The translations under genes were made by a program, and so were the position numbers. A stretch of DNA of 64,000 nt from Litoreibacter meonggei (lineage in GTDB: Bacteria; Pseudomonadota; Alphaproteobacteria; Rhodobacterales; Rhodobacteraceae): assembly GCF_003663885.1 (NCBI RefSeq), contig NZ_RCCE01000005.1:310001-374000 (forward strand), in the 5' to 3' direction. Below the pieces are notes generated by a model that did no database searches, was not told where the DNA came from, and saw nothing but the letters and a program-made list of their open reading frames with translations. Each line of letters begins with the position of its first letter. The stretch's first letter is position 1. Shown piece after piece: positions 1 to 64,000 of this stretch.

Positions 1-1
1 T

Positions 2-685
2 GCCGGGGTCACCCGCTATTTCGACGAGGTCGGTGCCGACATCTCGTTCCGCTATGTGGAGCCCGCAGGCGGCGCGTCTTTGGCCGCCGCTTTGGCTAAA
101 GGGAAACCTGTAAACCTGCCCCAAATAGACACCTTCGTTGACGGCGCGGCGGTCGCGCAGGTTGGGCAGCACACCTTTAAAGTGCTGAAGCATGTCGACC
201 CAAGCCACGTTCTAATGGCCCCCGAGAACCGCATCTGTGGTACAATGCTACGGATGCTAAACGTTGAAGGCATCGTGCTGGAACCAGCCGGTGCGTTGGT
301 CATCGACGCACTGGACGAGCTGGCGGACGAGATCAAAGGCAAAACCGTGGTTTGCGTGACCTCTGGCGGGAATTTCGATTTCGAGCGCCTGCCCGAAGTC
401 AAAGAGCGCGCCCAGCGCTACGCTGGCTTGAAAAAATACCTGATCTTGCGGATGCCACAGCGCCCGGGCGCGTTGAAGGACTTCCTGGCTCTGCTTGGTC
501 CTGACGATGATATCGCCCGTTTTGAGTATCTTAAAAAATCCGCCCGAAACTTCGGCTCGGTTCTGATCGGAATCGAAACCAAAGACGCCGATGCCTTTGC
601 ACGCCTGTTCCAGTCCATGACCGATGGCGGGTTCGAGCATCGGGACATCACCAATGACGACGTGCTGGCGGATTTCCTGATCTAG
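2..685 (+). CDS. ilvA: Threonine ammonia-lyase, C-terminal part (5' truncated by window edge)
   Basis: Deaminates threonine to 2-oxobutanoate, the first step of isoleucine synthesis, in the cytoplasm; PLP-dependent. About 227 residues are visible. The first part is the end of the catalytic fold (glycine-rich VTSGGN and the EPAGA segment), followed by an ACT-like regulatory domain beginning near LKKYLILRMPQRPGALKDF, so the enzyme has the regulatory tail of the biosynthetic form. The reading frame is open from base 2 and the true start lies upstream of the window. Its stop overlaps the stop of the convergent HPt gene. The family call is firm; allosteric control by isoleucine is inferred from the tail. 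Confidence 0.92.
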   Translation, partial: AGVTRYFDEVGADISFRYVEPAGGASLAAALAKGKPVNLPQIDTFVDGAAVAQVGQHTFKVLKHVDPSHVLMAPENRICGTMLRMLNVEGIVLEPAGALVIDALDELADEIKGKTVVCVTSGGNFDFERLPEVKERAQRYAGLKKYLILRMPQRPGALKDFLALLGPDDDIARFEYLKKSARNFGSVLIGIETKDADAFARLFQSMTDGGFEHRDITNDDVLADFLI

Positions 686-984
686 TCCTGCAAGCCTTCT
701 AAAAACACGGATTTCGACTGTTGGTATAGCGTTAACAAATCACCGAGTTGCGCAACGTCGGGCGTATTTTCCATCTCGTCGCATAGGGCGCGAAAACTCT
801 CGAACCCAAGATTGGCGGCGCTGCCTTTCAGGAAGTGAAGACCGGCGGCGAATGCGTCCGGTGTCTGGCAGGACAGCTCCGCCAGTTTTTCCTCCACCTC
901 GTCCAAGAACAGACTGGTGATTTCGTAAAAATCATCCTCGCCCAAATCGTCTTTCAACTCATTTACTCGTGCCCAATTCAACAT
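682..984 (-). CDS. HPt (histidine phosphotransfer) domain protein
   Basis: Predicted cytoplasmic phosphorelay intermediate of about 100 residues, made almost only of one HPt four-helix bundle. The phospho-accepting histidine lies in HFLKGSAANLGF, the classic HPt signature. The frame stays open upstream, but the ATG at 984 is the sensible start because the domain begins right after it; a longer 178-residue form would run into the divergent gene. It is divergent from the receiver-PP2C gene at 1119, so the two probably work in one relay: HPt phosphate to the receiver, output through the phosphatase. That partnership is inference from position. The stop overlaps the stop of ilvA. Confidence 0.8.
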   Translation of the reverse strand: MLNWARVNELKDDLGEDDFYEITSLFLDEVEEKLAELSCQTPDAFAAGLHFLKGSAANLGFESFRALCDEMENTPDVAQLGDLLTLYQQSKSVFLEGLQD

Positions 985-1118
985 TTCGAAAATCCCACGT
1001 GCAAAATTGATAGCGCCAAGCTGCTGGCCGGAGATTAAGGATTGGTGACTGCTCGAATTGTAATCAATCAAATTTGAACATTCACGTCCCCTTAAGCTTC
1101 CCGCCATTCTGTGCGGAC

Positions 1119-2435
1119 ATGTTACGTAAAAATTCTTCGGCATTTGCCGCGCCCCCCACGCACCAAATCGACGCCCTTGATTGGGAAGACGGCAGCGATA
1201 CAAACCCTGCGTTTCCACAGCGGGTTCTGGTCGTCGATGACAGCCGCATGCAGCGGCGGCTGCTCTCTGCCAACCTGCGAAAATGGGGCTACGAGGTGCT
1301 GGAGGCAGAATCGGGCGTTGAAGGGCTTGCCCTGTGCGAAAAACATGACGTGTCGCTTATCCTCAGCGACTGGATGATGCCCGGTATGTCGGGGCCGGAA
1401 TTTTGCCGCGCTTTTCGCAGCATGGCACAAGATGGCTATGGCTATTTCATCTTGCTGACCAGCAAAGGCGGTAGCGGCGAAATCGCTGAAGGCTTGAATT
1501 CCGGCGCGGATGATTTTCTGACCAAGCCAGTGAATTCGGGCGAGTTGCGTGCGCGACTGCGCGCCGGTGAGCGGGTCTTGCAAATGCAGGCCGCGCTGAT
1601 CGACAAGAACGACATCGTCAACACCGCGCTGAAACGGATCGAGACGCTCTATGACGCGCTCAATCACGATCTGTCGGAGGCGCGACACCTTCAGCAATCC
1701 CTTGTCCGCGAAACCGATATCGAGCTTCCGGAAGGCCGCATTGCGTTGAACCTGACACCCAGCGGCCATGTCGGTGGTGACCTTGTTGGGCAGTTCCGCG
1801 TGAATGACCATCAGATCGGGCTGTTCTCGCTTGATGTGTCCGGCCATGGCGTCACCTCCGCGCTGATGACGGCGCGGTTGGCGGGGTATTTAAGCGGGCT
1901 GACACCAAGTCAAAACATGGCGCTCAGCAAGCTCGATAATGGCGAATTCAGCGCCCGAGACCCTGCCGATACAGTTAGTGATCTGAATGAACTGCTGCTG
2001 CGCGAATTGGAAACCGAGCATTACTTCACCATCGCCTTGAGCATTGTAGATATGACAACTGGTCTGATGCGCACGGTGCAGGCCGGCCATCCCCACCCCG
2101 TTCTGCAGCGGCGCGGGGCCCCGCTAAAGCTGCTTGGGGAAGGCGGCATGCCCATCGGGTTGATCCCGGACGCGCCTTTCGCGTCCTTCGAGACGCAGCT
2201 AATTCCGGGGGATCGGCTGGTTCTGCATTCCGACGGGATTACAGAAGCAGAGTCTCCGAGCGGCGAGATGCTAGAAGAAGAAGGGTTCGGCGCGATACTG
2301 GACGCCACGCGCGATCTCGGCGGGCAGGAAACACTGGATCATTTGTTGGGCAAGCTGCGTGCATATACCGGCGCCACTGAATTCGACGACGACGTATCTG
2401 CGTTGATTTTCGACTATGACGGGCCAGCTCCCTGA
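1119..2435 (+). CDS. Response regulator with PP2C-type (SpoIIE/RsbU) serine phosphatase output
   Basis: About 438 residues. An N-terminal receiver domain shows the acidic pair in VLVVDDS, the phospho-acceptor Asp in LSDWMMPG and the conserved Lys in LTKPV. A helical linker (TLYDALNHDLSEARHLQQSL) leads to a C-terminal PP2C/SpoIIE phosphatase with GGDL and DVSGHG metal-binding motifs. Such proteins usually dephosphorylate anti-sigma-factor antagonists (RsbU/HsbR style), linking a phosphorelay to partner switching. The ATG at 1119 was preferred to an upstream in-frame TTG at 1074 that has no ribosome-binding site. It is divergent from the HPt gene. No antagonist or anti-sigma gene lies next to it, so the target is unknown. 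Confidence 0.85.
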   Translation: MLRKNSSAFAAPPTHQIDALDWEDGSDTNPAFPQRVLVVDDSRMQRRLLSANLRKWGYEVLEAESGVEGLALCEKHDVSLILSDWMMPGMSGPEFCRAFRSMAQDGYGYFILLTSKGGSGEIAEGLNSGADDFLTKPVNSGELRARLRAGERVLQMQAALIDKNDIVNTALKRIETLYDALNHDLSEARHLQQSLVRETDIELPEGRIALNLTPSGHVGGDLVGQFRVNDHQIGLFSLDVSGHGVTSALMTARLAGYLSGLTPSQNMALSKLDNGEFSARDPADTVSDLNELLLRELETEHYFTIALSIVDMTTGLMRTVQAGHPHPVLQRRGAPLKLLGEGGMPIGLIPDAPFASFETQLIPGDRLVLHSDGITEAESPSGEMLEEEGFGAILDATRDLGGQETLDHLLGKLRAYTGATEFDDDVSALIFDYDGPAP

Positions 2436-2450
2436 CATCCCGCATACGTT

Positions 2451-2891
2451 TTAGAGGCGGAACAGTTCGCGCACGAAATGGCGGTCGCCTTCATTGCCAA
2501 GCAGCTTTGCCGCATCCGCAGGTGACATCCAGACCGCGGAGTGATCCGGTTCGATCGGCGGGCCGCGTTGCAAAACGGGGCGCGCGATGTAGACGCTGCA
2601 CAGCTTTTCGGCCCAATAGCCATATTCAGGCATATAAACGAACCGCCGAAATGCCCCGAGCTTGCGGGGGTTTGCCATGGTCCAACCGGTCTCTTCCATC
2701 ACCTCGCGATGCAGGGCGGGAATCGGGTGTTCGCCGGGATCAATGCCACCGCCGGGCAATTGTACCTCGGGGGCGTCACCGTCTTGGATTGTTGTCAAAA
2801 GATCTTCACCGTTCCACAAGATCGCATAGGCGCCGGGCCGCCGCCGATAGGGCTTACCGTGTTGGAAGGTCTCGCCAAAACGCCTGATCAT
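2451..2891 (-). CDS. Nudix hydrolase
   Basis: A 146-residue single-domain Nudix hydrolase, cleaving a nucleoside diphosphate linked to another moiety. The Nudix box is complete: GGGIDPGEH...REVMEETGW, with the catalytic glutamates in REVMEE. The N-terminus (MIRRFGETFQHGKPYRRRPGAYA) and the tyrosine-rich EYGYWAEK segment are typical of small alphaproteobacterial Nudix proteins of unassigned substrate. It is convergent with the receiver-PP2C gene and divergent from hslO. Substrate cannot be told from sequence. Confidence 0.85.
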   Translation of the reverse strand: MIRRFGETFQHGKPYRRRPGAYAILWNGEDLLTTIQDGDAPEVQLPGGGIDPGEHPIPALHREVMEETGWTMANPRKLGAFRRFVYMPEYGYWAEKLCSVYIARPVLQRGPPIEPDHSAVWMSPADAAKLLGNEGDRHFVRELFRL

Positions 2892-2991
2892 TGTGCAACT
2901 CCGCCATGCTTGAAGCGCCTACCCCTTGGGGAATGGATTGTCGCGCCTATCTAGACACGGTATGCCAAGCCCCTAGGCGTAAGGAAACCCC

Positions 2992-3990
2992 ATGACTCTT
3001 GGACAAAAAATCGCGTGGGACGACACCGTCCTGCCCTTCCAGTTGGACAAAATCGACATCCGTGGCCGCGTCGCGCGGTTGGATGGCGTATTGGACCTTG
3101 TACTGGAGCAACATGACTACCCGCCGTTGGTAGAAGCGATGGTGGCAGAGGCCGCCTTGCTGACCGCAATGATCGGGCAGACGATCAAGTTGCGTTGGAA
3201 GCTGTCGCTGCAAATTCGCGGCGACGGACCATTACGGCTGATTGCAACTGATTATTATGGCCCGACCGAGGACGGCGAGCCCGCCCGTATTCGCGCCTAT
3301 GCAAGCTACGACGCGGAGACGATTGATCTTGATGCTGACCCGTTCAGTCAGATCGGCAAAGGGTTCTTTGCGATCCTGATCGACCAAGGCAACGATATGA
3401 AGCCTTATCAGGGTATTACTCCGCTGGCCGGTGGCAGCCTGTCTGCCTGCGCAGAAACCTATTTCGCGCAGTCCGAACAGCTGCCGACCAAGTTTTCGCT
3501 AACTTATGGCCGCTCCACCGAGCGGGGCGAGGCGGAAAGCTGGCGTGCGGGCGGCGTGATGTTGCAACATATGCCGAAAGCCTCGCCGCTGATGGCGAAG
3601 GACGACGCCGCGAGCGAAGACGGTTTACTGACAGCGGACGACATCTTGGATGGCGACGCCTCGGAGAACTGGACCCGCGCGTGCATCTTGCTTGATACGG
3701 TCGAAGAGTTGGAGCTGATCGGCCCAAGCGTGGCCCCGACGGACCTGTTGTACCGCCTGTTCCACGAGGAAGGGCCGATCGTCTATGACGCCCAACCGGT
3801 CAAATTCGGCTGCACCTGCTCGGAAGAAAAAGTGCGTCAAAGCCTGTCGATCTATTCGGCCCGCGACCTTGGACATATGACCAAGGAAGACGGCTCGCTA
3901 ACGGCGGACTGCCAGTTCTGCGGCGCCCATTACGTAATGGACCCGAAGACCGTTGGATTCGAGGCCGAGACCTCTGATGACGGGAAGTGA
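2992..3990 (+). CDS. hslO: Hsp33 redox-regulated molecular chaperone
   Basis: A 332-residue cytoplasmic holdase chaperone that is switched on by oxidation and protects unfolding proteins during oxidative stress. The diagnostic zinc-binding C-terminal switch is present as GCTCSEEKV followed by CQFCGAHY (the CxC...CxxC pattern), preceded by the Hsp33 core. It starts at an ATG 8 bases after an AAGGA-like ribosome site. It is the first gene of a long + strand run and overlaps the following Nudix gene by 14 bases, so the two are likely translationally coupled. Confidence 0.95.
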   Translation: MTLGQKIAWDDTVLPFQLDKIDIRGRVARLDGVLDLVLEQHDYPPLVEAMVAEAALLTAMIGQTIKLRWKLSLQIRGDGPLRLIATDYYGPTEDGEPARIRAYASYDAETIDLDADPFSQIGKGFFAILIDQGNDMKPYQGITPLAGGSLSACAETYFAQSEQLPTKFSLTYGRSTERGEAESWRAGGVMLQHMPKASPLMAKDDAASEDGLLTADDILDGDASENWTRACILLDTVEELELIGPSVAPTDLLYRLFHEEGPIVYDAQPVKFGCTCSEEKVRQSLSIYSARDLGHMTKEDGSLTADCQFCGAHYVMDPKTVGFEAETSDDGK

Positions 3991-4576
3991 CCTGATCAAA
4001 ACAGTAGAGGCCGCGCTGGCAAATCCCGGCGCGGCCACCTCTGATTTTGACCTGAACCCGAATGTGGTTTTGCCGGAGACCCGCGTTTTGCGGGACGCGG
4101 CGGTGTTGGTGGCTTTGATGCCTGCGGATGACGGGGCGCGGCTGATCCTGACGAAACGATCCTCGGCATTGAAACACCACCCCGGCCAGATCGCCTTTCC
4201 GGGCGGCAAGCGGGACGGGGATGAAACACTGGCGACCGCCGCGTTGCGCGAAGCCGAAGAGGAAATCGGGCTGGACCGCAAGCAGGTGCGCCTCATCGGG
4301 ACACTGCCACCCCATGAAACCGTGACCAGCTTTCAGGTGACGCCGCATGTCGGCGTGATTGACGGGCCGTTTGACCCCGTGGCGGAGCTGGGTGAAGTCG
4401 CGGAAATTTTTACCGTACCATTGGCCCATGTTCTCAACCCCGACAACTATGTTATCGAAGGGCGTCGGTGGCGCGGCCAGCGGCGGCAGTATTTTGTGGT
4501 GCCATATGGCCCCTATTACATCTGGGGGGCGACGGCGCGGATGCTGCGGTCTTTGGCCGATCAGGTGCGGCTGTGA
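3977..4576 (+). CDS. CoA pyrophosphatase-type Nudix hydrolase
   Basis: A 199-residue Nudix protein of the NudL/PCD1-like group that cleaves coenzyme A and derivatives to 4'-phosphopantetheine and 3',5'-ADP. The group's own motif is visible (LTKRSSALKHHPGQIAFPGG) running directly into the Nudix box (GGKRDGDETL...REAEEEIGL). The ATG at 3977, inside the end of hslO, is preferred to the ATG at 3953. The next gene, cca, starts at or just beyond its stop. The family call is strong; the CoA substrate is inferred from the extra motif. Confidence 0.88.
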   Translation: MTGSDLIKTVEAALANPGAATSDFDLNPNVVLPETRVLRDAAVLVALMPADDGARLILTKRSSALKHHPGQIAFPGGKRDGDETLATAALREAEEEIGLDRKQVRLIGTLPPHETVTSFQVTPHVGVIDGPFDPVAELGEVAEIFTVPLAHVLNPDNYVIEGRRWRGQRRQYFVVPYGPYYIWGATARMLRSLADQVRL

Positions 4577-4578
4577 CT

Positions 4579-5718
4579 ATGATAACCGGCGACTGGCTTT
4601 TGGCCCCCGCAACGCAAGCGGTGTTCGACGCGGTAGAGACGACCGGACATCAGGGATATTTCGTCGGCGGCTGCCTGCGCAACGCCCTGCTGGGAACGCC
4701 TGTCTCGGATATCGACATGGCCACCGCCGCAACGCCGGACGCAGTAAGTGCGGCAGCGGAAAACGCAGGGCTGAAGGTTGTGCCAACGGGGATCGAGCAC
4801 GGGACCGTGACGGTCGTCTCCGGTGGCGTCCCGCATGAAATCACCACCTTCCGCCGCGATGTAGAGACCGACGGGCGGCACGCGGATGTAGCGTTCTCGA
4901 CCTCGATGGAGGACGACGCCGCACGGCGGGATTTCACCATGAACGCGCTTTATGCGGACCGGAACGGGGCGGTAACCGACCCTGTCGGCGGGCTGCCCGA
5001 TTTGGACGCACGGCGTGTGCGCTTCATCGGGGATGCGGAGGCGCGGATTGCAGAGGACTACCTGCGTATCCTGCGGTTTTTCCGGTTTCATGCGTGGTAT
5101 GGCGACGTTTCCCAAGGGTTGGATGCCGATGGCCTTGCCGCCTGTGCTGCGGCTGCGGACGGGCTGGAGCAATTGTCGGCGGAGCGCATCGGGGCGGAGA
5201 TGACAAAACTGCTGAACGCGCCCGACCCATCGCCTGCGATCGCGGCCATGGCACAGGCCGGAATATTGGCGCGGGTTATGCCGGGGGCCGATGCAAAAGC
5301 GCTGCCGATTTTGGTGCATATTGAAGACGGGCAAGATCCGAACATGGCGCGGCGCGCGGCATGTTTGGGGGGCGAAGGACTGAAAGAGCAATGGCGGCTT
5401 TCCAATGCCGTGGCCGCGGAGATTGCATTGCTCAGGGACTTGATCGGAGCGGATACAGGTTTGGCAGAGATCGCCTACCGCCACGGCGCGAACACCGCGC
5501 GGGACGTCGCATTGCTACGCGGGGCGCTGTTCGAGCAGCCGTTGCCGGACGCGATGCAACGTGAAATTGCGGCAGGCGCGGGGGCGGTATTCCCCGTGAA
5601 AGCCGCCGACCTGATGCCGGAGTTCGACGGGCCAGCTTTGGGGGCTAAACTCAAAGAGTTGGAAACCCGCTGGATCGCGTCCGGCTTCGTATTGACCAAA
5701 GCCGAGTTGCTTGGATGA
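4579..5718 (+). CDS. cca: CCA tRNA nucleotidyltransferase
   Basis: Adds or repairs the CCA 3' end of tRNAs without a template. About 379 residues. The class II nucleotidyltransferase head begins with GYFVGGCLRNALLG and SDIDMATAA, the catalytic DxD, followed by the RRDFTMNALY motif and the RNA-binding region with EDYLRILRFFRFHA. A GTG at 4573 overlapping the preceding stop is an alternative start. The gene stop overlaps the LysE-family start in an ATGA arrangement, so these genes form one operon. Confidence 0.93.
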   Translation: MITGDWLLAPATQAVFDAVETTGHQGYFVGGCLRNALLGTPVSDIDMATAATPDAVSAAAENAGLKVVPTGIEHGTVTVVSGGVPHEITTFRRDVETDGRHADVAFSTSMEDDAARRDFTMNALYADRNGAVTDPVGGLPDLDARRVRFIGDAEARIAEDYLRILRFFRFHAWYGDVSQGLDADGLAACAAAADGLEQLSAERIGAEMTKLLNAPDPSPAIAAMAQAGILARVMPGADAKALPILVHIEDGQDPNMARRAACLGGEGLKEQWRLSNAVAAEIALLRDLIGADTGLAEIAYRHGANTARDVALLRGALFEQPLPDAMQREIAAGAGAVFPVKAADLMPEFDGPALGAKLKELETRWIASGFVLTKAELLG

Positions 5719-6299
5719 GTTTTGATCCGCTCTATGCCTTCGTCTTTGCGGGGCTGTTTTCACCCGGCCCGAATGTCATTTTGCTGACCACCTCTGGCGC
5801 ACGGTTCGGGTTTAAACGCACCTTGCCGCATGTGCTGGGCGTGGCGTTCGGGGTGGGCATCACCTCGGCACTGACAGGGTTCGGGATTGGCGCGCTGTTG
5901 CTGGCGCAACCGGCCCTGACCTTTGTGCTGAAATGCCTCGCCGCCGCGTGGATTTTGTGGATGGCGTGGAAGCTGTTCCACTCCACCAGAGGACCGCAGG
6001 CGCAAGGACGCGACAGGCCGTTTACCTTTATTGAGGCGGTATTGTTTCAGTGGGTGAACCCGAAAATCTGGGCGATCGCCATGGCGGCGTCTTCGGGCTA
6101 CGCCATCGGGTTGCCGCCGGTGCAGGAAGCCTTGCGGCTTGGCTCGGCGTTCTCGGGGATCAACCTGTTCGTGTGCCTGTTCTGGACCTTCGCAGGGTCA
6201 CTTCTGGCAGTGCTGATGACGCGGCCCGCGTGGTGGCGCGGGTTCATGAGCGTTATGGCGCTTGCATTGGCGGCCTCGGCTGTCATGGTTTTCCTCTAA
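5715..6299 (+). CDS. LysE/RhtB family exporter
   Basis: A 194-residue inner-membrane protein with about six hydrophobic segments, from the LysE/RhtB superfamily that exports amino acids or related small molecules. The N-terminal motif SPGPNVILL is diagnostic, as is the hydrophobic hairpin that follows. The ATG overlaps the cca stop (ATGA), indicating translational coupling. The exported substrate is not predictable; similar proteins handle lysine, threonine or homoserine lactones. Confidence 0.88.
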   Translation: MSFDPLYAFVFAGLFSPGPNVILLTTSGARFGFKRTLPHVLGVAFGVGITSALTGFGIGALLLAQPALTFVLKCLAAAWILWMAWKLFHSTRGPQAQGRDRPFTFIEAVLFQWVNPKIWAIAMAASSGYAIGLPPVQEALRLGSAFSGINLFVCLFWTFAGSLLAVLMTRPAWWRGFMSVMALALAASAVMVFL

Positions 6300-6337
6300 C
6301 ACTCGGCCTATATAAAGGGGCTGAGACAGAGGTGTGA

Positions 6338-8179
6338 ATGTTCCGGTTTCTAGAAAATCTGGTGGACCCCTACGGGCCCTATGACGAGGTGGACGCCCCG
6401 CCGCGCAAGCTGTGGCCGTTCCTGAAGTCATACTCACAGCCGTTCAAAAAGGTGTTCATCTGGGCCGCCGTCTTGTCGCTGGTGGTGGCCGTGGTCGAAG
6501 TCGGGTTGATCTACTACATGGGCCGCGTCGTGGACGTGATGTCGAGCGGCGAACCTGCGCAGGTGTTGGAGCAATACGGGCTGGAGCTGATCCTTGTCGC
6601 CCTGTTCATTCTGTTCATCCGCCCGCTGATCCAAGCGGCGGATGTGGGCATCCTGAACAACGCAATCCTGCCGAACTATGGCACGCTGTTCCGCTGGCGC
6701 GCGCACAAACACGTGCTGCGGCAATCGGTGGGCTGGTTCGAGAACGACTTCGCCGGACGCATCGCCAACCGCATCATGCAAGCACCCCCCGCTGCGGGCG
6801 AAGCGGTGTTTCAGGTGTTCGACGCGATCACCTTCTCGCTGGCATATATCATCGGCGCGTTCATCCTGCTGAGCGACGCGGACCCGCAACTGGCTATCCC
6901 GTTGGTGCTGTGGATGGTGCTTTACGCGTGTTTGGTGTCGTGGACGATGAAGCGAGTCGGGCCTGCCTCGAAGGCGTCGTCGGACGCGCGGTCGATGACG
7001 ACGGGGCGTGTGGTGGACAGCTACAGCAACATCCACTCGGTCAAGCTGTTCGCGCATCATGACGGCGAAGTGCAATTCGCCAAGGAAGCCATCGAGAAAG
7101 CCCGCCAGACCTTCGCCCGCGAGATGCGAATTTTCACCATCATGGACGTGATGCTGGTGACGCTGAACGGACTGCTGATCGTCGGCGTCGTTGGCTGGGC
7201 GATCTGGCTTTGGGCGCAAGGCAGCGCATCCGTGGGCGCGGTGGCAGCGGCAACGGCGCTGACCTTGCGGCTGAACGCGATGACCGGCTGGATCATGTGG
7301 GCGCTGTCGTCGTTTTTCCGCTCGCTTGGCGTTGTGTCCGAAGGGATGGAGACGATTGCGCAGCCGATTACACTGGTGGACGCGCCGGATGCGAAGCCGC
7401 TGGAGTTGAGCGACGGTGTGGTAGAATTCAACGCGCTGACACACCATTACGGGCGCGACAAGGGCGGGCTTGAGAGCCTGTCTCTGCGCATTGGTGCGGG
7501 GGAGAAGGTCGGGCTGATCGGTCGCTCCGGCGCGGGGAAATCGACCTTGGTGAAACTGCTGCTGCGGTTTTACGACCCCGAAGGTGGGCGGATCGAGATT
7601 GACGGGCAGGACATCACGAAGGTGACGCAAAACAGCCTGCGGCATGTGACGGGAATGGTCAGTCAGGACAGCTCTTTGATGCACCGCTCGGTTCGCGACA
7701 ACATCCTGTATGGGCGCCCCGATGCGTCGGAGGCCGAGATGATCGAGGCCGCGAAGCGCGCCGAGGCGCATGAGTTTATTCTGGACCTGAGCGACCCTGA
7801 AGGGCGCAAGGGTTACGACGCCCATGTCGGCGAGCGTGGGGTGAAGCTGTCCGGTGGGCAGCGGCAACGGATCGGGCTGGCGCGAGTGATCCTGAAGGAC
7901 GCGCCGATACTGGTGCTGGACGAAGCGACGAGTGCGCTGGACAGTGAGGTGGAAGCGGCCATTCAGGACACGCTTTATGGCGTGATGGAAGGGAAAACCG
8001 TCATTGCTATCGCCCACCGTCTGAGCACAATTGCGCATATGGATCGGATCGTAGTTTTGGACGACGGCAAGATTGCCGAGGAAGGTACCCACGCCGCGCT
8101 TTTGGCGAAGGGCGGGCTATATGCAGGATTCTGGGCGCGTCAGTCGGGCGGGTTCCTGAATACGGATGCGGCGGAATGA
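6338..8179 (+). CDS. ABC-type half-exporter (membrane plus ATPase domains), first of a tandem pair
   Basis: A 613-residue exporter half. The transmembrane domain spans about residues 30-330, the ATPase about 355-605. Walker A is GRSGAGKST near residue 395, the signature is LSGGQRQR near 503 and Walker B is ILVLDEATSALD near 525, so the ATPase site looks intact. It overlaps the next, clearly related gene by four bases (ATGA). The pair shares landmarks such as NDFAGRIA in the membrane domain and probably forms a heterodimer. Substrate unknown; the family exports lipids, drugs or peptides. Long ORFs on the opposite strand here are coding shadows. Confidence 0.92.
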   Translation: MFRFLENLVDPYGPYDEVDAPPRKLWPFLKSYSQPFKKVFIWAAVLSLVVAVVEVGLIYYMGRVVDVMSSGEPAQVLEQYGLELILVALFILFIRPLIQAADVGILNNAILPNYGTLFRWRAHKHVLRQSVGWFENDFAGRIANRIMQAPPAAGEAVFQVFDAITFSLAYIIGAFILLSDADPQLAIPLVLWMVLYACLVSWTMKRVGPASKASSDARSMTTGRVVDSYSNIHSVKLFAHHDGEVQFAKEAIEKARQTFAREMRIFTIMDVMLVTLNGLLIVGVVGWAIWLWAQGSASVGAVAAATALTLRLNAMTGWIMWALSSFFRSLGVVSEGMETIAQPITLVDAPDAKPLELSDGVVEFNALTHHYGRDKGGLESLSLRIGAGEKVGLIGRSGAGKSTLVKLLLRFYDPEGGRIEIDGQDITKVTQNSLRHVTGMVSQDSSLMHRSVRDNILYGRPDASEAEMIEAAKRAEAHEFILDLSDPEGRKGYDAHVGERGVKLSGGQRQRIGLARVILKDAPILVLDEATSALDSEVEAAIQDTLYGVMEGKTVIAIAHRLSTIAHMDRIVVLDDGKIAEEGTHAALLAKGGLYAGFWARQSGGFLNTDAAE

Positions 8180-10047
8180 CGGGATTTTTTAGTAGATTAT
8201 TCGAACCGGTGCTGACCCGTTTGGGCGACAGTATCGACCCGTTCCGCGAGGCCGAGACCGCGCCGCCCCGCACCCTATGGGCGTTTTGTAAATGGTGTCT
8301 TGCGGGGTCGTGGCCGGTGCTTTTGTTAGCCTCGGTCTTTTCGGCGCTGGCTGGCACGATGGAGGCCGTCACGGCCATGTTGCTGGGCTGGGTCATCGAC
8401 GCGGTCTCGGTCACAGGGCCAGAGGGGTTCTTTGCGCAGAACTGGACGCTGATCGCGCTGTTCGTGGGCTTTTTCCTGATCGTCCGGCCGGTGTCCTTCG
8501 GGGTGAGCGCGGCCTTCAACGGCATCGTGGTACCGCCGAACGTCTACCCGCTGATCCAAAGCCGCCTGCACCGCTGGACGCTGGGCCATTCGGTCGACTA
8601 TTTCGACAACGACTTCGCGGGACGCATCGCGCAAAAGCAGATGCAGACGGCCCGCGCGCTGACCGAAGTGACGGCGGAGGCGATCAACGTCGTGGCCTTT
8701 GCGTTGGCGTCGATCATGGGCTCGGTCCTGCTGCTGGGTACGATCAGCGGCTGGGTCGCGTTGGCGCTGGCGGTTTGGCTGGCAGGCTACATCCTGATGA
8801 TCCGCTGGTTCATGCCGCGTATCCGCAAGCGGGCGGCAGCGCGGGCGGGCGCGCGCACCATGGTGACGGGGCAGGTGGTCGACACGATCACCAACATCAA
8901 GACGGTGAAGCTGTTCGGCCATTCACAATTCGAGGACGAATCCGCCCTGAACGCCATGTCTGTGCTGCGCGACCGCGCGTTGGAATTCGGCCGCCTGTCC
9001 ACCGGTTTCCGCTTTGCCTTGATGGCGGCGGCGGGGGTTTTGCCGGTGCTGCTGATCGGCGGCACAGTGATGTTATGGCAGTCGGGGATTGCCACGACCG
9101 GCGACATCGCGGCGGCGGGGGCAATCTCCATCCGCATCGCGCAGATGACGGGCTGGGTCAGTTTCTCGCTGATGGCGATGTATGCCAATGTCGGCGAGGT
9201 GGAGGACGGGATGCGCACGTTGACCCCGCCTCACGCCTTGCTGGACGCGGAGGAAGCGACGCCGTTGCAGGTGTCGTCGGCGGAGGTCGAGTTCGACCAC
9301 GTCACATTTCGCTATGGCCGCGAGGCGGGGGGGATCGACAACGTCTCCTTGCTGATCCCGTCAGGGCAGAAACTGGGGCTGGTGGGCGCATCCGGCGCGG
9401 GCAAATCAACCTTGGTGAGCTTGCTGCTCAGGCTCTATGACACCGAAACCGGTGCCGTGCGGATCGACGGGCAGAACGTGTCGGAAGTGACGCAGGAAAG
9501 CCTGCGCCAGAGCATCGGGATGGTCACGCAGGAAACCGCGATGTTCAACCGCTCCGCCCGCGACAATCTGATGTATGGCCGCCCAGACGCGACCGAGAAG
9601 CAGATGATCGCCGCCGCCAAGCGGGCCGAAGCGCACGACTTCATTCTGGAGCTTGAGGACCACAAAGGGCGCAAAGGCTACGACGCGCATCTAGGTGAGC
9701 GGGGCGTGAAGCTGTCAGGCGGGCAACGTCAACGGGTAGCACTCGCGCGGGCTTTGCTGAAAAACGCGCCGGTTCTGGTGCTGGACGAGGCGACGAGTGC
9801 GCTGGACAGCGAGGTGGAAGCTTCCATCCAACACGCGCTGGAACGCGCGATGGAAGGCAAGACGGTGATCGCCATCGCCCACCGGCTTAGCACGATTGCG
9901 CGAATGGACCGGATCGTGGTGCTGGAAGAAGGCCGCATCGTCGAGGACGGCACCCATGCGGAACTGCTGGCGCAGGACGGACGTTACGCGGGCTACTGGC
10001 GGCGGCAGTCCGGCGGGTTTATAGGCATTGCAGAAGCAGCCGAGTAA
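8176..10047 (+). CDS. ABC-type half-exporter, second of a tandem pair
   Basis: A 623-residue exporter half paralogous to the preceding gene. Membrane domain first, then ATPase with Walker A GASGAGKST near residue 405, signature LSGGQRQR near 513 and Walker B VLVLDEATSALD near 534. Both halves keep a catalytic glutamate after Walker B, so this is not the degenerate-site type of heterodimer. Six bases separate it from the RNA methyltransferase downstream. The two-gene arrangement and shared motifs argue for gene duplication and a two-subunit exporter; the cargo is unknown. Confidence 0.92.
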   Translation: MTGFFSRLFEPVLTRLGDSIDPFREAETAPPRTLWAFCKWCLAGSWPVLLLASVFSALAGTMEAVTAMLLGWVIDAVSVTGPEGFFAQNWTLIALFVGFFLIVRPVSFGVSAAFNGIVVPPNVYPLIQSRLHRWTLGHSVDYFDNDFAGRIAQKQMQTARALTEVTAEAINVVAFALASIMGSVLLLGTISGWVALALAVWLAGYILMIRWFMPRIRKRAAARAGARTMVTGQVVDTITNIKTVKLFGHSQFEDESALNAMSVLRDRALEFGRLSTGFRFALMAAAGVLPVLLIGGTVMLWQSGIATTGDIAAAGAISIRIAQMTGWVSFSLMAMYANVGEVEDGMRTLTPPHALLDAEEATPLQVSSAEVEFDHVTFRYGREAGGIDNVSLLIPSGQKLGLVGASGAGKSTLVSLLLRLYDTETGAVRIDGQNVSEVTQESLRQSIGMVTQETAMFNRSARDNLMYGRPDATEKQMIAAAKRAEAHDFILELEDHKGRKGYDAHLGERGVKLSGGQRQRVALARALLKNAPVLVLDEATSALDSEVEASIQHALERAMEGKTVIAIAHRLSTIARMDRIVVLEEGRIVEDGTHAELLAQDGRYAGYWRRQSGGFIGIAEAAE

Positions 10048-10053
10048 ACGCCC

Positions 10054-11250
10054 ATGACACAGACCATTCTACGACTGAACCACAAGGGCGAAGGCGTGCC
10101 AGACGCGGGCGCCCCGATCCCGCGCGTGTTGCCGGATGAGGTGGTAGAGGACGGGCGCATCGTGACGCCTTCTGTTGCGCGGGTGGCGGCCCCTTGCCGA
10201 CATTTCAAAAGCTGCGGCGGCTGCGCGATGCAGCATGCCAGCGATGATTTCGTGGCGGAGTGGAAGACGGATGTGATCCGGCTGGGGCTTTCCGCCCGGG
10301 GGATCGAGACGGATATACGGCCTATTCTAACCTCGCCCGCGCAATCGCGTCGCCGTGCGACGTTGCACGGGCGGCGGACCAAGAAGGGCGCGATGGTCGG
10401 GTTTTTCGGGCGCGGCTCTGACGCGCTGATCGAGGTGCCGGATTGCAAGTTGCTGGACCCCGCTTTGATTGCGGCGTTTCCAGTTTTGGAAGAACTGACC
10501 GTCGCTGCGGCTTCGCGGAAAAGCACTGTCGGGCTGGTCGTGACCTTGTCGGAAGGGGGTCTGGATGTGGATATCCGTGACGCCAAGCCGTTGGAGCCGC
10601 AGGGCATTCTGGAAATGGCAGCCTTGGCGGAGCGGCACAAACTGGCACGGCTGAGTTGGGACGGGGAAGCCGTGGCGACCCGCGAACCACCGATGCAGAG
10701 TTTCGGCAAAGGCAAGGTCGCGCCGCCGCCCGGTGCGTTTTTGCAAGCGACAGCGCATGGGCAGGCGGCGTTGTTGGCCTGCGTTCAGGAGGCCTTGGGG
10801 GATGCCAAACAGGTCGTGGATCTGTTCGCGGGTTGCGGCACGTTTACCCTGCCTGCCGCCGAAAAGGCAGAGGTCTGGGCGCTGGAAGGCGAGGCCGCGC
10901 TGATTGACGCTTTGGATGCTGGATGGCGCAAGGCCGTGGGGTTGAAGAAAGTGAAGTCCGAGACGCGCGACCTGTTCCGCCGCCCCGTATTGCCGCAGGA
11001 ATTGCGCAAGACGGATGCAGTGATCATTGACCCGCCGCGTGCGGGGGCGGAGGCGCAAACGATCGAATTGGCGCAGAGCAGTGTGAAACGGATTGCAGCG
11101 GTGTCGTGCAACCCGATCTCGTTCGCGCGGGACGCGGAAATCCTGATCGCAGGCGGATATCACCTTGATTGGGTGCAACCGGTGGACCAATTCCGCTGGT
11201 CCTCGCATGTGGAACTTGCGGCGCAGTTCAGCAAACCCCATATGGGCTGA
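10054..11250 (+). CDS. Class I SAM-dependent RNA m5U methyltransferase (TrmA/RlmD-like, Fe-S)
   Basis: A 398-residue RNA methyltransferase of the TrmA/RumA family, which makes 5-methyluridine in 23S rRNA or tRNA. An iron-sulfur cluster motif is visible near residue 50 (CRHFKSCGGC), the SAM site is VDLFAGCGTFTLP, IIDPPRAG is the DPPR motif, and the catalytic cysteine sits in VSCNP. The N-terminal TRAM domain of the E. coli enzymes is reduced to a short segment. It probably modifies 23S rRNA (RlmD role), but sequence alone does not separate this from RlmC or TrmA activity. Confidence 0.88.
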   Translation: MTQTILRLNHKGEGVPDAGAPIPRVLPDEVVEDGRIVTPSVARVAAPCRHFKSCGGCAMQHASDDFVAEWKTDVIRLGLSARGIETDIRPILTSPAQSRRRATLHGRRTKKGAMVGFFGRGSDALIEVPDCKLLDPALIAAFPVLEELTVAAASRKSTVGLVVTLSEGGLDVDIRDAKPLEPQGILEMAALAERHKLARLSWDGEAVATREPPMQSFGKGKVAPPPGAFLQATAHGQAALLACVQEALGDAKQVVDLFAGCGTFTLPAAEKAEVWALEGEAALIDALDAGWRKAVGLKKVKSETRDLFRRPVLPQELRKTDAVIIDPPRAGAEAQTIELAQSSVKRIAAVSCNPISFARDAEILIAGGYHLDWVQPVDQFRWSSHVELAAQFSKPHMG

Positions 11251-11271
11251 AACCCATAGACCGGAGCCTTC

Positions 11272-12045
11272 ATGTCCCTGCGCGCCCGCACGCAAGCCAT
11301 CCTTGACCGCCCACTGACCAGAAACTTCATTCTGGGCGTGATCCTGTTCAACGCGATCATTCTAGGGCTGGAAACGGTGGAGCCTGTGATGGCTGTCGCA
11401 GGACCGTTGATCTTGGCGTTGGACATGATCTGCCTTGCGGTTTTCGTGGTGGAGATTGCCGCCAAGCTGTTCGCACAACGGGGGCAATTCTTCCGCAAAG
11501 GCTGGAACCTGTTCGACTTCGTGATCGTCGGGATCGCGCTGGTCCCCGGCTCCGGCGCGTTCTCTGTGCTGCGGGCGTTGCGCGTGTTGCGGCTGTTGCG
11601 GGTGCTGTCGGTCGCCCCCTCCATGCGCCGCGTGGTCGAAGGGCTGGTGACCGCCCTGCCCGGCATGGCGTCGGTCTTCTTGCTGATGGCGTTGCTGTTC
11701 TATATCGGCGCGGTGGTCTCGACCAAGCTGTTCGGCGCGGCCTTCCCCGACTGGTTCGGGACGCTGGGCCTGTCGGGCTACACGCTGTTCCAGATCATGA
11801 CGCTGGAGAGCTGGTCCATGGGCATCGTGCGCCCCGTCATGGAGGTCTACCCCTACGCGTGGGTGTTCTTCTTGCCGTTCATTCTGGTGACGACATTTGC
11901 GGTCGTGAACCTGTTGGTGGGCCTGATCGTAAACTCGATGCAGAACGCCCATTCGGAGGAAGAGCACGCCGCGACGGACAGCTATCGCGACGACGTCATG
12001 GCACGGTTGAACGAAATCGAACGGCTCATCAAAGCCCGCAACTAA
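11272..12045 (+). CDS. Voltage-gated sodium channel, NaChBac/NavAb type
   Basis: A 257-residue single-domain channel subunit with six membrane segments that should assemble as a tetramer. The voltage sensor S4 carries regularly spaced arginines at about residues 101, 104, 107 and 110 ([13 protein letters not shown]). The selectivity filter is TLESWSM at about 177-183, the sequence known from the NavAb channel. A short C-terminal coiled tail follows S6. It is the last gene of the + strand run; its stop overlaps that of the convergent dxs by four bases. Bacterial Nav channels are linked to motility, chemotaxis and pH homeostasis; the role here is not shown. Confidence 0.92.
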
Positions 12046-13970
12046 GCGCGGCGGGTGGCCATGTCCGCGATGCCCAAAGTTTCAAGCACCTTGGTTTCGA
12101 TCTGGGGCGCGTTCATGGCGGCGGCGGCGTACATGTCGGAGGGGCTGGCCTGGTCGATAAAGATATCGGGCAGGACCATGGAGCGGTATTTCAGACCTCT
12201 GTCGAACACGCCGTTCTCGGCCAGCAACTGCGCCACGTGAGAGCCGAAGCCGCCGATGGCGCCTTCCTCGATGGTGATCAGCGCCTCGTGGTTGCGGGCA
12301 AGGTTCAGGATCGCGTCCTCGTCCAGCGGCTTGGCGAAACGGGCGTCGACCACGGTGGGGGTGATCCCCTTGGCGGCAAGGTTTTCGGCGGCTTTCATCA
12401 CCTCTGACAGGCGAGTGCCGAAAGACAGGAGGGCGACGCGGTTGCCCTCTTGGATCAGGCGGGATTTGCCGATCTCTAATATCTGGCCCTTCTCGGGCAT
12501 CTCGACGCCGACGCCTTCACCACGCGGGTAGCGGAACGCGATGGGGCCGTCATCGTAGGCCACGGCGGTGGCGGTCATGTGGACAAGCTCGGCCTCGTCG
12601 GCGGCGGCCATCACGACCATGCCAGGGAGGTTCGCCATGAAGGCGATATCGAAGCTGCCTGCGTGCGTTGCCCCATCAGCCCCAACCAGACCAGCACGGT
12701 CGATGGGGAAGCGGACGGGCAGGCGTTGCAGGGCGACGTCGTGGACGACTTGGTCGTAGCCGCGTTGCAGGAAGGTCGAATAGATCGCGCAGAACGGCTT
12801 CATTCCGCCCGCCGCGAGACCGGCGGCGAAGGTGACGGCGTGTTGCTCCGCGATGCCCACGTCGAAGGTGCGGGACGGGTAGCGTTCGGCCATTAGGCCA
12901 AGGCCCGTACCGTCGGGCATGGCAGCAGTGACGGCGACGATTTTCGAGTCCTCAGCGGCGTGATCCACCAGCGCCTTGCCAAACACGGAGGTGTAGCTGG
13001 GCGCGTTGGAGGGGGTTTTCTTTTGCTTGCCGGTGACGAAGTCGAACTTGGCGGTGGCGTGGCCGCCATCAGCGGCGTTTTCGGCGGGGGCGTAGCCTTT
13101 GCCTTTGGTGGTGATCGCGTGGATCAGCACGGGACCGTCGGCGCGGGATTTGACGGTGCGCAGGACGGCGAGCAGTTGTTCCATGTCGTGGCCGTCGATT
13201 GGGCCGACATAGGAAAAGCCGAGTTCTTCAAATAAGGTACCGCCGACGGTTGCGGCTTTGAGCAGCTCCTTGGCGCGGCGGGCCCCCTCTTGGAAGGGAG
13301 GCGGCAACAAGGAAACAGCACCTTTGGCGGCAGCTTTGAATTCTTGGAACGGCGCGCCTGCGTAGAGGCGGGACAGGTAGGACGACATGGCACCTGTGGG
13401 CGGTGCTATGGACATTTCGTTGTCGTTGAGGATGACAATCATGCGCTTGCCAAGGTGGCCCGCGTTGTTCATCGCCTCGTAGGCCATGCCAGCGCTGATG
13501 GAACCGTCGCCGATTACGGCGATGCAGTCGCCGATGCCATGCTCCGGCGCGCCACCAAGATCGCGGGCGACGGCCATGCCAAGGGCGGCGGAAATGGAGG
13601 TGGACGAATGCGCCGCACCGAAGGGATCATAGGGCGACTCGGAGCGTTTGGTGAAGCCGGACAGCCCGTCCTTCTGGCGGATCGTACACATCTGGTCGCG
13701 GCGTCCGGTGACGATTTTATGCGGATAGCACTGGTGCGATACGTCCCAGATCAAACGGTCTTTCGGAGCCTCGAACACGGCGTGAATCGCGACGGTCAGC
13801 TCGATAACACCAAGCCCCGCACCAAGATGTCCACCGGTCTGCGAGACCGCGTAGACAGTTTCCAACCGCAACTCATACGCGAGCTGCGTCAGCTCGGCGT
13901 CGGACATGCCCTTCATGTCAGCGGGGGTTTTGACCCGATCCAGGAGGGGCGTCTGCGGTCTATCGCTCAT
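12042..13970 (-). CDS. dxs: 1-deoxy-D-xylulose-5-phosphate synthase
   Basis: Condenses pyruvate and glyceraldehyde 3-phosphate into DXP, the entry step of the non-mevalonate isoprenoid pathway; thiamine diphosphate-dependent, cytoplasmic. At 642 residues it is full length. The N-terminal thiamine-binding region has [18 protein letters not shown] and ILNDNEMSI; the middle has the catalytic glutamate region [15 protein letters not shown]; a transketolase C-terminal domain ends the protein. It lies 12 bases downstream of ispA, the last gene of a six-gene - strand string, placing two isoprenoid steps together. Confidence 0.97.
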
Positions 13971-13982
13971 CTGCGTTGTCCT

Positions 13983-14843
13983 TCACGTGTCGCGGTCAAC
14001 TACGAACCGCGCCGCTGCTTTTAGGTTGTCCGCCGCGTCACCGTAAGGGGAAAGGGCGTCGCAGGCTTGCACGACCAACTCGTTCGCGCGGGCCTTTGCG
14101 CCCTCCATACCAAGGAGTGACACGAATGTCGCCTTTCCGGCGTCAGCATCTTTTTGCAGGCGTTTTCCTGCTTTTTCCGCGCAGCCTTCGATATCCAAGA
14201 TGTCATCGGCGATCTGGAAAGCAAGGCCAAGCGCTTGGGCATATTGGCGCAGCGGGGCTGGATCGGCCTCAGCAAGGATCGCGCCTGCCTGCCCTGACCA
14301 CTCGATCAATGCGCCGGTTTTGCCCGCTTGCAGGCGCGTGATTTGCTTTAGCGTTAAGGGTTTTTCAGCGGACTCGGCGGCAATATCGAGCGCTTGGCCC
14401 AGCACCATGCCCTGCGCGCCAGCGGCTTTCGCCATCGACGAGATCAGCGCGAGGCGAACTTCGGCATAGGCGTCCATATTCGACAGCAGCTCAAAGGCCA
14501 GTGTTTGCAATGCGTCGCCGGTGAGGACGGCGGTTGCTTCGTCCCATTGGACGTGGACGGTCGGCACGCCACGACGCAAATCGTCGTTGTCCATGCAAGG
14601 CAGGTCGTCGTGGACGAGGCTGTAGGCGTGGATCATTTCAATCGCGGCAGCGGCCTGATCGGCCATTTCGGGCGCAACGTCATGCAAGCGCGCGCTTTCC
14701 ATCACCAAGAACGCCCTGAGCCGTTTGCCACCAGTACAAGTGTAGCGCATGGCGTCTGCGATGACGCCGTCCAGAGGCCGCATCGCCTCGTTCAGCGCCG
14801 CTTGCACACGGGTTTGCGCGTCGGTTAAAGCGTCTTGGAACAC
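13983..14843 (-). CDS. ispA: Polyprenyl synthetase (farnesyl/geranylgeranyl diphosphate synthase)
   Basis: Makes C15 (possibly C20) prenyl diphosphate from isopentenyl and dimethylallyl diphosphate, feeding quinone and carotenoid or hopanoid synthesis. 286 residues, usual for bacterial FPP synthase. The first aspartate-rich motif is DDLPCMD at residues 79-85, followed by DDLRRG; the second is DDILDIEG. The insertion of two residues in the first motif is the bacterial FPPS type. It lies between xseB and dxs, an order common in alphaproteobacteria. Confidence 0.94.
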   Translation of the reverse strand: MFQDALTDAQTRVQAALNEAMRPLDGVIADAMRYTCTGGKRLRAFLVMESARLHDVAPEMADQAAAAIEMIHAYSLVHDDLPCMDNDDLRRGVPTVHVQWDEATAVLTGDALQTLAFELLSNMDAYAEVRLALISSMAKAAGAQGMVLGQALDIAAESAEKPLTLKQITRLQAGKTGALIEWSGQAGAILAEADPAPLRQYAQALGLAFQIADDILDIEGCAEKAGKRLQKDADAGKATFVSLLGMEGAKARANELVVQACDALSPYGDAADNLKAAARFVVDRDT

Positions 14844-14848
14844 GGGAT

Positions 14849-15091
14849 TTACAGGCCTTCGACTGGCGTGGTTCCTGTGGCTTGGCCGTCACTGCCAAGG
14901 GTGATCTGGGCCACTTTTTCTTCGGCCTCTTTTAGTTTGGCCTCGCAGCGTTTCTTCAGCTCCGCACCGCGCTCATACAGCTTGATGCTGTCGTCGAGTG
15001 GCACGTCGCCGCGTTCCAGTTGGCCCACGACTTGCTCCAGCTCGGCCATGGCCTGCTCGAAGCTCATTTCGTCTACTTTTGTGTCAGCCAT
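14849..15091 (-). CDS. xseB: Exodeoxyribonuclease VII small subunit
   Basis: An 80-residue protein, right for XseB, the small subunit that binds the large XseA nuclease to degrade single-stranded DNA. The core FEQAMAELEQVVGQLERGDVPLDDSIKLYERG is the family signature and forms a helical hairpin. It starts 8 bases inside the end of the upstream HDAC-like gene and stops 5 bases before ispA. The large subunit is not in the window. Confidence 0.95.
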   Translation of the reverse strand: MADTKVDEMSFEQAMAELEQVVGQLERGDVPLDDSIKLYERGAELKKRCEAKLKEAEEKVAQITLGSDGQATGTTPVEGL

Positions 15092-16025
15092 GGGTGCCTC
15101 GCTTGATCAATACTTCCAGATGCGCGCGCGTAGACGCGGCGAGGGCATCAAGATCATATCCGCCTTCCAGAGTCGAGACGACGCGGCCTTCGCAATGCGT
15201 ATCGGCAACATCGCACAAGGCTTGCGTCGCCCACGCGAAATCGGCCTCGTCCCAGTTCAGGTTGGCCAGCGGATCATTGCGGTGCGCGTCGAAGCCTGCT
15301 GAAATCAACAGGAGTTGCGGCTTGAAGTCGTTGAGGGCGGGGATAACCATGCGCTCGTAGGCTTTGCGAAGCTCCGCGCCGCCGGAATTTGCCTGTAGCG
15401 GGATGTTAAGGATGTTACCTGACGCCCCCGTTTCATGAGCGGCACCAGAGCCGGGGTAAAGCGGCATCTGGTGGCTGGAGATGAACAGCGTGCGCGGCTC
15501 GTCCCAGAGCAGGTCTTGTGTGCCGTTGCCGTGGTGGACGTCGAAATCGACGATGGCGACGCGCTCCAGCCCGTGGGCATCCAGCGCGTGTTTGGCGGCG
15601 ATGGCGATATTGCCGAACAGGCAGAACCCCATCGGTGTTTGCTTTTCGGCATGGTGACCCGGCGGGCGCATGGCGGCGAAGGCGTTTTGAACCTCGCCGC
15701 CCAGTACCATGTCGACGGCCTTGGTCATGGCCCCGACACCGCGATAGGCGGCTTTGAGTGAACCAGCCGACATATGTGTGTCAGCATCAAGCGAGATAGA
15801 GCCGGACGCGGGTGCCGCAGCCTTTACCGCGTCGATATGGGCCTGCGGGTGAACCCGCAGAATCGCCTCATCCGTGCCTATAGGGGCATCGAGCCGCTGC
15901 ACACCACTTAGGTCCATCGCATCCAGCGCGGAATAAATCGCCATAAGCCGGTCGACCCGTTCGGGATGCCCCGTCGGCGTGATGTGGTTCAGGCAATCGG
16001 AATGGGTCAGCAGAGCGGTCGTCAT
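15084..16025 (-). CDS. Histone deacetylase family protein (acetylpolyamine amidohydrolase-like)
   Basis: A 313-residue zinc hydrolase of the bacterial HDAC/AcuC/APAH superfamily that removes acyl groups from amines. All active-site motifs are present: RPPGHHA (tandem histidines), DFDVHHGNGT (zinc ligands and charge relay), SAGFDAHRNDPL (zinc-binding Asp), LEGGYD (catalytic Tyr). The substrate may be acetylpolyamines or a protein; motifs do not decide. It sits between petR and xseB with very short gaps (9 bases to petR), so it is co-transcribed with a regulator and isoprenoid genes. Confidence 0.93.
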   Translation of the reverse strand: MTTALLTHSDCLNHITPTGHPERVDRLMAIYSALDAMDLSGVQRLDAPIGTDEAILRVHPQAHIDAVKAAAPASGSISLDADTHMSAGSLKAAYRGVGAMTKAVDMVLGGEVQNAFAAMRPPGHHAEKQTPMGFCLFGNIAIAAKHALDAHGLERVAIVDFDVHHGNGTQDLLWDEPRTLFISSHQMPLYPGSGAAHETGASGNILNIPLQANSGGAELRKAYERMVIPALNDFKPQLLLISAGFDAHRNDPLANLNWDEADFAWATQALCDVADTHCEGRVVSTLEGGYDLDALAASTRAHLEVLIKRGTHG

Positions 16026-16034
16026 TGGTTTTCC

Positions 16035-16742
16035 TTAGTCTGGCGCAAGCATGTAGCCGGAGCCGCGCACCGTTTGAAGGTAGCGGGGTTGTTTGGGGTC
16101 GGCCTCGATCTTACGACGCAGGCGGGTGATTTGAACGTCCACCGCGCGTTCCTGTGCTTGGCCTCGGTCACGGCCCAGATCTTCGACCAGTTTGACGCGG
16201 GAGACCGGCTCCCCCGGACAGGCCGAGAAAATCTTCATCAATTGCACCTCGGTTGCGGTTAGGCGGATTAGATCTTCCCCGCGCCACATCTCCCCGCGCT
16301 CGATGTCATAGCGGATGTCACCCAAGGACAGGGATTTCGGGGCCTCAACGAGGTCTTCGGTTTGGGGCACGCGACGCAGGATCGCGTTGATCCGAAGCAG
16401 CAATTCCTTCGGCTCGAACGGCTTGGGCAGATAGTCGTCCGCCCCTGCCTCCAGCCCGGAAATCCGGTCGCTGCTTTCTCCTTTGGCAGTCAATAGCAGG
16501 ATCGGGGTGTCACGCGTTTGACGCAGCTCTTTAGTGAAAGTGATACCGTCATCGCCCGGCATCATCACGTCCAGCACGATCAGGTCGAAATCCAGCCCCT
16601 CTAACAACCGACGCGCGTGGTCTGCATCGCGCGCGGAGGTGGTAAAGAACCCGTTGCGGCTTAGGAACTGCTGGATGAGTTTGCGGATACGTTCATCGTC
16701 ATCAACGATAAGTAAATGAGCGTCGTTTTGGGACAAGGCCAC
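16035..16742 (-). CDS. petR: OmpR-family response regulator, PetR-like
   Basis: A 235-residue two-domain regulator. Receiver: acidic pair in LLIVDDDE, phospho-acceptor Asp in IVLDVMMPG, Lys in LPKPF. Effector: winged helix of the OmpR/PhoB type ending VRGSGYML. The start is GTG, directly after the TAA stop of the upstream MarR gene, with AGGAGG eight bases ahead. The MarR-OmpR pair matches petP-petR, described upstream of the cytochrome bc1 operon in Rhodobacter capsulatus and needed for its growth. Here the bc1 genes are not adjacent, so the name rests on gene order and domain type. Confidence 0.82.
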   Translation of the reverse strand: MALSQNDAHLLIVDDDERIRKLIQQFLSRNGFFTTSARDADHARRLLEGLDFDLIVLDVMMPGDDGITFTKELRQTRDTPILLLTAKGESSDRISGLEAGADDYLPKPFEPKELLLRINAILRRVPQTEDLVEAPKSLSLGDIRYDIERGEMWRGEDLIRLTATEVQLMKIFSACPGEPVSRVKLVEDLGRDRGQAQERAVDVQITRLRRKIEADPKQPRYLQTVRGSGYMLAPD

Positions 16743-17255
16743 TTATGAGCCCTCCTTAAATGTCTGAAAATGCCGGCGCATTTCAGGGTCCATGATTTGC
16801 TCAAGCACTTGGCGAAAGCCTGCAACTGCGTCTGGCCCGGCGTCACGATAGGCTGCACGCATACGGCCGCGCTGCGCCTCTGATAACTCTTTTTCCAACT
16901 CCTGGCCTGTTTCGGTCAAGAAGAGGTGGCGTTCGCGGCGATCTTGCTTGCCGATGCGGCTTTCGACAAGGCCGTCTTCGATCAACGCCCTTAGCACGCG
17001 GTTTAGCGATTGCTTGGTCACGCCCAGAATATCGAGCAGGTTGTTCACCGTGTTGCCGGGACTGCGCTTGATGAAGTGGATCGCGCGGTGATGCGCGCGG
17101 CCATAGGCATATTCTTGCAAAATGCGGTCAGGATCGGCGGTAAAGCCGCGATAGGCAAAGAACATCGCCTCAATGCCACGCCGCAACTGGTCGTCGGTCA
17201 AAAACAACAGGCTTTCCCCGCTGATAGGCGCTTGACCCGTCCCTCGATCTGACAT
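16743..17255 (-). CDS. petP: MarR-family transcriptional regulator, PetP-like
   Basis: A 170-residue winged-helix protein. The helix-turn-helix is in LLDILGVTKQSLNRVLRALI and the wing follows as SRIGKQDRRERHLFLTETG, both standard MarR features. It is the promoter-proximal gene of the petP-petR-HDAC-xseB-ispA-dxs string and touches petR with no spacer. It is divergent from ilvE across about 150 bases. Function in the family is ligand-controlled or phosphorelay-linked repression; target genes are not known from this sequence. Confidence 0.82.
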   Translation of the reverse strand: MSDRGTGQAPISGESLLFLTDDQLRRGIEAMFFAYRGFTADPDRILQEYAYGRAHHRAIHFIKRSPGNTVNNLLDILGVTKQSLNRVLRALIEDGLVESRIGKQDRRERHLFLTETGQELEKELSEAQRGRMRAAYRDAGPDAVAGFRQVLEQIMDPEMRRHFQTFKEGS

Positions 17256-17306
17256 GCGGCTACTCCCTGACGTCTTCTTGCTGGGGATCAGTTTATGTCA
17301 GCCTTG

Positions 17307-17335
17307 TTGACTTTCCAAGTATCGAATGGTAGCGA
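17307..17335 (+). promoter_or_regulatory. Candidate promoter for ilvE
   Basis: TTGACT at 17307-17312 matches a -35 box; after 17 bases TAGCGA at 17330-17335 is a weak -10 match. It lies about 70 bases before the ilvE start, in the divergent region shared with petP. Only the -35 element is convincing. Confidence 0.3.
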
Positions 17336-17406
17336 ATCGCCAGTTTAGTGAAATATTATGTCCGAAACGGGCCTTTCACACGCAACAAATGAAAAAGGAT
17401 GAAGCA

Positions 17407-18276
17407 ATGGCTGGTGGATATGACGATCGTGACGGCGTCATCTGGATGGATGGCAAGCTGGTGGACTGGCGTAGCGCCAACGTCCACATCCTGACCCACG
17501 GGCTGCATTACGCGTCCTCTGTGTTCGAAGGCGAGCGCTGCTATAACGGCAAAATTTTCGAAAGCCGCAAGCATTCTGAGCGCCTGCTCTATTCGGGCGA
17601 GCAGCTGGACATGCCGATCCCCTACACCGTGGACGAGATCGAAGCGGCCAAATACGAAGTATTGAAAGCCAACAACCTGACCGACGCCTACGTGCGCGTG
17701 GTGTGCTGGCGCGGCGCAGGTGAAGACATGGGTGTCGCATCCGCCAAAAACCCCGTGCGCATGGCCGTGGCCGCGTGGGAATGGGGTGCCTATTACGGGG
17801 ACGCCAAGATGAAAGGCGCGAAGCTGGACATCTCCAAGTGGAAACGCCCCTCGCCCGAAACCATCCCGTGCTTTGCCAAGGCGTCCGGTCTCTACATGAT
17901 CTGCACCATGTCCAAGCACGCGGCAGAGGCCAAAGGCTGTTCAGACGCGATGATGTTCGACTATCGCGGCTATGTGGCCGAGGCGACGGGCGCGAACATG
18001 TTTTTCGTGAAGGACGGCGAGGTGCATACACCGAAGCCCGACTGCTTCTTGAACGGCATCACCCGCCAGACTGTTGTGGGCATGTTGAAAGACCGCCAGA
18101 TTACCGTTCACGAGCGGCACATTATGCCCGAAGAGCTGGAAGGTTTTGAGCAGTGCTGGCTCACGGGTACGGCTGCCGAAGTGACACCCGTAGGGTCCAT
18201 CGGTGACTACAACTTTGAGGTCGGCGCAATCGCGCGCGATATCGCGGAAGGCTACGAGAAGCTGGTTCGGGTTTAA
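17407..18276 (+). CDS. ilvE: Branched-chain amino acid aminotransferase
   Basis: Transfers the amino group in the last step of leucine, isoleucine and valine synthesis; PLP-dependent, class IV fold. 289 residues. Family landmarks: HGLHYASSVFEGER near the N-terminus, the YMICTMSKHAAEAKG stretch carrying the PLP lysine, and EATGANMFFVKDG. The ATG at 17407 was chosen over one 81 bases upstream because AAGGA lies seven bases before it and homologues begin there. It joins ilvA, leuB and leuCD in this window, but they are not in one operon. Confidence 0.94.
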   Translation: MAGGYDDRDGVIWMDGKLVDWRSANVHILTHGLHYASSVFEGERCYNGKIFESRKHSERLLYSGEQLDMPIPYTVDEIEAAKYEVLKANNLTDAYVRVVCWRGAGEDMGVASAKNPVRMAVAAWEWGAYYGDAKMKGAKLDISKWKRPSPETIPCFAKASGLYMICTMSKHAAEAKGCSDAMMFDYRGYVAEATGANMFFVKDGEVHTPKPDCFLNGITRQTVVGMLKDRQITVHERHIMPEELEGFEQCWLTGTAAEVTPVGSIGDYNFEVGAIARDIAEGYEKLVRV

Positions 18277-18380
18277 TAGGTGTGGATAATTTCACTTTGT
18301 TCTCAGTTTGTTTCCAATGTTTTCCACAGAGCCTAAACTCTTGATTTGACTCACAGAATCGATTCTGATTCAAAGATGTA

Positions 18381-18573
18381 GCTACAGTTGGGCTTCATTC
18401 GCACAACATATAGGGGTGATGAGTTTTTCATCGCCCCTATTTAGCTTAAAAAATCCAACGCATATATGGGCTTAGTTCTGTCAACTACTAAATGTTGTAG
18501 GTACAGCAAATTGTTGTGTTGACGCTACACTAGCCAAACACGTATTTTTTAATTGGTTCGGCCCAACTGTAGC
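18381..18573. repeat. 193-bp segment bounded by perfect 13-bp inverted repeats (MITE-like)
   Basis: GCTACAGTTGGGC at 18381-18393 is repeated in exact inverted form as GCCCAACTGTAGC at 18561-18573. The enclosed sequence is non-coding and AT-rich and has a strong hairpin inside. Size and ends fit a miniature inverted-repeat element, but no target-site duplication is evident next to the ends (left flank AGATGTA, right flank AAGCTAA). It could equally be a regulatory structure for the adjacent gene. Confidence 0.45.
18411..18439. terminator. Hairpin, possible ilvE terminator
   Basis: A 12-bp stem (18411-18422 with 18428-18439; one T-G pair) and a five-base loop. The downstream T run is short (TTTAGCTT), so it is a weak terminator at best. 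It lies 135 bases after ilvE and inside the inverted-repeat segment. Confidence 0.45.
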
Positions 18574-18617
18574 AAGCTAACGCTGGACCATTTTTGTAAC
18601 CAAAAATGGAGGCCAAA

Positions 18618-18908
18618 ATGGCTAACCAAATTGACTGTATCGAAAAACAAGACCGCTATGATCCATCTGAGGCAATTGTCTCAGTGGGTGGACGGAATGC
18701 TGACGGCACGAGGTGGAGCATCTCTCAGAAGGAAGCGATCCAGCGGATCAAGTCCAGACAGAATGAGTTCTACGTCTCAAAAAATGGGCACCGTGTGAAT
18801 GTGCTGGTGGCGACGAGCCGCTTCGGAAATGAATACATCAAGACCGAAAACGATGATCACGAACCAAACAACCTACTTGAGCTTCAGAGCTGTAGGGTTG
18901 CTGCATAA
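18618..18908 (+). CDS. DUF3892 domain protein
   Basis: A 96-residue protein of unknown function. It shows the DUF3892 pattern: an N-terminal DPSEAIVSVGGRNADGTRW segment, the IKSRQNEFYV middle, and a C-terminal PNNLLELQSC with an upstream YIKTENDD. Such proteins are scattered in bacterial genomes, often near mobile or defence genes. The ATG at 18618 is preceded by GGAGG five bases upstream, better than the ATG at 18606, which is itself part of that region. Codon use and base composition are more AT-rich than in neighbours, suggesting acquisition. It is a lone gene, followed by a strong terminator. Confidence 0.75.
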   Translation: MANQIDCIEKQDRYDPSEAIVSVGGRNADGTRWSISQKEAIQRIKSRQNEFYVSKNGHRVNVLVATSRFGNEYIKTENDDHEPNNLLELQSCRVAA

Positions 18909-18955
18909 TTCCAAAGAGCGAGGGTACCCTTTCTGTTTAGCATGAATCTGCGTAG

Positions 18956-19144
18956 CTAAGCCTTAATCCCGCGCTCTATTCTGGAATACTGCTGAGGCCG
19001 TACCGAATCTTTCGGTGCGGCCTTTTTGCGGCGTTGCAGCGCGAGAGTTGCGGAGCTTGGCAAGTCTTTGAGTTGCAAGGCAAATGCGTAGCGTGCTCCG
19101 GCCTTGGCGGACGATGGGGATGGCTTGTCGAGGACGTGTCTCAT
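18956..19144 (-). CDS. Possible small basic protein (62 residues), uncertain
   Basis: An open frame from ATG at 19144 to a stop at 18956. AGGAG sits eight bases before the start, a good ribosome site, which is the main reason to list it. The product is strongly basic (QRRKKAAPKDSVRPQQ near the middle) with no recognised domain, signal peptide or membrane segment. Against it, the terminator of the opposite-strand DUF3892 gene lies within its coding sequence. It may be a chance frame. Confidence 0.3.
   Translation of the reverse strand: MRHVLDKPSPSSAKAGARYAFALQLKDLPSSATLALQRRKKAAPKDSVRPQQYSRIERGIKA
18996..19027 (+). terminator. Rho-independent terminator after the DUF3892 gene
   Basis: A 12-bp stem (18996-19007 with 19011-19022; one T-G pair), three-base loop, then TTTTT at 19023-19027. 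It is about 90 bases beyond the DUF3892 stop and is one of the clearest terminators in the window. Confidence 0.8.
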
Positions 19145-19234
19145 GCAAGTGTCTCCTTTTGGTTGTCGGATCACCCTAGCACAAATTTCCGCGGAATTGG
19201 AGGTCTGGAATACCCGACATCGCCAAAGCCGCGG

Positions 19235-19570
19235 CTAGAGCAGGCCCTGAACAAGATCCACACCTTGCCAAATCAGCGCCCGAACTTGCGGGAATGCTAC
19301 GAAGACAACGGCCAGAACTTGCAACCAAACGATCAGATTTAGCTGGCGCGCGAAGGGTTGCTTCACCGTCTTGTGGCGTAATCGACGTTGGGCGAGCTTA
19401 GCCGCCGGAGTGCCCCCGACAGCGGACCACAACAGCAGATTGGATTCGCTGACCCGCCGACCACGGGCACGGGAGCGGCGCTTGTCGAATGCGAACAGGA
19501 TGTAGGTCAGCAGGTTGACCAAACCCAAATAAGCGGCGGCGATCGCCAAAGGCAGCAGGGAATCTGGCAT
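19235..19570 (-). CDS. DUF1294 small membrane protein
   Basis: A 111-residue inner-membrane protein. Hydrophobic segment near residues 7-27, then the DUF1294 core: FAFDKRRSRARGRRVSE, LLLWSAVGGTPAAKLAQRRLRHKTVKQPF, followed by a second hydrophobic segment. Function unknown; related domains are found fused to cold-shock domains in other bacteria. It starts one base past the stop of the DMT transporter on the same strand, so it is probably its operon partner. Confidence 0.85.
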   Translation of the reverse strand: MPDSLLPLAIAAAYLGLVNLLTYILFAFDKRRSRARGRRVSESNLLLWSAVGGTPAAKLAQRRLRHKTVKQPFARQLNLIVWLQVLAVVFVAFPQVRALIWQGVDLVQGLL

Positions 19571-19571
19571 G

Positions 19572-20516
19572 CTATCCTTGAGGCGTCATGGCTTTGCGGG
19601 CTTGCTTGCGGTCTTTGCCCAGCTTGCCTTCGCGCCAGATGATCAAAATGCCGGCGCAAACGATCAGCGCGATGCCGATGAGCATCACGCCCGTCGGCAC
19701 TTCGGCGAAAACGAAGTAACCGATACCAAGGGCGAGCAGGATCGAGAAATACTCGAACGGGGCCACCACGGAGGCGGCAGCGTAGCGGTAGCTGGACGTC
19801 AGGAATATCTGACCGATTCCGCCACACAAACCCGCCCCAATCAGCGCCGCAGCCTCGGGGCCGGTGGGCCAGACCCAGCCGAAAGGAAGCGTCAGAATGG
19901 ACAAGCTGGATGCCGTGACCGCGAACCAGAACACAATGGCCGAGGTCGGCTCTGACATAGTCAGTTTGCGCACGAAAACATGCGCCAAGCCTGCCATGAC
20001 CGCTGATCCGAAGGCGAGGATCGCACCGATGGCCAGATAAGGATCAGTTGCGCCATCCGAGAAGGCCGTCAGGCGGGGTGACATAATAATCAAGACACCG
20101 ACCATACCCAGCGCCACGGCGGTCAGGCGAAAGGCGCGCACCTTTTCGCCCAAGAACATGGCCGCGAAAATGACCACCAAAACCGGCTGCGCGTATTGGA
20201 TGGCTTTGACCTCGGACAACGGGAGCAGGCCCAACGCCGCGAACCCCATGGACATCGCTGTGACCCCAACGAGACCACGCCAAAAATGTCCCAACGGGTT
20301 GTCGGTTTTCAATCCCGTGCGCAATTCCCCTCGCAACGCGATCCAGCCCAGAATGATCGGCAACCCGAAGAAGGAGCGGAAAAAGACCGTCTCGCCCGGT
20401 GGAACGCGGACGGAAGCGATTTTTATCAGCGTCGCCATCGCCATAAAGAAAAACACCGCCCCCAGCTTGGACAGAATTGCGACTGCCGTGTTCGGCTTGG
20501 GCGCAGGGGTTACCAT
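19572..20516 (-). CDS. DMT-family (EamA) transporter
   Basis: A 314-residue inner-membrane protein with about ten hydrophobic segments in two EamA repeats. The ends of each repeat show the usual pattern (for example YAQPVLVVIFAAMFLGEKVRAF in the first half and FEYFSILLALGIGYFVFAEVPTG in the second). The family exports amino acids or metabolites, but substrate cannot be told. It lies between the HupE-like gene (its stop follows one base after this start) and DUF1294 on the same strand. Confidence 0.88.
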   Translation of the reverse strand: MVTPAPKPNTAVAILSKLGAVFFFMAMATLIKIASVRVPPGETVFFRSFFGLPIILGWIALRGELRTGLKTDNPLGHFWRGLVGVTAMSMGFAALGLLPLSEVKAIQYAQPVLVVIFAAMFLGEKVRAFRLTAVALGMVGVLIIMSPRLTAFSDGATDPYLAIGAILAFGSAVMAGLAHVFVRKLTMSEPTSAIVFWFAVTASSLSILTLPFGWVWPTGPEAAALIGAGLCGGIGQIFLTSSYRYAAASVVAPFEYFSILLALGIGYFVFAEVPTGVMLIGIALIVCAGILIIWREGKLGKDRKQARKAMTPQG

Positions 20517-21638
20517 CTAAAGGAACACCCTCTCCACCGCCCAGTAAGCCCCAATGATCGCGATGAACACGGACGCCGGGATAGAGATGCGGGCGCGGTA
20601 CCACGGCTTGTTGCCGAACCAATATCCCACGGCCAAGAAGGCCAACGCAATAACCGTAAGCTGGCCGACTTCAACCCCGACGTTGAAACCGATAAGCCCC
20701 GCCACGAAGCGGCCCGGCGCGAGGCCGAATTCCCCCAAGACGGATGCGAAACCCATGCCATGCAACAGTCCGAAGGCGAAAATCACGATGGGCCGCCACC
20801 ATGTAATGCGGCTTGTGAAGATGTTCTCAACCGCGACGTAGACAATGGACGCCGCGATAAGCGGCTCCACGATGGCCGGATTGACCGAGACGTAGCCAAG
20901 GCTCGCCAGCGCCAACGTAATCGTGTGCGCTATGGTAAAAACGGTGATTTGTGTAATCAGCGGACGCAGACGCAGTGACAGGAAGAACAGGCCCAAGACG
21001 AACAGGATATGGTCAAGACCCTTGGGAATGATGTGGTCGAAGCCGACAGCGATATAGCGCAGGAAGACCGATACGGTACTCTCGGTAGCGGAGCCTGTCC
21101 GAGGCAAATGCTCGCTGAGCACGCCGTTTTCCAAGTAGCCCGCATAGGCGTCGTCGCCGCTCTCAGCTTGGCGGACGATTATCGGGCCATTGGCTGCCTG
21201 CCAACCGGCGCGCACATCGCTACCGTCATTCGGCAACACCCCGGTTAACGTCACTGTCGTATCACGTGGCAGCTCCACATTCGGCTGGTCGACGACCTCG
21301 ACGTTGACCAACTCCAAAGCAATGGGAGCGTCGCCAGCCAAGACCTTAAATCCTTGGGAAATGTCGGGCCATGCTGTCTGAAACCGCGATGATAGCTCGC
21401 TGGAAGGCAATGCACGCAGCGCATCGTATTGCTCCGCCTCTGGTGCCTCGTTGGTATCTTGCAGGCCCTCTAGATCAATACCGGCAATCAAGGACTCTGC
21501 GGTCATGCGGATCGTCAACTCGACCTTGTCGTCACTCAAAGTTACATCGGCAATTGCAGGCCTGATCTCATGAGCCGCCAAAAGGGACGTCATTGTGAAC
21601 AGCCCCAGCATTGACATCACACCCAGTTGCACCAGCAT
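20517..21638 (-). CDS. HupE/UreJ-family membrane protein with periplasmic N-terminal domain
   Basis: About 373 residues. A signal peptide (MLVQLGVMSMLGLFTMTSLLAA) precedes a roughly 180-residue beta-rich extracytoplasmic part, then a C-terminal HupE/UreJ_2 domain with about six membrane segments and the characteristic DHILFVLGLFFLSL, FTIAHTITLALA and FGLLHGMGFA stretches; the histidines in these are typical metal-transport positions. HupE proteins are linked to nickel or cobalt uptake. The start at 21638 gives the best signal peptide; an ATG at 21668 overlaps the start codon of the divergent DUF4198 gene. Metal specificity is inference. Confidence 0.82.
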   Translation of the reverse strand: MLVQLGVMSMLGLFTMTSLLAAHEIRPAIADVTLSDDKVELTIRMTAESLIAGIDLEGLQDTNEAPEAEQYDALRALPSSELSSRFQTAWPDISQGFKVLAGDAPIALELVNVEVVDQPNVELPRDTTVTLTGVLPNDGSDVRAGWQAANGPIIVRQAESGDDAYAGYLENGVLSEHLPRTGSATESTVSVFLRYIAVGFDHIIPKGLDHILFVLGLFFLSLRLRPLITQITVFTIAHTITLALASLGYVSVNPAIVEPLIAASIVYVAVENIFTSRITWWRPIVIFAFGLLHGMGFASVLGEFGLAPGRFVAGLIGFNVGVEVGQLTVIALAFLAVGYWFGNKPWYRARISIPASVFIAIIGAYWAVERVFL

Positions 21639-21666
21639 GTGTTTTAACTTTTCTGAAGGAAATGCC

Positions 21667-22476
21667 ATGTCGCCTCGTCGTATTAGCACCGCAGTCGCTT
21701 TGATCTTGTGGGCGGCCAACGCGCACGCCCACGAATTCTGGATTTCTCCCGAGACCTACGTGACCCCGAAAGGCGGCGAGGTTCAAGCCCAACTTCGGGT
21801 GGGTCAGGAATTTGGCGGGGCGTCCTATGCCTTCAACCCCAATCGGTTCGAACGCTTCGATCTGGTGATCGGCGATCAAGTCATCCCCGTTGACGGAAGG
21901 CTTGGGGATACGCCCGCCTTAAACATGCCCGCGCCTGCCGAGGGCTTGATCACCATCGTGCATGAAACCGGTGACAATCTGCTCAGCTATAAAGGTATGG
22001 AGAAGTTCACGAAATTCGCCAAGCACAAGGATTTCGAATGGGCGGTTCAGCGCCATGCGGAGCGCGGATTGCCAACCGAGCGCTTCATGGAACGCTATCG
22101 CCGTTACGCCAAAAGCCTAGTTGCGGTGGGTGACGGCGCGGGGGCCGATCGCGAAGTTGGAATGAAAACCGAGATCGTTGCGCTGGCCAACCCATACACC
22201 GATCAGTTGGATATGTTCCCTGTGAAGGTCCTGCTGGACGGTAAACCAAGGGCAGACGCGCAAATCGAGCTTTTTGACAAAGACCCTGAAGGTGAGGTCA
22301 CGATCACACTGCATCGCACCAATTCGGAAGGCATCGGCACATTTCCTATTCAGGACCGCCATGAGTATTTGGTGGACGCCGTAGTGCTACTACCGTTGGA
22401 CGCCGGCGATCCAACCAAGTTTCCTGTCTGGGTATCGGCATGGGCGTCGCTGACGTTCAAGGTTCCTGATTGGTAG
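21667..22476 (+). CDS. DUF4198 periplasmic protein
   Basis: About 269 residues from ATG 21667, with GAAGGAAA upstream. A signal peptide (cleavage near ANAHA|HEFW) precedes a mature protein that begins with HEFWISPETY and contains a beta-rich DUF4198 domain, known from periplasmic components associated with nickel or cobalt transporters. The N-terminal histidine after cleavage is suited to metal binding. It is divergent from the HupE-like gene with only 28 bases between starts, so the two likely form one metal-handling unit. A terminator hairpin follows. Confidence 0.8.
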   Translation: MSPRRISTAVALILWAANAHAHEFWISPETYVTPKGGEVQAQLRVGQEFGGASYAFNPNRFERFDLVIGDQVIPVDGRLGDTPALNMPAPAEGLITIVHETGDNLLSYKGMEKFTKFAKHKDFEWAVQRHAERGLPTERFMERYRRYAKSLVAVGDGAGADREVGMKTEIVALANPYTDQLDMFPVKVLLDGKPRADAQIELFDKDPEGEVTITLHRTNSEGIGTFPIQDRHEYLVDAVVLLPLDAGDPTKFPVWVSAWASLTFKVPDW

Positions 22477-22498
22477 ATTGATCCCACGAAAATCAAAA

Positions 22499-22525
22499 CC
22501 CCCGGCCTGACAACCAGACCGGGGG
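22499..22525 (+). terminator. Terminator hairpin after the DUF4198 gene
   Basis: An 11-bp stem (22499-22509 with 22515-22525) with one internal C-A mismatch and a five-base loop, followed by CTCTTATTT. It lies 22 bases after the DUF4198 stop. The T tract is interrupted but the GC stem is strong. Confidence 0.7.
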
Positions 22526-22728
22526 CTCTTATTTGTGTAGCACCCGACACGGCGATCTGGGTGGGGGCTGATCACACCGCATCGGGCTTGAGTTAACACT
22601 CGCTACAAGGTGTGTATCGGCGGTAACTGCGGCGTCATCGGGGACGAGGCGTGGTCATGCTCGGGTCATCGCGCGGCTTTTTGAAGGCAAAGCTTGATTT
22701 GAAACGAAACGCGGCCCACGATATCACC

Positions 22729-23070
22729 ATGAACCAAAATGCGCCGATCCCATTTCGCCCAAGCCAATTTGACAAGGTTGCGTTTCAGCGGCGTGAGTTG
22801 GGGGATATTCTGACGGTCTATGGTCGTATGGTTGCTGCCGGTGAATGGCGAGACTACGGCATCTCAATGCAAAAGGAGGTGGCCGTGTTCTCGATCTTTC
22901 GACGCGCGGCGGAACATCCCATTTACCGGATAGAAAAACGGCCCAAACTGGCCACAAAACAGCAGACCTATGCTGTAATAGGCATGGACGGGCGCATTCT
23001 GAAACGCGGGGCGGATCTTCGGCAGGTTCTACGTGTGCTTGAGAAAAAGTTGATCCGCTCGGTCGACTAG
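22729..23070 (+). CDS. DUF2794 domain protein
   Basis: A 113-residue alphaproteobacterial protein of unknown function. The core RRELGDILTVYGRMVAAGEWRDYGIS and IYRIEKRPKLATKQQTYAVIGMDGRILKRG is the DUF2794 signature. No membrane segment or signal peptide. The ATG at 22729 begins the conserved part; the longer frame from 22651 adds an unconserved lead. It overlaps the stop of the convergent NlpC/P60 gene by four bases. Confidence 0.82.
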   Translation: MNQNAPIPFRPSQFDKVAFQRRELGDILTVYGRMVAAGEWRDYGISMQKEVAVFSIFRRAAEHPIYRIEKRPKLATKQQTYAVIGMDGRILKRGADLRQVLRVLEKKLIRSVD

Positions 23071-23894
23071 AGTCGCTTGACCGAAGTTACCGACCCGTCG
23101 CCCGCAGCCTTGATCCGAACTATTGCGTCAGACAACGGCTCGTAGGCCACGGCCATATGATAAGCGTTCGCGTGCAAGATCATATCGTCGCCCGACACCA
23201 GCGCCACATGGCCTTTCCAGAAGACCAAATCACCACGCTGCGCGTTCTCTAGCGCCACGGTTTGGCCCAGTGCCGCCTCCTGCATGTCACTGTCGCGGGG
23301 GCAGTCCATCCCGCAGCTACGCCACGCGATTTGGACAAGACCAGAGCAATCAATGCCGTGCCGCGTTCCACCACCCCATAGATACGGCGCGCCCAAGTAA
23401 AGGCCCGCGACTGATACCGGATCGTTCATGCGTTGCTCAATCGGAAGCAGGTGCATCGTTGGGACATAGGAGCCGTTGGAAAGACGGGACCACGTTCCCT
23501 CCTCCTCCGTCACCTGCACTTCGGAGGCAAGGTAAAGCGCGCCAGTATTCATCAGCTTCATATTCGGGCCGGGGTACATATGCGTGCAAGGCACCGAAAC
23601 CCAATGGCTGGCCTTGCAGGGCTGGCTGAGCCGGCTTTCGCGAACATAGCCGCAATATCCGTCATGCTGCGTTTGTCCGAATGCAAAGCCGTCGCGGCGT
23701 TCCAGCACTTTGAACAGGTCGCCGTAGATAAGTTGCGATGTGCGTCGCCCATCGGGTTCACCGGTGATGTCCGCGAAAGCAGTATCGCATTGGGTGACTT
23801 CCCCGTCGGTATAGAGCGGGGCGTCCACCTCTCCTTTGAGATAACCGGCGGCGACGCGACTATTGGCAGGCGTAAGTCGTTTGTCGCGGGTCAT
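23067..23894 (-). CDS. NlpC/P60 (C40) peptidase with SH3-like N-terminal domain
   Basis: A 275-residue cell-wall endopeptidase that should cut the stem peptide of peptidoglycan. Bacterial SH3-like region about residues 20-140, then the papain-like NlpC/P60 domain: catalytic Cys in GIDCSGLVQ, His in GHVALV, third residue around HANAYH. No obvious signal peptide at the N-terminus, typical of this Rhodobacterales family, which usually pairs with a leucyl aminopeptidase. The start overlaps the end of the upstream peptidase gene by four bases (ATGA). Confidence 0.9.
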   Translation of the reverse strand: MTRDKRLTPANSRVAAGYLKGEVDAPLYTDGEVTQCDTAFADITGEPDGRRTSQLIYGDLFKVLERRDGFAFGQTQHDGYCGYVRESRLSQPCKASHWVSVPCTHMYPGPNMKLMNTGALYLASEVQVTEEEGTWSRLSNGSYVPTMHLLPIEQRMNDPVSVAGLYLGAPYLWGGGTRHGIDCSGLVQIAWRSCGMDCPRDSDMQEAALGQTVALENAQRGDLVFWKGHVALVSGDDMILHANAYHMAVAYEPLSDAIVRIKAAGDGSVTSVKRL

Positions 23895-25288
23895 AGGTTC
23901 AGCGCCTTTGGTAGCGATGCAAGAATGGCGCGGGCGCCCATTCCGACACCACCTTTAGGGCGACCCGGGGCCGCAGTCGGTTGCCAGCCATAGATGTCAA
24001 AATGCGCAAAACGTGGCGTGTTGGTCACGAAACGGCGCAAAAAAAGAGCCGCGGTAATCGTACCTGCGAACCCGCCCTTCGGCGCGTTGTCGAGGTCGGC
24101 AATGCCCGGTTCGATCAATCGCTCGTAAGGGTCATGAAACGGCAACTCCCAGACCGGATCGCACACTTGGCGCGCGCCTTCGCGCAACGCATCAGCAAAT
24201 AGGACATCACCCGTGAAGAAGGGTGAAATATCAGGGCCAACCGCGACGCGGGCTGCCCCAGTCAGCGTGGCCATGCAAATCATCAAATCAGGCGGTGTTT
24301 CATCTGCAAGCGCCAATGCGTCGGCAAGAACCAAGCGGCCCTCGGCGTCTGTGTTGTTAATTTCAACCGTCAGACCCTTTCGGGAGGTCAGAATGTCTTG
24401 CGGGCGGTAAGCATTGCCGTCGATGGAGTTCTCAACCGCGGGAATCAGAACCCGCAATTGCAGCTTCAAATCCAGCGCCATGATCATATGGGCCAAGCCT
24501 AACACTGTTGCACTGCCGCCCATGTCTTTCTTCATCAGCCCCATCGACGCGCCCGGCTTGATGTTGAGCCCGCCTGTGTCGAAGCATACACCCTTCCCGA
24601 CAAGCACCAGCGTAGGGCCCCCGGTGCCCCAGGTTATGTCGATCAACCGGGGTGGCGTTGCGGAGGCGCGACCGACGGTGTGGATCATCGGAAAGTTCTG
24701 CTCCAGCAGCGCATCACCTGTTACCACATTGATTTTTGCGCCATGCGATTTTGCCAGCGCGCGCGCTGCGGCTTCCAGCTTGTCCGGCCCCATGTCAGAG
24801 GCGGGTGTATTGATAAGATCACGGGTAAGAGCCTCACCGGCAGCGATGGCTTCGATGCGATCTCTGTCCACCCCGTCGGGGCAAACGAGCCGTGCATCGT
24901 GAGGCGGCTGGGTGCGGTAGGTTTCAAACGTATATTGCGATAGCAACCAGCCCAGCGCGTGCTCGTCCAACTCTTTTGCCGTGTGCTCACTCGTGATTTG
25001 GTACGTTCCGGCGGGCAACTTTGTCGCGACAGACGCCATTGCAAAGCGCTCTCGGGCCTGCGATTTGGCATCGCCCAACCCTGCCAAGGCCATCGCGATA
25101 GCCCCGCCCGCACCCGGAACGGTACAGACCGCACCCGCGTTTGCTTTGAAGCCCTGTGCTTCGACCCAGACGCGAACATCGTCCGATTGGGTATCCAGCC
25201 AGCCGCCTAGCGCGTCTGCACCCAACGCCCAAAGCGGAACCGCGCCATCATTGGCATCGGCGAAATTTAGCCTCGTGTGATCTTGCAT
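23891..25288 (-). CDS. M17 leucyl aminopeptidase family protein
   Basis: 465 residues. A cytosolic two-metal aminopeptidase that removes N-terminal residues from peptides. Metal ligands lie in LVGKGVCFDTGGLNIKP, KKDMGG and NTDAEGRL, the standard M17 set. Probably assembles as a hexamer like other M17 enzymes. Operon with the NlpC/P60 gene (four-base overlap): one enzyme cuts muropeptide stems, the other trims released peptides, an inferred recycling role. Confidence 0.92.
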   Translation of the reverse strand: MQDHTRLNFADANDGAVPLWALGADALGGWLDTQSDDVRVWVEAQGFKANAGAVCTVPGAGGAIAMALAGLGDAKSQARERFAMASVATKLPAGTYQITSEHTAKELDEHALGWLLSQYTFETYRTQPPHDARLVCPDGVDRDRIEAIAAGEALTRDLINTPASDMGPDKLEAAARALAKSHGAKINVVTGDALLEQNFPMIHTVGRASATPPRLIDITWGTGGPTLVLVGKGVCFDTGGLNIKPGASMGLMKKDMGGSATVLGLAHMIMALDLKLQLRVLIPAVENSIDGNAYRPQDILTSRKGLTVEINNTDAEGRLVLADALALADETPPDLMICMATLTGAARVAVGPDISPFFTGDVLFADALREGARQVCDPVWELPFHDPYERLIEPGIADLDNAPKGGFAGTITAALFLRRFVTNTPRFAHFDIYGWQPTAAPGRPKGGVGMGARAILASLPKALNL

Positions 25289-25367
25289 GATGTTTGCCCT
25301 GCTGCTGCATGCTCAGCCTACTGCTTGCGACGCAATCCGCAAGTATAGGCAAGGCCATCCTCTGCGC

Positions 25368-25748
25368 CTAAGCCGGAAATTCTTGCATATCCCCCACAGC
25401 ACTAAGCGACCGGTCCGCAATCCGCTGCAACCTATTGAGCGTTGCGGCCAGCGAAACCCCCTCGCGCAAACGGCCACAGGTCGCCACATCATCTGCCACA
25501 CGGGAAAACGTCGTCATCCCGATATTATCTGCGGTTCTAACCAGATGGTCGGCCTGACACGTCAGAATATCCATGTTTTGCGCGATATACGCATTTTCGA
25601 TCTCGATCATGCCTTTTACCAAGTCTTCCATGGCATTGGTGATCAGCGTTTCTGCGCGCATCTCTCCCATGGAGACACACAGTTCCACCAAACGGTCAGG
25701 ATCCACCCGTACCGGTTCCCGCATTTCAAGTTTTAAAACGTCTTGCAT
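25368..25748 (-). CDS. HPt-like small protein
   Basis: A 126-residue helical protein of uncertain role. A segment around residue 68 (CQADHLVRTADNIGMTTFSRVADDV) has the spacing and character of an HPt phospho-histidine motif (AxHLKG..xxxG), with the Lys and Gly replaced by Arg and Ala. Frame opens with a TTG at 25760 but the ATG at 25748, six bases after GGGG, is preferred. It stands alone between the aminopeptidase and carbonic anhydrase genes. Could be a phosphorelay shuttle or a degenerate relative. Confidence 0.6.
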   Translation of the reverse strand: MQDVLKLEMREPVRVDPDRLVELCVSMGEMRAETLITNAMEDLVKGMIEIENAYIAQNMDILTCQADHLVRTADNIGMTTFSRVADDVATCGRLREGVSLAATLNRLQRIADRSLSAVGDMQEFPA

Positions 25749-25893
25749 ACTGCACCCCAAATTTCATGCCCCCACAAAGCACGGGCTGACCATCGGGCCA
25801 GAAGCTGAACAATGTCTTTCCCTTCCTGCGAGTTTTCCCTCGAATTTCACGTCAATTGTCCTTAGTTATGGTCCAAACTTTCAGAGGGACCCC

Positions 25894-26541
25894 ATGAGTC
25901 AGTCAAAACCCCTACCGTCCTACCTGATCACCCGCTATCACGGCTGGAAGGCGACCACCTATGCCGACAACGAGCCTTGGTATCGCAATCTGGCAACCAA
26001 CGGGCAAAACCCGCGGGCCATGGTGATTTCATGCTGCGACAGCCGCGTGCATGTAACCTCCATCTTTGGTGCAGAGCAGGGCGAGTTCTTCATCCACCGC
26101 AATATCGCCAACCTTGTGCCGCCATATAATCCGGATGGCGAGTATCACGGCACCTCAGCCGCCATTGAATACGCGGTGGGTGCGCTCAAAGTCGCTCATA
26201 TCATCGTGCTGGGGCATTCCAATTGTGGCGGCGTCAACGGCTGTCATGACATGTGTTCCGGCCATGCGCCCGAGCTGGAAGAAAAGACCAGCTTTATCGG
26301 ACGCTGGATGGACATTTTGCGCCCCGGATACGAGCGCGTGAAAGACATTGAGGACGAGACGGAGCGCCGCCGCGCCCTGGAAAAAGAAGCGGTATTGGTA
26401 TCCTTGGAAAACCTTGCGGGCTTTCCGTTCATCGCCGCCGCGATGGACCAAGGCCTGCTAAGCCTCCACGGCCTGTGGACAGACATTGGCGAAGGCGGGC
26501 TGGAGCACTACGTGTCGGGGACTGGGTTCGCCCCGGTTTAG
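25894..26541 (+). CDS. Beta-class carbonic anhydrase
   Basis: A 215-residue zinc enzyme interconverting CO2 and bicarbonate. Zinc ligands are visible in SCCDSRV and GHSNCGGV; the EYAVGAL segment between is also typical. The ATG at 25894 follows GAGGG six bases earlier; the upstream extension in frame is not conserved. It is followed 24 bases later by sbtA and then sbtB, so it is the first gene of a bicarbonate-handling operon. Confidence 0.93.
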   Translation: MSQSKPLPSYLITRYHGWKATTYADNEPWYRNLATNGQNPRAMVISCCDSRVHVTSIFGAEQGEFFIHRNIANLVPPYNPDGEYHGTSAAIEYAVGALKVAHIIVLGHSNCGGVNGCHDMCSGHAPELEEKTSFIGRWMDILRPGYERVKDIEDETERRRALEKEAVLVSLENLAGFPFIAAAMDQGLLSLHGLWTDIGEGGLEHYVSGTGFAPV

Positions 26542-26565
26542 ACCCTAACCCGCCGGAGGACCCAA

Positions 26566-27543
26566 ATGGGCGACGTGCTATCACTGGCAGCTGACAACTT
26601 GCTGTCCCCTCTGATCTTGTTCTTCGTCTTGGGGGTTCTTGCGGCATTCGCGCGATCCGACCTGACCATCCCCGAAGCCGCCGCGAAGGCGTTGTCGATT
26701 TACCTGCTGTTTGCCATTGGCTTCAAGGGTGGCGCATCGGTTGCCGCGCATGGTGTGGACGCTGGCCTGATCCTGTCATTGGTTGCCGGCGGTGTGCTGT
26801 CCGCCGCAATCCCTTTCGTCGCATTCGCTCTTTTGCGGGTAATGACGCAACTCAGCACCACCGACGCCGCCGCCGTCGCCGGCCACTACGGCTCCATCTC
26901 TATCGTGACATTTGTGGCCTGCTCCACGGCTTTGACCGGACGCGGCCTAGACCCCGAGGGATACATGGTCGCCGTCGCAGCCATCATGGAAGCCCCAGCG
27001 ATCCTATCCGCCCTGTGGCTGGTATCGCGCAAGGCGGGTGGCAGCCAGATGGACAGCGGGTTGTGGCGGGAAATACTGTTGAACGGCTCCATCGTGCTGC
27101 TGATTGGCAGCTTCGTGATTGGCGCGATCACGGGCAAAGAGGGGCTGGAGAAAATCGCCAGCTTCATCGTCTCGCCGTTTCAGGGCGTTTTGTGTCTATT
27201 CCTGCTGGATATGGGCCTTGTTGCGGGGCGTGGGCTGCGTGACAGCGGCAAATATTTGACCCCCGGCGTGTTCGCTTTCGGCATGCTGATGCCTTTGGTC
27301 GGTAGCTGTTTCGGCCTTGCGGCCGGAATGCTGCTGGGACTGTCCACCGGTGGTGTTGCGCTGTTCATGACCCTGTGTGCATCGGCCAGCTACATCGCGG
27401 TGCCAGCGGCCATGCGTGTGGCGTTGCCCGAGGCCAACCCGTCCATCTACCTGACGCTATCCTTGGGGATTACCTTCCCTTTCAACCTGACCCTCGGCAT
27501 CCCGACCTATATCGCGATTGCCAGCCAAGTAACCGGAGGATGA
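26566..27543 (+). CDS. sbtA: Sodium-dependent bicarbonate transporter, SbtA family
   Basis: A 325-residue inner-membrane protein with about ten hydrophobic segments. The start LLSPLILFFVLGVLAAFARSDLTIP, the IGFKGG motif and the HYGSISIVTF stretch after the central hydrophilic turn are SbtA hallmarks. The family imports bicarbonate with sodium and is best known from cyanobacterial carbon-concentrating systems. Flanked by carbonic anhydrase upstream and a PII-like SbtB 3 bases downstream, which makes the functional call firm in outline. Regulation is expected through SbtB binding. Confidence 0.88.
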   Translation: MGDVLSLAADNLLSPLILFFVLGVLAAFARSDLTIPEAAAKALSIYLLFAIGFKGGASVAAHGVDAGLILSLVAGGVLSAAIPFVAFALLRVMTQLSTTDAAAVAGHYGSISIVTFVACSTALTGRGLDPEGYMVAVAAIMEAPAILSALWLVSRKAGGSQMDSGLWREILLNGSIVLLIGSFVIGAITGKEGLEKIASFIVSPFQGVLCLFLLDMGLVAGRGLRDSGKYLTPGVFAFGMLMPLVGSCFGLAAGMLLGLSTGGVALFMTLCASASYIAVPAAMRVALPEANPSIYLTLSLGITFPFNLTLGIPTYIAIASQVTGG

Positions 27544-27546
27544 CCC

Positions 27547-27858
27547 ATGCAAACCCATGACGCCAAACGCGTGGTGATCACCATCGAAGCCGTAATGGAA
27601 AGCCGCCTGACCGACGCCCTGCAAACGGCGGACGTGACGGGCTATTCCATCCTGCCAGTGCTTGGCGGCTCGGGCCGATCCGGCCCATGGAGCCGTGAGG
27701 GACAAGTCAGCCGTGCGGGCGGCATGGTGCAGGTCATTTGCATCGTGCATCCCGACAGGCTGGATAAGCTGCTCGACGCGGCCTTCGCGGTGGTCGAGCG
27801 GCATATCGGCATTGTCACCGTGACCGACTGTCAGGTGCTGCGGGCGGAACGATTTTAG
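27547..27858 (+). CDS. sbtB: PII-like protein, SbtB
   Basis: A 103-residue PII-superfamily trimer protein that binds adenine nucleotides and gates SbtA. The T-loop region runs about residues 38-58 (GYSILPVLGGSGRSGPWSREG), followed by the beta strand VQVICIVHPDRLDKLLD. The C-terminal paired-cysteine motif of some SbtB proteins is absent. Directly after sbtA (three-base gap). Function inferred from family and context. Confidence 0.82.
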   Translation: MQTHDAKRVVITIEAVMESRLTDALQTADVTGYSILPVLGGSGRSGPWSREGQVSRAGGMVQVICIVHPDRLDKLLDAAFAVVERHIGIVTVTDCQVLRAERF

Positions 27859-27859
27859 G

Positions 27860-29500
27860 TCAGGGCTGCCAGAACAACTGCTGCCCTTCGGGCCAGTCCA
27901 TATCGACATTCACGCGCACAGTTTTTGTCTCGCCCGGACCGACGTCGAGATTCCAGACGGACACACCGCGCTTCTGCTCGAAGTCACGCTCGTCCGGTGA
28001 CGGTCGGGCGCTGACGGAAATGCTGAGGTCTTCCTGCTCCGCATAGGGCAGCGCGAAGATTGTCTGAACCTGCTCTGTTGTGGCCAAAAGGTTCTCCACC
28101 GAGAATTCCATCTGCTGCACGCGGGTGCTGCTGGAGGTCAGGAAGCCACGGTCGCCAGTGTCGTTGTCGAGCAATTTATACTCGAGCCGCAAGCCTTCGA
28201 GGGTGCCGAAGGAGACCTCCGCCTTGTCGCCTGCGGGGACCAGCGGCAGGGCGCTGCGTCCGACGAATACGCCATCACGGAACACGGACATTTGGCCCGG
28301 CAGGAACGGTTCCTGCGTGGAGTTGGTGAACTCCGCCATCAGGAACGCGGTTTTGTCGAAGCGAGGTGCTGCGCGGTTGAACTCGCGGGCGTCGAAAGTG
28401 AAGTCATCTAAGGCAAGAATCAACTCGCCGCCGCCCGTCGCAAGACTGACAGGCTCGGGATATTCGTAGGTGACAGACAGGCCGTCTATGACCGCTTGGG
28501 CGCGGGGGGCCGCAAGAGTCGGCTCTGGAGCGAGATCTTCGCGGGCCAGTTCGCTGTATTCGGCCTGTGGCGCTGATCTGACCGACCCATACCCCGCCTT
28601 CCCCTTGGCCTGAATGAACGCCTGAGATGGATACGGCTCCGTCGGATTGACCTGCGCGAAGGGGTTCGCTGTGGACAAAATTAGGTCGACATCGGACCAC
28701 AACTCGCCCGTGGACTGCTGCATGACGACCTTACGCTCCATCGCGACGGTAGCGTCGTCGCCACGGGTCAGGTTCAGGTCGTAATCCGCCCGCCAGCCTG
28801 CGTTATAACTCAGAGTATCCAATGTCAGATTGACCGGGCCCGCGCTTGCGGCCTCGACCGACAATGCCAGCATGGTTACAGAGCCCGTTGGCGGGGACAA
28901 ACGGCGTAAGTCCAGTTCGGCTTGTGCGAGGGCCTTCTTGGCCTCGTCACGGGCTTTTTCGTCTTCGCGCAAAGCGACTGAGGCGGCATATTGCTGGGTC
29001 CATGCTTTCGCCAGTTCATCCGCAACCATGTCGCTTGCCGCGCGCATGGCCTCGGCATCGGTCCCTGTCAGTGAAGCACCGGTTAGCGAGCGAAGATACG
29101 CGTTCTTCGCGCCTTGCGCTTCGACGGAAGCTTGGCCGCGCACGACAATGTCTTCCAACGCCTGCAAGGCATTCTTGGTGGCCTCGACACGCTCGGACGC
29201 GGCGGTTTGCTCGGGCGAGTAAGCCGCTTTCGGGTCACTCAAGAAATCGTTCAAAACCTCCATCGCGCCAATTGCAACGCCATCCGGCGCGCTCACGCGA
29301 GGCGGGCCGTCGCTGCTGCCAGCCTGATAGGGAACCAGTATCCGGTGTTTGCCTTGCGGCAGGTCAGCCGCAATGACCCGCGTGACCGTCGCACCTTGCG
29401 GATAGACGGTGACGGAAGTGACGGGCGCAACCAACTGAAAGTCCTCGGCGTAAGCAGCGGAAGACAACAGGGCGGCGGATAGGGCAAGGGAGCGGAGCAT
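27860..29500 (-). CDS. DUF4139 (MuiA-like) secreted protein
   Basis: A 546-residue secreted protein: signal peptide MLRSLALSAALLSSAAYA, then DUF4140/DUF4139 beta-rich domains (opening SVTVYPQGATVTRV, and VTYEYPEPVSLATGGGELI in the C-terminal half) separated by a helical coiled-coil stretch about residues 85-190. The family is linked to mucoidy suppression in some bacteria and otherwise uncharacterised. Its ATG is only seven bases after the T run of the asd terminator, leaving no room for a promoter between them. It abuts the convergent sbtB. Confidence 0.82.
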   Translation of the reverse strand: MLRSLALSAALLSSAAYAEDFQLVAPVTSVTVYPQGATVTRVIAADLPQGKHRILVPYQAGSSDGPPRVSAPDGVAIGAMEVLNDFLSDPKAAYSPEQTAASERVEATKNALQALEDIVVRGQASVEAQGAKNAYLRSLTGASLTGTDAEAMRAASDMVADELAKAWTQQYAASVALREDEKARDEAKKALAQAELDLRRLSPPTGSVTMLALSVEAASAGPVNLTLDTLSYNAGWRADYDLNLTRGDDATVAMERKVVMQQSTGELWSDVDLILSTANPFAQVNPTEPYPSQAFIQAKGKAGYGSVRSAPQAEYSELAREDLAPEPTLAAPRAQAVIDGLSVTYEYPEPVSLATGGGELILALDDFTFDAREFNRAAPRFDKTAFLMAEFTNSTQEPFLPGQMSVFRDGVFVGRSALPLVPAGDKAEVSFGTLEGLRLEYKLLDNDTGDRGFLTSSSTRVQQMEFSVENLLATTEQVQTIFALPYAEQEDLSISVSARPSPDERDFEQKRGVSVWNLDVGPGETKTVRVNVDMDWPEGQQLFWQP

Positions 29501-29507
29501 AGAAAAA

Positions 29508-29535
29508 GGGCCTCAAATCAATTGATCTGAGGCCC
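29508..29535 (-). terminator. Terminator of asd, directly ahead of the DUF4139 start
   Basis: Reading the - strand, an 8-bp perfect stem (TGAGGCCC is the 3' arm, complementary to 29528-29535) encloses a 12-base loop that is itself partly self-complementary, followed by TTTTT and then, two bases later, the ATG of the DUF4139 gene. The GAGG of the stem is the only ribosome-site-like sequence before that start. Confidence 0.72.
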
Positions 29536-29566
29536 AATGTTTCGTGTCAGGAGAGGCTTTGCAAGC

Positions 29567-30589
29567 CTAGCCTTTTTTCAAGCACCGCGTGCCCAGCGTT
29601 TCGGCGATTTGCACAGCATTCAGCGCGGCACCCTTGCGCAGGTTGTCGCTGACGCACCATAGGTTGATACCGTTGTCGATGGTGCTGTCCTGACGGATGC
29701 GGGAGATGAAGGTCGCAAAATCGCCGACGCATTCAACGGGCGTGACGTAGCCACCGTCTTCACGCTTGTCGATCACCATGACGCCGGGGGCTTCGCGCAG
29801 GATGTCGCGAGCCTCGTCTTCGTCCAAATGGTCTTCGAACTCGATGTTGATCGACTCGGCGTGACCCACGAAAACCGGAACGCGGACACAAGTCGCGGTG
29901 ACCTTGATGTCCTTGTCGACGATTTTCTTGGTTTCAACGACCATCTTCCACTCTTCTTTGGTGGAGCCGTCCTCCATAAACGTGTCGATATGCGGGATCA
30001 CGTTGAACGCAATCTGCTTGGTAAACTTGCTTGGTGGTTTGTTATCGACGGGGTTGTAGATCGACTTGGTTTGATCCCACAGCTCGTCGATGGCTTCTTT
30101 GCCTGCACCGGAAACCGACTGGTAGGTGGAGACGACAACGCGCTTGATCCGCGCACGGTCATGCAACGGCTTTAGCGCCACGACCATCTGCGCGGTTGAG
30201 CAGTTGGGGTTGGCGATGATGTTCTTCTTGGAATAGCCCATCACGGCCTCGGGGTTCACTTCCGGAACCACCAACGGCACGTCAGGGTCGTAGCGGTAGA
30301 GCGACGAGTTATCGATCACCACACAGCCAGCTTTGGCAGCGATAGGCGCATACTTTTTCGTGGCCTCGGAGCCCACCGCGAACAGCGCGATGTCCCAGCC
30401 GGTAAAGTCGAAGGTATCAAGGTCTTTGGTTTTCAGGGTTTTCTCGCCGAAGGAAACTTCGGTGCCGATCGAGCGACGGGAGGCCAGAACCTCGATTGTG
30501 TCCACTGGGAACTGACGTTCATCCAGAATGTTCAGCATCTCGCGACCCACGTTGCCCGTGGCGCCTACGACGACGATTTTGTAACCCAT
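29567..30589 (-). CDS. asd: Aspartate-semialdehyde dehydrogenase
   Basis: Reduces aspartyl phosphate to aspartate semialdehyde with NADPH, the branch to lysine, diaminopimelate, methionine and threonine. 340 residues, full length. NADP-binding GATGNVGREML at the N-terminus, catalytic cysteine in NPNCSTAQM, and the substrate region TYQSVSGAGKEAIDEL. Followed by a terminator 30 bases after the stop. Confidence 0.95.
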   Translation of the reverse strand: MGYKIVVVGATGNVGREMLNILDERQFPVDTIEVLASRRSIGTEVSFGEKTLKTKDLDTFDFTGWDIALFAVGSEATKKYAPIAAKAGCVVIDNSSLYRYDPDVPLVVPEVNPEAVMGYSKKNIIANPNCSTAQMVVALKPLHDRARIKRVVVSTYQSVSGAGKEAIDELWDQTKSIYNPVDNKPPSKFTKQIAFNVIPHIDTFMEDGSTKEEWKMVVETKKIVDKDIKVTATCVRVPVFVGHAESINIEFEDHLDEDEARDILREAPGVMVIDKREDGGYVTPVECVGDFATFISRIRQDSTIDNGINLWCVSDNLRKGAALNAVQIAETLGTRCLKKG

Positions 30590-30728
30590 GATCCCTTTGA
30601 TCCTTCTATAGGTCTTGTTTCAGACGGGGCCTGATACTCCTTTGAGGGCCAATGGGAAAGGCCCATGTTGCCCCAGCCTTGCCGCGCTGCGCAAAACTGC
30701 GTTACACAGATCGCTAAAGTAGCCATAT

Positions 30729-33419
30729 GTGAGCCTTTTCTTGAGCAACCCGACAGACCTAGATCTGGCCCAGTCGACCGAGAGCGGAGGCAAGCTGTTT
30801 GCCCGCCTGTGGCGTGGGTACTTGCGCAAACACTGGATGCTTTTCGTGCTGGCCTTCGTGTTCATGGTCATCGAAGGCAGCACCTTGGGTGCGCTGAGCT
30901 ACATGCTTCAGCCGATGTTCGACCTTGTGTTCGTCGAGGGTCAGGCAAGTGCCATCTGGTGGGTTGGCATCGGAATCTTCGCGCTTTTCGTCATCCGCGG
31001 CATCACCGGCATCATCCACAAAAGCATTCTGACCGGCGTGTCCTTCCGTGCGTCGACCGAGGTGCAGGTCGACCTGCTGCGGCACACGCTGACGCTTGAT
31101 AACGCGTTTCACTCCCGCACTTCGCCCGGCTCCATGATCGAGCGGGTTCAGGGGGACGTGACTGCGATCCAAACCCTTTGGAACATGATCCTTGTGAGCG
31201 CTGGCCGCGACCTTATCGCCTTGCTGTCGCTTCTGGGCGTGGCCTTGTCGATTGACTGGAAATGGACGCTGGTGGCGATCATTGGCGCCCCGATGCTGGT
31301 GATCCCCAGCTTGCTGGTCCAACGCTATGTGCGGCGCAAATCGAACTACCTGCGCGACGTGGCTGGCAAACGGACCACCCGTCTGGACGAGGTTTTCCAC
31401 GGTGTCACCCCGATCAAGCTGAACCGGATGGAACAATATCAGGTCGAGAATTTCTCCGGTCTGTCAGATACTTGGGTAAAGGCGACGATCAAAACCACCA
31501 TCGGGCAAGCCACCGTGCCAGCCTTGGTAGATTTCGCCGTGGGCTTCGGCTTTTTCTGCGTGCTGCTCTACGGCGGCCCGCAGATCATTGCCGGCGAAAA
31601 GACCATCGGCCAGTTCATGAGCTTCTTCACCGCTATGTCACTGGCCTTTCAACCCATGCGCCGTTTGGGCGGAGTTTTGGGCTATTGGGAAATGATGATC
31701 GCCAGCCTCAGCCGCATCTTCGGGCTGTTTGATACACAACCCGCCGTGGCGGATCGAACATCTACCGAAGCGGTGCTGGATGGCTCCTCCATCGTCTTTG
31801 ACAACGCGTCGTTGTCCTATGGCGACAAAGCGGTGCTAAACGGCCTGAGCTTCACCGCGAATTCTGGCACCACCACAGCGCTGGTTGGTGCGTCAGGAGC
31901 GGGCAAGAGCACCGTGTTCAACGTGCTCACCCGTTTGGTTGATCCGGCGAGCGGTAAGATCACCATCGGGGGGGTGGACGTCAAAGACATGCCCCTGTCG
32001 CAATTACGCGGCTTGTTCTCGGTCGTGTCGCAAGACGCCTTATTGTTCGACGAAACGCTGCGCGAGAACATCCTTTTGGGCCGTGAAGACGTCGATGACG
32101 CGCAGCTAAAACAGGTGCTGGACGATGCCCATGTCAGTGATTTCCTGAAAGACTTGCCCGACGGGTTGGAAACCGCCGTTGGCCCACGTGGCAGCAACCT
32201 GTCAGGCGGGCAGCGCCAACGTGTCGCCATTGCCCGTGCGCTGCTGCGTGACACACCGATTCTGTTGCTGGACGAGGCGACCAGCGCCTTGGACGCCGAA
32301 TCCGAAAAGGTGGTGCAGAAGGCATTGGAACGGCTTTCCAAAGGCCGCACGACGCTGGTTATTGCTCACCGCTTGTCCACCGTTCGCGATGCGGACCAAA
32401 TTCTTGTGCTTGATCACGGCAAGCTGGCGGAAAGCGGGCCGCATGACGAGTTGATCGGCAAGGCTGGTATCTACGCCCGGCTGCACGACTTGCAATTCCA
32501 AACAGGCACCAAGCCTTTCACCGGAGATATCCCCGTGACGTCCAAGACTTTCACGCGCAGCACTGGCTCCGGCATCTGGCGCAGCCTCAACGGTAAAGAG
32601 CGCAATCTTGACGATGCCGATGACAAATTGCCTTTCGGCCATTTTGCCCCGAATGCGATACAGCGCGGCATGATTTCACTGGGCAAATCAACCCCGCTCA
32701 AGCGCGGGGTGTTTCGTGGTGGGTGGACTTCTTCGGTGCTGGCTGCCGGACGTGGAAAGCTCGATATTCACTTCCGCGACTGCGCCTACCGCATCCGCGG
32801 CGAGAACAACCTTATCGAATACGGTCTTCTTCTGAACCCGGACTATAACGGCGAGGATCTGGACTTTCTGACAAAAGACGCGCCGGTTGATGCCAACTTC
32901 TTAGATCTTGGCTGCAACATCGGGCTGTATGCCCAGCCCATGGCCCGTAGTGCGCCGCAAGGCCGCACGCTTGCCATCGACGCAAACCCGTTGATGGTGG
33001 ACCGTCTGACGTGGAACGCCGAGGCCAGCGGGTTGGACAACCTGACCGTGATCCACTGCGCTGTCAGCGATCAGGAAGGGCGCGGCGACCTGCAAATCCG
33101 CAAGGATGATCTGGCAATCGTTGCAGTTGAAGAAACACCCGACGGGGAAATGCCTGTGCGCCGTTTGGATGCCTTGCTGGAAGAGCACGGGATTACGGCG
33201 ATCTACGGTTTGAAAATCGACATCGAAGGGCATGAAGACAAAGCATTGGTGCCCTTCATGGAGACCGCGCCCGACGCATTGCTACCGCACCGGATTGTCA
33301 TCGAGCACCCCTACCCTGACGCGGATTATCCCGGCTGCACCAAGGCGTTCGCAGCGCGTGGATATATTTTGGTCACGCGTACCCGAAACAACTCGCTATA
33401 CGAGCTACCTGCCGCTTAA
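30729..33419 (+). CDS. ABC exporter fused to a C-terminal FkbM-type methyltransferase
   Basis: An 896-residue two-function protein. Residues about 30-340 are an ABC exporter membrane domain; the ATPase follows with Walker A GASGAGKST near 385, signature LSGGQRQR near 490 and Walker B ILLLDEATSALD near 510. After a linker of about 100 residues comes an FkbM SAM-dependent methyltransferase near 690-890 (NFLDLGCNIGLYAQP near 723, then KIDIEGHED). The start is GTG. MsbA-like exporters flip lipid A or lipid-linked sugars, and FkbM enzymes O-methylate sugars, so coupled methylation and export is plausible. Two glycosyltransferases follow on the other strand, and the stops overlap by four bases. Confidence 0.88.
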   Translation: MSLFLSNPTDLDLAQSTESGGKLFARLWRGYLRKHWMLFVLAFVFMVIEGSTLGALSYMLQPMFDLVFVEGQASAIWWVGIGIFALFVIRGITGIIHKSILTGVSFRASTEVQVDLLRHTLTLDNAFHSRTSPGSMIERVQGDVTAIQTLWNMILVSAGRDLIALLSLLGVALSIDWKWTLVAIIGAPMLVIPSLLVQRYVRRKSNYLRDVAGKRTTRLDEVFHGVTPIKLNRMEQYQVENFSGLSDTWVKATIKTTIGQATVPALVDFAVGFGFFCVLLYGGPQIIAGEKTIGQFMSFFTAMSLAFQPMRRLGGVLGYWEMMIASLSRIFGLFDTQPAVADRTSTEAVLDGSSIVFDNASLSYGDKAVLNGLSFTANSGTTTALVGASGAGKSTVFNVLTRLVDPASGKITIGGVDVKDMPLSQLRGLFSVVSQDALLFDETLRENILLGREDVDDAQLKQVLDDAHVSDFLKDLPDGLETAVGPRGSNLSGGQRQRVAIARALLRDTPILLLDEATSALDAESEKVVQKALERLSKGRTTLVIAHRLSTVRDADQILVLDHGKLAESGPHDELIGKAGIYARLHDLQFQTGTKPFTGDIPVTSKTFTRSTGSGIWRSLNGKERNLDDADDKLPFGHFAPNAIQRGMISLGKSTPLKRGVFRGGWTSSVLAAGRGKLDIHFRDCAYRIRGENNLIEYGLLLNPDYNGEDLDFLTKDAPVDANFLDLGCNIGLYAQPMARSAPQGRTLAIDANPLMVDRLTWNAEASGLDNLTVIHCAVSDQEGRGDLQIRKDDLAIVAVEETPDGEMPVRRLDALLEEHGITAIYGLKIDIEGHEDKALVPFMETAPDALLPHRIVIEHPYPDADYPGCTKAFAARGYILVTRTRNNSLYELPAA

Positions 33420-34144
33420 GTGTGCTTGCGCGAAAGCGTTGCGACTTGGTTCCGGTAGGTCCAGCGCTTCGCCGCGGCGATCAGTTTTTGCCACAAGCTC
33501 CGCTTGCGCGACACCGTGCTGCCACCTGATTCCTGCGTCAGATCGGACACCCCCGACGGCACAACGCAATGCGGACGTACACCGGTCTCCCAGAACAGCT
33601 GAAGAAAGCCGTCCACAGGCCGGTCGATCTGCTGGCAAGCGGCAAGCAACGTGCGGGCCGCATCTAGGCTGACCAATTGCGCCGAAGTCCGTAGTGGTAT
33701 CACATGAGGTCGGATCACAGCGGTTGGGCCCGACTGTTCCACGACCGAAAACGGAAGTTTGACTTCGCGTACCTGAAGCTGAATGTAGCCCAACGTCGCG
33801 ATGTGCGCCTCTGCCATCGTCAAGGCGGCGCTAAATGTCGGCGTGTCGATGGAAACGTCATCTTCGAGAATGAGAGCCGTTTGAAGGCCATTGTCGACCA
33901 TATAACGCCAGACACTGCGGTGACTTTCAAAACAGCCGACTTCACCCATAGACAGCGAGAATGGATAAGCGGGCTGAAACAATGCAACATCCGATATAAG
34001 CCGGTCACGCGCCGCCGAGTCCATCGCGGCGCCGTCGCAAGCAGGCCAGATGCGCGCTGGATAGGGCGATTCCTGCATGATGGTTTCAACATGAGGGCGG
34101 CGTGCAGAGGCGCGTTCCAGATGGATGATAAAGGTTTCGGTCAC
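33416..34144 (-). CDS. Glycosyltransferase family 25 protein
   Basis: A 242-residue GT25 (LPS-type) glycosyltransferase. It opens with FIIHLERASARR and has GEVGCFESHRSVWRYM and the metal-binding ALILEDDV, typical of beta-galactosyltransferases of LOS and LPS synthesis. Probably cytoplasmic, membrane-associated. GTG start overlapping the stop of the upstream GT4 gene in a GTGA arrangement, so the two are coupled. Sugar and acceptor are not predictable. Confidence 0.88.
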   Translation of the reverse strand: MTETFIIHLERASARRPHVETIMQESPYPARIWPACDGAAMDSAARDRLISDVALFQPAYPFSLSMGEVGCFESHRSVWRYMVDNGLQTALILEDDVSIDTPTFSAALTMAEAHIATLGYIQLQVREVKLPFSVVEQSGPTAVIRPHVIPLRTSAQLVSLDAARTLLAACQQIDRPVDGFLQLFWETGVRPHCVVPSGVSDLTQESGGSTVSRKRSLWQKLIAAAKRWTYRNQVATLSRKHT

Positions 34145-35202
34145 TGGCGGGATGCCTCGTTCCAGAGCTGTTGATAGACGGCGTTTATGCCATCGACCTC
34201 GGTTTGAATTCCATAGCTATTGCGGGCGACTTCTAAGGCATGGCGCGACATCGTCTCAAGTCTGTCCGGATTGTCGAGCAGGTTTTCCACCTTGGCAGCC
34301 GCACCGTCGACATCGCCAAGCGGCACAACATGGCCCGCATCACCCTGAGCGGAGAACGCGCGAAAGTAGCCGGTATCTGTCGCTACAAACGGGACGCCTG
34401 ATGCCATCGCCTCCAACGGTGTCATTCCGTAGCCTTCATAGCGCGGCAACGGCACCAGAAGGCTAAGGCCACGCAGCACTTTTCGAAGTTGAACAGACTC
34501 TATTTCACCGGGAAACAGGATTCTATCCTTCAAGTTCGCCGCAGCGACGCGGGCCTTAAGGTCTCCCAGAAACGCATCGTTCGACCCGCCAGCGCGACCG
34601 ATAACCAAAGCCGTGGTGTCAGGCTGGGACGGCAACACGCGGATCATCGAGTCAACAAACTGATCGGTGCCCTTCTCTGGCCTGATGCGCCCGACAGTTG
34701 CAATCCCGCGCTTGCCGGGAAAACCGGTGGCAGCCCACGCCGTGGCGCGATTATTCGCGGGGTGGAATGTTTCGGTATCGACGCCATGCGGGACCACCGC
34801 GCGGACATGTGGGACATATTCTGACGCGGCTTCGGTTGTGGCGATCACAGCATCCATGCGAGAAATCAACCAGCGCGGAAAAGCAGAATGCCGACGCTGG
34901 GCGGCAGAGGTGAAAACAATTCGGATCGGCAAGCGAAGCACGTCCCGCGCCCAGATGGCAGCCCGCATCTCGGTGTTACGCCGCACATGCCAGATCGAGA
35001 ACGGATACCCATCGGGTGCCCTGCGCGACAGCATACGAGCAGTTTTCAGGTCAATCGGGTCGGGGCAACCAGGCAAGGAGTGTCCAACAAGCCGAAGATC
35101 GAAGCCTTTTGCTTGCGCACGCACCACTCCGGCGGCAGTCGCAGACACGCCAGTAAAATTCTTGTTGAAGTTTGTCACGAAGAGGAGCGGCGTCTGAGTC
35201 AT
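34141..35202 (-). CDS. Glycosyltransferase family 4 protein
   Basis: A 353-residue GT-B retaining glycosyltransferase. The C-terminal half shows GRIRPEKGTDQFVDS and the EX7E-type motif in YEGYGMTPLEAMASGVPFVA. Probably adds a sugar to an LPS core or capsule repeat. It is first of a two-gene pair with GT25. The promoter must lie within about 50 bases upstream, where the small membrane-protein gene ends. Confidence 0.9.
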   Translation of the reverse strand: MTQTPLLFVTNFNKNFTGVSATAAGVVRAQAKGFDLRLVGHSLPGCPDPIDLKTARMLSRRAPDGYPFSIWHVRRNTEMRAAIWARDVLRLPIRIVFTSAAQRRHSAFPRWLISRMDAVIATTEAASEYVPHVRAVVPHGVDTETFHPANNRATAWAATGFPGKRGIATVGRIRPEKGTDQFVDSMIRVLPSQPDTTALVIGRAGGSNDAFLGDLKARVAAANLKDRILFPGEIESVQLRKVLRGLSLLVPLPRYEGYGMTPLEAMASGVPFVATDTGYFRAFSAQGDAGHVVPLGDVDGAAAKVENLLDNPDRLETMSRHALEVARNSYGIQTEVDGINAVYQQLWNEASRQ

Positions 35203-35253
35203 GTCTTTTGACTACGCGAGGCGGGCCAGACGCGCAAACTGTAAGCAAAGCGG

Positions 35254-35622
35254 TCAGCGCCTGAGTGCCGCAACGATGATCAACGCCCACCCCAACAAGC
35301 CTTGGCTATGAGCAGACAGGTTGGCATCAAACTGGAATGTCAGGAGGCGAACGACATGAAGTGGCCCCAGAGGCCAGCCCACGACAAATTGCGCGGGCAA
35401 ACCGTCGATAATCAATCGGTAATATTGATAGTAGATTTGCGGTGACAGCCATACGAAGCCGAAGAACAATACGATGCCAATCGCAAGACGCAGGACAAGT
35501 GGCCGTCGGGCGCTTAGCCGCCAAGACGCGTAAATCCAGCCACACGCCAGTGCCACTGACAACAAAAGCAACCCGGCTTGTTGCGGTCCAGTTAGTGTAA
35601 AAAAGCTGTCACCTTCATACAA
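35254..35622 (-). CDS. Small membrane protein of unknown function
   Basis: About 122 residues with three or four hydrophobic segments (around 15-33, 46-64, 75-95 and 108-120). No recognised domain. The only available start is TTG at 35622, with weak ribosome-site support; a shorter form cannot be excluded. It lies between the cupin gene and GT4 on the same strand. I do not recognise the family. Confidence 0.55.
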   Translation of the reverse strand: MYEGDSFFTLTGPQQAGLLLLSVALACGWIYASWRLSARRPLVLRLAIGIVLFFGFVWLSPQIYYQYYRLIIDGLPAQFVVGWPLGPLHVVRLLTFQFDANLSAHSQGLLGWALIIVAALRR

Positions 35623-35630
35623 ATCAGGCT

Positions 35631-36317
35631 CTATTCATGCATAAAGTCAGGTTTTGTTGCGTAGAGAAGATGCCCAAGTTTCATCCACACGCGCGTACCG
35701 TTCTGACCCGCTTTGGCACTGAGGCGCGCGCCTATCGGAAGTCTAAGCCAGTCGTGTTTTTCCAAAACATCGCCACCCTCGACTGCCGAACCTTCAAGAA
35801 TTAGCACTTCCGCACCACCCGGGAGATCCAGTTCAATCGAAGCGTCAGCCTCCCATGCTTCAACGCGAACCTCTTCACGATCATCGCGGAACAATACCGC
35901 GCTTCTTGCCCCAGAACGGCTGGCATCAGGCAACAGATCAACCTTGTTCATATCCACAGTAACTGCGGTACGGTCGTCCATATCAAACTGCCATAGCTTC
36001 ACGAAAATAATACATCCCTCATCGGACCCCGGCGTGTGGCTGGTGGTCGGCGGGTTTCGGACGTATGTGCCGACGGGAAAATCGCCGTGCTCGTCTTGAA
36101 ACACGCCGTCCAGCACGATGAACTCTTCCCCGCCCGTGTGTGTATGTGCCGAAAAGTGGCTGTCTGGTGCGTACCGCACAATTGTCGTCGCGCGCGCAAC
36201 TTCGTCCCCGATGCGGTCTAACATGCGCCTATCGACGCCCGGCATGGGCGACGCGACCCACTCGGTTTGGGTTGAATGAACTAAGGCGCGTTTTGAGAAG
36301 TGTGAGTTCAGGTCCAT
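35631..36317 (-). CDS. ChrR-like cupin protein
   Basis: A 228-residue double-cupin protein. The first cupin has the metal-binding histidine cluster in HFSAHTHTGGEEFIVLDG and the later H of SHTPGSDEG; the second is a more degenerate cupin. Related to the C-terminal cupin of the anti-sigma factor ChrR, but without its N-terminal zinc anti-sigma domain. The ATG at 36317 follows GGAGGCCGAC, a strong ribosome site. No adjacent sigma factor gene, so regulator or enzyme cannot be decided. Confidence 0.82.
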   Translation of the reverse strand: MDLNSHFSKRALVHSTQTEWVASPMPGVDRRMLDRIGDEVARATTIVRYAPDSHFSAHTHTGGEEFIVLDGVFQDEHGDFPVGTYVRNPPTTSHTPGSDEGCIIFVKLWQFDMDDRTAVTVDMNKVDLLPDASRSGARSAVLFRDDREEVRVEAWEADASIELDLPGGAEVLILEGSAVEGGDVLEKHDWLRLPIGARLSAKAGQNGTRVWMKLGHLLYATKPDFMHE

Positions 36318-36406
36318 GTCGGCCTCCAAAAAGAATTTGGCCAACGCTAGCTGTCACTGGCGCAAACGCAATCCGACCACACGACTAAGTGAAACTTACA
36401 CGCAAC

Positions 36407-37375
36407 TTATTTGGGGGAAGGCTTCTTTTTCTTCGGGTGCAATGGCCACAAAAAAGGACCGATACGCGGCGATGTTCCAGTTTCAGGACGGGACCGTGTG
36501 CGAAGAACCGGCGTCTCGGACGTCGTAGAGCGGCTTTCGCGAAGGACAATATACAACCCGCTCGCAATGATGATTGATGAGCCGACAAGCGTGCCCATAT
36601 CTGGGTATTCGTTGAAAAAGAAGGCACCATAAGCCGTCGCCCAGAGAATCTGGCTATATTGCATGGGCGCCACTATCACCGCTTCGCCAGTGTTGTACGC
36701 GGCGATCAGGAAGCGGCCCCCAATCCACGCGAAAACCGCAACAATGGCAATACGCCCGAGATCTTCAATCGGCATTGGTACATAGACAGTAGGCAAAAGC
36801 GCACCCATTACCAAAAAGTTTGCCATCATTGGGTAGAGCATAATGACAACCGTGCGCTCCTCGCGCCCGATCTTGCGCACTATGACCGATGCAAACGCAC
36901 CGCCAACGGCGCAGGTAAGTGCTGCTAAATGCCCCAGCCCCAACTCCGTTTCACCGGGGCGAAGAACAACCAATACACCGCAAAGGCCTACCAAAACGGC
37001 AATCCAACGCCGAAGGCGCACTTCCTCCCCGAGGATCGGTATGGCGAGAACCGTGATGAGCAATGGAGATGCGAAAATGATGGCGTAAACCTGCGCCAAT
37101 GGCAGCACGGAAAACGCATAGAATGCCGAGAAACCAGTGACGACCGCGGCAATAGTCCGTGCCAACATCCAATAAGGGTGGCGCGGGATGAGTGTGCCAT
37201 GGGTCTGATCGCGCAGCAGCCAAAGCGTTGCCAACGGAAAGCTTAGAATAACCGAGAAGAACACGATTTGTATGGGCGAGTAGGTCGCGCCCAAGACCTT
37301 GATCACGACATCATGCGAGGCGAAAACCCCGAACGCAACCAGTGCGAGCAATGCGCCTTTGGCGTTCGGGTTCAT
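36407..37375 (-). CDS. DMT-family (EamA) transporter
   Basis: A 322-residue inner-membrane transporter with ten hydrophobic segments in two EamA halves (for example IFASPLLITVLAIPILGEEVRLRRW and QYSQILWATAYGAFFFNEYPD). The C-terminus is a lysine-rich tail (HPKKKKPSPK). Exported substrate unknown. Its start is ten bases beyond leuB's stop on the same strand, so it may be read through from leuB. Confidence 0.88.
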   Translation of the reverse strand: MNPNAKGALLALVAFGVFASHDVVIKVLGATYSPIQIVFFSVILSFPLATLWLLRDQTHGTLIPRHPYWMLARTIAAVVTGFSAFYAFSVLPLAQVYAIIFASPLLITVLAIPILGEEVRLRRWIAVLVGLCGVLVVLRPGETELGLGHLAALTCAVGGAFASVIVRKIGREERTVVIMLYPMMANFLVMGALLPTVYVPMPIEDLGRIAIVAVFAWIGGRFLIAAYNTGEAVIVAPMQYSQILWATAYGAFFFNEYPDMGTLVGSSIIIASGLYIVLRESRSTTSETPVLRTRSRPETGTSPRIGPFLWPLHPKKKKPSPK

Positions 37376-37385
37376 CTTCTAACTC

Positions 37386-38492
37386 CTACAGGCTGGCGTC
37401 GAGCGCCTCTAGAATGACATCGCCCATCTGTGTGGTCGAAATTGGCGTGCCGTCTTCCGGACCCATCAGATCAGCGGTGCGCGCGCCGTCAGCCAACACT
37501 TTTTCGACGGCTTTCTCAAGGCGGGTAGCCTCGTCACCTTGGTCGAACGAGTAACGCAGAGCCATCGCAAAGCTGAGAATACACGCGATCGGGTTTGCTT
37601 TGCCTTGGCCAGTGATGTCTGGGGCGGAGCCGTGGACGGGCTCGTAAAGCGCCTTTGGGCGACCGTCAGCATTGGGCAGACCCAGCGACGCGGAGGGCAA
37701 CATGCCAAGAGAGCCTGTCAACATGGCGGCGCAGTCAGACAGCACGTCGCCGAACAGGTTGTCGGTTACAATGACGTCGAATTGCTTTGGCGCACGAACC
37801 AGCTGCATGGCGCCGTTGTCGGCGTACATGTGGGACAGCTCCACATCCGGGTATTCTGTTTCGTGGATTTCGGTAACCACGTCGCGCCACAAAATGCCCG
37901 ATTCCATCACGTTGGCTTTTTCCATGGAGCAAACCTTGTTGCCCCGCTTGCGGGCCAACTCGAACGCGGAGCGGGCGACACGCGCAATCTCGGACTCGGT
38001 GTAGCGTTGAGTGTTGATGCCCACGCGCTCGTTGCCTTCTTTGTGAATGCCGCGCGGCTCACCGAAGTACACGCCAGAGGTCAGCTCGCGCACGATCATG
38101 ATGTCGAGGCCGGACACGATGTCCTTCTTCAACGAGGAGAAATCCGCCAAGGCGTCGAAGCACTGGGCAGGGCGCAGGTTCGAGAACAGGTCCATCTCTT
38201 TGCGTAAGCGCAGCAGGCCGCGCTCTGGTTTAACCGAGAAGTCCAGATCGTCGTATTTCGGGCCGCCAACGGCACCTAGAAGAACAGCATCGACTTCCAT
38301 CGCGCGGGCCATGGTCTCATCCGACAGCGGCACGCCATGTTTGTCGTAAGCAGCACCGCCAACCAGATCGGTTTCCACATCGAACTTCAGGTCACGCTTT
38401 TCGCCAAACCAGTCGATGATACGCGTCACTTGCGCCATGACTTCGGGGCCAATGCCGTCGCCCGGCAGGATCAGGATGGAAGGGTTGGACAT
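37386..38492 (-). CDS. leuB: 3-isopropylmalate dehydrogenase
   Basis: Oxidises and decarboxylates 3-isopropylmalate in leucine synthesis; NAD- and Mg-dependent. 368 residues, full length. [11 protein letters not shown] at the N-terminus, [23 protein letters not shown] for NAD and metal binding, and [18 protein letters not shown]. The ATG at 38492, with GGAG upstream, is preferred over the 54-base-longer frame. leuC and leuD lie about 6 kb away on the same strand. Confidence 0.96.
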
Positions 38493-38559
38493 GAAATGCG
38501 CTCCGTCAAGAAATGAGTCCTCAGCGGGGTATAGCGCACGGCCCATGGGGTCAAGGTTG

Positions 38560-39486
38560 CTAGGGTGAATGCATGATAGGGATAGAGCTGTCTTGTGATA
38601 AAACAGGCTTCAATCCGTCCTCCAGAATCTTCCATACCGCAGCGACTCTGGGCGTGTGTCTTAGCGCCTCATGAGTCGTCAACCATAGCTCCAGGCCTGG
38701 GACCGGGAAGCGAGGGAGAACTTCCTCAACTTCAGGAAGTTGCGTGCCAAGAGTGCAGGCCATCACACCAATTCCGGCTCCAGCGCGGATCATCTCGCAA
38801 TGGACCTGTTGCGAGTCGCACCGGAAAGCAAAATCATGTCGGGTCAACTGCCAACCCAACTCTGCGGCTCCACGAATGAACCTCTCCGAGCGGTCATAGC
38901 CCAACAGATCATGACTCATAAGTTCTTCAATGTTGATAGGCGTGCCGTGACGATCTAGGTAACTTTTCGCCGCGAAGAACCCAAGTTTCAGAATCCCGAT
39001 CTTTTTCGTAACGACTTCCAATTGAGTTGGGCGATACATGCGGACCGCAATGTCAGCCTCCCGGAATAATAGATTTTCGCTGAGGTCGGTTGAATTCAGT
39101 TCAATCTGGATATCTGGGTGTGCCACGCGCAAACGCGCTAAGATCGGCGGTAAGGAATACATCGCGGTAAATTCGCTGGCAGTAATTCGGACTGTGCCTT
39201 GAAGCGAGTTGTCGTGGCCTGCAGCCGCAGTCGCCAATCCAGATGCCGCCTCGGACATTGCCTTGGCGTGAGGCAAAAGCGCCTCTCCCTCAGTGGTGAG
39301 ACTCAATCCCTTCGGCTGACGATAGAAAAGCGCAATCCCTAGTTGCACCTCCATTGCTTTCACCTGCCGACCCAAAGTTGGCTGGCTGACGCCCAACGTC
39401 CGCGCAGCCCCCGACAGCGAACCTTCGGCCACAACGGCCAGAAAGGCTTGGATCAAAGTCCAGTCAAGTCGGTCAATACGTTCCAT
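38560..39486 (-). CDS. LysR-type transcriptional regulator
   Basis: A 308-residue LTTR. The helix-turn-helix is at residues about 12-50 ([29 protein letters not shown]) and an effector-binding domain follows. It is divergent from the NAD-binding oxidoreductase gene, the usual arrangement for a regulator and its target. Two AT-rich palindromes in the intergenic region, one overlapping its own start codon, fit self-repression and target control. Confidence 0.92.
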
Positions 39487-39498
39487 TCATATATGAAT
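39485..39498. promoter_or_regulatory. Candidate LysR operator, palindrome overlapping the regulator start
   Basis: ATTCATATATGAAT is a perfect 14-bp palindrome that overlaps the start codon of the LysR gene (CAT at 39484-39486). A near copy lies 42 bases away. LysR proteins commonly repress themselves from such a site; binding is inferred. Confidence 0.5.
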
Positions 39499-39526
39499 AT
39501 CAGACCTTCGAATTTTGGCAATTTCA

Positions 39527-39540
39527 TTTCATATCTGAAT
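39527..39540. promoter_or_regulatory. Second candidate LysR operator
   Basis: TTTCATATCTGAAT at 39527-39540 differs from the upstream palindrome at two positions and lies about four helical turns from it, 38 bases ahead of the oxidoreductase start. A tandem pair on one face of the helix suits a LysR tetramer. Confidence 0.45.
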
Positions 39541-39578
39541 AGTCGACCCTGCGGAAACCCAGTTCAGGAGATTGTCAC

Positions 39579-40523
39579 ATGACTAAAACTGTTCTCATCC
39601 TTGGCTCAAATGGCCGGTTCGGTCGCAATGCTGCTGCCGCTTTTTCATGGGCGGACTGGGACGTTATCCGGTTTGATCGCACCTCAGACGCGCTTCCGGA
39701 TGCCGCTTGGGGCGCGGATGTCATCGTCAACGCATGGAATCCCGCATATCCGGATTGGGCAAGGCTGGTGCCTGAGTTAACCAAACAGGTGATTGATACG
39801 GCCAAGGACACCGGCAGCACGGTTCTGATCCCCGGCAATCTTTACAACTACGGCAGCGCGATGCCGTTGGAGTTGCGCGAAAGCACTCCGCATCATCCAA
39901 CTGGGCCACTGGGCCAGATTCGCGAGGACATGGAGCGCGCATATCGTGACGCAGGCGTCAGGACGATCATCCTGCGTGCGGGTGATTTTATCGACACGTG
40001 CGCCAGCGGGAATTGGTACGACAAGGTTATCACTGCGAAGATCGGTAAGGACGTGGTCAACTACCCCGGCGATTTGGACACGCCCCATGCATGGGCATTC
40101 TTGCACGATTTGGCCGACGCCACCGTAATGCTGGCCGAACAAGCGCCGGATCTGCCGGAATTCTTCGAGATCAATTTCCCGGGCTACACTTTGACAGCCC
40201 GCGAATTGCACCGCGCCTTGGAAGAAGCGACGATGCGCCCCTTATCCCTTCGTCAGATGCCGTGGTGGCCAATACAGATTGCCAAGCCTTTTTGGCCCAT
40301 CGCCAAACCTCTACTGGAAATGCGCTATCTATGGGACACGCCACATGGCGTTGTCTCGGACAGGTTCACTGAACTTCTACCGGACTTCCGGCCAACCCCG
40401 CTGGATGAAGCGATCGCGGCTTCACTTCCAAACAATGTCGACCCAGACCGGATAGTGCCGAGAACCGTCGGGACTTTGCGGCGTCCGCTCAACTTCTGCT
40501 GCCCGAACGCCAAAGCGACGTGA
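39579..40523 (+). CDS. NAD(P)-binding epimerase/oxidoreductase family protein
   Basis: A 314-residue extended-SDR-like protein. Rossmann motif ILGSNGRFGRNAAAAF at the N-terminus; later a tyrosine-containing substrate region (PGNLYNYGSA). CAGGAGA lies before the ATG. Divergent from the LysR gene and presumably controlled by it. The last 30 or so residues run 102 bases into the convergent EEP-family gene and look unlike the rest of a Rossmann protein, as if the original stop was lost. Substrate not recognised. Confidence 0.8.
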   Translation: MTKTVLILGSNGRFGRNAAAAFSWADWDVIRFDRTSDALPDAAWGADVIVNAWNPAYPDWARLVPELTKQVIDTAKDTGSTVLIPGNLYNYGSAMPLELRESTPHHPTGPLGQIREDMERAYRDAGVRTIILRAGDFIDTCASGNWYDKVITAKIGKDVVNYPGDLDTPHAWAFLHDLADATVMLAEQAPDLPEFFEINFPGYTLTARELHRALEEATMRPLSLRQMPWWPIQIAKPFWPIAKPLLEMRYLWDTPHGVVSDRFTELLPDFRPTPLDEAIAASLPNNVDPDRIVPRTVGTLRRPLNFCCPNAKAT

Positions 40524-41531
40524 GGGCAATACGTAATCTACTCTGAGCGCCAGCCCGTTTGACCATTCCGCCGTAGTCATCCCGTTGGCATGGGTCGGCT
40601 TTGGGTCTTGTAGAAGGGGGTGACCCAACAGACTGTGAAGGGTGGGTTTATGCCCCTCACCGCCTGCAAGATCGTTGTTCATCGTCCCGAGCAGAACAAA
40701 CGGGTTCGTCCGAAACTCTGGTCTTTCAATATAGCGACGCCAAAACCGAAGCTCGGCCGCGTTACGTAGGCCGTTGCGATCCTCAGGTCCGTCAAAGGCC
40801 GGTGTTGTAACGTGAGACGTCAGAATGTGCAGCGGCCCGCTTGGTGTTTGGATGGCCACATCCCATGCCGCAACAGAATGCAGCGGCAAGACTGCAAGGA
40901 TGTCGTCTGAGTAATAACCATCAGCAGGCAAACCCGGCTGCTTTTGATCACGCCACAATGTGCTGCTCAGATTTTTTGTCCCGTCAACTGCGAATGGAAG
41001 CCGCGACAGCAGCAGCATCCCGGCCTGACCCGCAAAATCACTATAACCCAGCATGTCCCTTGGCTCACCAAATTTGCCATTTCGATCCAGATCAAAGCTG
41101 CTGTCGATCCCGGTGTTGGGCCGTGTGATGAAGGAGTGGGCCATCTTATGCCCCATATCCGCCAATCGCTGCTGGATCAGCGTCACCGCAACTTGGTCGT
41201 AGTCGAAATCAACATTCTGGAGCACCGCGATATCAGGAGCGATACTCGCGATCAGCTTTAGTTCGACATCAGTTTCGTTGCTCATCAAGTCTCGCACAAG
41301 CAAGCCCGGCCCGTCGCGAGACAGGCCGGTGTGATATGTCATGATACGGTAGGTGTCAGCCGCTGCAGGTAACGCCGCGACAAGCAGAAAGACTAGGCCG
41401 GTAGCAAGCCAGCAGCCACAGCGCGCGCTCCACGCATCCGCTTTTCGTCGATCATGTCGGCGATACGGTTCATCGCAATGCCGCGCATAAACAGACTTGC
41501 CGGAAGGAACGCCCATATGGAAATCATCCAA
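40422..41531 (-). CDS. Divergent endonuclease/exonuclease/phosphatase (EEP) family protein
   Basis: Up to 369 residues. Hydrophobic signal-like segment (CGCWLATGLVFLLVAALPAAA), then an EEP-fold domain ending RVDYVLPS and SRHYPVW. Key catalytic motifs are altered: VLQNV where LQEV is usual, GTMN where GDxN is usual, SRH where SDH is usual, so it may be inactive or have another chemistry. The start at 41531 (or ATG at 41516) lies inside the end of the upstream membrane-protein gene; the overlap is about 139 bases. The C-terminus overlaps the convergent oxidoreductase gene. Confidence 0.75.
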   Translation of the reverse strand: MDDFHMGVPSGKSVYARHCDEPYRRHDRRKADAWSARCGCWLATGLVFLLVAALPAAADTYRIMTYHTGLSRDGPGLLVRDLMSNETDVELKLIASIAPDIAVLQNVDFDYDQVAVTLIQQRLADMGHKMAHSFITRPNTGIDSSFDLDRNGKFGEPRDMLGYSDFAGQAGMLLLSRLPFAVDGTKNLSSTLWRDQKQPGLPADGYYSDDILAVLPLHSVAAWDVAIQTPSGPLHILTSHVTTPAFDGPEDRNGLRNAAELRFWRRYIERPEFRTNPFVLLGTMNNDLAGGEGHKPTLHSLLGHPLLQDPKPTHANGMTTAEWSNGLALRVDYVLPSRRFGVRAAEVERTPQSPDGSRHYPVWVDIVWK

Positions 41532-42322
41532 ACCAAAGTTTGCGGCGAGTCCATCATCGACGCATTGAATAGCCCCGAGGCGGATCGCGCCACGGCTGGG
41601 GTCAAGAATGGCAGGAAGAACCCTAATGCGATGTTAAAGCGTGCATCGCGATTCAAACGCGTCACCACATCCGCACCCATGGTCGGGTCAAAGGTTGGCA
41701 GGTTTGTCCAGAAGTTGAAGGCCTGCGTGCGGTTGGGCCAACCCAAAACGCGCAGAACGATCAGGAAAACAGCAAGTGTCAGCAAGGAAACAAGGTAGCT
41801 TAGTCCAACAGCCGCACGCATCAGGTTCATATGCTCTACGTTGGTTTGATCAGGGACCAGCAACATGATCAGGCGAACCGGGCTATACGGAAAGTCGATG
41901 ACGTAGCCGATGAGGTGCCCAACCGCTTGAACGAAGCGGGTTAGCGTCGTTGGCTCATAGAGACCACGGAAAATAATCGAAAGCAGGAAAACCGTCACGA
42001 AAAGCGACAGGAAGCGGACGCGGTTGAACGGTGGCGCGTTGCGAAATTCAATAAGGCATGGGTAGGTGGAGCCGTATTCGATGAGCGTAATCAAACCCGC
42101 AAAGAGTCCAATCAACACAACCATTTGTGTCGTGTCTTGCGTCACTCCCGGTAGCAAAAGAGATGGCGTACAGATCAACAGCACGACAAACATTGCTCGG
42201 GCGACCGCGCCTGTCAGGCGTGATACCACGTCGATAAACCCCTCAACCCGAGCGGGCCCGATACTTTGCCGAACCCTATCCCAGAAAGATGATCCTTTGG
42301 CTTCTGCCGAAAGGTGCCTCAT
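41393..42322 (-). CDS. Multi-pass membrane protein of unknown function
   Basis: About 309 residues with seven or so hydrophobic segments, several near the N-terminal half (for example AMFVVLLICTPSLLLPG, VVLIGLFAGLITLIEYG, LSLFVTVFLLSIIFRGL). No recognised domain; I do not know the family. The ATG at 42322 with GGGG upstream is preferred to a TTG 39 bases earlier. It overlaps the EEP-family gene downstream on the same strand and is probably co-translated with it. Confidence 0.65.
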   Translation of the reverse strand: MRHLSAEAKGSSFWDRVRQSIGPARVEGFIDVVSRLTGAVARAMFVVLLICTPSLLLPGVTQDTTQMVVLIGLFAGLITLIEYGSTYPCLIEFRNAPPFNRVRFLSLFVTVFLLSIIFRGLYEPTTLTRFVQAVGHLIGYVIDFPYSPVRLIMLLVPDQTNVEHMNLMRAAVGLSYLVSLLTLAVFLIVLRVLGWPNRTQAFNFWTNLPTFDPTMGADVVTRLNRDARFNIALGFFLPFLTPAVARSASGLFNASMMDSPQTLVWMISIWAFLPASLFMRGIAMNRIADMIDEKRMRGARAVAAGLLPA

Positions 42323-42535
42323 TTTCGCCCCAGTTTTGCCTAATTTCCCTAAGTCCTTCAACTATTCACTAAGACTCGAGGATTTTATGGGGAGATTCCG
42401 TGGTATTCTTGTGTCACTGAAAAACCGCCGCGAGCGCATATAGGCGAAAATCCGCCACACCCCGCTAGATATAGAGCGAAACATGTCATCAATGTGCAAG
42501 CGCCGCATAATCTGAGGCGTCCATGCGTTAACCAT

Positions 42536-43543
42536 TTATCCGGTTTTGGCCCGTGATTTTAGCCATTGGCTTGGGGCTGCCTGCTTGATCCTCAGAAACT
42601 CGCGGTTGAAATTTGACTTGGTGTTAAAGCCGGCCGTCAACATCGCCGAGGTCACACTCTCGCCGTTTTGCAAGGCTTCGCAGGCTACCTCCACTCGGCG
42701 GGCATTTATGTAGCGCGACACGTTCTCACCCGTAGAGCGGTTGATCGCCCCTGACACCGCCTTAATCGGCAAGATCAACCGTCGCGCGATTTGATTGAGT
42801 GTCAGGTCGGGGTCTAGATAAAGCTTCTGCTGCATCATAAGCGCCTCTAGGCGAGCCATGATTTTTGCGTCCTCTACCGGATCGACCTGAATCTTGGACT
42901 CCGTCTGATCATCATCGTCGGTTTCCTGCCTCCATAGGCTGCTCGACAAACTCAGCGCGCCAAGCAGCAGCAACATCCCGGTAGACGAAACCGTGACGAT
43001 CCAAGGCTGCCATTCACTCTGCCCCATGATCTGCGCCAAAACGATGGCCGCATCCCCAAAGGACGACACAATCAAGGACACACCAATGATACGCCAGATC
43101 AACCCCGGCACGTGACCCGCCGACAATCGCGTGATCGGCAACGCATCAGAGCCGCGCGACGACACCACCAGAATGGCGGCACCATAGCCGACGAACACTG
43201 CGGGGATTAGGAAGTCGAGTGGCGTGCGGGCATAAACCACACAAAACGCAATAAAGATCGGCACCAATGCGTGGGGTAAGTGTCGCCGTAGGTCAAATCG
43301 GCGAACTGCTGACGTCTCGAACGCCACCCACGCTAATGGTGGGATTGCTGCCGCCGTGATCGGTTGAATGGCCAACGCCCAAGCCACGCCATAGTGCTGG
43401 CCGAGCGAGATAATGAGGCTCTGTAACGCGCTTTGCAAAAGTAACGCTGCGATGAAGCTGCGGCCCCGTCCATCAACTAAGAGCTTCAGGAACAGGAAGC
43501 CCAGCAAAAGGCTTCCGAATAGTGGGATGGGCAAAACGGGCAT
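42536..43543 (-). CDS. Membrane-anchored AraC-family regulator
   Basis: About 335 residues. The N-terminal 200 residues form about seven hydrophobic segments; a charged stretch (DDDDQTESK) leads to a cytoplasmic AraC DNA-binding domain near 230-335 (LNQIARRLILPIKAVSGAINR and SVTSAMLTAGFNTKSNFNREFLRIKQAAPSQW). The ATG at 43543 has GAGGAAAGGA upstream. It is divergent from a secreted alpha/beta hydrolase, a likely target. Membrane anchoring suggests sensing of a membrane or envelope signal. Confidence 0.85.
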   Translation of the reverse strand: MPVLPIPLFGSLLLGFLFLKLLVDGRGRSFIAALLLQSALQSLIISLGQHYGVAWALAIQPITAAAIPPLAWVAFETSAVRRFDLRRHLPHALVPIFIAFCVVYARTPLDFLIPAVFVGYGAAILVVSSRGSDALPITRLSAGHVPGLIWRIIGVSLIVSSFGDAAIVLAQIMGQSEWQPWIVTVSSTGMLLLLGALSLSSSLWRQETDDDDQTESKIQVDPVEDAKIMARLEALMMQQKLYLDPDLTLNQIARRLILPIKAVSGAINRSTGENVSRYINARRVEVACEALQNGESVTSAMLTAGFNTKSNFNREFLRIKQAAPSQWLKSRAKTG

Positions 43544-43677
43544 GTCAGTGGTCCTTTCCTCACCCTTGCTAGTCCCAGATCGCGTTCTGCTCGACCTCAA
43601 ACCGGTTTTGGGACGCCTTCCTCACCGGTTTTTTTGCATGACTGCTCCAGACGCATCACACATTCAGGAGTAACACG

Positions 43678-44697
43678 ATGAAATATGCTACAACCCTCGC
43701 CGTACTGGCATTTGCCCCCACTATTGCCCTAGCCGAACCGAATACCGGCATGGCGGATTTCACCTATAAGGCGGCACATCACGGCAAGCCGGTATCCTCA
43801 GTCCTCTGGTATCCGTCGAGCGATGACGGGAAAACGACCCGCGCGGCAGAGAACGCCGTGTTCTACGGCGTTGACGTCGAGCAGGACGGCCCACTGTCCG
43901 AGGGCGGCAAACTGCCCGTGATCCTGTTGTCGCACGGGCTAGGTGGCAACTGGCGGTCCCTCGCGTGGCTGGCGGAAGATCTGGCCGGCCAAGGCGCGCT
44001 GGTGATTTCCATGAACCATCCGGCCAGCTCGACATTCGATTTCGACATGCGGGAGGGGCTGAACCACTGGACCCGCGCTCGGGACATGTCGCGCGCCTTG
44101 GACAAACTGATGGACGACCCAACATATGCGGCCCGCATCGACTCCAGCCGCATCATGGCGGCGGGCTTTTCATATGGCGGCTGGACCTCGCTTTCCCTGG
44201 GCGGCGTGACCGGCAACCTTGCAGGAGAAATCGCGGAATGCGACGCGCAAGGAGAGGCGTCGTCCCACTGTGCCGATCTCAAGAAGGCCGGTGTCACCTT
44301 TGGCGATCTTGATCCCGGCATGTGGAACGCATCCTACAAGGACGCGCGGATCACCCATGTGGCGGCGATGGACCCCGCCCTGCATCACGGCTTTACCAAG
44401 GCCAACGTCGCGGAACTGGATGCCGACACCGTCTTGATCGCTCTGGGGGAAGGCGCAGACCGTTTGATTGCCACGGATTTTGACGCAAGTGGCTTCGCCG
44501 ATCTGTTGCCGGAAGCCCATGTGTTGCGCATCACGCCTGCCCGCCATTTCAGCTTGTTGCCGTTATGCAAACCAGCCGGAGCGGCGATCCTGAAGGAAGA
44601 GAACGACGACCCTGTGTGCACCGACCCCGACGGCGCCGATCGTGCGAACATCCATCAGCAAGTTATTGATGCCATTGCCGCGCAGTTGGGGCTTTAA
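43678..44697 (+). CDS. Secreted alpha/beta hydrolase (dienelactone/PAF acetylhydrolase-like)
   Basis: A 339-residue protein with signal peptide (MKYATTLAVLAFAPTIALA). The hydrolase core has oxyanion-hole HGLGG, nucleophile Ser in GFSYGGWTS and a C-terminal His in PARHFSLLP. Similar to the lipase-like and PAF-acetylhydrolase branch. Divergent from the membrane AraC regulator and followed by a bidirectional terminator. Substrate not known. Confidence 0.85.
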   Translation: MKYATTLAVLAFAPTIALAEPNTGMADFTYKAAHHGKPVSSVLWYPSSDDGKTTRAAENAVFYGVDVEQDGPLSEGGKLPVILLSHGLGGNWRSLAWLAEDLAGQGALVISMNHPASSTFDFDMREGLNHWTRARDMSRALDKLMDDPTYAARIDSSRIMAAGFSYGGWTSLSLGGVTGNLAGEIAECDAQGEASSHCADLKKAGVTFGDLDPGMWNASYKDARITHVAAMDPALHHGFTKANVAELDADTVLIALGEGADRLIATDFDASGFADLLPEAHVLRITPARHFSLLPLCKPAGAAILKEENDDPVCTDPDGADRANIHQQVIDAIAAQLGL

Positions 44698-44704
44698 AAG
44701 AAAA

Positions 44705-44732
44705 ATGGCCAGCTCTTATCGGAGCTGGCCAT
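44705..44732. terminator. Bidirectional terminator between the hydrolase gene and leuD
   Basis: A perfect 11-bp stem, ATGGCCAGCTC at 44705-44715 with GAGCTGGCCAT at 44722-44732, six-base loop. On the - strand the downstream sequence is TTTTTCTTTT, so it serves leuD well; on the + strand the T content is lower. Confidence 0.75.
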
Positions 44733-44766
44733 ATTCAATGATTAGTTATTCAACGGTTGGTTAAAG

Positions 44767-45372
44767 TCAGACCCAAGGGCGTTCGGCGCCGGCCTTGGCT
44801 TCAAACGCTTTGACGCTCGCGACTTTTTCCAAGGTCAAACCGATGTCGTCCAAACCATTCATCAGGCAGTGTTTCTTGAAGCTGTCCACTTCGAAGCTGA
44901 ACACTTCGCCGTCAGAAGTCGTCACAGTTTGCGCCTCTAGGTCGATGGACATGCGGGCATTCGCACCCTTCTCCGCGTCCTTCATCAGCACGTCGACCTG
45001 TTCTTGTGGCAGAACGATAGGCAGAATGCCGTTCTTGAAACAGTTGTTATAGAAAATGTCGGCGTAGCTGGGCGCAATGACGCAGCGGATACCGAAGTCT
45101 TTGATCGCCCAAGGCGCATGCTCACGCGACGAGCCACAGCCGAAGTTTTCGCCAGCGACCAAGATTTCGGCCTCACGATACTGCGGTTTGTTCAGCACGA
45201 AATCGGCAATCTCGTTGCCTTGGCGGTCAAAGCGCATCTCGTCGAACAGGTTTGCCCCAAGGCCCGAACGCTTGATGGTTTTCAGGAACTGCTTGGGGAT
45301 GATCATATCGGTGTCGATATTGACCAGCGGCATGGGCGCAGCAATGCCGGTGAGGGTTTCGAACTTGTCCAT
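44767..45372 (-). CDS. leuD: 3-isopropylmalate dehydratase, small subunit
   Basis: With LeuC, isomerises 2-isopropylmalate to 3-isopropylmalate. 201 residues. LeuD landmarks: [19 protein letters not shown] and the active-site loop [15 protein letters not shown]. Its start touches the stop of leuC, so they are coupled. It ends about 35 bases before a terminator. Confidence 0.96.
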
Positions 45373-46778
45373 TACATGATCTCCCGAACGTCAGTCAGTT
45401 TTCCGCTGATCGCGGCGGCGGCGGCCATGCCGGGGGACACGAGATGCGTGCGGCCCTTGTAGCCTTGGCGGCCTTCAAAGTTGCGGTTGGATGTCGATGC
45501 GCAACGCTCGCCCTCCGCCAGTTGGTCAGGGTTCATGGCAAGGCACATGGAACACCCAGCCAGACGCCATTCGAAACCGGCGTCTTTGAAGATGTCAGCC
45601 AAGCCCTCCTCTTCAGCCTGCGCACGCACCAGACCCGAACCCGGAACGATCATTGCCCGCAAGCCGTCTTTGACCTTCTTGCCTTTCAAGATTGCAGCGG
45701 CAGCGCGCAGATCCTCGATACGACCATTGGTGCACGACCCGATAAAGACGGTGTCAATTTCAATATCGGACAACGCCATGCCGGGGGTCAGGCCCATATA
45801 GTCGAGCGAGCGTTGAACTGCCTCGACCTTGCCACCTTTGAAGTCGGACGGCGACGGCACCTTGGCAGTGATTGGCAGAACGTCTTCGGGGGAGGTGCCC
45901 CAAGTGACCGACGGCGCGATGTCTTCGCCTTTCAGGGTGATGACCTTGTCGAAATGGGCACCTTCGTCGGTGAAGAGTGTTTTCCAGTAGGTCACAGCAG
46001 CTTCCCACTCGGCACCTTTCGGTGCGTGGGGGCGGCCCATGCAGTATTCATACGTCTTCTCGTCTGGCGCGATCAGACCAGCGCGAGCGCCGCCTTCGAT
46101 GGCCATGTTGCAGACGGTCATGCGGCCTTCCATGGACAGGTCGCGAATGGCTTCGCCGCAATACTCGATAACATAACCGGTGCCGCCAGCGGTTCCTGTC
46201 TCACCAATGACGGACATGGTGATGTCCTTGGCAGTCACGCCGGGCTTCAGCTTGCCGGTGATCTCGACCTTCATGTTTTTGGATTTTTTCTGGATCAGCG
46301 TTTGCGTTGCCAGAACATGTTCCACCTCGGACGTGCCGATACCGTGGGCCAGTGAGCCAAACGCGCCGTGGGTGGCGGTATGGCTGTCGCCGCAAACCAC
46401 GGTCATGCCGGGCAGGGTCCAGCCTTGTTCGGGGCCGACGATGTGCACGATGCCTTGGCGCACATCAGAGACGGGATAGTAGTGCAGGCCAAATTCCTTG
46501 GCGTTCTTGTCGAGCGCCTCGACCTGAACGCGGCTGTCTTCGGTCATGGTTTTCGCGTTCGCGCGATCCAGTGTGGTTGGCACGTTGTGGTCCGGCACGG
46601 CGATAGTCTTGTCCGGCGCGTGAACCGTGCGGCCCGCCATGCGCAGGCCTTCGAAGGCTTGCGGCGACGTTACCTCGTGGACGAGGTGGCGGTCGATATA
46701 GAGCAGGCAGGTGCCATCTTCGGCCTCGTGGGCAAGATGGGCATCCCAGATTTTATCATAAAGCGTCTTGGGGGACAT
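45372..46778 (-). CDS. leuC: 3-isopropylmalate dehydratase, large subunit
   Basis: Iron-sulfur aconitase-family subunit of isopropylmalate isomerase. 468 residues. Family motifs: [27 protein letters not shown] and [13 protein letters not shown]; cysteines in these last two bind the [4Fe-4S] cluster. The start is preceded by GGAGAG-like sequence. First gene of a leuC-leuD pair; the 240-base region upstream separates it from the divergent MscS gene and holds its promoter. No leucine-rich leader peptide was seen. Confidence 0.96.
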
Positions 46779-47018
46779 GATGGTCCTCTCCCGAATTGGT
46801 GAAGTGAAGGTTTGACAGGGAGCGGGCGCTTATAGGTGCGCGCGCACGGAAAACGTCGCGCCGTAAAAGCGTTCGCGCAGTCGCGCGCGGTCGTCGATGT
46901 CAAACACGAGTGTCATGGAACATGCGATACACCTGCGCGTTGAGTCTCGCAAGGTCCAGTGCTTGCGGGATTGCGTCCTGCGTGCGAGGCTCGAAAGAAA
47001 AAGAAACAAGGGAGCAAC

Positions 47019-48434
47019 ATGGCAGATGATACCGGCATTGGCGGGGCCGCGACCCCCTCGGTAGATGGCACATCTGCCCCCGTGCAAGACAACGGTCCGG
47101 GTCTAGTTCCCGATCTTGCGACCCAGCCAGTGACCGAATTGGTCGATTTGGGGGAGTCGTTGATCGCGCAAGCGGACACTCTGCTGGCGTCGATGCTGCG
47201 CCCTTGGAATGCTTACCAGATAGGAATTGTCGTAGCACTTTGGGCGTTTGCACACGTCTTGCGCGCCGTGCTCGGGCCGCCCATTCGCAACTGGATGGGA
47301 ACACGCGAAGGCTGGCCGAAATGGCGCATGCGCATTCTAGCGGTCGTTCATCAACGGCTGAGGTCCATTTTCTTCGTCATCCTGCTGTGGCTTGCAGTGA
47401 TTGTCATGCGCGAGTTCACATGGCCGAGCCGGTCGTACCTGCTTGGCATTGTCGCCACACTTGCGACCGCATGGCTTTTTATTGTGTTCGTCACGCGGCT
47501 GATCCGGTCAAGGTTCCTGCGGCGCACCGTGCGCTATGGCGCGTGGACCTACGTCACGCTGCATATCCTTGGCTTAACCACGGATGCCGCGCGCCTGCTG
47601 GACAGTGCCGCCCTTGAGGCGGGGGAATTTCGCATTTCGCTGCTGTTGGTCGTGCAGGCCGTGGTTATCCTCGGCATATTGATCGCATTGGCGCGGTTCT
47701 TCACCGTTACGACGTCCAAGCGCATCCAGACGAACGAGGACATATCACCGTCGATGAAGGTGCTGTTCGTCAAGGTGCTGCAAATCGCCTTTTACGGCAT
47801 TGCGTTCTACATCGGGGTGAAGGCCATTGGCATTGATCTGACTGGCTTGGCGGTCCTGTCCGGTGCTATCGGTGTGGGTCTTGGTTTTGGTCTGCAAAAG
47901 GTTGTATCGAACCTCGTGTCAGGCGTCATCATTCTGTTGGACAAGTCGATCAAGCCGGGCGACGTGATCTCGCTGGGGGAAACCTTCGGTTGGATCAACA
48001 CGCTGGGCGCCCGCTACGCGTCGGTCGTGACCCGCGACGGCAAGGAATACCTGATCCCGAACGAGGACTTGATTACCAACCAGGTGGTGAACTGGTCGCA
48101 TTCGGACGATTTTGTTCGGCTGGATATCTTTTTTGGCACCGCCTATGGCGATGATCCGCATGAGGTCCGCAAACTGGCAATCGCCGCCGCCAAAGGAGTG
48201 GAACGCGTGCTGAGCTTCAAGGCCCCCGTTTGCCATATCGTGGGATTTGGCGACAGTTCAGTGGATTACATTCTGCGGTTTTGGATTCGCGACCCCACAC
48301 AAGGGCTGACGAACATCCGTGGCAACGTGTATCTCGCTCTATGGGATGCGTTCAGCGAGAACAACATCTCCATTCCGTTCCCACAACGGGAGGTAAAGAT
48401 GTTGAGCGATTCCAGCGAGGCTCCAACGGATTGA
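47019..48434 (+). CDS. MscS-family mechanosensitive ion channel
   Basis: About 471 residues. Several N-terminal hydrophobic segments, then the pore-lining helix and MscS domain: LSGAIGVGLGFGLQKVVSNLVSG and KSIKPGDVISLGETFGWINTLGARYASV, followed by RDGKEYLIPNEDLI. It protects against osmotic downshock by opening at high membrane tension. The ATG at 47019 has AGGGAG upstream; the frame extends 60 bases earlier without support. Divergent from leuC. Confidence 0.92.
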   Translation: MADDTGIGGAATPSVDGTSAPVQDNGPGLVPDLATQPVTELVDLGESLIAQADTLLASMLRPWNAYQIGIVVALWAFAHVLRAVLGPPIRNWMGTREGWPKWRMRILAVVHQRLRSIFFVILLWLAVIVMREFTWPSRSYLLGIVATLATAWLFIVFVTRLIRSRFLRRTVRYGAWTYVTLHILGLTTDAARLLDSAALEAGEFRISLLLVVQAVVILGILIALARFFTVTTSKRIQTNEDISPSMKVLFVKVLQIAFYGIAFYIGVKAIGIDLTGLAVLSGAIGVGLGFGLQKVVSNLVSGVIILLDKSIKPGDVISLGETFGWINTLGARYASVVTRDGKEYLIPNEDLITNQVVNWSHSDDFVRLDIFFGTAYGDDPHEVRKLAIAAAKGVERVLSFKAPVCHIVGFGDSSVDYILRFWIRDPTQGLTNIRGNVYLALWDAFSENNISIPFPQREVKMLSDSSEAPTD

Positions 48435-48435
48435 A

Positions 48436-48654
48436 TCAGACAGCGGCCTCGGTGGGGACCGCTTCGATCAAATCCCCTGGTTGGCAATCAAGAACTTCGC
48501 AAATCTTGGCCAACGTCTCAAACCGAATGCCTTTGACTTTGCCGGATTTCAGCAAGGAAATGTTCTGTTCCGTTATCCCGACACGCTCTGCCAACTCACG
48601 GGACCGCATCTTGCGCAGGGCCAGCATGACGTCGAGGCGGACTATAATTTCCAT
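48436..48654 (-). CDS. YozG-like XRE-family regulator
   Basis: A 72-residue helix-turn-helix protein: RSRELAERVGITEQNISLLKSGKVKGIRFETLAKICEVLDCQPGDLI, the small XRE form. The start ATG shares one base with the stop of the upstream DUF2975 gene (TAATG), so they are coupled. This regulator-membrane protein pair is widespread; it probably controls its own operon. Confidence 0.9.
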   Translation of the reverse strand: MEIIVRLDVMLALRKMRSRELAERVGITEQNISLLKSGKVKGIRFETLAKICEVLDCQPGDLIEAVPTEAAV

Positions 48655-49184
48655 TACACGAACCCTTTGTTTTCCTCGGCGGCGCGAGAAGCCTCAAGCA
48701 TGGCCCAGCCGATGAGCAACATCAGTACCCCGCCGATGAGATAGCCGATACCACTGGATGACACCCCGATGGAGACCGAGATGTCTTCAGAACCTAATGT
48801 CATAAGGATGGACCAGATCGGCTCTTGCAAGAAGCGAACGACAGGGAGGGCAACGAGCCCAAACCCAAGATTACGAATGGTGTTGGCGCAGTCGCGGGAC
48901 AAGTAATTTTGACTGGCATACAGATCGAACAGAATGCGCGCCTGCCATAAAAGATATAGCTGCACCGCAACTGAGACCAACCCTATGCATAGCATGGCCC
49001 GAACGGTGCCGTCTGACAGCGCCCGCGCGTCTTCAAGATCGGGCGCGCTACTTAGCAAAACGGCATGACCCGCCTCAATATCTATAAAGAAATAGGTAAC
49101 GCCAAGCACGGTGGCGATCATAAGCACCATTGTGAGAAAGCTTAGGATACGTGCACTGCGAGCGACAGAAATGTGACCAGTCAT
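48654..49184 (-). CDS. DUF2975 membrane protein
   Basis: A 176-residue inner-membrane protein with about four hydrophobic segments (for example ILSFLTMVLMIATVLGVTYFF and LIGGVLMLLIGWAML). DUF2975 proteins usually occur with a YozG-type regulator, as here. AAGGGAA precedes the ATG. Function unknown. Confidence 0.82.
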   Translation of the reverse strand: MTGHISVARSARILSFLTMVLMIATVLGVTYFFIDIEAGHAVLLSSAPDLEDARALSDGTVRAMLCIGLVSVAVQLYLLWQARILFDLYASQNYLSRDCANTIRNLGFGLVALPVVRFLQEPIWSILMTLGSEDISVSIGVSSSGIGYLIGGVLMLLIGWAMLEASRAAEENKGFV

Positions 49185-49250
49185 GTTTTCCCTTTTCGAA
49201 TCATTTTTTATTGTTTTACATTAAATTTTTAATCTATCAAGGATCATTAG

Positions 49251-49778
49251 ATGAAACTATCATGGCTATTACTTCTAGGGTTGTGCGCCTGCAGCAGCTT
49301 TTCACCCATGGCAATGGTGCGCCTTGCTGCATTGTCGCCGCTAGAGGTAGACCCCGCCGATATCGCCGTCGCGCTGAGCTTGCCGGACGGGGTCACATTG
49401 CCCGCGGGGGCTGCCGCCATTGAGATGTCGGCCGAGCAAACGGAGCTACGCAAAACCTCTAACGAACGCTACGTATTAGGTGCGCGGCCTGACACGAATG
49501 GCGGCACTGTGTACCAGCTCGCAAAGGACGACTTTCAGCGGTTTAAGCAACAACAGGCTCTGATCTCTAGCTGGGAGGAGGCGGACTCAGACGCCACCCA
49601 TGGATCGTTCTCGGTTAGCTTAACTGGGTGCCGCACTGAAGTTGGGCCGCAACCGGACGGTGTTGTCACCGTTTCGATGCGCACCGCATCTGACGGGACT
49701 TTCTTCCCAGTGATACGCAACCTACCGTGGTCCGAGGTTCTAAGCGAAACAAACCTGTCGGGCCTGCCCACTTGCTAA
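49251..49778 (+). CDS. Putative lipoprotein of unknown function
   Basis: A 175-residue envelope protein. The N-terminus MKLSWLLLLGLCACSS looks like a lipoprotein signal with the lipidated Cys at residue 14. The rest is soluble, with a cysteine pair in LTGCRTEV and the C-terminal LPTC. No known domain recognised. Divergent from the DUF2975/YozG pair and followed by a terminator. Confidence 0.65.
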   Translation: MKLSWLLLLGLCACSSFSPMAMVRLAALSPLEVDPADIAVALSLPDGVTLPAGAAAIEMSAEQTELRKTSNERYVLGARPDTNGGTVYQLAKDDFQRFKQQQALISSWEEADSDATHGSFSVSLTGCRTEVGPQPDGVVTVSMRTASDGTFFPVIRNLPWSEVLSETNLSGLPTC

Positions 49779-49784
49779 AACGTG

Positions 49785-49813
49785 AAACGGCGGCCCCAGA
49801 GAGGCCGCCGTTT
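49785..49813. terminator. Bidirectional terminator between the lipoprotein and cytochrome c genes
   Basis: A perfect 11-bp stem: AAACGGCGGCC at 49785-49795 and GGCCGCCGTTT at 49803-49813, loop of seven. It sits 7 bases after the lipoprotein stop and 22 bases from the cytochrome stop on the other strand. T tracts are short, but the stem is strong. Confidence 0.75.
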
Positions 49814-49835
49814 GAAATTGACTAGTTGGGCCAGA

Positions 49836-50255
49836 TCAGCTTTCGGGGCTGACCGACACCAGATAGGCCCAGATGTTTGCAGCGTCGTCCGCGTCTTTCA
49901 GCTTGAAGGACATTTTGGACTTGGCTTTCGAATCGTCAAGCTTGTCTTTCAACCAGTCTTTCGGGTTTGCAACATAGGCGACAAACTCTGCCTCGTCCCA
50001 TGCCAAGCCAGTTTCACCAACCGCAGCGAGAGACTTGCCATATTTGAAGTCGCCAACGCCAGCCGTACGGCCAGGAAGACCAAACAGGTTCGGACCGGTT
50101 TTGCCGCCCTTGACGATGGAGTTGTCCCCGTCTGCGATCATATGGCACGACTTGCATTTCTTGAATTCTTTTTCGCCTGCAGCGGCGTCGCCTTCGGCAA
50201 ATGCTGGCGCGGCCAGAAGTGTGGTGGCCAGTGTTGCGATTGCTACAAATTTCAT
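49836..50255 (-). CDS. cycA: Cytochrome c2/c550-like protein
   Basis: A 139-residue periplasmic electron carrier. Signal peptide (MKFVAIATLATTLLAAPAFA) then a mature protein starting EGDAAAGEKEFKKCKSCHMIAD, a haem-binding CxxCH, followed by KTGPNLFGLPGRTAG and, near the end, the axial-ligand segment KAKSKMSFKLKDADDAANIWAYL. It closely resembles Rhodobacter cytochrome c2, which carries electrons from bc1 to the oxidase or reaction centre. The symbol is from similarity only. Confidence 0.87.
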   Translation of the reverse strand: MKFVAIATLATTLLAAPAFAEGDAAAGEKEFKKCKSCHMIADGDNSIVKGGKTGPNLFGLPGRTAGVGDFKYGKSLAAVGETGLAWDEAEFVAYVANPKDWLKDKLDDSKAKSKMSFKLKDADDAANIWAYLVSVSPES

Positions 50256-50428
50256 GAGCTTGAGCTCCCTTTCGTGGCTATTAGTTCACATATATTAAAC
50301 GCATGGGCGGATGAATACTGCCGAAAACTGAAAATTTTTCGTGAGCGGGGCAATTTGCCGCCATCTCGCCAAAACCAAACGCTTGGGATAGGACGGGGAC
50401 AATGCTCGAATCCAACGGAGAAACCCAC

Positions 50429-51181
50429 ATGACCAAACGTGTTGCTATCGTAACAGGGGCCGCTCGCGGGATCGGCTTGGCCACGACCAAGTTGCTTCTG
50501 GAAGAGGGTGCCACTGTCGTCATGGTGGATTGGGATGGTGATACGCTGATAGACGCCGCCAAAGACCTTGGCGATGTACTGCCTTTGGATTTGGACGTCT
50601 CCAAGCCTGATGATGTGACCACTATGGTGGCCGAGACGCTGAAAGCGTTCGGACGCATTGATCATCTCATCAACAACGCTGGCGTCGCGGATTTCGGGCC
50701 AATGGCCGAAACGGACTTCGAACGCTGGCGCGCCGTTATGTCAGTGAACCTTGACGGGGTGTTTCTGTGTACCCAAGCCGTTGCACCTGAGCTAAAGAAA
50801 ACCAAAGGTAGCGTTGTCAATATCGCTAGCATTTCGGGGCTGCGAGCATCTACTTTGCGGGTTGCCTACGGCACGTCCAAAGCGGGCGTCATCCAGCTAA
50901 CCCAACAACAAGCGGTAGAGCTGGGCGAGTTCGGCGTGCGCGCCAATTGCATCGCGCCCGGCCCTGTGCGCACCAAGCTGGCAATGGCGGTTCACAGCCA
51001 GGAAATCATCGACGCATATCACGACGCAATCCCGTTGAATCGCTATGGCACCGAAGCTGAGATTGCCAATGTCATCGCATTCCTGTGCTCACCCAAGGCC
51101 AGCTTTGTAACGGGGCAAACCATAGCCGTGGATGGTGGCTTTGAATGCACCGGCGTGGGCCTGCCGGCGCTAAGGGGCTGA
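50429..51181 (+). CDS. SDR-family oxidoreductase
   Basis: A 250-residue short-chain dehydrogenase. NAD(P)-binding TGAARGIGLATT, NNAG motif, catalytic YxxxK as YGTSK with an upstream Ser in NIASISGL. The ATG at 50429 with GGAGAAA upstream is preferred over the frame start at 50402. The idi gene follows 5 bases after its stop, so the two are an operon. Substrate not known. Confidence 0.9.
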   Translation: MTKRVAIVTGAARGIGLATTKLLLEEGATVVMVDWDGDTLIDAAKDLGDVLPLDLDVSKPDDVTTMVAETLKAFGRIDHLINNAGVADFGPMAETDFERWRAVMSVNLDGVFLCTQAVAPELKKTKGSVVNIASISGLRASTLRVAYGTSKAGVIQLTQQQAVELGEFGVRANCIAPGPVRTKLAMAVHSQEIIDAYHDAIPLNRYGTEAEIANVIAFLCSPKASFVTGQTIAVDGGFECTGVGLPALRG

Positions 51182-51186
51182 CGTCA

Positions 51187-51723
51187 ATGAGCGGCGAGAA
51201 CCAAAACATGATCCCCGCTTGGGTGGATGGCACATTGGTGCCGGTCGAGAAGATGCACGTTCACCAAGAAGGGCTGCGCCACAAAGCCGTGTCAATTTTC
51301 ATTATGGACCGCGACAAGGTACTGATCCAGCGGCGGGCACTGTCAAAATATCACACGCCGGGGCTTTGGGCGAACACCTGCTGCACCCATCCGCTCTGGA
51401 ACGAAGTACCGTTGGATTGTGCGGTTCGCAGGTTGCACGAGGAGCTTGGGATCACTGGCCTGGAGCCTGTATTCCGCGACCATCTGGAATATCGCGCTGA
51501 TGTTGGCAACGGCCTGACCGAGCATGAGGTAGTTGATGTGTTTATGGCGGAGGCGCCTGACGGACTACAGTTCGCACTCAACCCAGATGAGGTGATGGAG
51601 GTGCGGTGGATCAGCGTTTTCGACCTTCAGAGCGAAGTAGAACAACATCCGGAGCGATTCACCGCATGGTTGCAGATTTACCTGAAGGATCATGCCGACC
51701 GCATCTTCGGCAGCCTTGTTTAA
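51187..51723 (+). CDS. idi: Isopentenyl-diphosphate delta-isomerase, type I
   Basis: Interconverts isopentenyl and dimethylallyl diphosphate; Nudix-fold metal enzyme, 178 residues. Catalytic cysteine in LWANTCCTHP, acidic residue region LHEELGI, and the NGLTEHEVVDVF metal-binding region. The longer frame upstream is unsupported. In a genome with a DXP-pathway gene (dxs in this window), idi balances the isomer ratio. Confidence 0.9.
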   Translation: MSGENQNMIPAWVDGTLVPVEKMHVHQEGLRHKAVSIFIMDRDKVLIQRRALSKYHTPGLWANTCCTHPLWNEVPLDCAVRRLHEELGITGLEPVFRDHLEYRADVGNGLTEHEVVDVFMAEAPDGLQFALNPDEVMEVRWISVFDLQSEVEQHPERFTAWLQIYLKDHADRIFGSLV

Positions 51724-51910
51724 GCTTGAATAGGGCGGGTTTGTAGAACTATTGGCGGAATTATGGGCATATCTGTGCCGCAGTGCAGCGCTACGGCTTG
51801 AACAAGTTGTTCCACACCTGTAAGCGCGCGGATTGAGATTTAATCGTCACACTGCTATCTTATAGCCATGATGCGCCTATTCTTGGGCGCCTGCACAGGA
51901 GGTTTGAGCT

Positions 51911-52324
51911 CTGTCTCAACATTCAAACGTGGCCGCAAACGCCGCCACTTCGACGGCCAAAGCGGCCCCCGAAAAAGACCCGGGCACCAGCGAGGAGCTG
52001 CTGGCACGGATCGTAGAATTTCTGGAAGAGGAAAAAGCCGAGGAGCTGGTGCAGATTGATCTGCGCGGGCGCTCTCAGATTGCTGACTACATGGTAATCT
52101 GCTCCGGTCGGTCGACCCGTCAGGTCACGGCACTTGCCGAAAAGCTGGCGGATACGATCAAGCTGGACTTTGGCCGGTTCTCGAAAATGGAGGGCAAGGC
52201 GCAAGGCGACTGGGTTCTTCTTGATACTGGCGATGTGGTTATCCACATCTTCCGCCCAGAGGTTCGCGAGTTCTATCAACTCGAGAAGATGTGGCTGCCC
52301 GGCGGCACCGCAGAGATCGAGTAA
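51911..52324 (+). CDS. rsfS: Ribosome silencing factor RsfS
   Basis: Binds ribosomal protein uL14 and blocks subunit joining under starvation. From GTG 51929 it would have 131 residues; the DUF143/RsfS core runs from SEELLARIVEFLEEEKAEEL, with RSQIADYMVICSGRSTRQV and GDWVLLDTGDVVIHIF. The nearest good ribosome site, AGGAGG at 51897-51902, is 26 bases from GTG but eight from an in-frame CTG at 51911, which adds LSQHSN and is listed as the start here. Next gene is rlmH, 11 bases after the stop. Confidence 0.85.
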   Translation: MSQHSNVAANAATSTAKAAPEKDPGTSEELLARIVEFLEEEKAEELVQIDLRGRSQIADYMVICSGRSTRQVTALAEKLADTIKLDFGRFSKMEGKAQGDWVLLDTGDVVIHIFRPEVREFYQLEKMWLPGGTAEIE

Positions 52325-52335
52325 CGAGCGACCGC

Positions 52336-52806
52336 ATGAGGGTCACGATCTGCGTAATTGGCCGCCTGCGGGCGGGGCCAGAGCTTGATCTCATCAAGGA
52401 CTACCTTCAGCGATTTGACCGCACGGGCCGCAACCTAGGGTTGGGGCCTGCACAGATCATCGAACTGGAGGACAAGAAAGGCGGCGGCTCGGCTGCCGAA
52501 GCCGTCCTGCTGGAACGCGCAATTCCCAAAGGGGCCACGATCTGCACCATGGACGAGCGCGGCAAGGTCATGACCTCCCCCGACTTTGCCAACATGCTCG
52601 GGGGCTGGCGTGATCAGGGCGTGGGCGATCTGGCCTTCGTCATTGGTGGCGCGGACGGGCTGACCAAAGAGCTGCGCGCGCAGGCCGACACATCGCTGTC
52701 ATTTGGGAGAATGGTCTGGCCACATATGCTGGCGCGCGTGATGCTGACCGAGCAGCTTTATCGCGCTGCGTCCATCCTGTCCGGATCACCCTACCACCGC
52801 GCCTGA
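52336..52806 (+). CDS. rlmH: 23S rRNA (pseudouridine-1915) N3-methyltransferase
   Basis: A 156-residue SPOUT-fold methyltransferase that modifies helix 69 of 23S rRNA. The SAM knot is visible in DLAFVIGGADGL and the C-terminal SFGRMVWPHMLARVMLTEQLYRA. The ATG at 52336 is 11 bases after the rsfS stop; a longer frame is not supported. rsfS-rlmH is a conserved pair. Confidence 0.95.
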   Translation: MRVTICVIGRLRAGPELDLIKDYLQRFDRTGRNLGLGPAQIIELEDKKGGGSAAEAVLLERAIPKGATICTMDERGKVMTSPDFANMLGGWRDQGVGDLAFVIGGADGLTKELRAQADTSLSFGRMVWPHMLARVMLTEQLYRAASILSGSPYHRA

Positions 52807-52893
52807 AGGCTTACTGCGCACGGTGCTATCATCGCTTCTTAACGCTGGCCTGCCACAACCCCTGCTGATTTCTCTCATGTCAGGATACGAATT

Positions 52894-53154
52894 ATGGACA
52901 GCTTTTCCGCATTCCCAACGACCCCGATCTCCCCCGCTCGTTCGGCCAGTACAGTGGTGCCAAACGATACCCGTGATCTACCCCATATCAGCCGCGCGCT
53001 TTATGTCGGGCAAACCGGTGCCTTGTCAGTCGAGATGGCAGATGGGGACGTGGTGACGTTTGAGGGCGTGCCCGCGGGCAGCATGTTGCCGATCCGCGCG
53101 TCTAAAGTCAGGGCAACCGGTACGACTGCCGCCGCGGTTCTATCGCTTTGGTAA
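52894..53154 (+). CDS. GTA/phage spike-base protein family (Rcc01079-like)
   Basis: An 86-residue protein with the pattern of the Rcc01079 family, head-spike base of the Rhodobacter capsulatus gene transfer agent: a short N-terminal tail, TRDLPHISRALYVGQTGALSVEMADGDVVTFEGVPAGSMLPIR, and ATGTTAAAVLSLW at the end. It has no signal peptide. In this window it is separated from any other GTA structural gene; it follows rlmH by 87 bases and is convergent with polysaccharide genes. Assignment is by remembered family pattern and needs a search. Confidence 0.75.
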   Translation: MDSFSAFPTTPISPARSASTVVPNDTRDLPHISRALYVGQTGALSVEMADGDVVTFEGVPAGSMLPIRASKVRATGTTAAAVLSLW

Positions 53155-53158
53155 GGCT

Positions 53159-54388
53159 CTAAAGCCTCTCATCCATCGCACGCCACTGGTGACCGGGCGC
53201 TACCAGCGTCTGGTCACCGGACCGCTTTCGCAATGCCACCTCGCTGATCACACGAGCCAATGCGTCAGTATAGTCGCGCAAACGGTCTTCCCCAACCAAC
53301 CTGGCGATCTTTGTCTGATGCGTCAGGGCTTTGCGGTTTCTGAACCCACTTAGAACAGACTGCACCAGCGCTTCTTGACCAGACGCGCGGCAATCGACGG
53401 TTGCGTCATAGCCAAGCGACCCGAACAGCCCCGCGAATTTCCCGCTATATGCCAACGGCACGACCGGCACATCCGAAGAGAACGCGGCGATGCAGGCATG
53501 CATCCGCGCACCTACGAAGAAATCCAAACCAGCGATATGCGCCTTTGCCATGCCGGGTGACTTGAACGCAGGGGCGACTGTTACATCCGGAAACTCTTTT
53601 TGCAGGCTCAATGCTGCGGCGTAGTCATCCTCTAACGGGGCCTGCGGGCAGATGACATGAGGCACCAATACGACGTCAGGGCGTTCGGGCAAGGCCAATA
53701 GCTGACCAATCAAGTCGCGCATCGTTGCAGGGTAATCCGCCAAGAGCTGGAATTGGTTACGGCCCGTGTAGCCACCCGCCATCAACAGGCCCGAGACGTT
53801 CAACCCGATGGCAGGTCGACCCCGTGTGGGACTGACACCCTCAGGCGGGAGACGCAAAGCAACGTCGCTTGCAGTAACCACAGGCCGCGTCACACCCAAC
53901 GCACGAAGCGCGGCTGTGGAATGCTCATCCCGCGTGGCCACAAGTAGCGCACGTCGAATCAGGTCACGCGCGAACGGACGGGAGAGCCATGAGGTGAACG
54001 GGCCGAAGGTTTGCGGTGCCAACACCACCGGGCAGCGCGACATATGTACGAGATATTTCAAATATATCATACGGCTAAGGCGCTTTGGCCCATAAATGTC
54101 CGAAAAGCTGTCACCGGCCCCGATATCAAGCATCACGTCGCATTGCCGAAACATCGCCATGACCTGTCGGGGGTCTTTCATAATCTCGCCCGTTAGATGC
54201 CGGATCGTAATATCGGGGCCTTCGACGTAAGTGGGCCGCTGGCCGACCCAATCGAATAACGTCACCGAAATCTCGACACCCGTGGCGCGCGAAATACTGC
54301 GCAGAATATCGATTTGCCCGACAGTCAACGCACCTACCCCAAGGTTATCAGAGTGTGAGGAATGGAAGAGTAGCCCGACAGTCAGCAT
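53159..54388 (-). CDS. Polysaccharide pyruvyl transferase family protein
   Basis: A 409-residue transferase (CsaB/PssM type) that adds ketal-linked pyruvate from phosphoenolpyruvate to sugars of exopolysaccharide or capsule. N-terminal NLGVGALTVGQ, central DIGAGDSFSDIYG, and C-terminal FVGARMHACIAAFSSDVPVVPLAYSGKF, the last being the family signature. Overlaps the FrhB-like gene upstream by seven bases, so it is second in the pair; its stop is near that of the convergent spike-base gene. Confidence 0.9.
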   Translation of the reverse strand: MLTVGLLFHSSHSDNLGVGALTVGQIDILRSISRATGVEISVTLFDWVGQRPTYVEGPDITIRHLTGEIMKDPRQVMAMFRQCDVMLDIGAGDSFSDIYGPKRLSRMIYLKYLVHMSRCPVVLAPQTFGPFTSWLSRPFARDLIRRALLVATRDEHSTAALRALGVTRPVVTASDVALRLPPEGVSPTRGRPAIGLNVSGLLMAGGYTGRNQFQLLADYPATMRDLIGQLLALPERPDVVLVPHVICPQAPLEDDYAAALSLQKEFPDVTVAPAFKSPGMAKAHIAGLDFFVGARMHACIAAFSSDVPVVPLAYSGKFAGLFGSLGYDATVDCRASGQEALVQSVLSGFRNRKALTHQTKIARLVGEDRLRDYTDALARVISEVALRKRSGDQTLVAPGHQWRAMDERL

Positions 54389-55608
54389 GGGCCTTCTTCC
54401 TTAACTGGCCGTTGAGACGCACGGCGGATCATCCCCCCGAAGTTGCGGACAATGTCTGATACCGAAGCGCGGCGGGCCATCGTCCAGAGCCCCATGCCAC
54501 GATAGCGCGGGAATGGACGGCCCATAAGCCAAAGCGCAGCTAAGCGTGCCAGCAGGACACGCCTGCGCCGCGTCTGGCCGGGCTGAACGTCGGCAAGTGC
54601 GGTTAAGTCGTAGGGGGACAGATCAAGATGTCCCGATAGTTGCGCTGCCTTTACTCGTGAATGCCCCTCTTGGGTACGACACAGCACGAGGCTTTGTCCG
54701 GGCTGGTCGTCGAAGCTGGGATAGCCATGGGCGTCTGATTGCCACGCATCTGCGAACACAACATCTGCAAAAACACCGCTGCCGTCTGCGCAGAGCTTGC
54801 ACCGGTGCTGCACTCTTTTGGAAAGAGTTGCGCCCCAACTTTCTTCATAACTGATGCTGCGCTGCGTTCCGTCCTTCAGCGTTGCAGTTGCACGACCCGG
54901 CCAACCTTCGGCACGGTGCTGGAATTGCGCCACATCTGAGGGCTTCACGCTCATGTGGCGAAGGATGTCTTGGCCGCCCTGAACAGACGGAACCCCAGCG
55001 CAGAAGAAAGACACTAATATAGGCACCATCCGCGCGATTTCGACATCCTCTTGGCGCAGGGCATAAAGCGCCGACACGTCACACGGCTTGCCAACGAATG
55101 CGAAGCGGCGCGCACCACCACGTAGACTGTCGAGGATATCCAACGGGCTCGACGGTGCGTAACGTGACCCCGCCGCCCCGCGTATGTCACGGATGCTTGT
55201 TGAAACCGTGGTTACATTTGCCAGCGGATTTAACGGGTCGGCGGTCACATGGATCACCCCATCGACTTGCTGGGATTTAATCAGCGATATCAGAAAACCG
55301 GACAAAGCGCCGCCTGATGCTGCCCGATGGCGCAAAGCCTTATTGTTGGAAAATCCGATCTCGGCGGAAACATATGGCCCCCAGATTGGATCCAATTTGC
55401 GCCCGCGTCGCAGGCTTTCCTGTCCCACGCTCGGGCAGATACGCGATAGCTTGAACTGCTCTGACGGATGCAATTCGCGGGAAAATCGTGGGCGCAAGAA
55501 GCCGTCTTTGTCGGTTTCCATGCGGGCAGCAGAAGGGGCAACCGCCGCGCAGCCGCCGCAACCTGCGCAGAGGCCTTCGGCCAAGATCTTTGAAATATCG
55601 TGGGGCAA
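54382..55608 (-). CDS. Coenzyme F420 hydrogenase/dehydrogenase beta-subunit-like (FrhB) protein
   Basis: A 408-residue protein with an N-terminal cysteine-rich motif LCAGCGGCAAVAP and the FrhB C-terminal domain (KRVQHRCKLCADGSGVFADVVFADAW). In polysaccharide loci this family is paired with pyruvyl transferases and its reaction is unknown; the organism is not expected to make F420. The typical [4Fe-4S] fourth cysteine is replaced (AVAP rather than AVCP), so the cluster may be incomplete. It is directly upstream of the pyruvyl transferase with a seven-base overlap. Confidence 0.85.
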   Translation of the reverse strand: MPHDISKILAEGLCAGCGGCAAVAPSAARMETDKDGFLRPRFSRELHPSEQFKLSRICPSVGQESLRRGRKLDPIWGPYVSAEIGFSNNKALRHRAASGGALSGFLISLIKSQQVDGVIHVTADPLNPLANVTTVSTSIRDIRGAAGSRYAPSSPLDILDSLRGGARRFAFVGKPCDVSALYALRQEDVEIARMVPILVSFFCAGVPSVQGGQDILRHMSVKPSDVAQFQHRAEGWPGRATATLKDGTQRSISYEESWGATLSKRVQHRCKLCADGSGVFADVVFADAWQSDAHGYPSFDDQPGQSLVLCRTQEGHSRVKAAQLSGHLDLSPYDLTALADVQPGQTRRRRVLLARLAALWLMGRPFPRYRGMGLWTMARRASVSDIVRNFGGMIRRASQRPVKEEGPC

Positions 55609-55701
55609 GTCGGGCCAGCTTTCGTGATTTCAGAAACGCATTTACCACTCGTTAAACACCACAGTGGTTAATGGGCCGTAAACTTAAACTGGAGCGCCCA
55701 C

Positions 55702-57009
55702 TTGATCCGCATCACAACCTTGCTGTCAGGCCATGGTCTCGCAGCGCTTTCGACTTTGGCGCGCAATCTTGTGCTGGCGCGCATTTTGGGACCACAGGAC
55801 TATGGCGTGGCAGTGGCATTGGTTGTTGTCATTGCTGCGGCGGAGCTGACGACGACTTTAGGCCTGCCTCAACAGATTGTTAGCCACAAACATGGCGCAG
55901 GCCGCCAATTTCAAGCGACACTTCACACCGTGCAGATCGCAAGAGGATTACTGGGCGCTGGCATCATATTGCTGACTGCAACTCCGCTTGCCAACGTGCT
56001 GGGTGCACCCGATGCGGCCCCGATACTAAGAACCGCGGCCTTGGTCCCAACTATTTTAGGCTTTATCCATCTCGATCCGTTCCGCGCACAACGCCATCGG
56101 CGTCATCTGCCGCAAATCTTAGTACTTGCCGTTCCTCCGATGGTTTGTGTCTTAGCAATTTGGCCAATGTCAGGATGGCAAGACGGACCTAGCCTCATGC
56201 TGGACCTGCTACTGGTACAGGCATTTATGAGCGTCGCAATCTCACATTTGATTGCCGTGCGACCCTATCGTCTGAAGTTCCACATGAGCCAGATTCAGCA
56301 AGTCTTGCGATATGGTCTTCCGCTCGCCGCCAATGGCATCCTCATGTTCGCGGTTCTCCACGCCGAAAAACTGATCGCCGGGGCCGGATTGGGGTTGGTT
56401 GAAATGGGCGTGCTGGCCATGGGCTTCACGCTAACGCTGACCCCCGCGTTAATCATGGCGCGCAGCTTTCAGGCTTTTTACCTGCCCAAGCTGCGCAATG
56501 AGCGCGAGCAGGTCTTGGGGTTGGCGATGATGCTGGGCGCGTCACTTTCCGTAGTGTTGACCACGCTGGTGCCCTTATGTCTTCCCGTCTTGGGGGCGGG
56601 CTTTGGCGGGTTGGCAGAGCTCATCCCCATTCTAAGTTGCCTTGCCGCGCTGCGCCTGCCTAAATCCGCATTGGCGACCGTAGCACTTGCCGAAGGGTGC
56701 ACCAATTTGCCGGCTGTTGCGAACCTTCCCAGAGTGCTGGGCACCCCGTTAGTCTGGCTAGCCCTTGGTTGGGGTGGCGATGTCAAAACTTTATTGGTCA
56801 TCGCGACAACGGCCGAAGTCGCAGGGGTAGGACTGGGCATCTTGATCTCCCGCACCAAGCAACTTCCAGTTCGGGCAACCGCAATCGCCGCGCTTGTTGG
56901 TGTGCTTGTCTTGTCTGGACAGCATGGGTTAGCGATCTTCGCATGTGGCATAGGATGGATGCTATATGCGTTCAGTCCGACCCCGTTTCTAACGCGTCGC
57001 ACCACATGA
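55702..57009 (+). CDS. Oligosaccharide flippase (Wzx/MATE type)
   Basis: A 435-residue membrane protein with about 12 hydrophobic segments, family of polysaccharide-repeat flippases. N-terminal part LARNLVLARILGPQDYGVAVALVVV is typical of Wzx-like proteins. TTG start at 55702, with GGAG seven bases upstream. The stop overlaps the sulfotransferase start (ATGA). Codon use looks less GC-rich than in the housekeeping genes, as is common for polysaccharide loci. Confidence 0.87.
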   Translation: MIRITTLLSGHGLAALSTLARNLVLARILGPQDYGVAVALVVVIAAAELTTTLGLPQQIVSHKHGAGRQFQATLHTVQIARGLLGAGIILLTATPLANVLGAPDAAPILRTAALVPTILGFIHLDPFRAQRHRRHLPQILVLAVPPMVCVLAIWPMSGWQDGPSLMLDLLLVQAFMSVAISHLIAVRPYRLKFHMSQIQQVLRYGLPLAANGILMFAVLHAEKLIAGAGLGLVEMGVLAMGFTLTLTPALIMARSFQAFYLPKLRNEREQVLGLAMMLGASLSVVLTTLVPLCLPVLGAGFGGLAELIPILSCLAALRLPKSALATVALAEGCTNLPAVANLPRVLGTPLVWLALGWGGDVKTLLVIATTAEVAGVGLGILISRTKQLPVRATAIAALVGVLVLSGQHGLAIFACGIGWMLYAFSPTPFLTRRTT

Positions 57010-57905
57010 CGTTGGCAATCCATATCGGCTATCACAAAACTGCCACGACGTGGTTGCAACAACGTGTCTTTGTGCCGGAGATGGGTTTCGCCCCTTTGCT
57101 GGATCACAGTGAGGTCGATCGTCTGATTATCCGGCCGCATGATCTGGATTTCGAACCTGAACCGGCGCGTCAGGTGCTTACGGACCGACGGAAGGACGCA
57201 CCTTCTACTGCCTGTGCTGTCGTGTCTTCGGAAAACTTGTCCGGACATCCGTTTTATGGCGGACGCCAAAGCGCAGCACTTGCACGGCGACTACAAAGCG
57301 TGGCCCCCGACGCGCACATTATTGTCACCGTTAGATCGCAGGAAACCATGCTGCCCTCGGTCTATCTGCAATACTTGCAACGCGGTGGTACATTGAGTCA
57401 TCAGGAATTTTTCGCTGGCGCTAGGGGATATGGATATCCGGCATTTGAGCTGGAGCATTTCTGCTATGATCGTCTGGTTTCGCTTTATCAGTGCCTGTTC
57501 GATTTCGTTCACGTTATAACGTATGAACAGTTGGCCAATGCACCGAACCAAGCGTTTTTGGATCTAGCCAAATCACTCGATCATCCGATACCGGCAATTT
57601 CGAAAACTGGGGCGAAGCGGGTTTCCGCATCGTTGCCGCAAGCAGTTGTGCCGCTGCTGCGTAGGGTTAACCAAACCCGCAAGTCTACGTTGAATCCAGC
57701 CCCCGCGGTTGCTCTATCGCGGGAGCCGGGCTGGATGTATCGCGCTCTGACTGCGAGCGCGAAGCTGCGTGTGGCAAAGCCGCTGTTGAAAGCCCGCCCC
57801 ATCGATGCCTACGTGAGTGAATGTTTCAAGAGCGCATTCACCGACAGTAACCAACGGTTGGGCCAAATTACGGGCGGGCATTTGGATCTGTCGGCATACC
57901 CCTAG
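57006..57905 (+). CDS. Sulfotransferase family protein
   Basis: A 299-residue PAPS-dependent sulfotransferase. The 5'-phosphosulfate-binding loop is HIGYHKTATTWLQQ near the N-terminus, and IIVTVRSQETMLPS supplies the 3'-phosphate-binding Arg and Ser. Frame extends far upstream but the ATG at 57006 overlaps the flippase stop and starts the conserved part. Suggests the exported polysaccharide is sulfated. The stop overlaps the convergent 743-residue gene by four bases. Confidence 0.85.
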   Translation: MTLAIHIGYHKTATTWLQQRVFVPEMGFAPLLDHSEVDRLIIRPHDLDFEPEPARQVLTDRRKDAPSTACAVVSSENLSGHPFYGGRQSAALARRLQSVAPDAHIIVTVRSQETMLPSVYLQYLQRGGTLSHQEFFAGARGYGYPAFELEHFCYDRLVSLYQCLFDFVHVITYEQLANAPNQAFLDLAKSLDHPIPAISKTGAKRVSASLPQAVVPLLRRVNQTRKSTLNPAPAVALSREPGWMYRALTASAKLRVAKPLLKARPIDAYVSECFKSAFTDSNQRLGQITGGHLDLSAYP

Positions 57906-60133
57906 GTCGCGTCAGCGCCGAGTTTCCACGGATCGGCATTCACCATAGCGGACGGGCCACCCAAAGACTTATATGCCCCACCAGCGGGATCGCTGCTGTC
58001 ACTGTTGGCACTTTTCCAAACGGTGAGTTGGTGGATCGTGCCTTCGACCTGATAAGATCCGCTAGCCGTCGCCAAGAGCAGTAAAATCCGGTTAGTCGGT
58101 AGTAAGCCGGAACCAGGAATAAATACCTCGCTCATCACTTGAACCCCATCCAGCCATATCCGCACAAAACCTGCACTCATGTCGACTGACAGCACAATAC
58201 GGGACCGCACAAGGTCGGTCATAACCCCCGATGCTGTTTGCACGTTGTTAACCTTCACCGCCCCGTCAGCGTCCCGGACACGAACGCGCAGACTACCGCT
58301 GGGGAGAACCTCTAGCTTCAAGTAGTTTCCTGTCGTCGTCATCAAAGTACGAGACCCCGAGGATGGCACAATCATCGCTACATCCAAAGCCAGCTGAATG
58401 CTGCTGACACCCGGCCCGAGCGTGACCGTATCCCTGAAATGAGGTCCGGACGGGCCAGCAACAAAGCTGGGCGCCGACGCGACCAGTGTGTTGGCCAAGA
58501 CGGTAGCGGATGGAAGTGGGCGCACGCCGATGCCATCAATCCGCTCCGCACCTACATCCACGATGGGCCAGTTCTTGTAGGTCTGGGCGTAAAGGTCTTC
58601 AGGGAATTTCACAGCGCCGGTCGCGCCACCTTCGCCAAAACTGATAACATCGGTTGCGCCAAACAACCCTGTTTCCGCGAAAATGCGCACGCGACCTTGG
58701 ACAAGCTCGGCCCGCGAGGCGGGTACTCCGTTGATCTGCCAACCAAACACATCGGTCCAATGCTCAAAACCCACCCCCAAGGCTGTTTCATTGCGTGCCT
58801 CGCGTAACGTGGTGATAGGCCCGGCGCTGGACCACACCTCGACATAAGAGCCGGACGGCTCCCATATGCACATGTCAAACTCTGGAATACTCCAACCGGT
58901 TAGCCCGCTGGATTGCAGGATTGCGTGAGCTGTCAGTCTTGAATACATCGCTGCCCCGTCGTCGTGATCGCCAGCAGGGTGGCTTTGATCGATCCAACCG
59001 CCTGATCCATCAGCCTCCCCGTTGCGGTAGGCCAACGGCTCCAGCCCAGATGGTAGGAACCAAGTCCCAGCATGCACATTGCCGACCATATTGCGCCACG
59101 CCACCCGCGCGTCTTGCTTGTTGCTAAGATTTTCCTGCATGGCACCCAACGCCGTAACGGTCGCGTTTTGCATGTCTTCGGTAATGTCGAAGCGGTGCGG
59201 TCCGAACGGCACCCAGCGCGTGTGGGCAGGATCGTAAAGTTCGCCAAACCAATGATCCGCGGTGTAGCTGCCACTTGCGCCGTAGCTGATCTGTGCCGGG
59301 AATCCGATCGGGCTGCCGTTCAACAGCTTGCCAGTGAACAGTGGAAATAACGCATCGTCATAGTTTTCTGCCAGCGCACCGGCGGAGGCGAACCACGACA
59401 CCACCGGGAGGCCGACATGCTGACCATCGGCTGTCGCAAACGCATGCAGAGCCGCATCGTCTAGCCAGCTTCGGCCTGTGTTGCTGTCATCCACCAGCTC
59501 TCGGAAACCTGTTCCAGAAACCGCATGAAACACGATGGCAACCTTGTCATCGGGGCGCTCTGCCAGAAACACATTTGCCATTGCCGCAAGCGCGGCTGTG
59601 TGCGGGTCATCATCGGTGAGGTGCTTAATGACAGGAGCGCCGTCCATCCAGATGGTCTGCATCATGTCGTCAGCCAAAAGCTGCTCGGGCGGAATTTTAT
59701 CATGAGCCAAAGAGCGGATACGCACCACCTCAGACTGTCCCCAAAGCGCCACCACATGGCCCACACCGAAACGATTGGCACCAAGGGCGCGGGTGACCGG
59801 CTCAGATTTGATGCGCACCTCCGGTCTGATCCAGTTTGCGCGACGTGAATGGCTGGCGGTGGCCCGCCAGTTGCCACCTGTTGGAATATCCGCAACATCT
59901 GCCCAGTTGGTGGCGGTGCCATCCTCACACAGGAACCTTAATTGCACGGTTTCGCCTTCGGTACCCGATCCACTTAGAGGAATTTCCGCAGTATCACGCC
60001 CGAACGCTGCGCCGCTGTCAAACAAGGTCCGGTCGCGCGAAAACGGGTTGAGCGTGATATGTGTCAGCGCAACAAACGGGGTGGCGTCCGGTACCTTTAG
60101 TTGCCTCACAGTCAGTCCAAGAAGTATCGTCAT
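57902..60133 (-). CDS. Large SGNH-esterase-like/LamG-like protein, possible spike or fibre
   Basis: A 743-residue protein of unknown role. An N-terminal beta-rich part (1-120) is followed by an SGNH-hydrolase domain: nucleophile Ser134 in LWGQSEV, and Asp382/His385 in WIDQSHPAGDHDDG. The C-terminal part (about 560-720) reads as a LamG/concanavalin-like sandwich (LRVRVRDADGAVKVNN, FVRIWLDGVQVMSEVF). There is no signal peptide or membrane segment, unlike a secreted enzyme, which fits a virion- or GTA-type structural protein that binds and deacetylates polysaccharide. It sits inside a polysaccharide locus, 5 kb from the spike-base homologue. Function is inference. Confidence 0.65.
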   Translation of the reverse strand: MTILLGLTVRQLKVPDATPFVALTHITLNPFSRDRTLFDSGAAFGRDTAEIPLSGSGTEGETVQLRFLCEDGTATNWADVADIPTGGNWRATASHSRRANWIRPEVRIKSEPVTRALGANRFGVGHVVALWGQSEVVRIRSLAHDKIPPEQLLADDMMQTIWMDGAPVIKHLTDDDPHTAALAAMANVFLAERPDDKVAIVFHAVSGTGFRELVDDSNTGRSWLDDAALHAFATADGQHVGLPVVSWFASAGALAENYDDALFPLFTGKLLNGSPIGFPAQISYGASGSYTADHWFGELYDPAHTRWVPFGPHRFDITEDMQNATVTALGAMQENLSNKQDARVAWRNMVGNVHAGTWFLPSGLEPLAYRNGEADGSGGWIDQSHPAGDHDDGAAMYSRLTAHAILQSSGLTGWSIPEFDMCIWEPSGSYVEVWSSAGPITTLREARNETALGVGFEHWTDVFGWQINGVPASRAELVQGRVRIFAETGLFGATDVISFGEGGATGAVKFPEDLYAQTYKNWPIVDVGAERIDGIGVRPLPSATVLANTLVASAPSFVAGPSGPHFRDTVTLGPGVSSIQLALDVAMIVPSSGSRTLMTTTGNYLKLEVLPSGSLRVRVRDADGAVKVNNVQTASGVMTDLVRSRIVLSVDMSAGFVRIWLDGVQVMSEVFIPGSGLLPTNRILLLLATASGSYQVEGTIHQLTVWKSANSDSSDPAGGAYKSLGGPSAMVNADPWKLGADAT

Positions 60134-60325
60134 CTAGCAGCCTTTCCCGCGCATCCGCCAGAAAACGGGGGCAAGAGGCCGAACCAACAGGTGCAGCAGA
60201 GCGCCCCCATCAGGTGCGAAGCGTCTCTTAAATGTGGTTTACAGGCCAAAACCGCCTGTCATCGCATCGCCATTAGTACAGAACGCAGGGGTGTTGCGCG
60301 CGGACGGCGGCAGCGGACGCACCCG

Positions 60326-60901
60326 CTAGGTAAGGCCAGCCTGCGCCAGTCGTGCTTCACGGGTGTCCGCGTCGTTCAGTCGCCCGAAGAGGCCAGTTGC
60401 GATATCTTGTCTGATAACTCGAGCAGGATTTCCGGCAACCAGACAATGTGCCGGCACATCCTTTGTCACAATCGCACCCGCCGCAACGATTGACCCGTCG
60501 CCAACTCTGATACCGGGCAACACCACCGACCGCGCGCCGATAAAGCAATTTCGTCCGACCCAAGTGTGCAGATAAAGACCTCGTGTTCGGTCGTGGGTTA
60601 GGATGCAAGCCTCGAACGCGACGTAACTTGTCTCACCGATGTGAACTCCGATGGGAAAGGTTCGGTCCAGCCGCGCGGATAAGGAAAACTCCGCGCTTGG
60701 ATGAATATTCATGCCGAACAGGTGTGTGTACATCATCCGCTTGATACCAACCAGCGCGGAACGAAGAAGCCGAAGCCTGTTCAGACCCCGTCGCTTTGCT
60801 TTTTCAGGCAAGGCGCTCGAGATCTGAACCGAGTTTTCCAAGGCTGCGCCTGCGCTTTGGCAGGGCCGGACTGGGGACTCGTCGCATATGAGGTCGTCCA
60901 T
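60326..60901 (-). CDS. Left-handed beta-helix acyltransferase (WcaF/LbetaH type)
   Basis: A 191-residue hexapeptide-repeat acetyltransferase. The repeats are visible in [74 protein letters not shown]. Acetylates a sugar of the polysaccharide. The ATG at 60901 with GGAGAG upstream is preferred to one 21 bases earlier. Divergent from the ligase/polymerase gene. Confidence 0.88.
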
Positions 60902-61077
60902 GCGATATTTCTCTCCATCCACGCAATTGCCCCTTTATTGGGGCGGGGTCTCAAGGACCTGCAATCATTTAGCTAAAACTCTATGAATCTTTGGTTAATT
61001 CGTGATGAAGAAACACGTTAACCAGTCGTTATCCAATCCGACGCATCCTGTGCCTGTCCTACAAAAGTAAGCCGCAC

Positions 61078-62376
61078 ATGCCACGTCGAAGCCTCGCACG
61101 TCCCGACAACAAACTGTCCCCTCTTGTGGTCCTCTATATCGTGGCGGTTGCACTACCGGTGCGCTATTCTATCGGGTCGCTACAAATGACTGGCTTGCGT
61201 ACATTTCTGGCGCTCGTGTTTATCCCATTACTACTAGGCTACTGCCGAAACCGCCCAACGAAAGGCCTGTCCACCGATATTCTGTTCATGCTGTTCGCTT
61301 GCTGGGCAATGGTGGCCTTCGCCCAAACTTCCCCGGCTCATGTAGTCGAAAACAGCGGCGCACTAGTGTTGGAACTGTTGGGCGGCTTTCTGATTGCACG
61401 TAACTTCGTACGCAGCGCCCACCAATTCCGCGCGACGATCAAGGTGATCCTAATAACAGTTCTGCTGTCCCTACCGCTGGCTTTGGTCGAGAGCATCACA
61501 GGGCATCCGCCGCTGATCATGCTGGTAGATTCAATACCAGGTCTTACCTCTGTCGTGCCCATTTCAATCGAGCCACGATTAGGCCTAGAGCGTGCACAGG
61601 TCCTGTTCGCGCATCCCATCCACTACGGGTTGTTCACTTCCACGCTGACATCGCTGGTATTTGTCGGGATGGTCGGTTCTTGGTCATTATGGACTCGAAC
61701 CTTCGGATTGGGCGTCGCGATATTCGCCAGCTTCCTTGCCCTTTCAAGTGGCGCATTTCTGTCGGTGCTGCTGCAGGTGTTCCTAATCATCTGGGCGCTC
61801 GTCTTTCCACTGAGGCGTAAGCGCTGGCTTCTACTGGCGGCTCTTTGTGTTCTCGCTTACGTCACTGTGGATTTGATTTCCAACAGGACGCCCGTGCGGG
61901 TCTTCTTCAGCTACGCCACCTTTTCAGCCCACAATGCCTATTGGCGCGGAATCATATTCGAGTGGGGTATGCTTAATGTCTGGCAAAACCCGTTATTTGG
62001 GATCGGATTAAACGACTGGAGTCGGCCGGATTTCATGCGATCCGACAGCATGGACAATTTCTGGTTAGTTCTCGCAGTCAGGTACGGGGTGCCGGGGTTT
62101 GTGTTGTTCGCCTGCGCCTATATTTTCGGCCTTTTTAGGGTCGCATACGCAGCCTTGCCAGCAGAGTTTCAGGCCATTCGGCTAGCTTGGGTGGTCTGCT
62201 TCATAGGCCTGACCTTTACGCTCTGTACCGTTCATATCTGGACGTCGATCTATTCCTTCGTGTTCTTCTTGTTCGGGGCGGGATTATGGTTGCTGGATCC
62301 GGTCACAACATCTGGAAAGGCGCGACCCAAGCGCGCTACACCCCTATTCACCCGCTTTGCATCGGCACCCGTATGA
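61078..62376 (+). CDS. O-antigen ligase/polymerase (Wzy/WaaL-like) family protein
   Basis: A 432-residue inner-membrane protein with about 11 hydrophobic segments and a long extracytoplasmic loop between segments in the second half (WRGIIFEWGMLNVWQNPLFGIGLNDW, typical of O-antigen ligase/polymerase proteins). Polymerises or ligates the repeat units. The stop overlaps the GT2 start (ATGA), making an operon. Confidence 0.85.
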   Translation: MPRRSLARPDNKLSPLVVLYIVAVALPVRYSIGSLQMTGLRTFLALVFIPLLLGYCRNRPTKGLSTDILFMLFACWAMVAFAQTSPAHVVENSGALVLELLGGFLIARNFVRSAHQFRATIKVILITVLLSLPLALVESITGHPPLIMLVDSIPGLTSVVPISIEPRLGLERAQVLFAHPIHYGLFTSTLTSLVFVGMVGSWSLWTRTFGLGVAIFASFLALSSGAFLSVLLQVFLIIWALVFPLRRKRWLLLAALCVLAYVTVDLISNRTPVRVFFSYATFSAHNAYWRGIIFEWGMLNVWQNPLFGIGLNDWSRPDFMRSDSMDNFWLVLAVRYGVPGFVLFACAYIFGLFRVAYAALPAEFQAIRLAWVVCFIGLTFTLCTVHIWTSIYSFVFFLFGAGLWLLDPVTTSGKARPKRATPLFTRFASAPV

Positions 62377-63332
62377 CCGCCGTCATGGGATGCATAATCG
62401 TCACCTACAACTCGGCCGGCTATATCCTCGATTGCCTTCAAAGCCTTGCTGAAGCGAACGGCGTGGCACTGAAGTTAGTTCTTGTGGACAATGCATCATG
62501 CGATGCCACGGTGCGGGTAATCGAAGAATGGACCTCACGGAATAATCTTGAGCTTTCTCTCATCCAAACATCGAAAAACGTAGGCTTCGCGGCCGGGGTG
62601 AATTTGGGCCTAACGCAGCTGCTTAAGGATCCAACTTTAGACAGGTTCTGGATACTCAACCCCGATTGTACCGTACCGCCACGTACCCCTGCCGCGTTGG
62701 CCTCCAAGCCGCTTCCATTCGCGTTATTGGGTGGTCGAATTGTGTACCAAAAGCCCATGTCACAGATTCAAATAGACGGGGGTCGGGTCAACTCGTGGAC
62801 AGGGGCGACCCAAAACATCAATATCGGGAAAAATCCGGCGACTACCCCGCTGCCAGACACGGCAGCCCTCGACTTCATTTCTGGTGCCAGCATGGTAGCG
62901 TCGCGTGAGTTCGTGCAGCAGGCAGGCCTCATGCCGGAGCAGTATTTCCTGTATTACGAGGAGGTCGATTGGGCCCAAAAACGTGGGGAGCTCCCGCTGA
63001 CCATTTGTGAGGACGCAACTGTTTACCACAGTGCGGGTGCTTCTATCGGTTCGCCAACGCTTAGCCGCGGACCGTCTCCTGTTTCCGCATATTTCAAACA
63101 CCGCGCGCGGATGATGTTTATGGCCAAACACCACCCCTTGCGACTGCCGGTTGCGTATCTTTTCGGATGGGGAAAAGTACTTCAACACGCTCTACGCAGC
63201 CAAATCGCACCCATTCCAGCCATACTAAGAGCCTTGCACGGACTCCCAGCAAGCAGGAAGATCAGCGCGGCGGTTGGGTCTGGAGGTCACGCCGCGACGA
63301 AGCTCTTGATCCGATGGACTAGGCGGTCGTAA
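62373..63332 (+). CDS. Glycosyltransferase family 2 protein
   Basis: A 319-residue GT-A transferase of the rhamnosyltransferase-like branch: CIIVTYNSAGYILDCLQSL at the N-terminus, VDNASCDATV, NVGFAAGVNLGL, and the metal site NPDCTV; acceptor region FLYYEEVDWAQK. The upstream frame from 62187 is unsupported; the ATG at 62373 overlaps the previous stop. The C-terminal end overlaps the convergent gene by 46 bases. Confidence 0.9.
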   Translation: MTAVMGCIIVTYNSAGYILDCLQSLAEANGVALKLVLVDNASCDATVRVIEEWTSRNNLELSLIQTSKNVGFAAGVNLGLTQLLKDPTLDRFWILNPDCTVPPRTPAALASKPLPFALLGGRIVYQKPMSQIQIDGGRVNSWTGATQNINIGKNPATTPLPDTAALDFISGASMVASREFVQQAGLMPEQYFLYYEEVDWAQKRGELPLTICEDATVYHSAGASIGSPTLSRGPSPVSAYFKHRARMMFMAKHHPLRLPVAYLFGWGKVLQHALRSQIAPIPAILRALHGLPASRKISAAVGSGGHAATKLLIRWTRRS

Positions 63333-63751
63333 CGCGGATTGCGCTCTGACACAGGCGGCTCAATAGTCTGATCCAAGAGGCTCGAAATTTCGCTAACCTC
63401 CCAAGCAACACGCAGGCCGGTCTGCCCTTCGAACGCAGCGGCCGTCGCAAGTTGATGATCGTTACGGTGTTCCCCTAGACGTGCGTGGCGCGGCACTAGG
63501 ATAATAGGTCGATCAACAGACTTTGCCGCAATAATAGAGCCTATTCCAGCATGGGAAACCACAACTCTCGCGCGTTCAATGAAGGTCGAAAACTGCTCGC
63601 TCGAAAGTGATCTATAGGCTTCGCATCCGAGGGGCTTGCTCGCGTCACCTGTCTGCAAGACGACGCGCTCTTCGTGGGTTTTGGCCCATTCTATCATGTG
63701 TCCAATCAGGCGCGGAAACGGCAGTTGCGTGCCTACGGTAACAAAAATCAA
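63287..63751 (-). CDS. PssE-like (Alg13-type) glycosyltransferase subunit
   Basis: A 154-residue catalytic subunit that pairs with an Alg14/PssD partner. Conserved start LIFVTVGTQLPFPRLIGHM and the UDP-binding VVSHAGIGSIIAAKSVDRPIILVPRHARLGEHRNDHQ near the C-terminus. TTG start at 63751, which overlaps the stop of the upstream PssD-like gene (TTGA). The listed upstream frame is the wrong one. Likely transfers a sugar from UDP-glucuronate or similar. Confidence 0.85.
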   Translation of the reverse strand: MIFVTVGTQLPFPRLIGHMIEWAKTHEERVVLQTGDASKPLGCEAYRSLSSEQFSTFIERARVVVSHAGIGSIIAAKSVDRPIILVPRHARLGEHRNDHQLATAAAFEGQTGLRVAWEVSEISSLLDQTIEPPVSERNPRYDRLVHRIKSFVAA

Positions 63752-64000
63752 AGCACTGCTCCAACATAGACCGCACCGGACCGTTCCGACACGGTCTCCC
63801 ACTGTGTCATCCAAAGGTCTGCAAAGCACCGCGTAAGACGGCCTGACAAAGACATACACTCGGCATTGGCAATTGAGTCGATCCAAACCGTTCGGCAGCC
63901 CAACAACTTCGCCACGATCAGCGCCAATGCCCCTGGCGCAGCGCCGGTAGAGACCACGACATCCGGCCTGACGCTCCGCACAAGCCGCCATGCCGCCAGA
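63748..64000 (-). CDS. PssD-like (Alg14-type) glycosyltransferase subunit, partial
   Basis: The C-terminal 83 or so residues of a PssD/Alg14 homologue, cut by the window end (its N-terminus lies beyond 64000). Motif PDVVVSTGAAPGALALIVAKLLGCRTVWIDSIANAECMSLSGRL and a hydrophobic end; the family anchors the Alg13-like partner to the membrane. Its stop overlaps the PssE-like start, so the two are coupled. Confidence 0.8.
   Translation of the reverse strand, partial: LAAWRLVRSVRPDVVVSTGAAPGALALIVAKLLGCRTVWIDSIANAECMSLSGRLTRCFADLWMTQWETVSERSGAVYVGAVL

Follow-up and report, generated by a model that had tools for sequence, protein, structure and literature searches.

Genes at the locus

The window (the whole stretch of 64,000 nucleotides analysed here, from Litoreibacter meonggei) contains a short gene at 52894–53154 on the forward strand, encoding 86 residues. 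Its product matches the NCBIfam profile NF048002 ('spike base protein, RCAP_Rcc01079 family') with an E of 3.2e-30 and a score of 104.2 bits, where the cut-off is 28, and the alignment spans the full length of the profile (1–85 of 85). It is also matched by PHROG 12296 'tail fiber protein' (E 9.9e-25) and, in a search of PDB sequences, by the RcGTA head-spike base (6tb9, E 1.7e-8). By sequence, these data support the identification of the product as an Rcc01079 homologue, which an earlier note on this DNA had proposed, and one of the two proteins singled out there does therefore match a spike family. The base family was detected in 18 of 21 Litoreibacter genomes, the source genome counted.

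To the left of the base lies rlmH (52336–52806, forward strand; NF000988, E 5e-76, and synteny), which is the left chromosomal neighbour in part of the genus and stands outside the system. To the right are genes for a polysaccharide pyruvyl transferase (PvyT; 53159–54388, reverse strand; PF04230, E 5.3e-26), an adjoining FrhB/FdhB-like protein (54382–55608, reverse strand; PF04432, E 7.5e-29, and PF04422, E 3e-14), a Wzx-type flippase (55702–57009, forward strand; PF13440, E 4e-29) and a putative sulfotransferase (57006–57905, forward strand). Further along are a hexapeptide O-acetyltransferase (60326–60922, reverse strand; PF14602, E 2e-12), a Wzy/O-antigen ligase-type protein (61126–62376, forward strand; PF04932, E 3.7e-11) and a GT2 glycosyltransferase (62382–63332, forward strand), the start of which we chose; its match to PF00535 (E 1.2e-13) was obtained with the longer ORF 62187–63332.

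The earlier note had described these as genes for a pyruvylated, sulfated and acetylated polysaccharide. Of these three terms, 'sulfated' is weakly supported. The candidate sulfotransferase, placed in part by synteny, falls below the cut-off of PF13469 (E 0.008 in the window; E 1e-4 to 2.4e-3 in four of four orthologues scanned) and was called in six of the 15 Litoreibacter loci that have a fibre. It contains GYHKTATTWLQ, which we take, by eye, to be P-loop-like.

Among these genes, at 57902–60133 on the reverse strand, lies the gene for a 743-residue protein, the probable head-spike fibre. The acetyltransferase gene is co-directional with it and 192 bp upstream; it adjoins the fibre gene in all 15 Litoreibacter fibre loci and is present in 16 of 24 loci of other genera. 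In the window, 4.75 kb separates the base gene from the fibre gene; the two are not direct neighbours. In the window the two genes are separate transcription units. Their placement within a polysaccharide locus, as the earlier note had it, is found both in Litoreibacter and in other genera.

Predicted fold and proposed anchor of the probable fibre

Searches with the 743-residue protein gave no match in Pfam (SASA included) or NCBIfam at E up to 1, none among PDB sequences at E up to 10, and a single chance-level match in PHROG (E 0.079). A profile built from 35 fibres gave one chance-level match to PDB sequences (E 0.73), so the esterase claim rests on fold comparison; since Pfam SASA does not match, we claim likeness to the CE20/SIAE fold and not membership of the family. 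The AlphaFold model of the fibre has a mean pLDDT of 84.2, with values below 50 at residues 1–13 (the anchor) and 370–389. In structural comparisons, Foldseek included, residues 26–544 of the predicted model (58502–60058, reverse strand), comprising an N-terminal beta region and the esterase-like part, match CE20/SIAE carbohydrate acetylesterases (7kmm, E 6e-13, Z 19.7 over 395 residues). Residues 553–743 (57905–58477, reverse strand) match LamG/pentraxin domains (Z up to 18.7 over 180 residues), suggesting a lectin domain. S134 (in WGQSE), D382 and H385, candidates for a catalytic Ser-His(-Asp) set, are invariant across 35 aligned sequences, D382 and H385 lying in the 370–389 loop of low pLDDT. 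The label 'SGNH/LamG' given to this protein before is thus borne out at the level of the predicted fold and, judged by eye, no typical signal peptide was seen, as had been stated.

The predicted fold is common to the CE20/sialate O-acetylesterases XAC1771 (7kmm), FI8 (9h4u) and SIAE (8f9o) over about 390–420 residues at 8–14% identity, to which the modelled fibre adds a virion-type N-terminal anchor and LamG. The tailspike of cyanopodophage Pan3 (9vyh) aligns to residues 46–550 of the predicted fibre (Z 15.8); Pan3 9vyh is named a tailspike, not a head spike, and its likeness to the predicted fibre is one of structure.

Residues 1–9 of the fibre (MTILLGLTV; 60107–60133, reverse strand) form an alternating hydrophobic N-terminus, including ILLGLTV, and are proposed to be a five-point-star anchor into a base pentamer. 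At the level of the motif, they resemble IALGLGLGL, the N-terminal peptide by which Rcc01080 is inserted into the base pentamer of RcGTA (PMC7296036). All 15 Litoreibacter fibres have L-G-[LV]-x-[LVMI] at residues 5–9. The pattern LG[LVI][GASTP][LVMI] occurs within the first 12 residues of 22 of 1180 called proteins (several counted twice, as L160–L171 duplicate genomes of the G set), and 20 of these 22 are fibres or base-adjacent genes. Fibres of the Defluviimonas group have the motif in a looser form only (MISLSSLSV). In other genera the same enzyme body follows directly after a base and carries the N-terminus MIGVGIGVG (L282) or MIGISLG (L227), both close to the published Rcc01080 peptide. 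Base-adjacent genes with unrelated bodies carry the motif too.

The available text of PMC7296036 and PMC10218006 indicates that the RcGTA spike Rcc01079/Rcc01080 has the same base family and the same alternating hydrophobic fibre anchor. According to the same sources, Rcc01080 is a 325-residue protein predicted to be beta-rich and lectin-like, whereas the Litoreibacter fibre has 743 residues and a predicted esterase fold with LamG.

Linkage of base, fibre and polysaccharide genes

The base gene faces the fibre gene in 33 of the 34 related loci having sequence beyond the fibre gene. The two are within about 0.2 kb of each other in 21 loci of other genera and 3.8–4.8 kb apart in 12 Litoreibacter loci, with polysaccharide genes in between. 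This facing arrangement around polysaccharide genes in Litoreibacter is unlike that of RcGTA. The fibre locus is syntenic in 15 Litoreibacter genomes. Neighbours in the relatives' loci were annotated in part. We conclude that the 743-residue protein is very probably the fibre partner of the Rcc01079-family base.

Alternatively, this protein might work for the cell itself as a polysaccharide deacetylase, modifying the coat and having no more than an incidental connection with the base. Its CE20-like predicted fold, the adjoining acetyltransferase gene and the retention of the fibre where the GTA core is gone (see below) would all fit. Against it, 33 of the 34 loci that could be tested pair the fibre with a base, no typical signal peptide is seen by eye, the anchor motif is common to base-adjacent genes with unrelated bodies, and fibre homologues are present in phage tail modules. 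We regard this alternative as improbable.

The fibre body is one of several found beside bases. There are 26 co-directional genes directly after a base, of which 24 were scanned in Pfam (L259 and L260 were left out), and 15 of the 24 had no esterase, LamG or CBM match. Esterase families other than the CE20-like one recur on base-adjacent genes elsewhere.

At least three matches to polysaccharide-gene profiles were found in 21 of 60 base loci from other genera and in none of 20 control regions (p 0.001). The 60 loci are a non-random subset of 139 base-positive genomes, being the best-scoring matches away from contig ends; 55 have a GTA capsid and seven span less than 20 kb. L232 and L255 correspond to the records L178 and L194, which went into the polysaccharide profiles, and leaving these two loci out gives 19 of 58. 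For the controls, 20 regions were taken from the same contigs at offsets chosen by hand and not at random. Genes in the fetched loci were called with a simple home-made caller that is error-prone, above all in GC-rich loci, and that missed the L282 fibre. The earlier note had linked its idea to gene order in relatives: at least some of these have the orthologues near polysaccharide genes, yet 31 of the 60 loci had no polysaccharide-gene match with the profiles used here.

Could the polysaccharide genes have been inserted near the spike pair by chance and carried along, functionally uncoupled from it? The nested genes of Litoreibacter could represent one old insertion, no joint swapping was seen among its 15 loci, and the 31 loci without a match point the same way. 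Set against this are the cross-genus enrichment (21/60 versus 0/20), a flippase-like gene likewise located between fibre and base in another genus (L278), and the precedent of R. capsulatus, where, in the available text of PMC10218006, the head-spike genes are adjoined by and co-regulated with capsule genes. We therefore give such chance linkage little credence. Adjacency of spike and capsule genes has thus already been published for R. capsulatus; within the literature searched, the enzyme-like fibre, its nesting in the locus and the breadth of the linkage are novel.

Relation to the GTA and proposed role

An RcGTA-type cluster is present elsewhere in the Litoreibacter meonggei genome. All ten proteins scanned match the expected families, and the cluster holds terminase, portal, protease, capsid, tail tube, DUF2460, hub and GTA_TIM megatron genes. 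The capsid matches Rcc01687 with an E of 9e-180, and the whole genome has one capsid match and one megatron match. As far as the available text on RcGTA goes, there too the spike genes lie beside surface-polysaccharide genes and the GTA core is encoded elsewhere. The base was found in 123 of 314 family genomes with a GTA capsid and in 16 of 80 without (odds ratio 2.6, p 0.0015; tallied from search listings and recounted by script). One Litoreibacter genome (G004) has the GTA, and neither base nor fibre was found in it. In two others (G016 and G018) the GTA core has been lost, yet base and fibre are both still present as open reading frames, so the pair may not serve the GTA exclusively.

Base genes occur in 87 GenBank phage records. 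The fibre had no match in 50,697 phage records, and among IMG/VR contigs there was one homologue, in a tail module, with the same body and a different N-terminus; no base gene was present in the 9 kb examined of that 39.9 kb contig. A phage origin of the window pair was not upheld by these searches. The pair might still work for a phage, either resident as a prophage or infecting, and not for the GTA, being a moron in the polysaccharide locus. This would agree with the bases and esterase body found in phages and prophage-like regions, with the two species that retain both genes without a GTA core, and with the base in 16 of 80 capsid-less genomes. We think it unlikely, because the annotated genes around the window pair are polysaccharide genes and none is a phage gene, the locus is syntenic in 15 genomes of the genus and under purifying selection, and the base is enriched with the GTA capsid.

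Purifying selection acts on both base and fibre (pN/pS 0.09–0.36 in the pairs compared). For the pair G018–G015 the ratios are 0.13 for the fibre and 0.11 for the base; G015 retains the GTA, so these values do not show selection after GTA loss and that reading was rejected. The earlier note had also suggested that receptor and surface sugar change in step. Mean pairwise identity within Litoreibacter is 0.65 for the fibre, 0.69 for the base and 0.69 for the acetyltransferase, and 0.55, 0.54, 0.44 and 0.56 for PvyT, FrhB, Wzx and Wzy, respectively. Fibre and base thus evolve more slowly than the latter four but not more slowly than the acetyltransferase. No swaps of fibre or polysaccharide genes were seen in the 15 syntenic loci, and together these data do not sustain the suggestion. 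The pairwise distances of the fibre, the base and the polysaccharide genes remain correlated once corrected for rlmH (15 gene pairs in 14 genomes; permutation p no higher than 0.012); because rlmH is short and a poor species clock, we do not take this as support. Covarying distances of genes in one locus are expected from common descent alone.

Upstream of the base, the fibre, the acetyltransferase and the GTA terminase we found no full CtrA-like site and no convincing word in common. A regulatory link among these genes was rejected. An alignment of upstream regions was excluded from use because the G001 row was wrongly placed.

We consider it probable that base and fibre together make up the head spike of the RcGTA-type GTA resident in this genome and that an enzyme-lectin fibre acts on the coat of its own species. 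Five 86-residue bases would form a pentamer at a vertex of the capsid, into which a single fibre would thread its alternating hydrophobic N-terminus, as in RcGTA. The fibre body would be a carbohydrate acetylesterase with a LamG lectin. The lectin would most likely grip the polysaccharide, acetylated and pyruvylated, that the genes around it produce. The esterase would most likely strip O-acetyl groups placed by the neighbouring acetyltransferase. Gripping and deacetylation could then let the particle hold, and move through, its own species' coat; on recipient cells it may trim the coat and not just grip it. The available text of PMC13420450 offers a likeness in the RcGTA tailspike TspA, which lies on the surface of the GTA, breaks down biofilm polysaccharide and increases gene transfer. 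TspA is attached loosely to the baseplate in that account, whereas the Litoreibacter enzyme fold would be on a head-spike fibre; the words SGNH and esterase are absent from the main text of the paper.

More tentatively, and with confidence a little short of even, we propose that the head spikes of Rhodobacteraceae GTAs are an adaptor system, in which a conserved base takes any star-peptide fibre. Fibres (CE20-like, SASA, GDSL or LamG) would be exchangeable and matched to the host coat, often within its synthesis locus, so that each particle would bring along an enzyme working like a password among its own kind. In genomes without the GTA core, the spike may have retained another function.

A spike enzyme encoded in the coat locus would offer an answer to how GTAs restrict the delivery of DNA to kin. 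Our results extend an adjacency published for one species to a pattern in about a third of the 60 base loci from other genera, and suggest that some GTA head spikes are enzymes and not passive lectins. If the spike enzyme of the coat locus is what we propose, the same few genes would set both a cell's coat and what its particles hold and trim.

The spike base gene and the probable fibre gene that faces it

The open reading frame at 52894-53154 on the forward strand encodes a head-spike base protein of the Rcc01079 family, as the earlier note had claimed. It scores 104.2 bits (E 3.2e-30) with NF048002, whose cut-off is 28, and also matches PHROG 12296 and the solved RcGTA base 6tb9 (E 1.7e-8). 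The 743-residue frame at 57902-60133 on the reverse strand, the probable fibre, gave nothing significant in sequence searches of Pfam, NCBIfam, PHROG and PDB, profile searches included. Genome searches returned a single base match and a single fibre match in L. meonggei. There is one RcGTA-type cluster, on a contig other than that of the window, and all ten of its proteins scanned match expected families (terminase, portal, protease, capsid, connector, tail tube, DUF2460, hub, GTA_TIM megatron and DUF2793); the capsid matches Rcc01687 with E 9e-180. A published study notes that spike genes are located away from the GTA cluster (PMC6209664).

Fibre homologues turned up at 36 loci in a genome scan; 34 of these are testable, the contigs of L172 and L175 ending right after the fibre. 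The base gene faces the fibre in 33 of the 34, at a distance within about 0.2 kb in 21 loci outside Litoreibacter (Defluviimonas, Albidovulum, Frigidibacter and other Rhodobacteraceae or MAGs) and of 3.8-4.8 kb in 12 Litoreibacter loci. At the sole unpaired locus, L190, the homologue is a 1432-residue protein amid prophage tail genes. The Litoreibacter interval holds pyruvyl transferase and flippase genes in every matching genus locus mapped; counting the window, an FrhB-like gene was called at 12 of the 15 fibre-bearing genus loci, and a putative sulfotransferase is present in 6/15. A flippase-like gene also separates the facing genes at L278, from another genus. At loci L227 and L282 the fibre lies directly 3' of the base on the same strand.

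Predicted fold and proposed N-terminal anchor of the fibre

The AlphaFold model of the fibre (mean pLDDT 84.2, pTM 0.68) bears out, as a predicted fold, the earlier description of an SGNH/LamG-type protein. By structure comparison, Foldseek included, residues 26-544 of the model match XAC1771 (Z 19.7, 395 residues aligned), FI8 (Z 18.2), a CE20 enzyme (17.3), SIAE (about 16) and the tailspike of cyanopodophage Pan3 (Z 15.8), and for residues 553-743 the matches are to LamG and pentraxin domains, with Z reaching 18.7. G132-Q-S-E135, D382 and H385 are invariant among 35 fibre sequences, but they form a candidate catalytic site only, since model confidence is low at residues 370-389. Within the fibre, pN/pS is lowest in the esterase region for 10 of 12 pairs compared, with a tie in one.

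Twenty-four genes directly after a base were Pfam-scanned. SASA was above cut-off in two (L266, 10110-11444; L284, 10196-11656); below cut-off were GDSL in two (L240 and L233), LamG in three and CBM in one. The L227 gene has the window-type esterase module, and 15/24 have no esterase, LamG, CBM or window-type module. Outside this set, L072 of genome G021 has GDSL above cut-off (10263-11801) and L282 a window-type module. The window fibre has no Pfam match to the domains borne by the L072, L266 and L284 genes. Across these matches, esterase-like domains thus recur on base-adjacent genes of differing bodies, which suggests that esterases may have been recruited to spikes repeatedly. Separately, a prophage-like tail region (L076 1598-10996, G030 contig 5) holds further proteins related to the esterase and LamG portions of the fibre.

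In RcGTA, the fibre segment IALGLGLGL (residues 2-10) is arranged as a five-point star within the base pentamer (PMC7296036). With start codons chosen in this analysis, all 15 Litoreibacter fibres carry L-G-[LV]-x-[LVMI] at residues 5-9. The pattern LG[LVI][GASTP][LVMI] occurs within the first 12 residues of 22/1180 called proteins, several genomes being counted twice; 20 carriers are fibres or base-adjoining genes and the other two are a single gene in two loci. Across 60 further genera, starts such as MLGLSMGM and MSGIGLGLGLG are frequent in genes directly 3' of the base. A looser alternating motif is present in 12/26 genes directly after the base against 71/1202 others (p 2e-8) and in 0/13 base-facing genes, some of which are not fibres. 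Defluviimonas-group fibres have a looser anchor, MISLSSLSV. A phage homologue differs at its N-terminus and is similar in body from about residue 22 onward. These observations are compatible with a swappable anchor.

Spike genes in relation to the GTA core

The GTA capsid is absent from six of the 21 genus genomes (G002, G003, G007, G016, G018 and the incomplete G011). Both spike genes are retained in G016 and G018, the base but not the fibre in G002, and the base with a fibre short of about 36 residues in G003. In G007 the base was not found and the fibre is reduced to its first third (227 residues, L069 9736-10419); the polysaccharide genes of the interval are lost with the base, and the sole megatron match in this genome is only 53 residues long. 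Genome search found neither base nor fibre in G004, yet the GTA is present. In G014 a base at 44% identity lies among other polysaccharide genes, and the only fibre-like match, to a protein of 1453 residues some 10 kb distant, is weak (25%). Such cases count against an exclusive GTA role of the pair. Among 394 family genomes, the base is present in 123/314 with a GTA capsid versus 16/80 without (odds ratio 2.6, p 0.0015). Excerpts of another study report 59 gene families that covary with GTA genes, several of them biofilm-related (PMC10883770).

In G016, G018 and G002 the GTA cluster has collapsed to one open frame followed by DUF2793 (L305 6759-9158, L306 7330-9831 and L307 6921-9425, respectively). 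In this frame roughly the first 183 residues of the terminase are joined to residues 656-1317 of the megatron, and the junction is identical in all three species; pairwise identity is 60-73% and pN/pS 0.25-0.37. The terminase part retains the Walker A and Walker B motifs. The fusion could reflect either one old event or in-frame deletions repeated at one site.

Linkage to polysaccharide genes

Among representative neighbours in other genera are Bac_transf, Wzz, ParA-like ATPase, GT2, GT4 and acyltransferase genes as well as Wzy homologues. Profiles built from other-genus fibre loci were scored over up to 20 kb at 60 base loci, taken from 60 of the 139 base-positive genomes and chosen among the top-scoring matches that lie clear of contig ends. 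At least three matches were found at 21/60 base loci versus 0/20 control regions (p 0.001), or 7 versus 0 when only the 20 genomes that have a paired control are compared (p 0.008), and at least two at 24/60 versus 1/20. At 31/60 base loci no profile matched. A spike-capsule gene link is already published for R. capsulatus, where the head-spike genes adjoin capsule genes and are co-regulated with them (PMC10218006). Literature searches, with most subscription papers outside their reach, matched only photosynthesis for Litoreibacter with gene transfer agent and only cysE1 for head spike, gene transfer agent and polysaccharide biosynthesis; nothing joined head spike, SGNH and phage, and prior notice is possible.

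A hexapeptide O-acetyltransferase gene (60326-60922, reverse strand) adjoins the fibre in 15/15 Litoreibacter fibre loci and is found in 16/24 other-genus loci. Acetyl groups added by this enzyme may be removed by the predicted esterase of the fibre, but such a pairing would not be universal, since the fibre is kept in the eight loci without the acetyltransferase. A stand-alone hydrolase, assigned to GDSL from one Pfam-scanned member of its cluster, lies between the two genes in 15/24 other-genus loci (for example L186 9116-9814); none was seen there in the Litoreibacter loci.

Mean pairwise identity in the genus is 0.693 for the base, 0.650 for the fibre and 0.688 for the acetyltransferase, beside 0.757 and 0.730 for rsfS and rlmH and 0.560, 0.552, 0.539 and 0.437 for Wzy, PvyT, FrhB and Wzx. 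The base-fibre pair is conserved rather than fast-changing. The head-spike pair inside the polysaccharide locus is real and conserved, and its fibre is probably an esterase.
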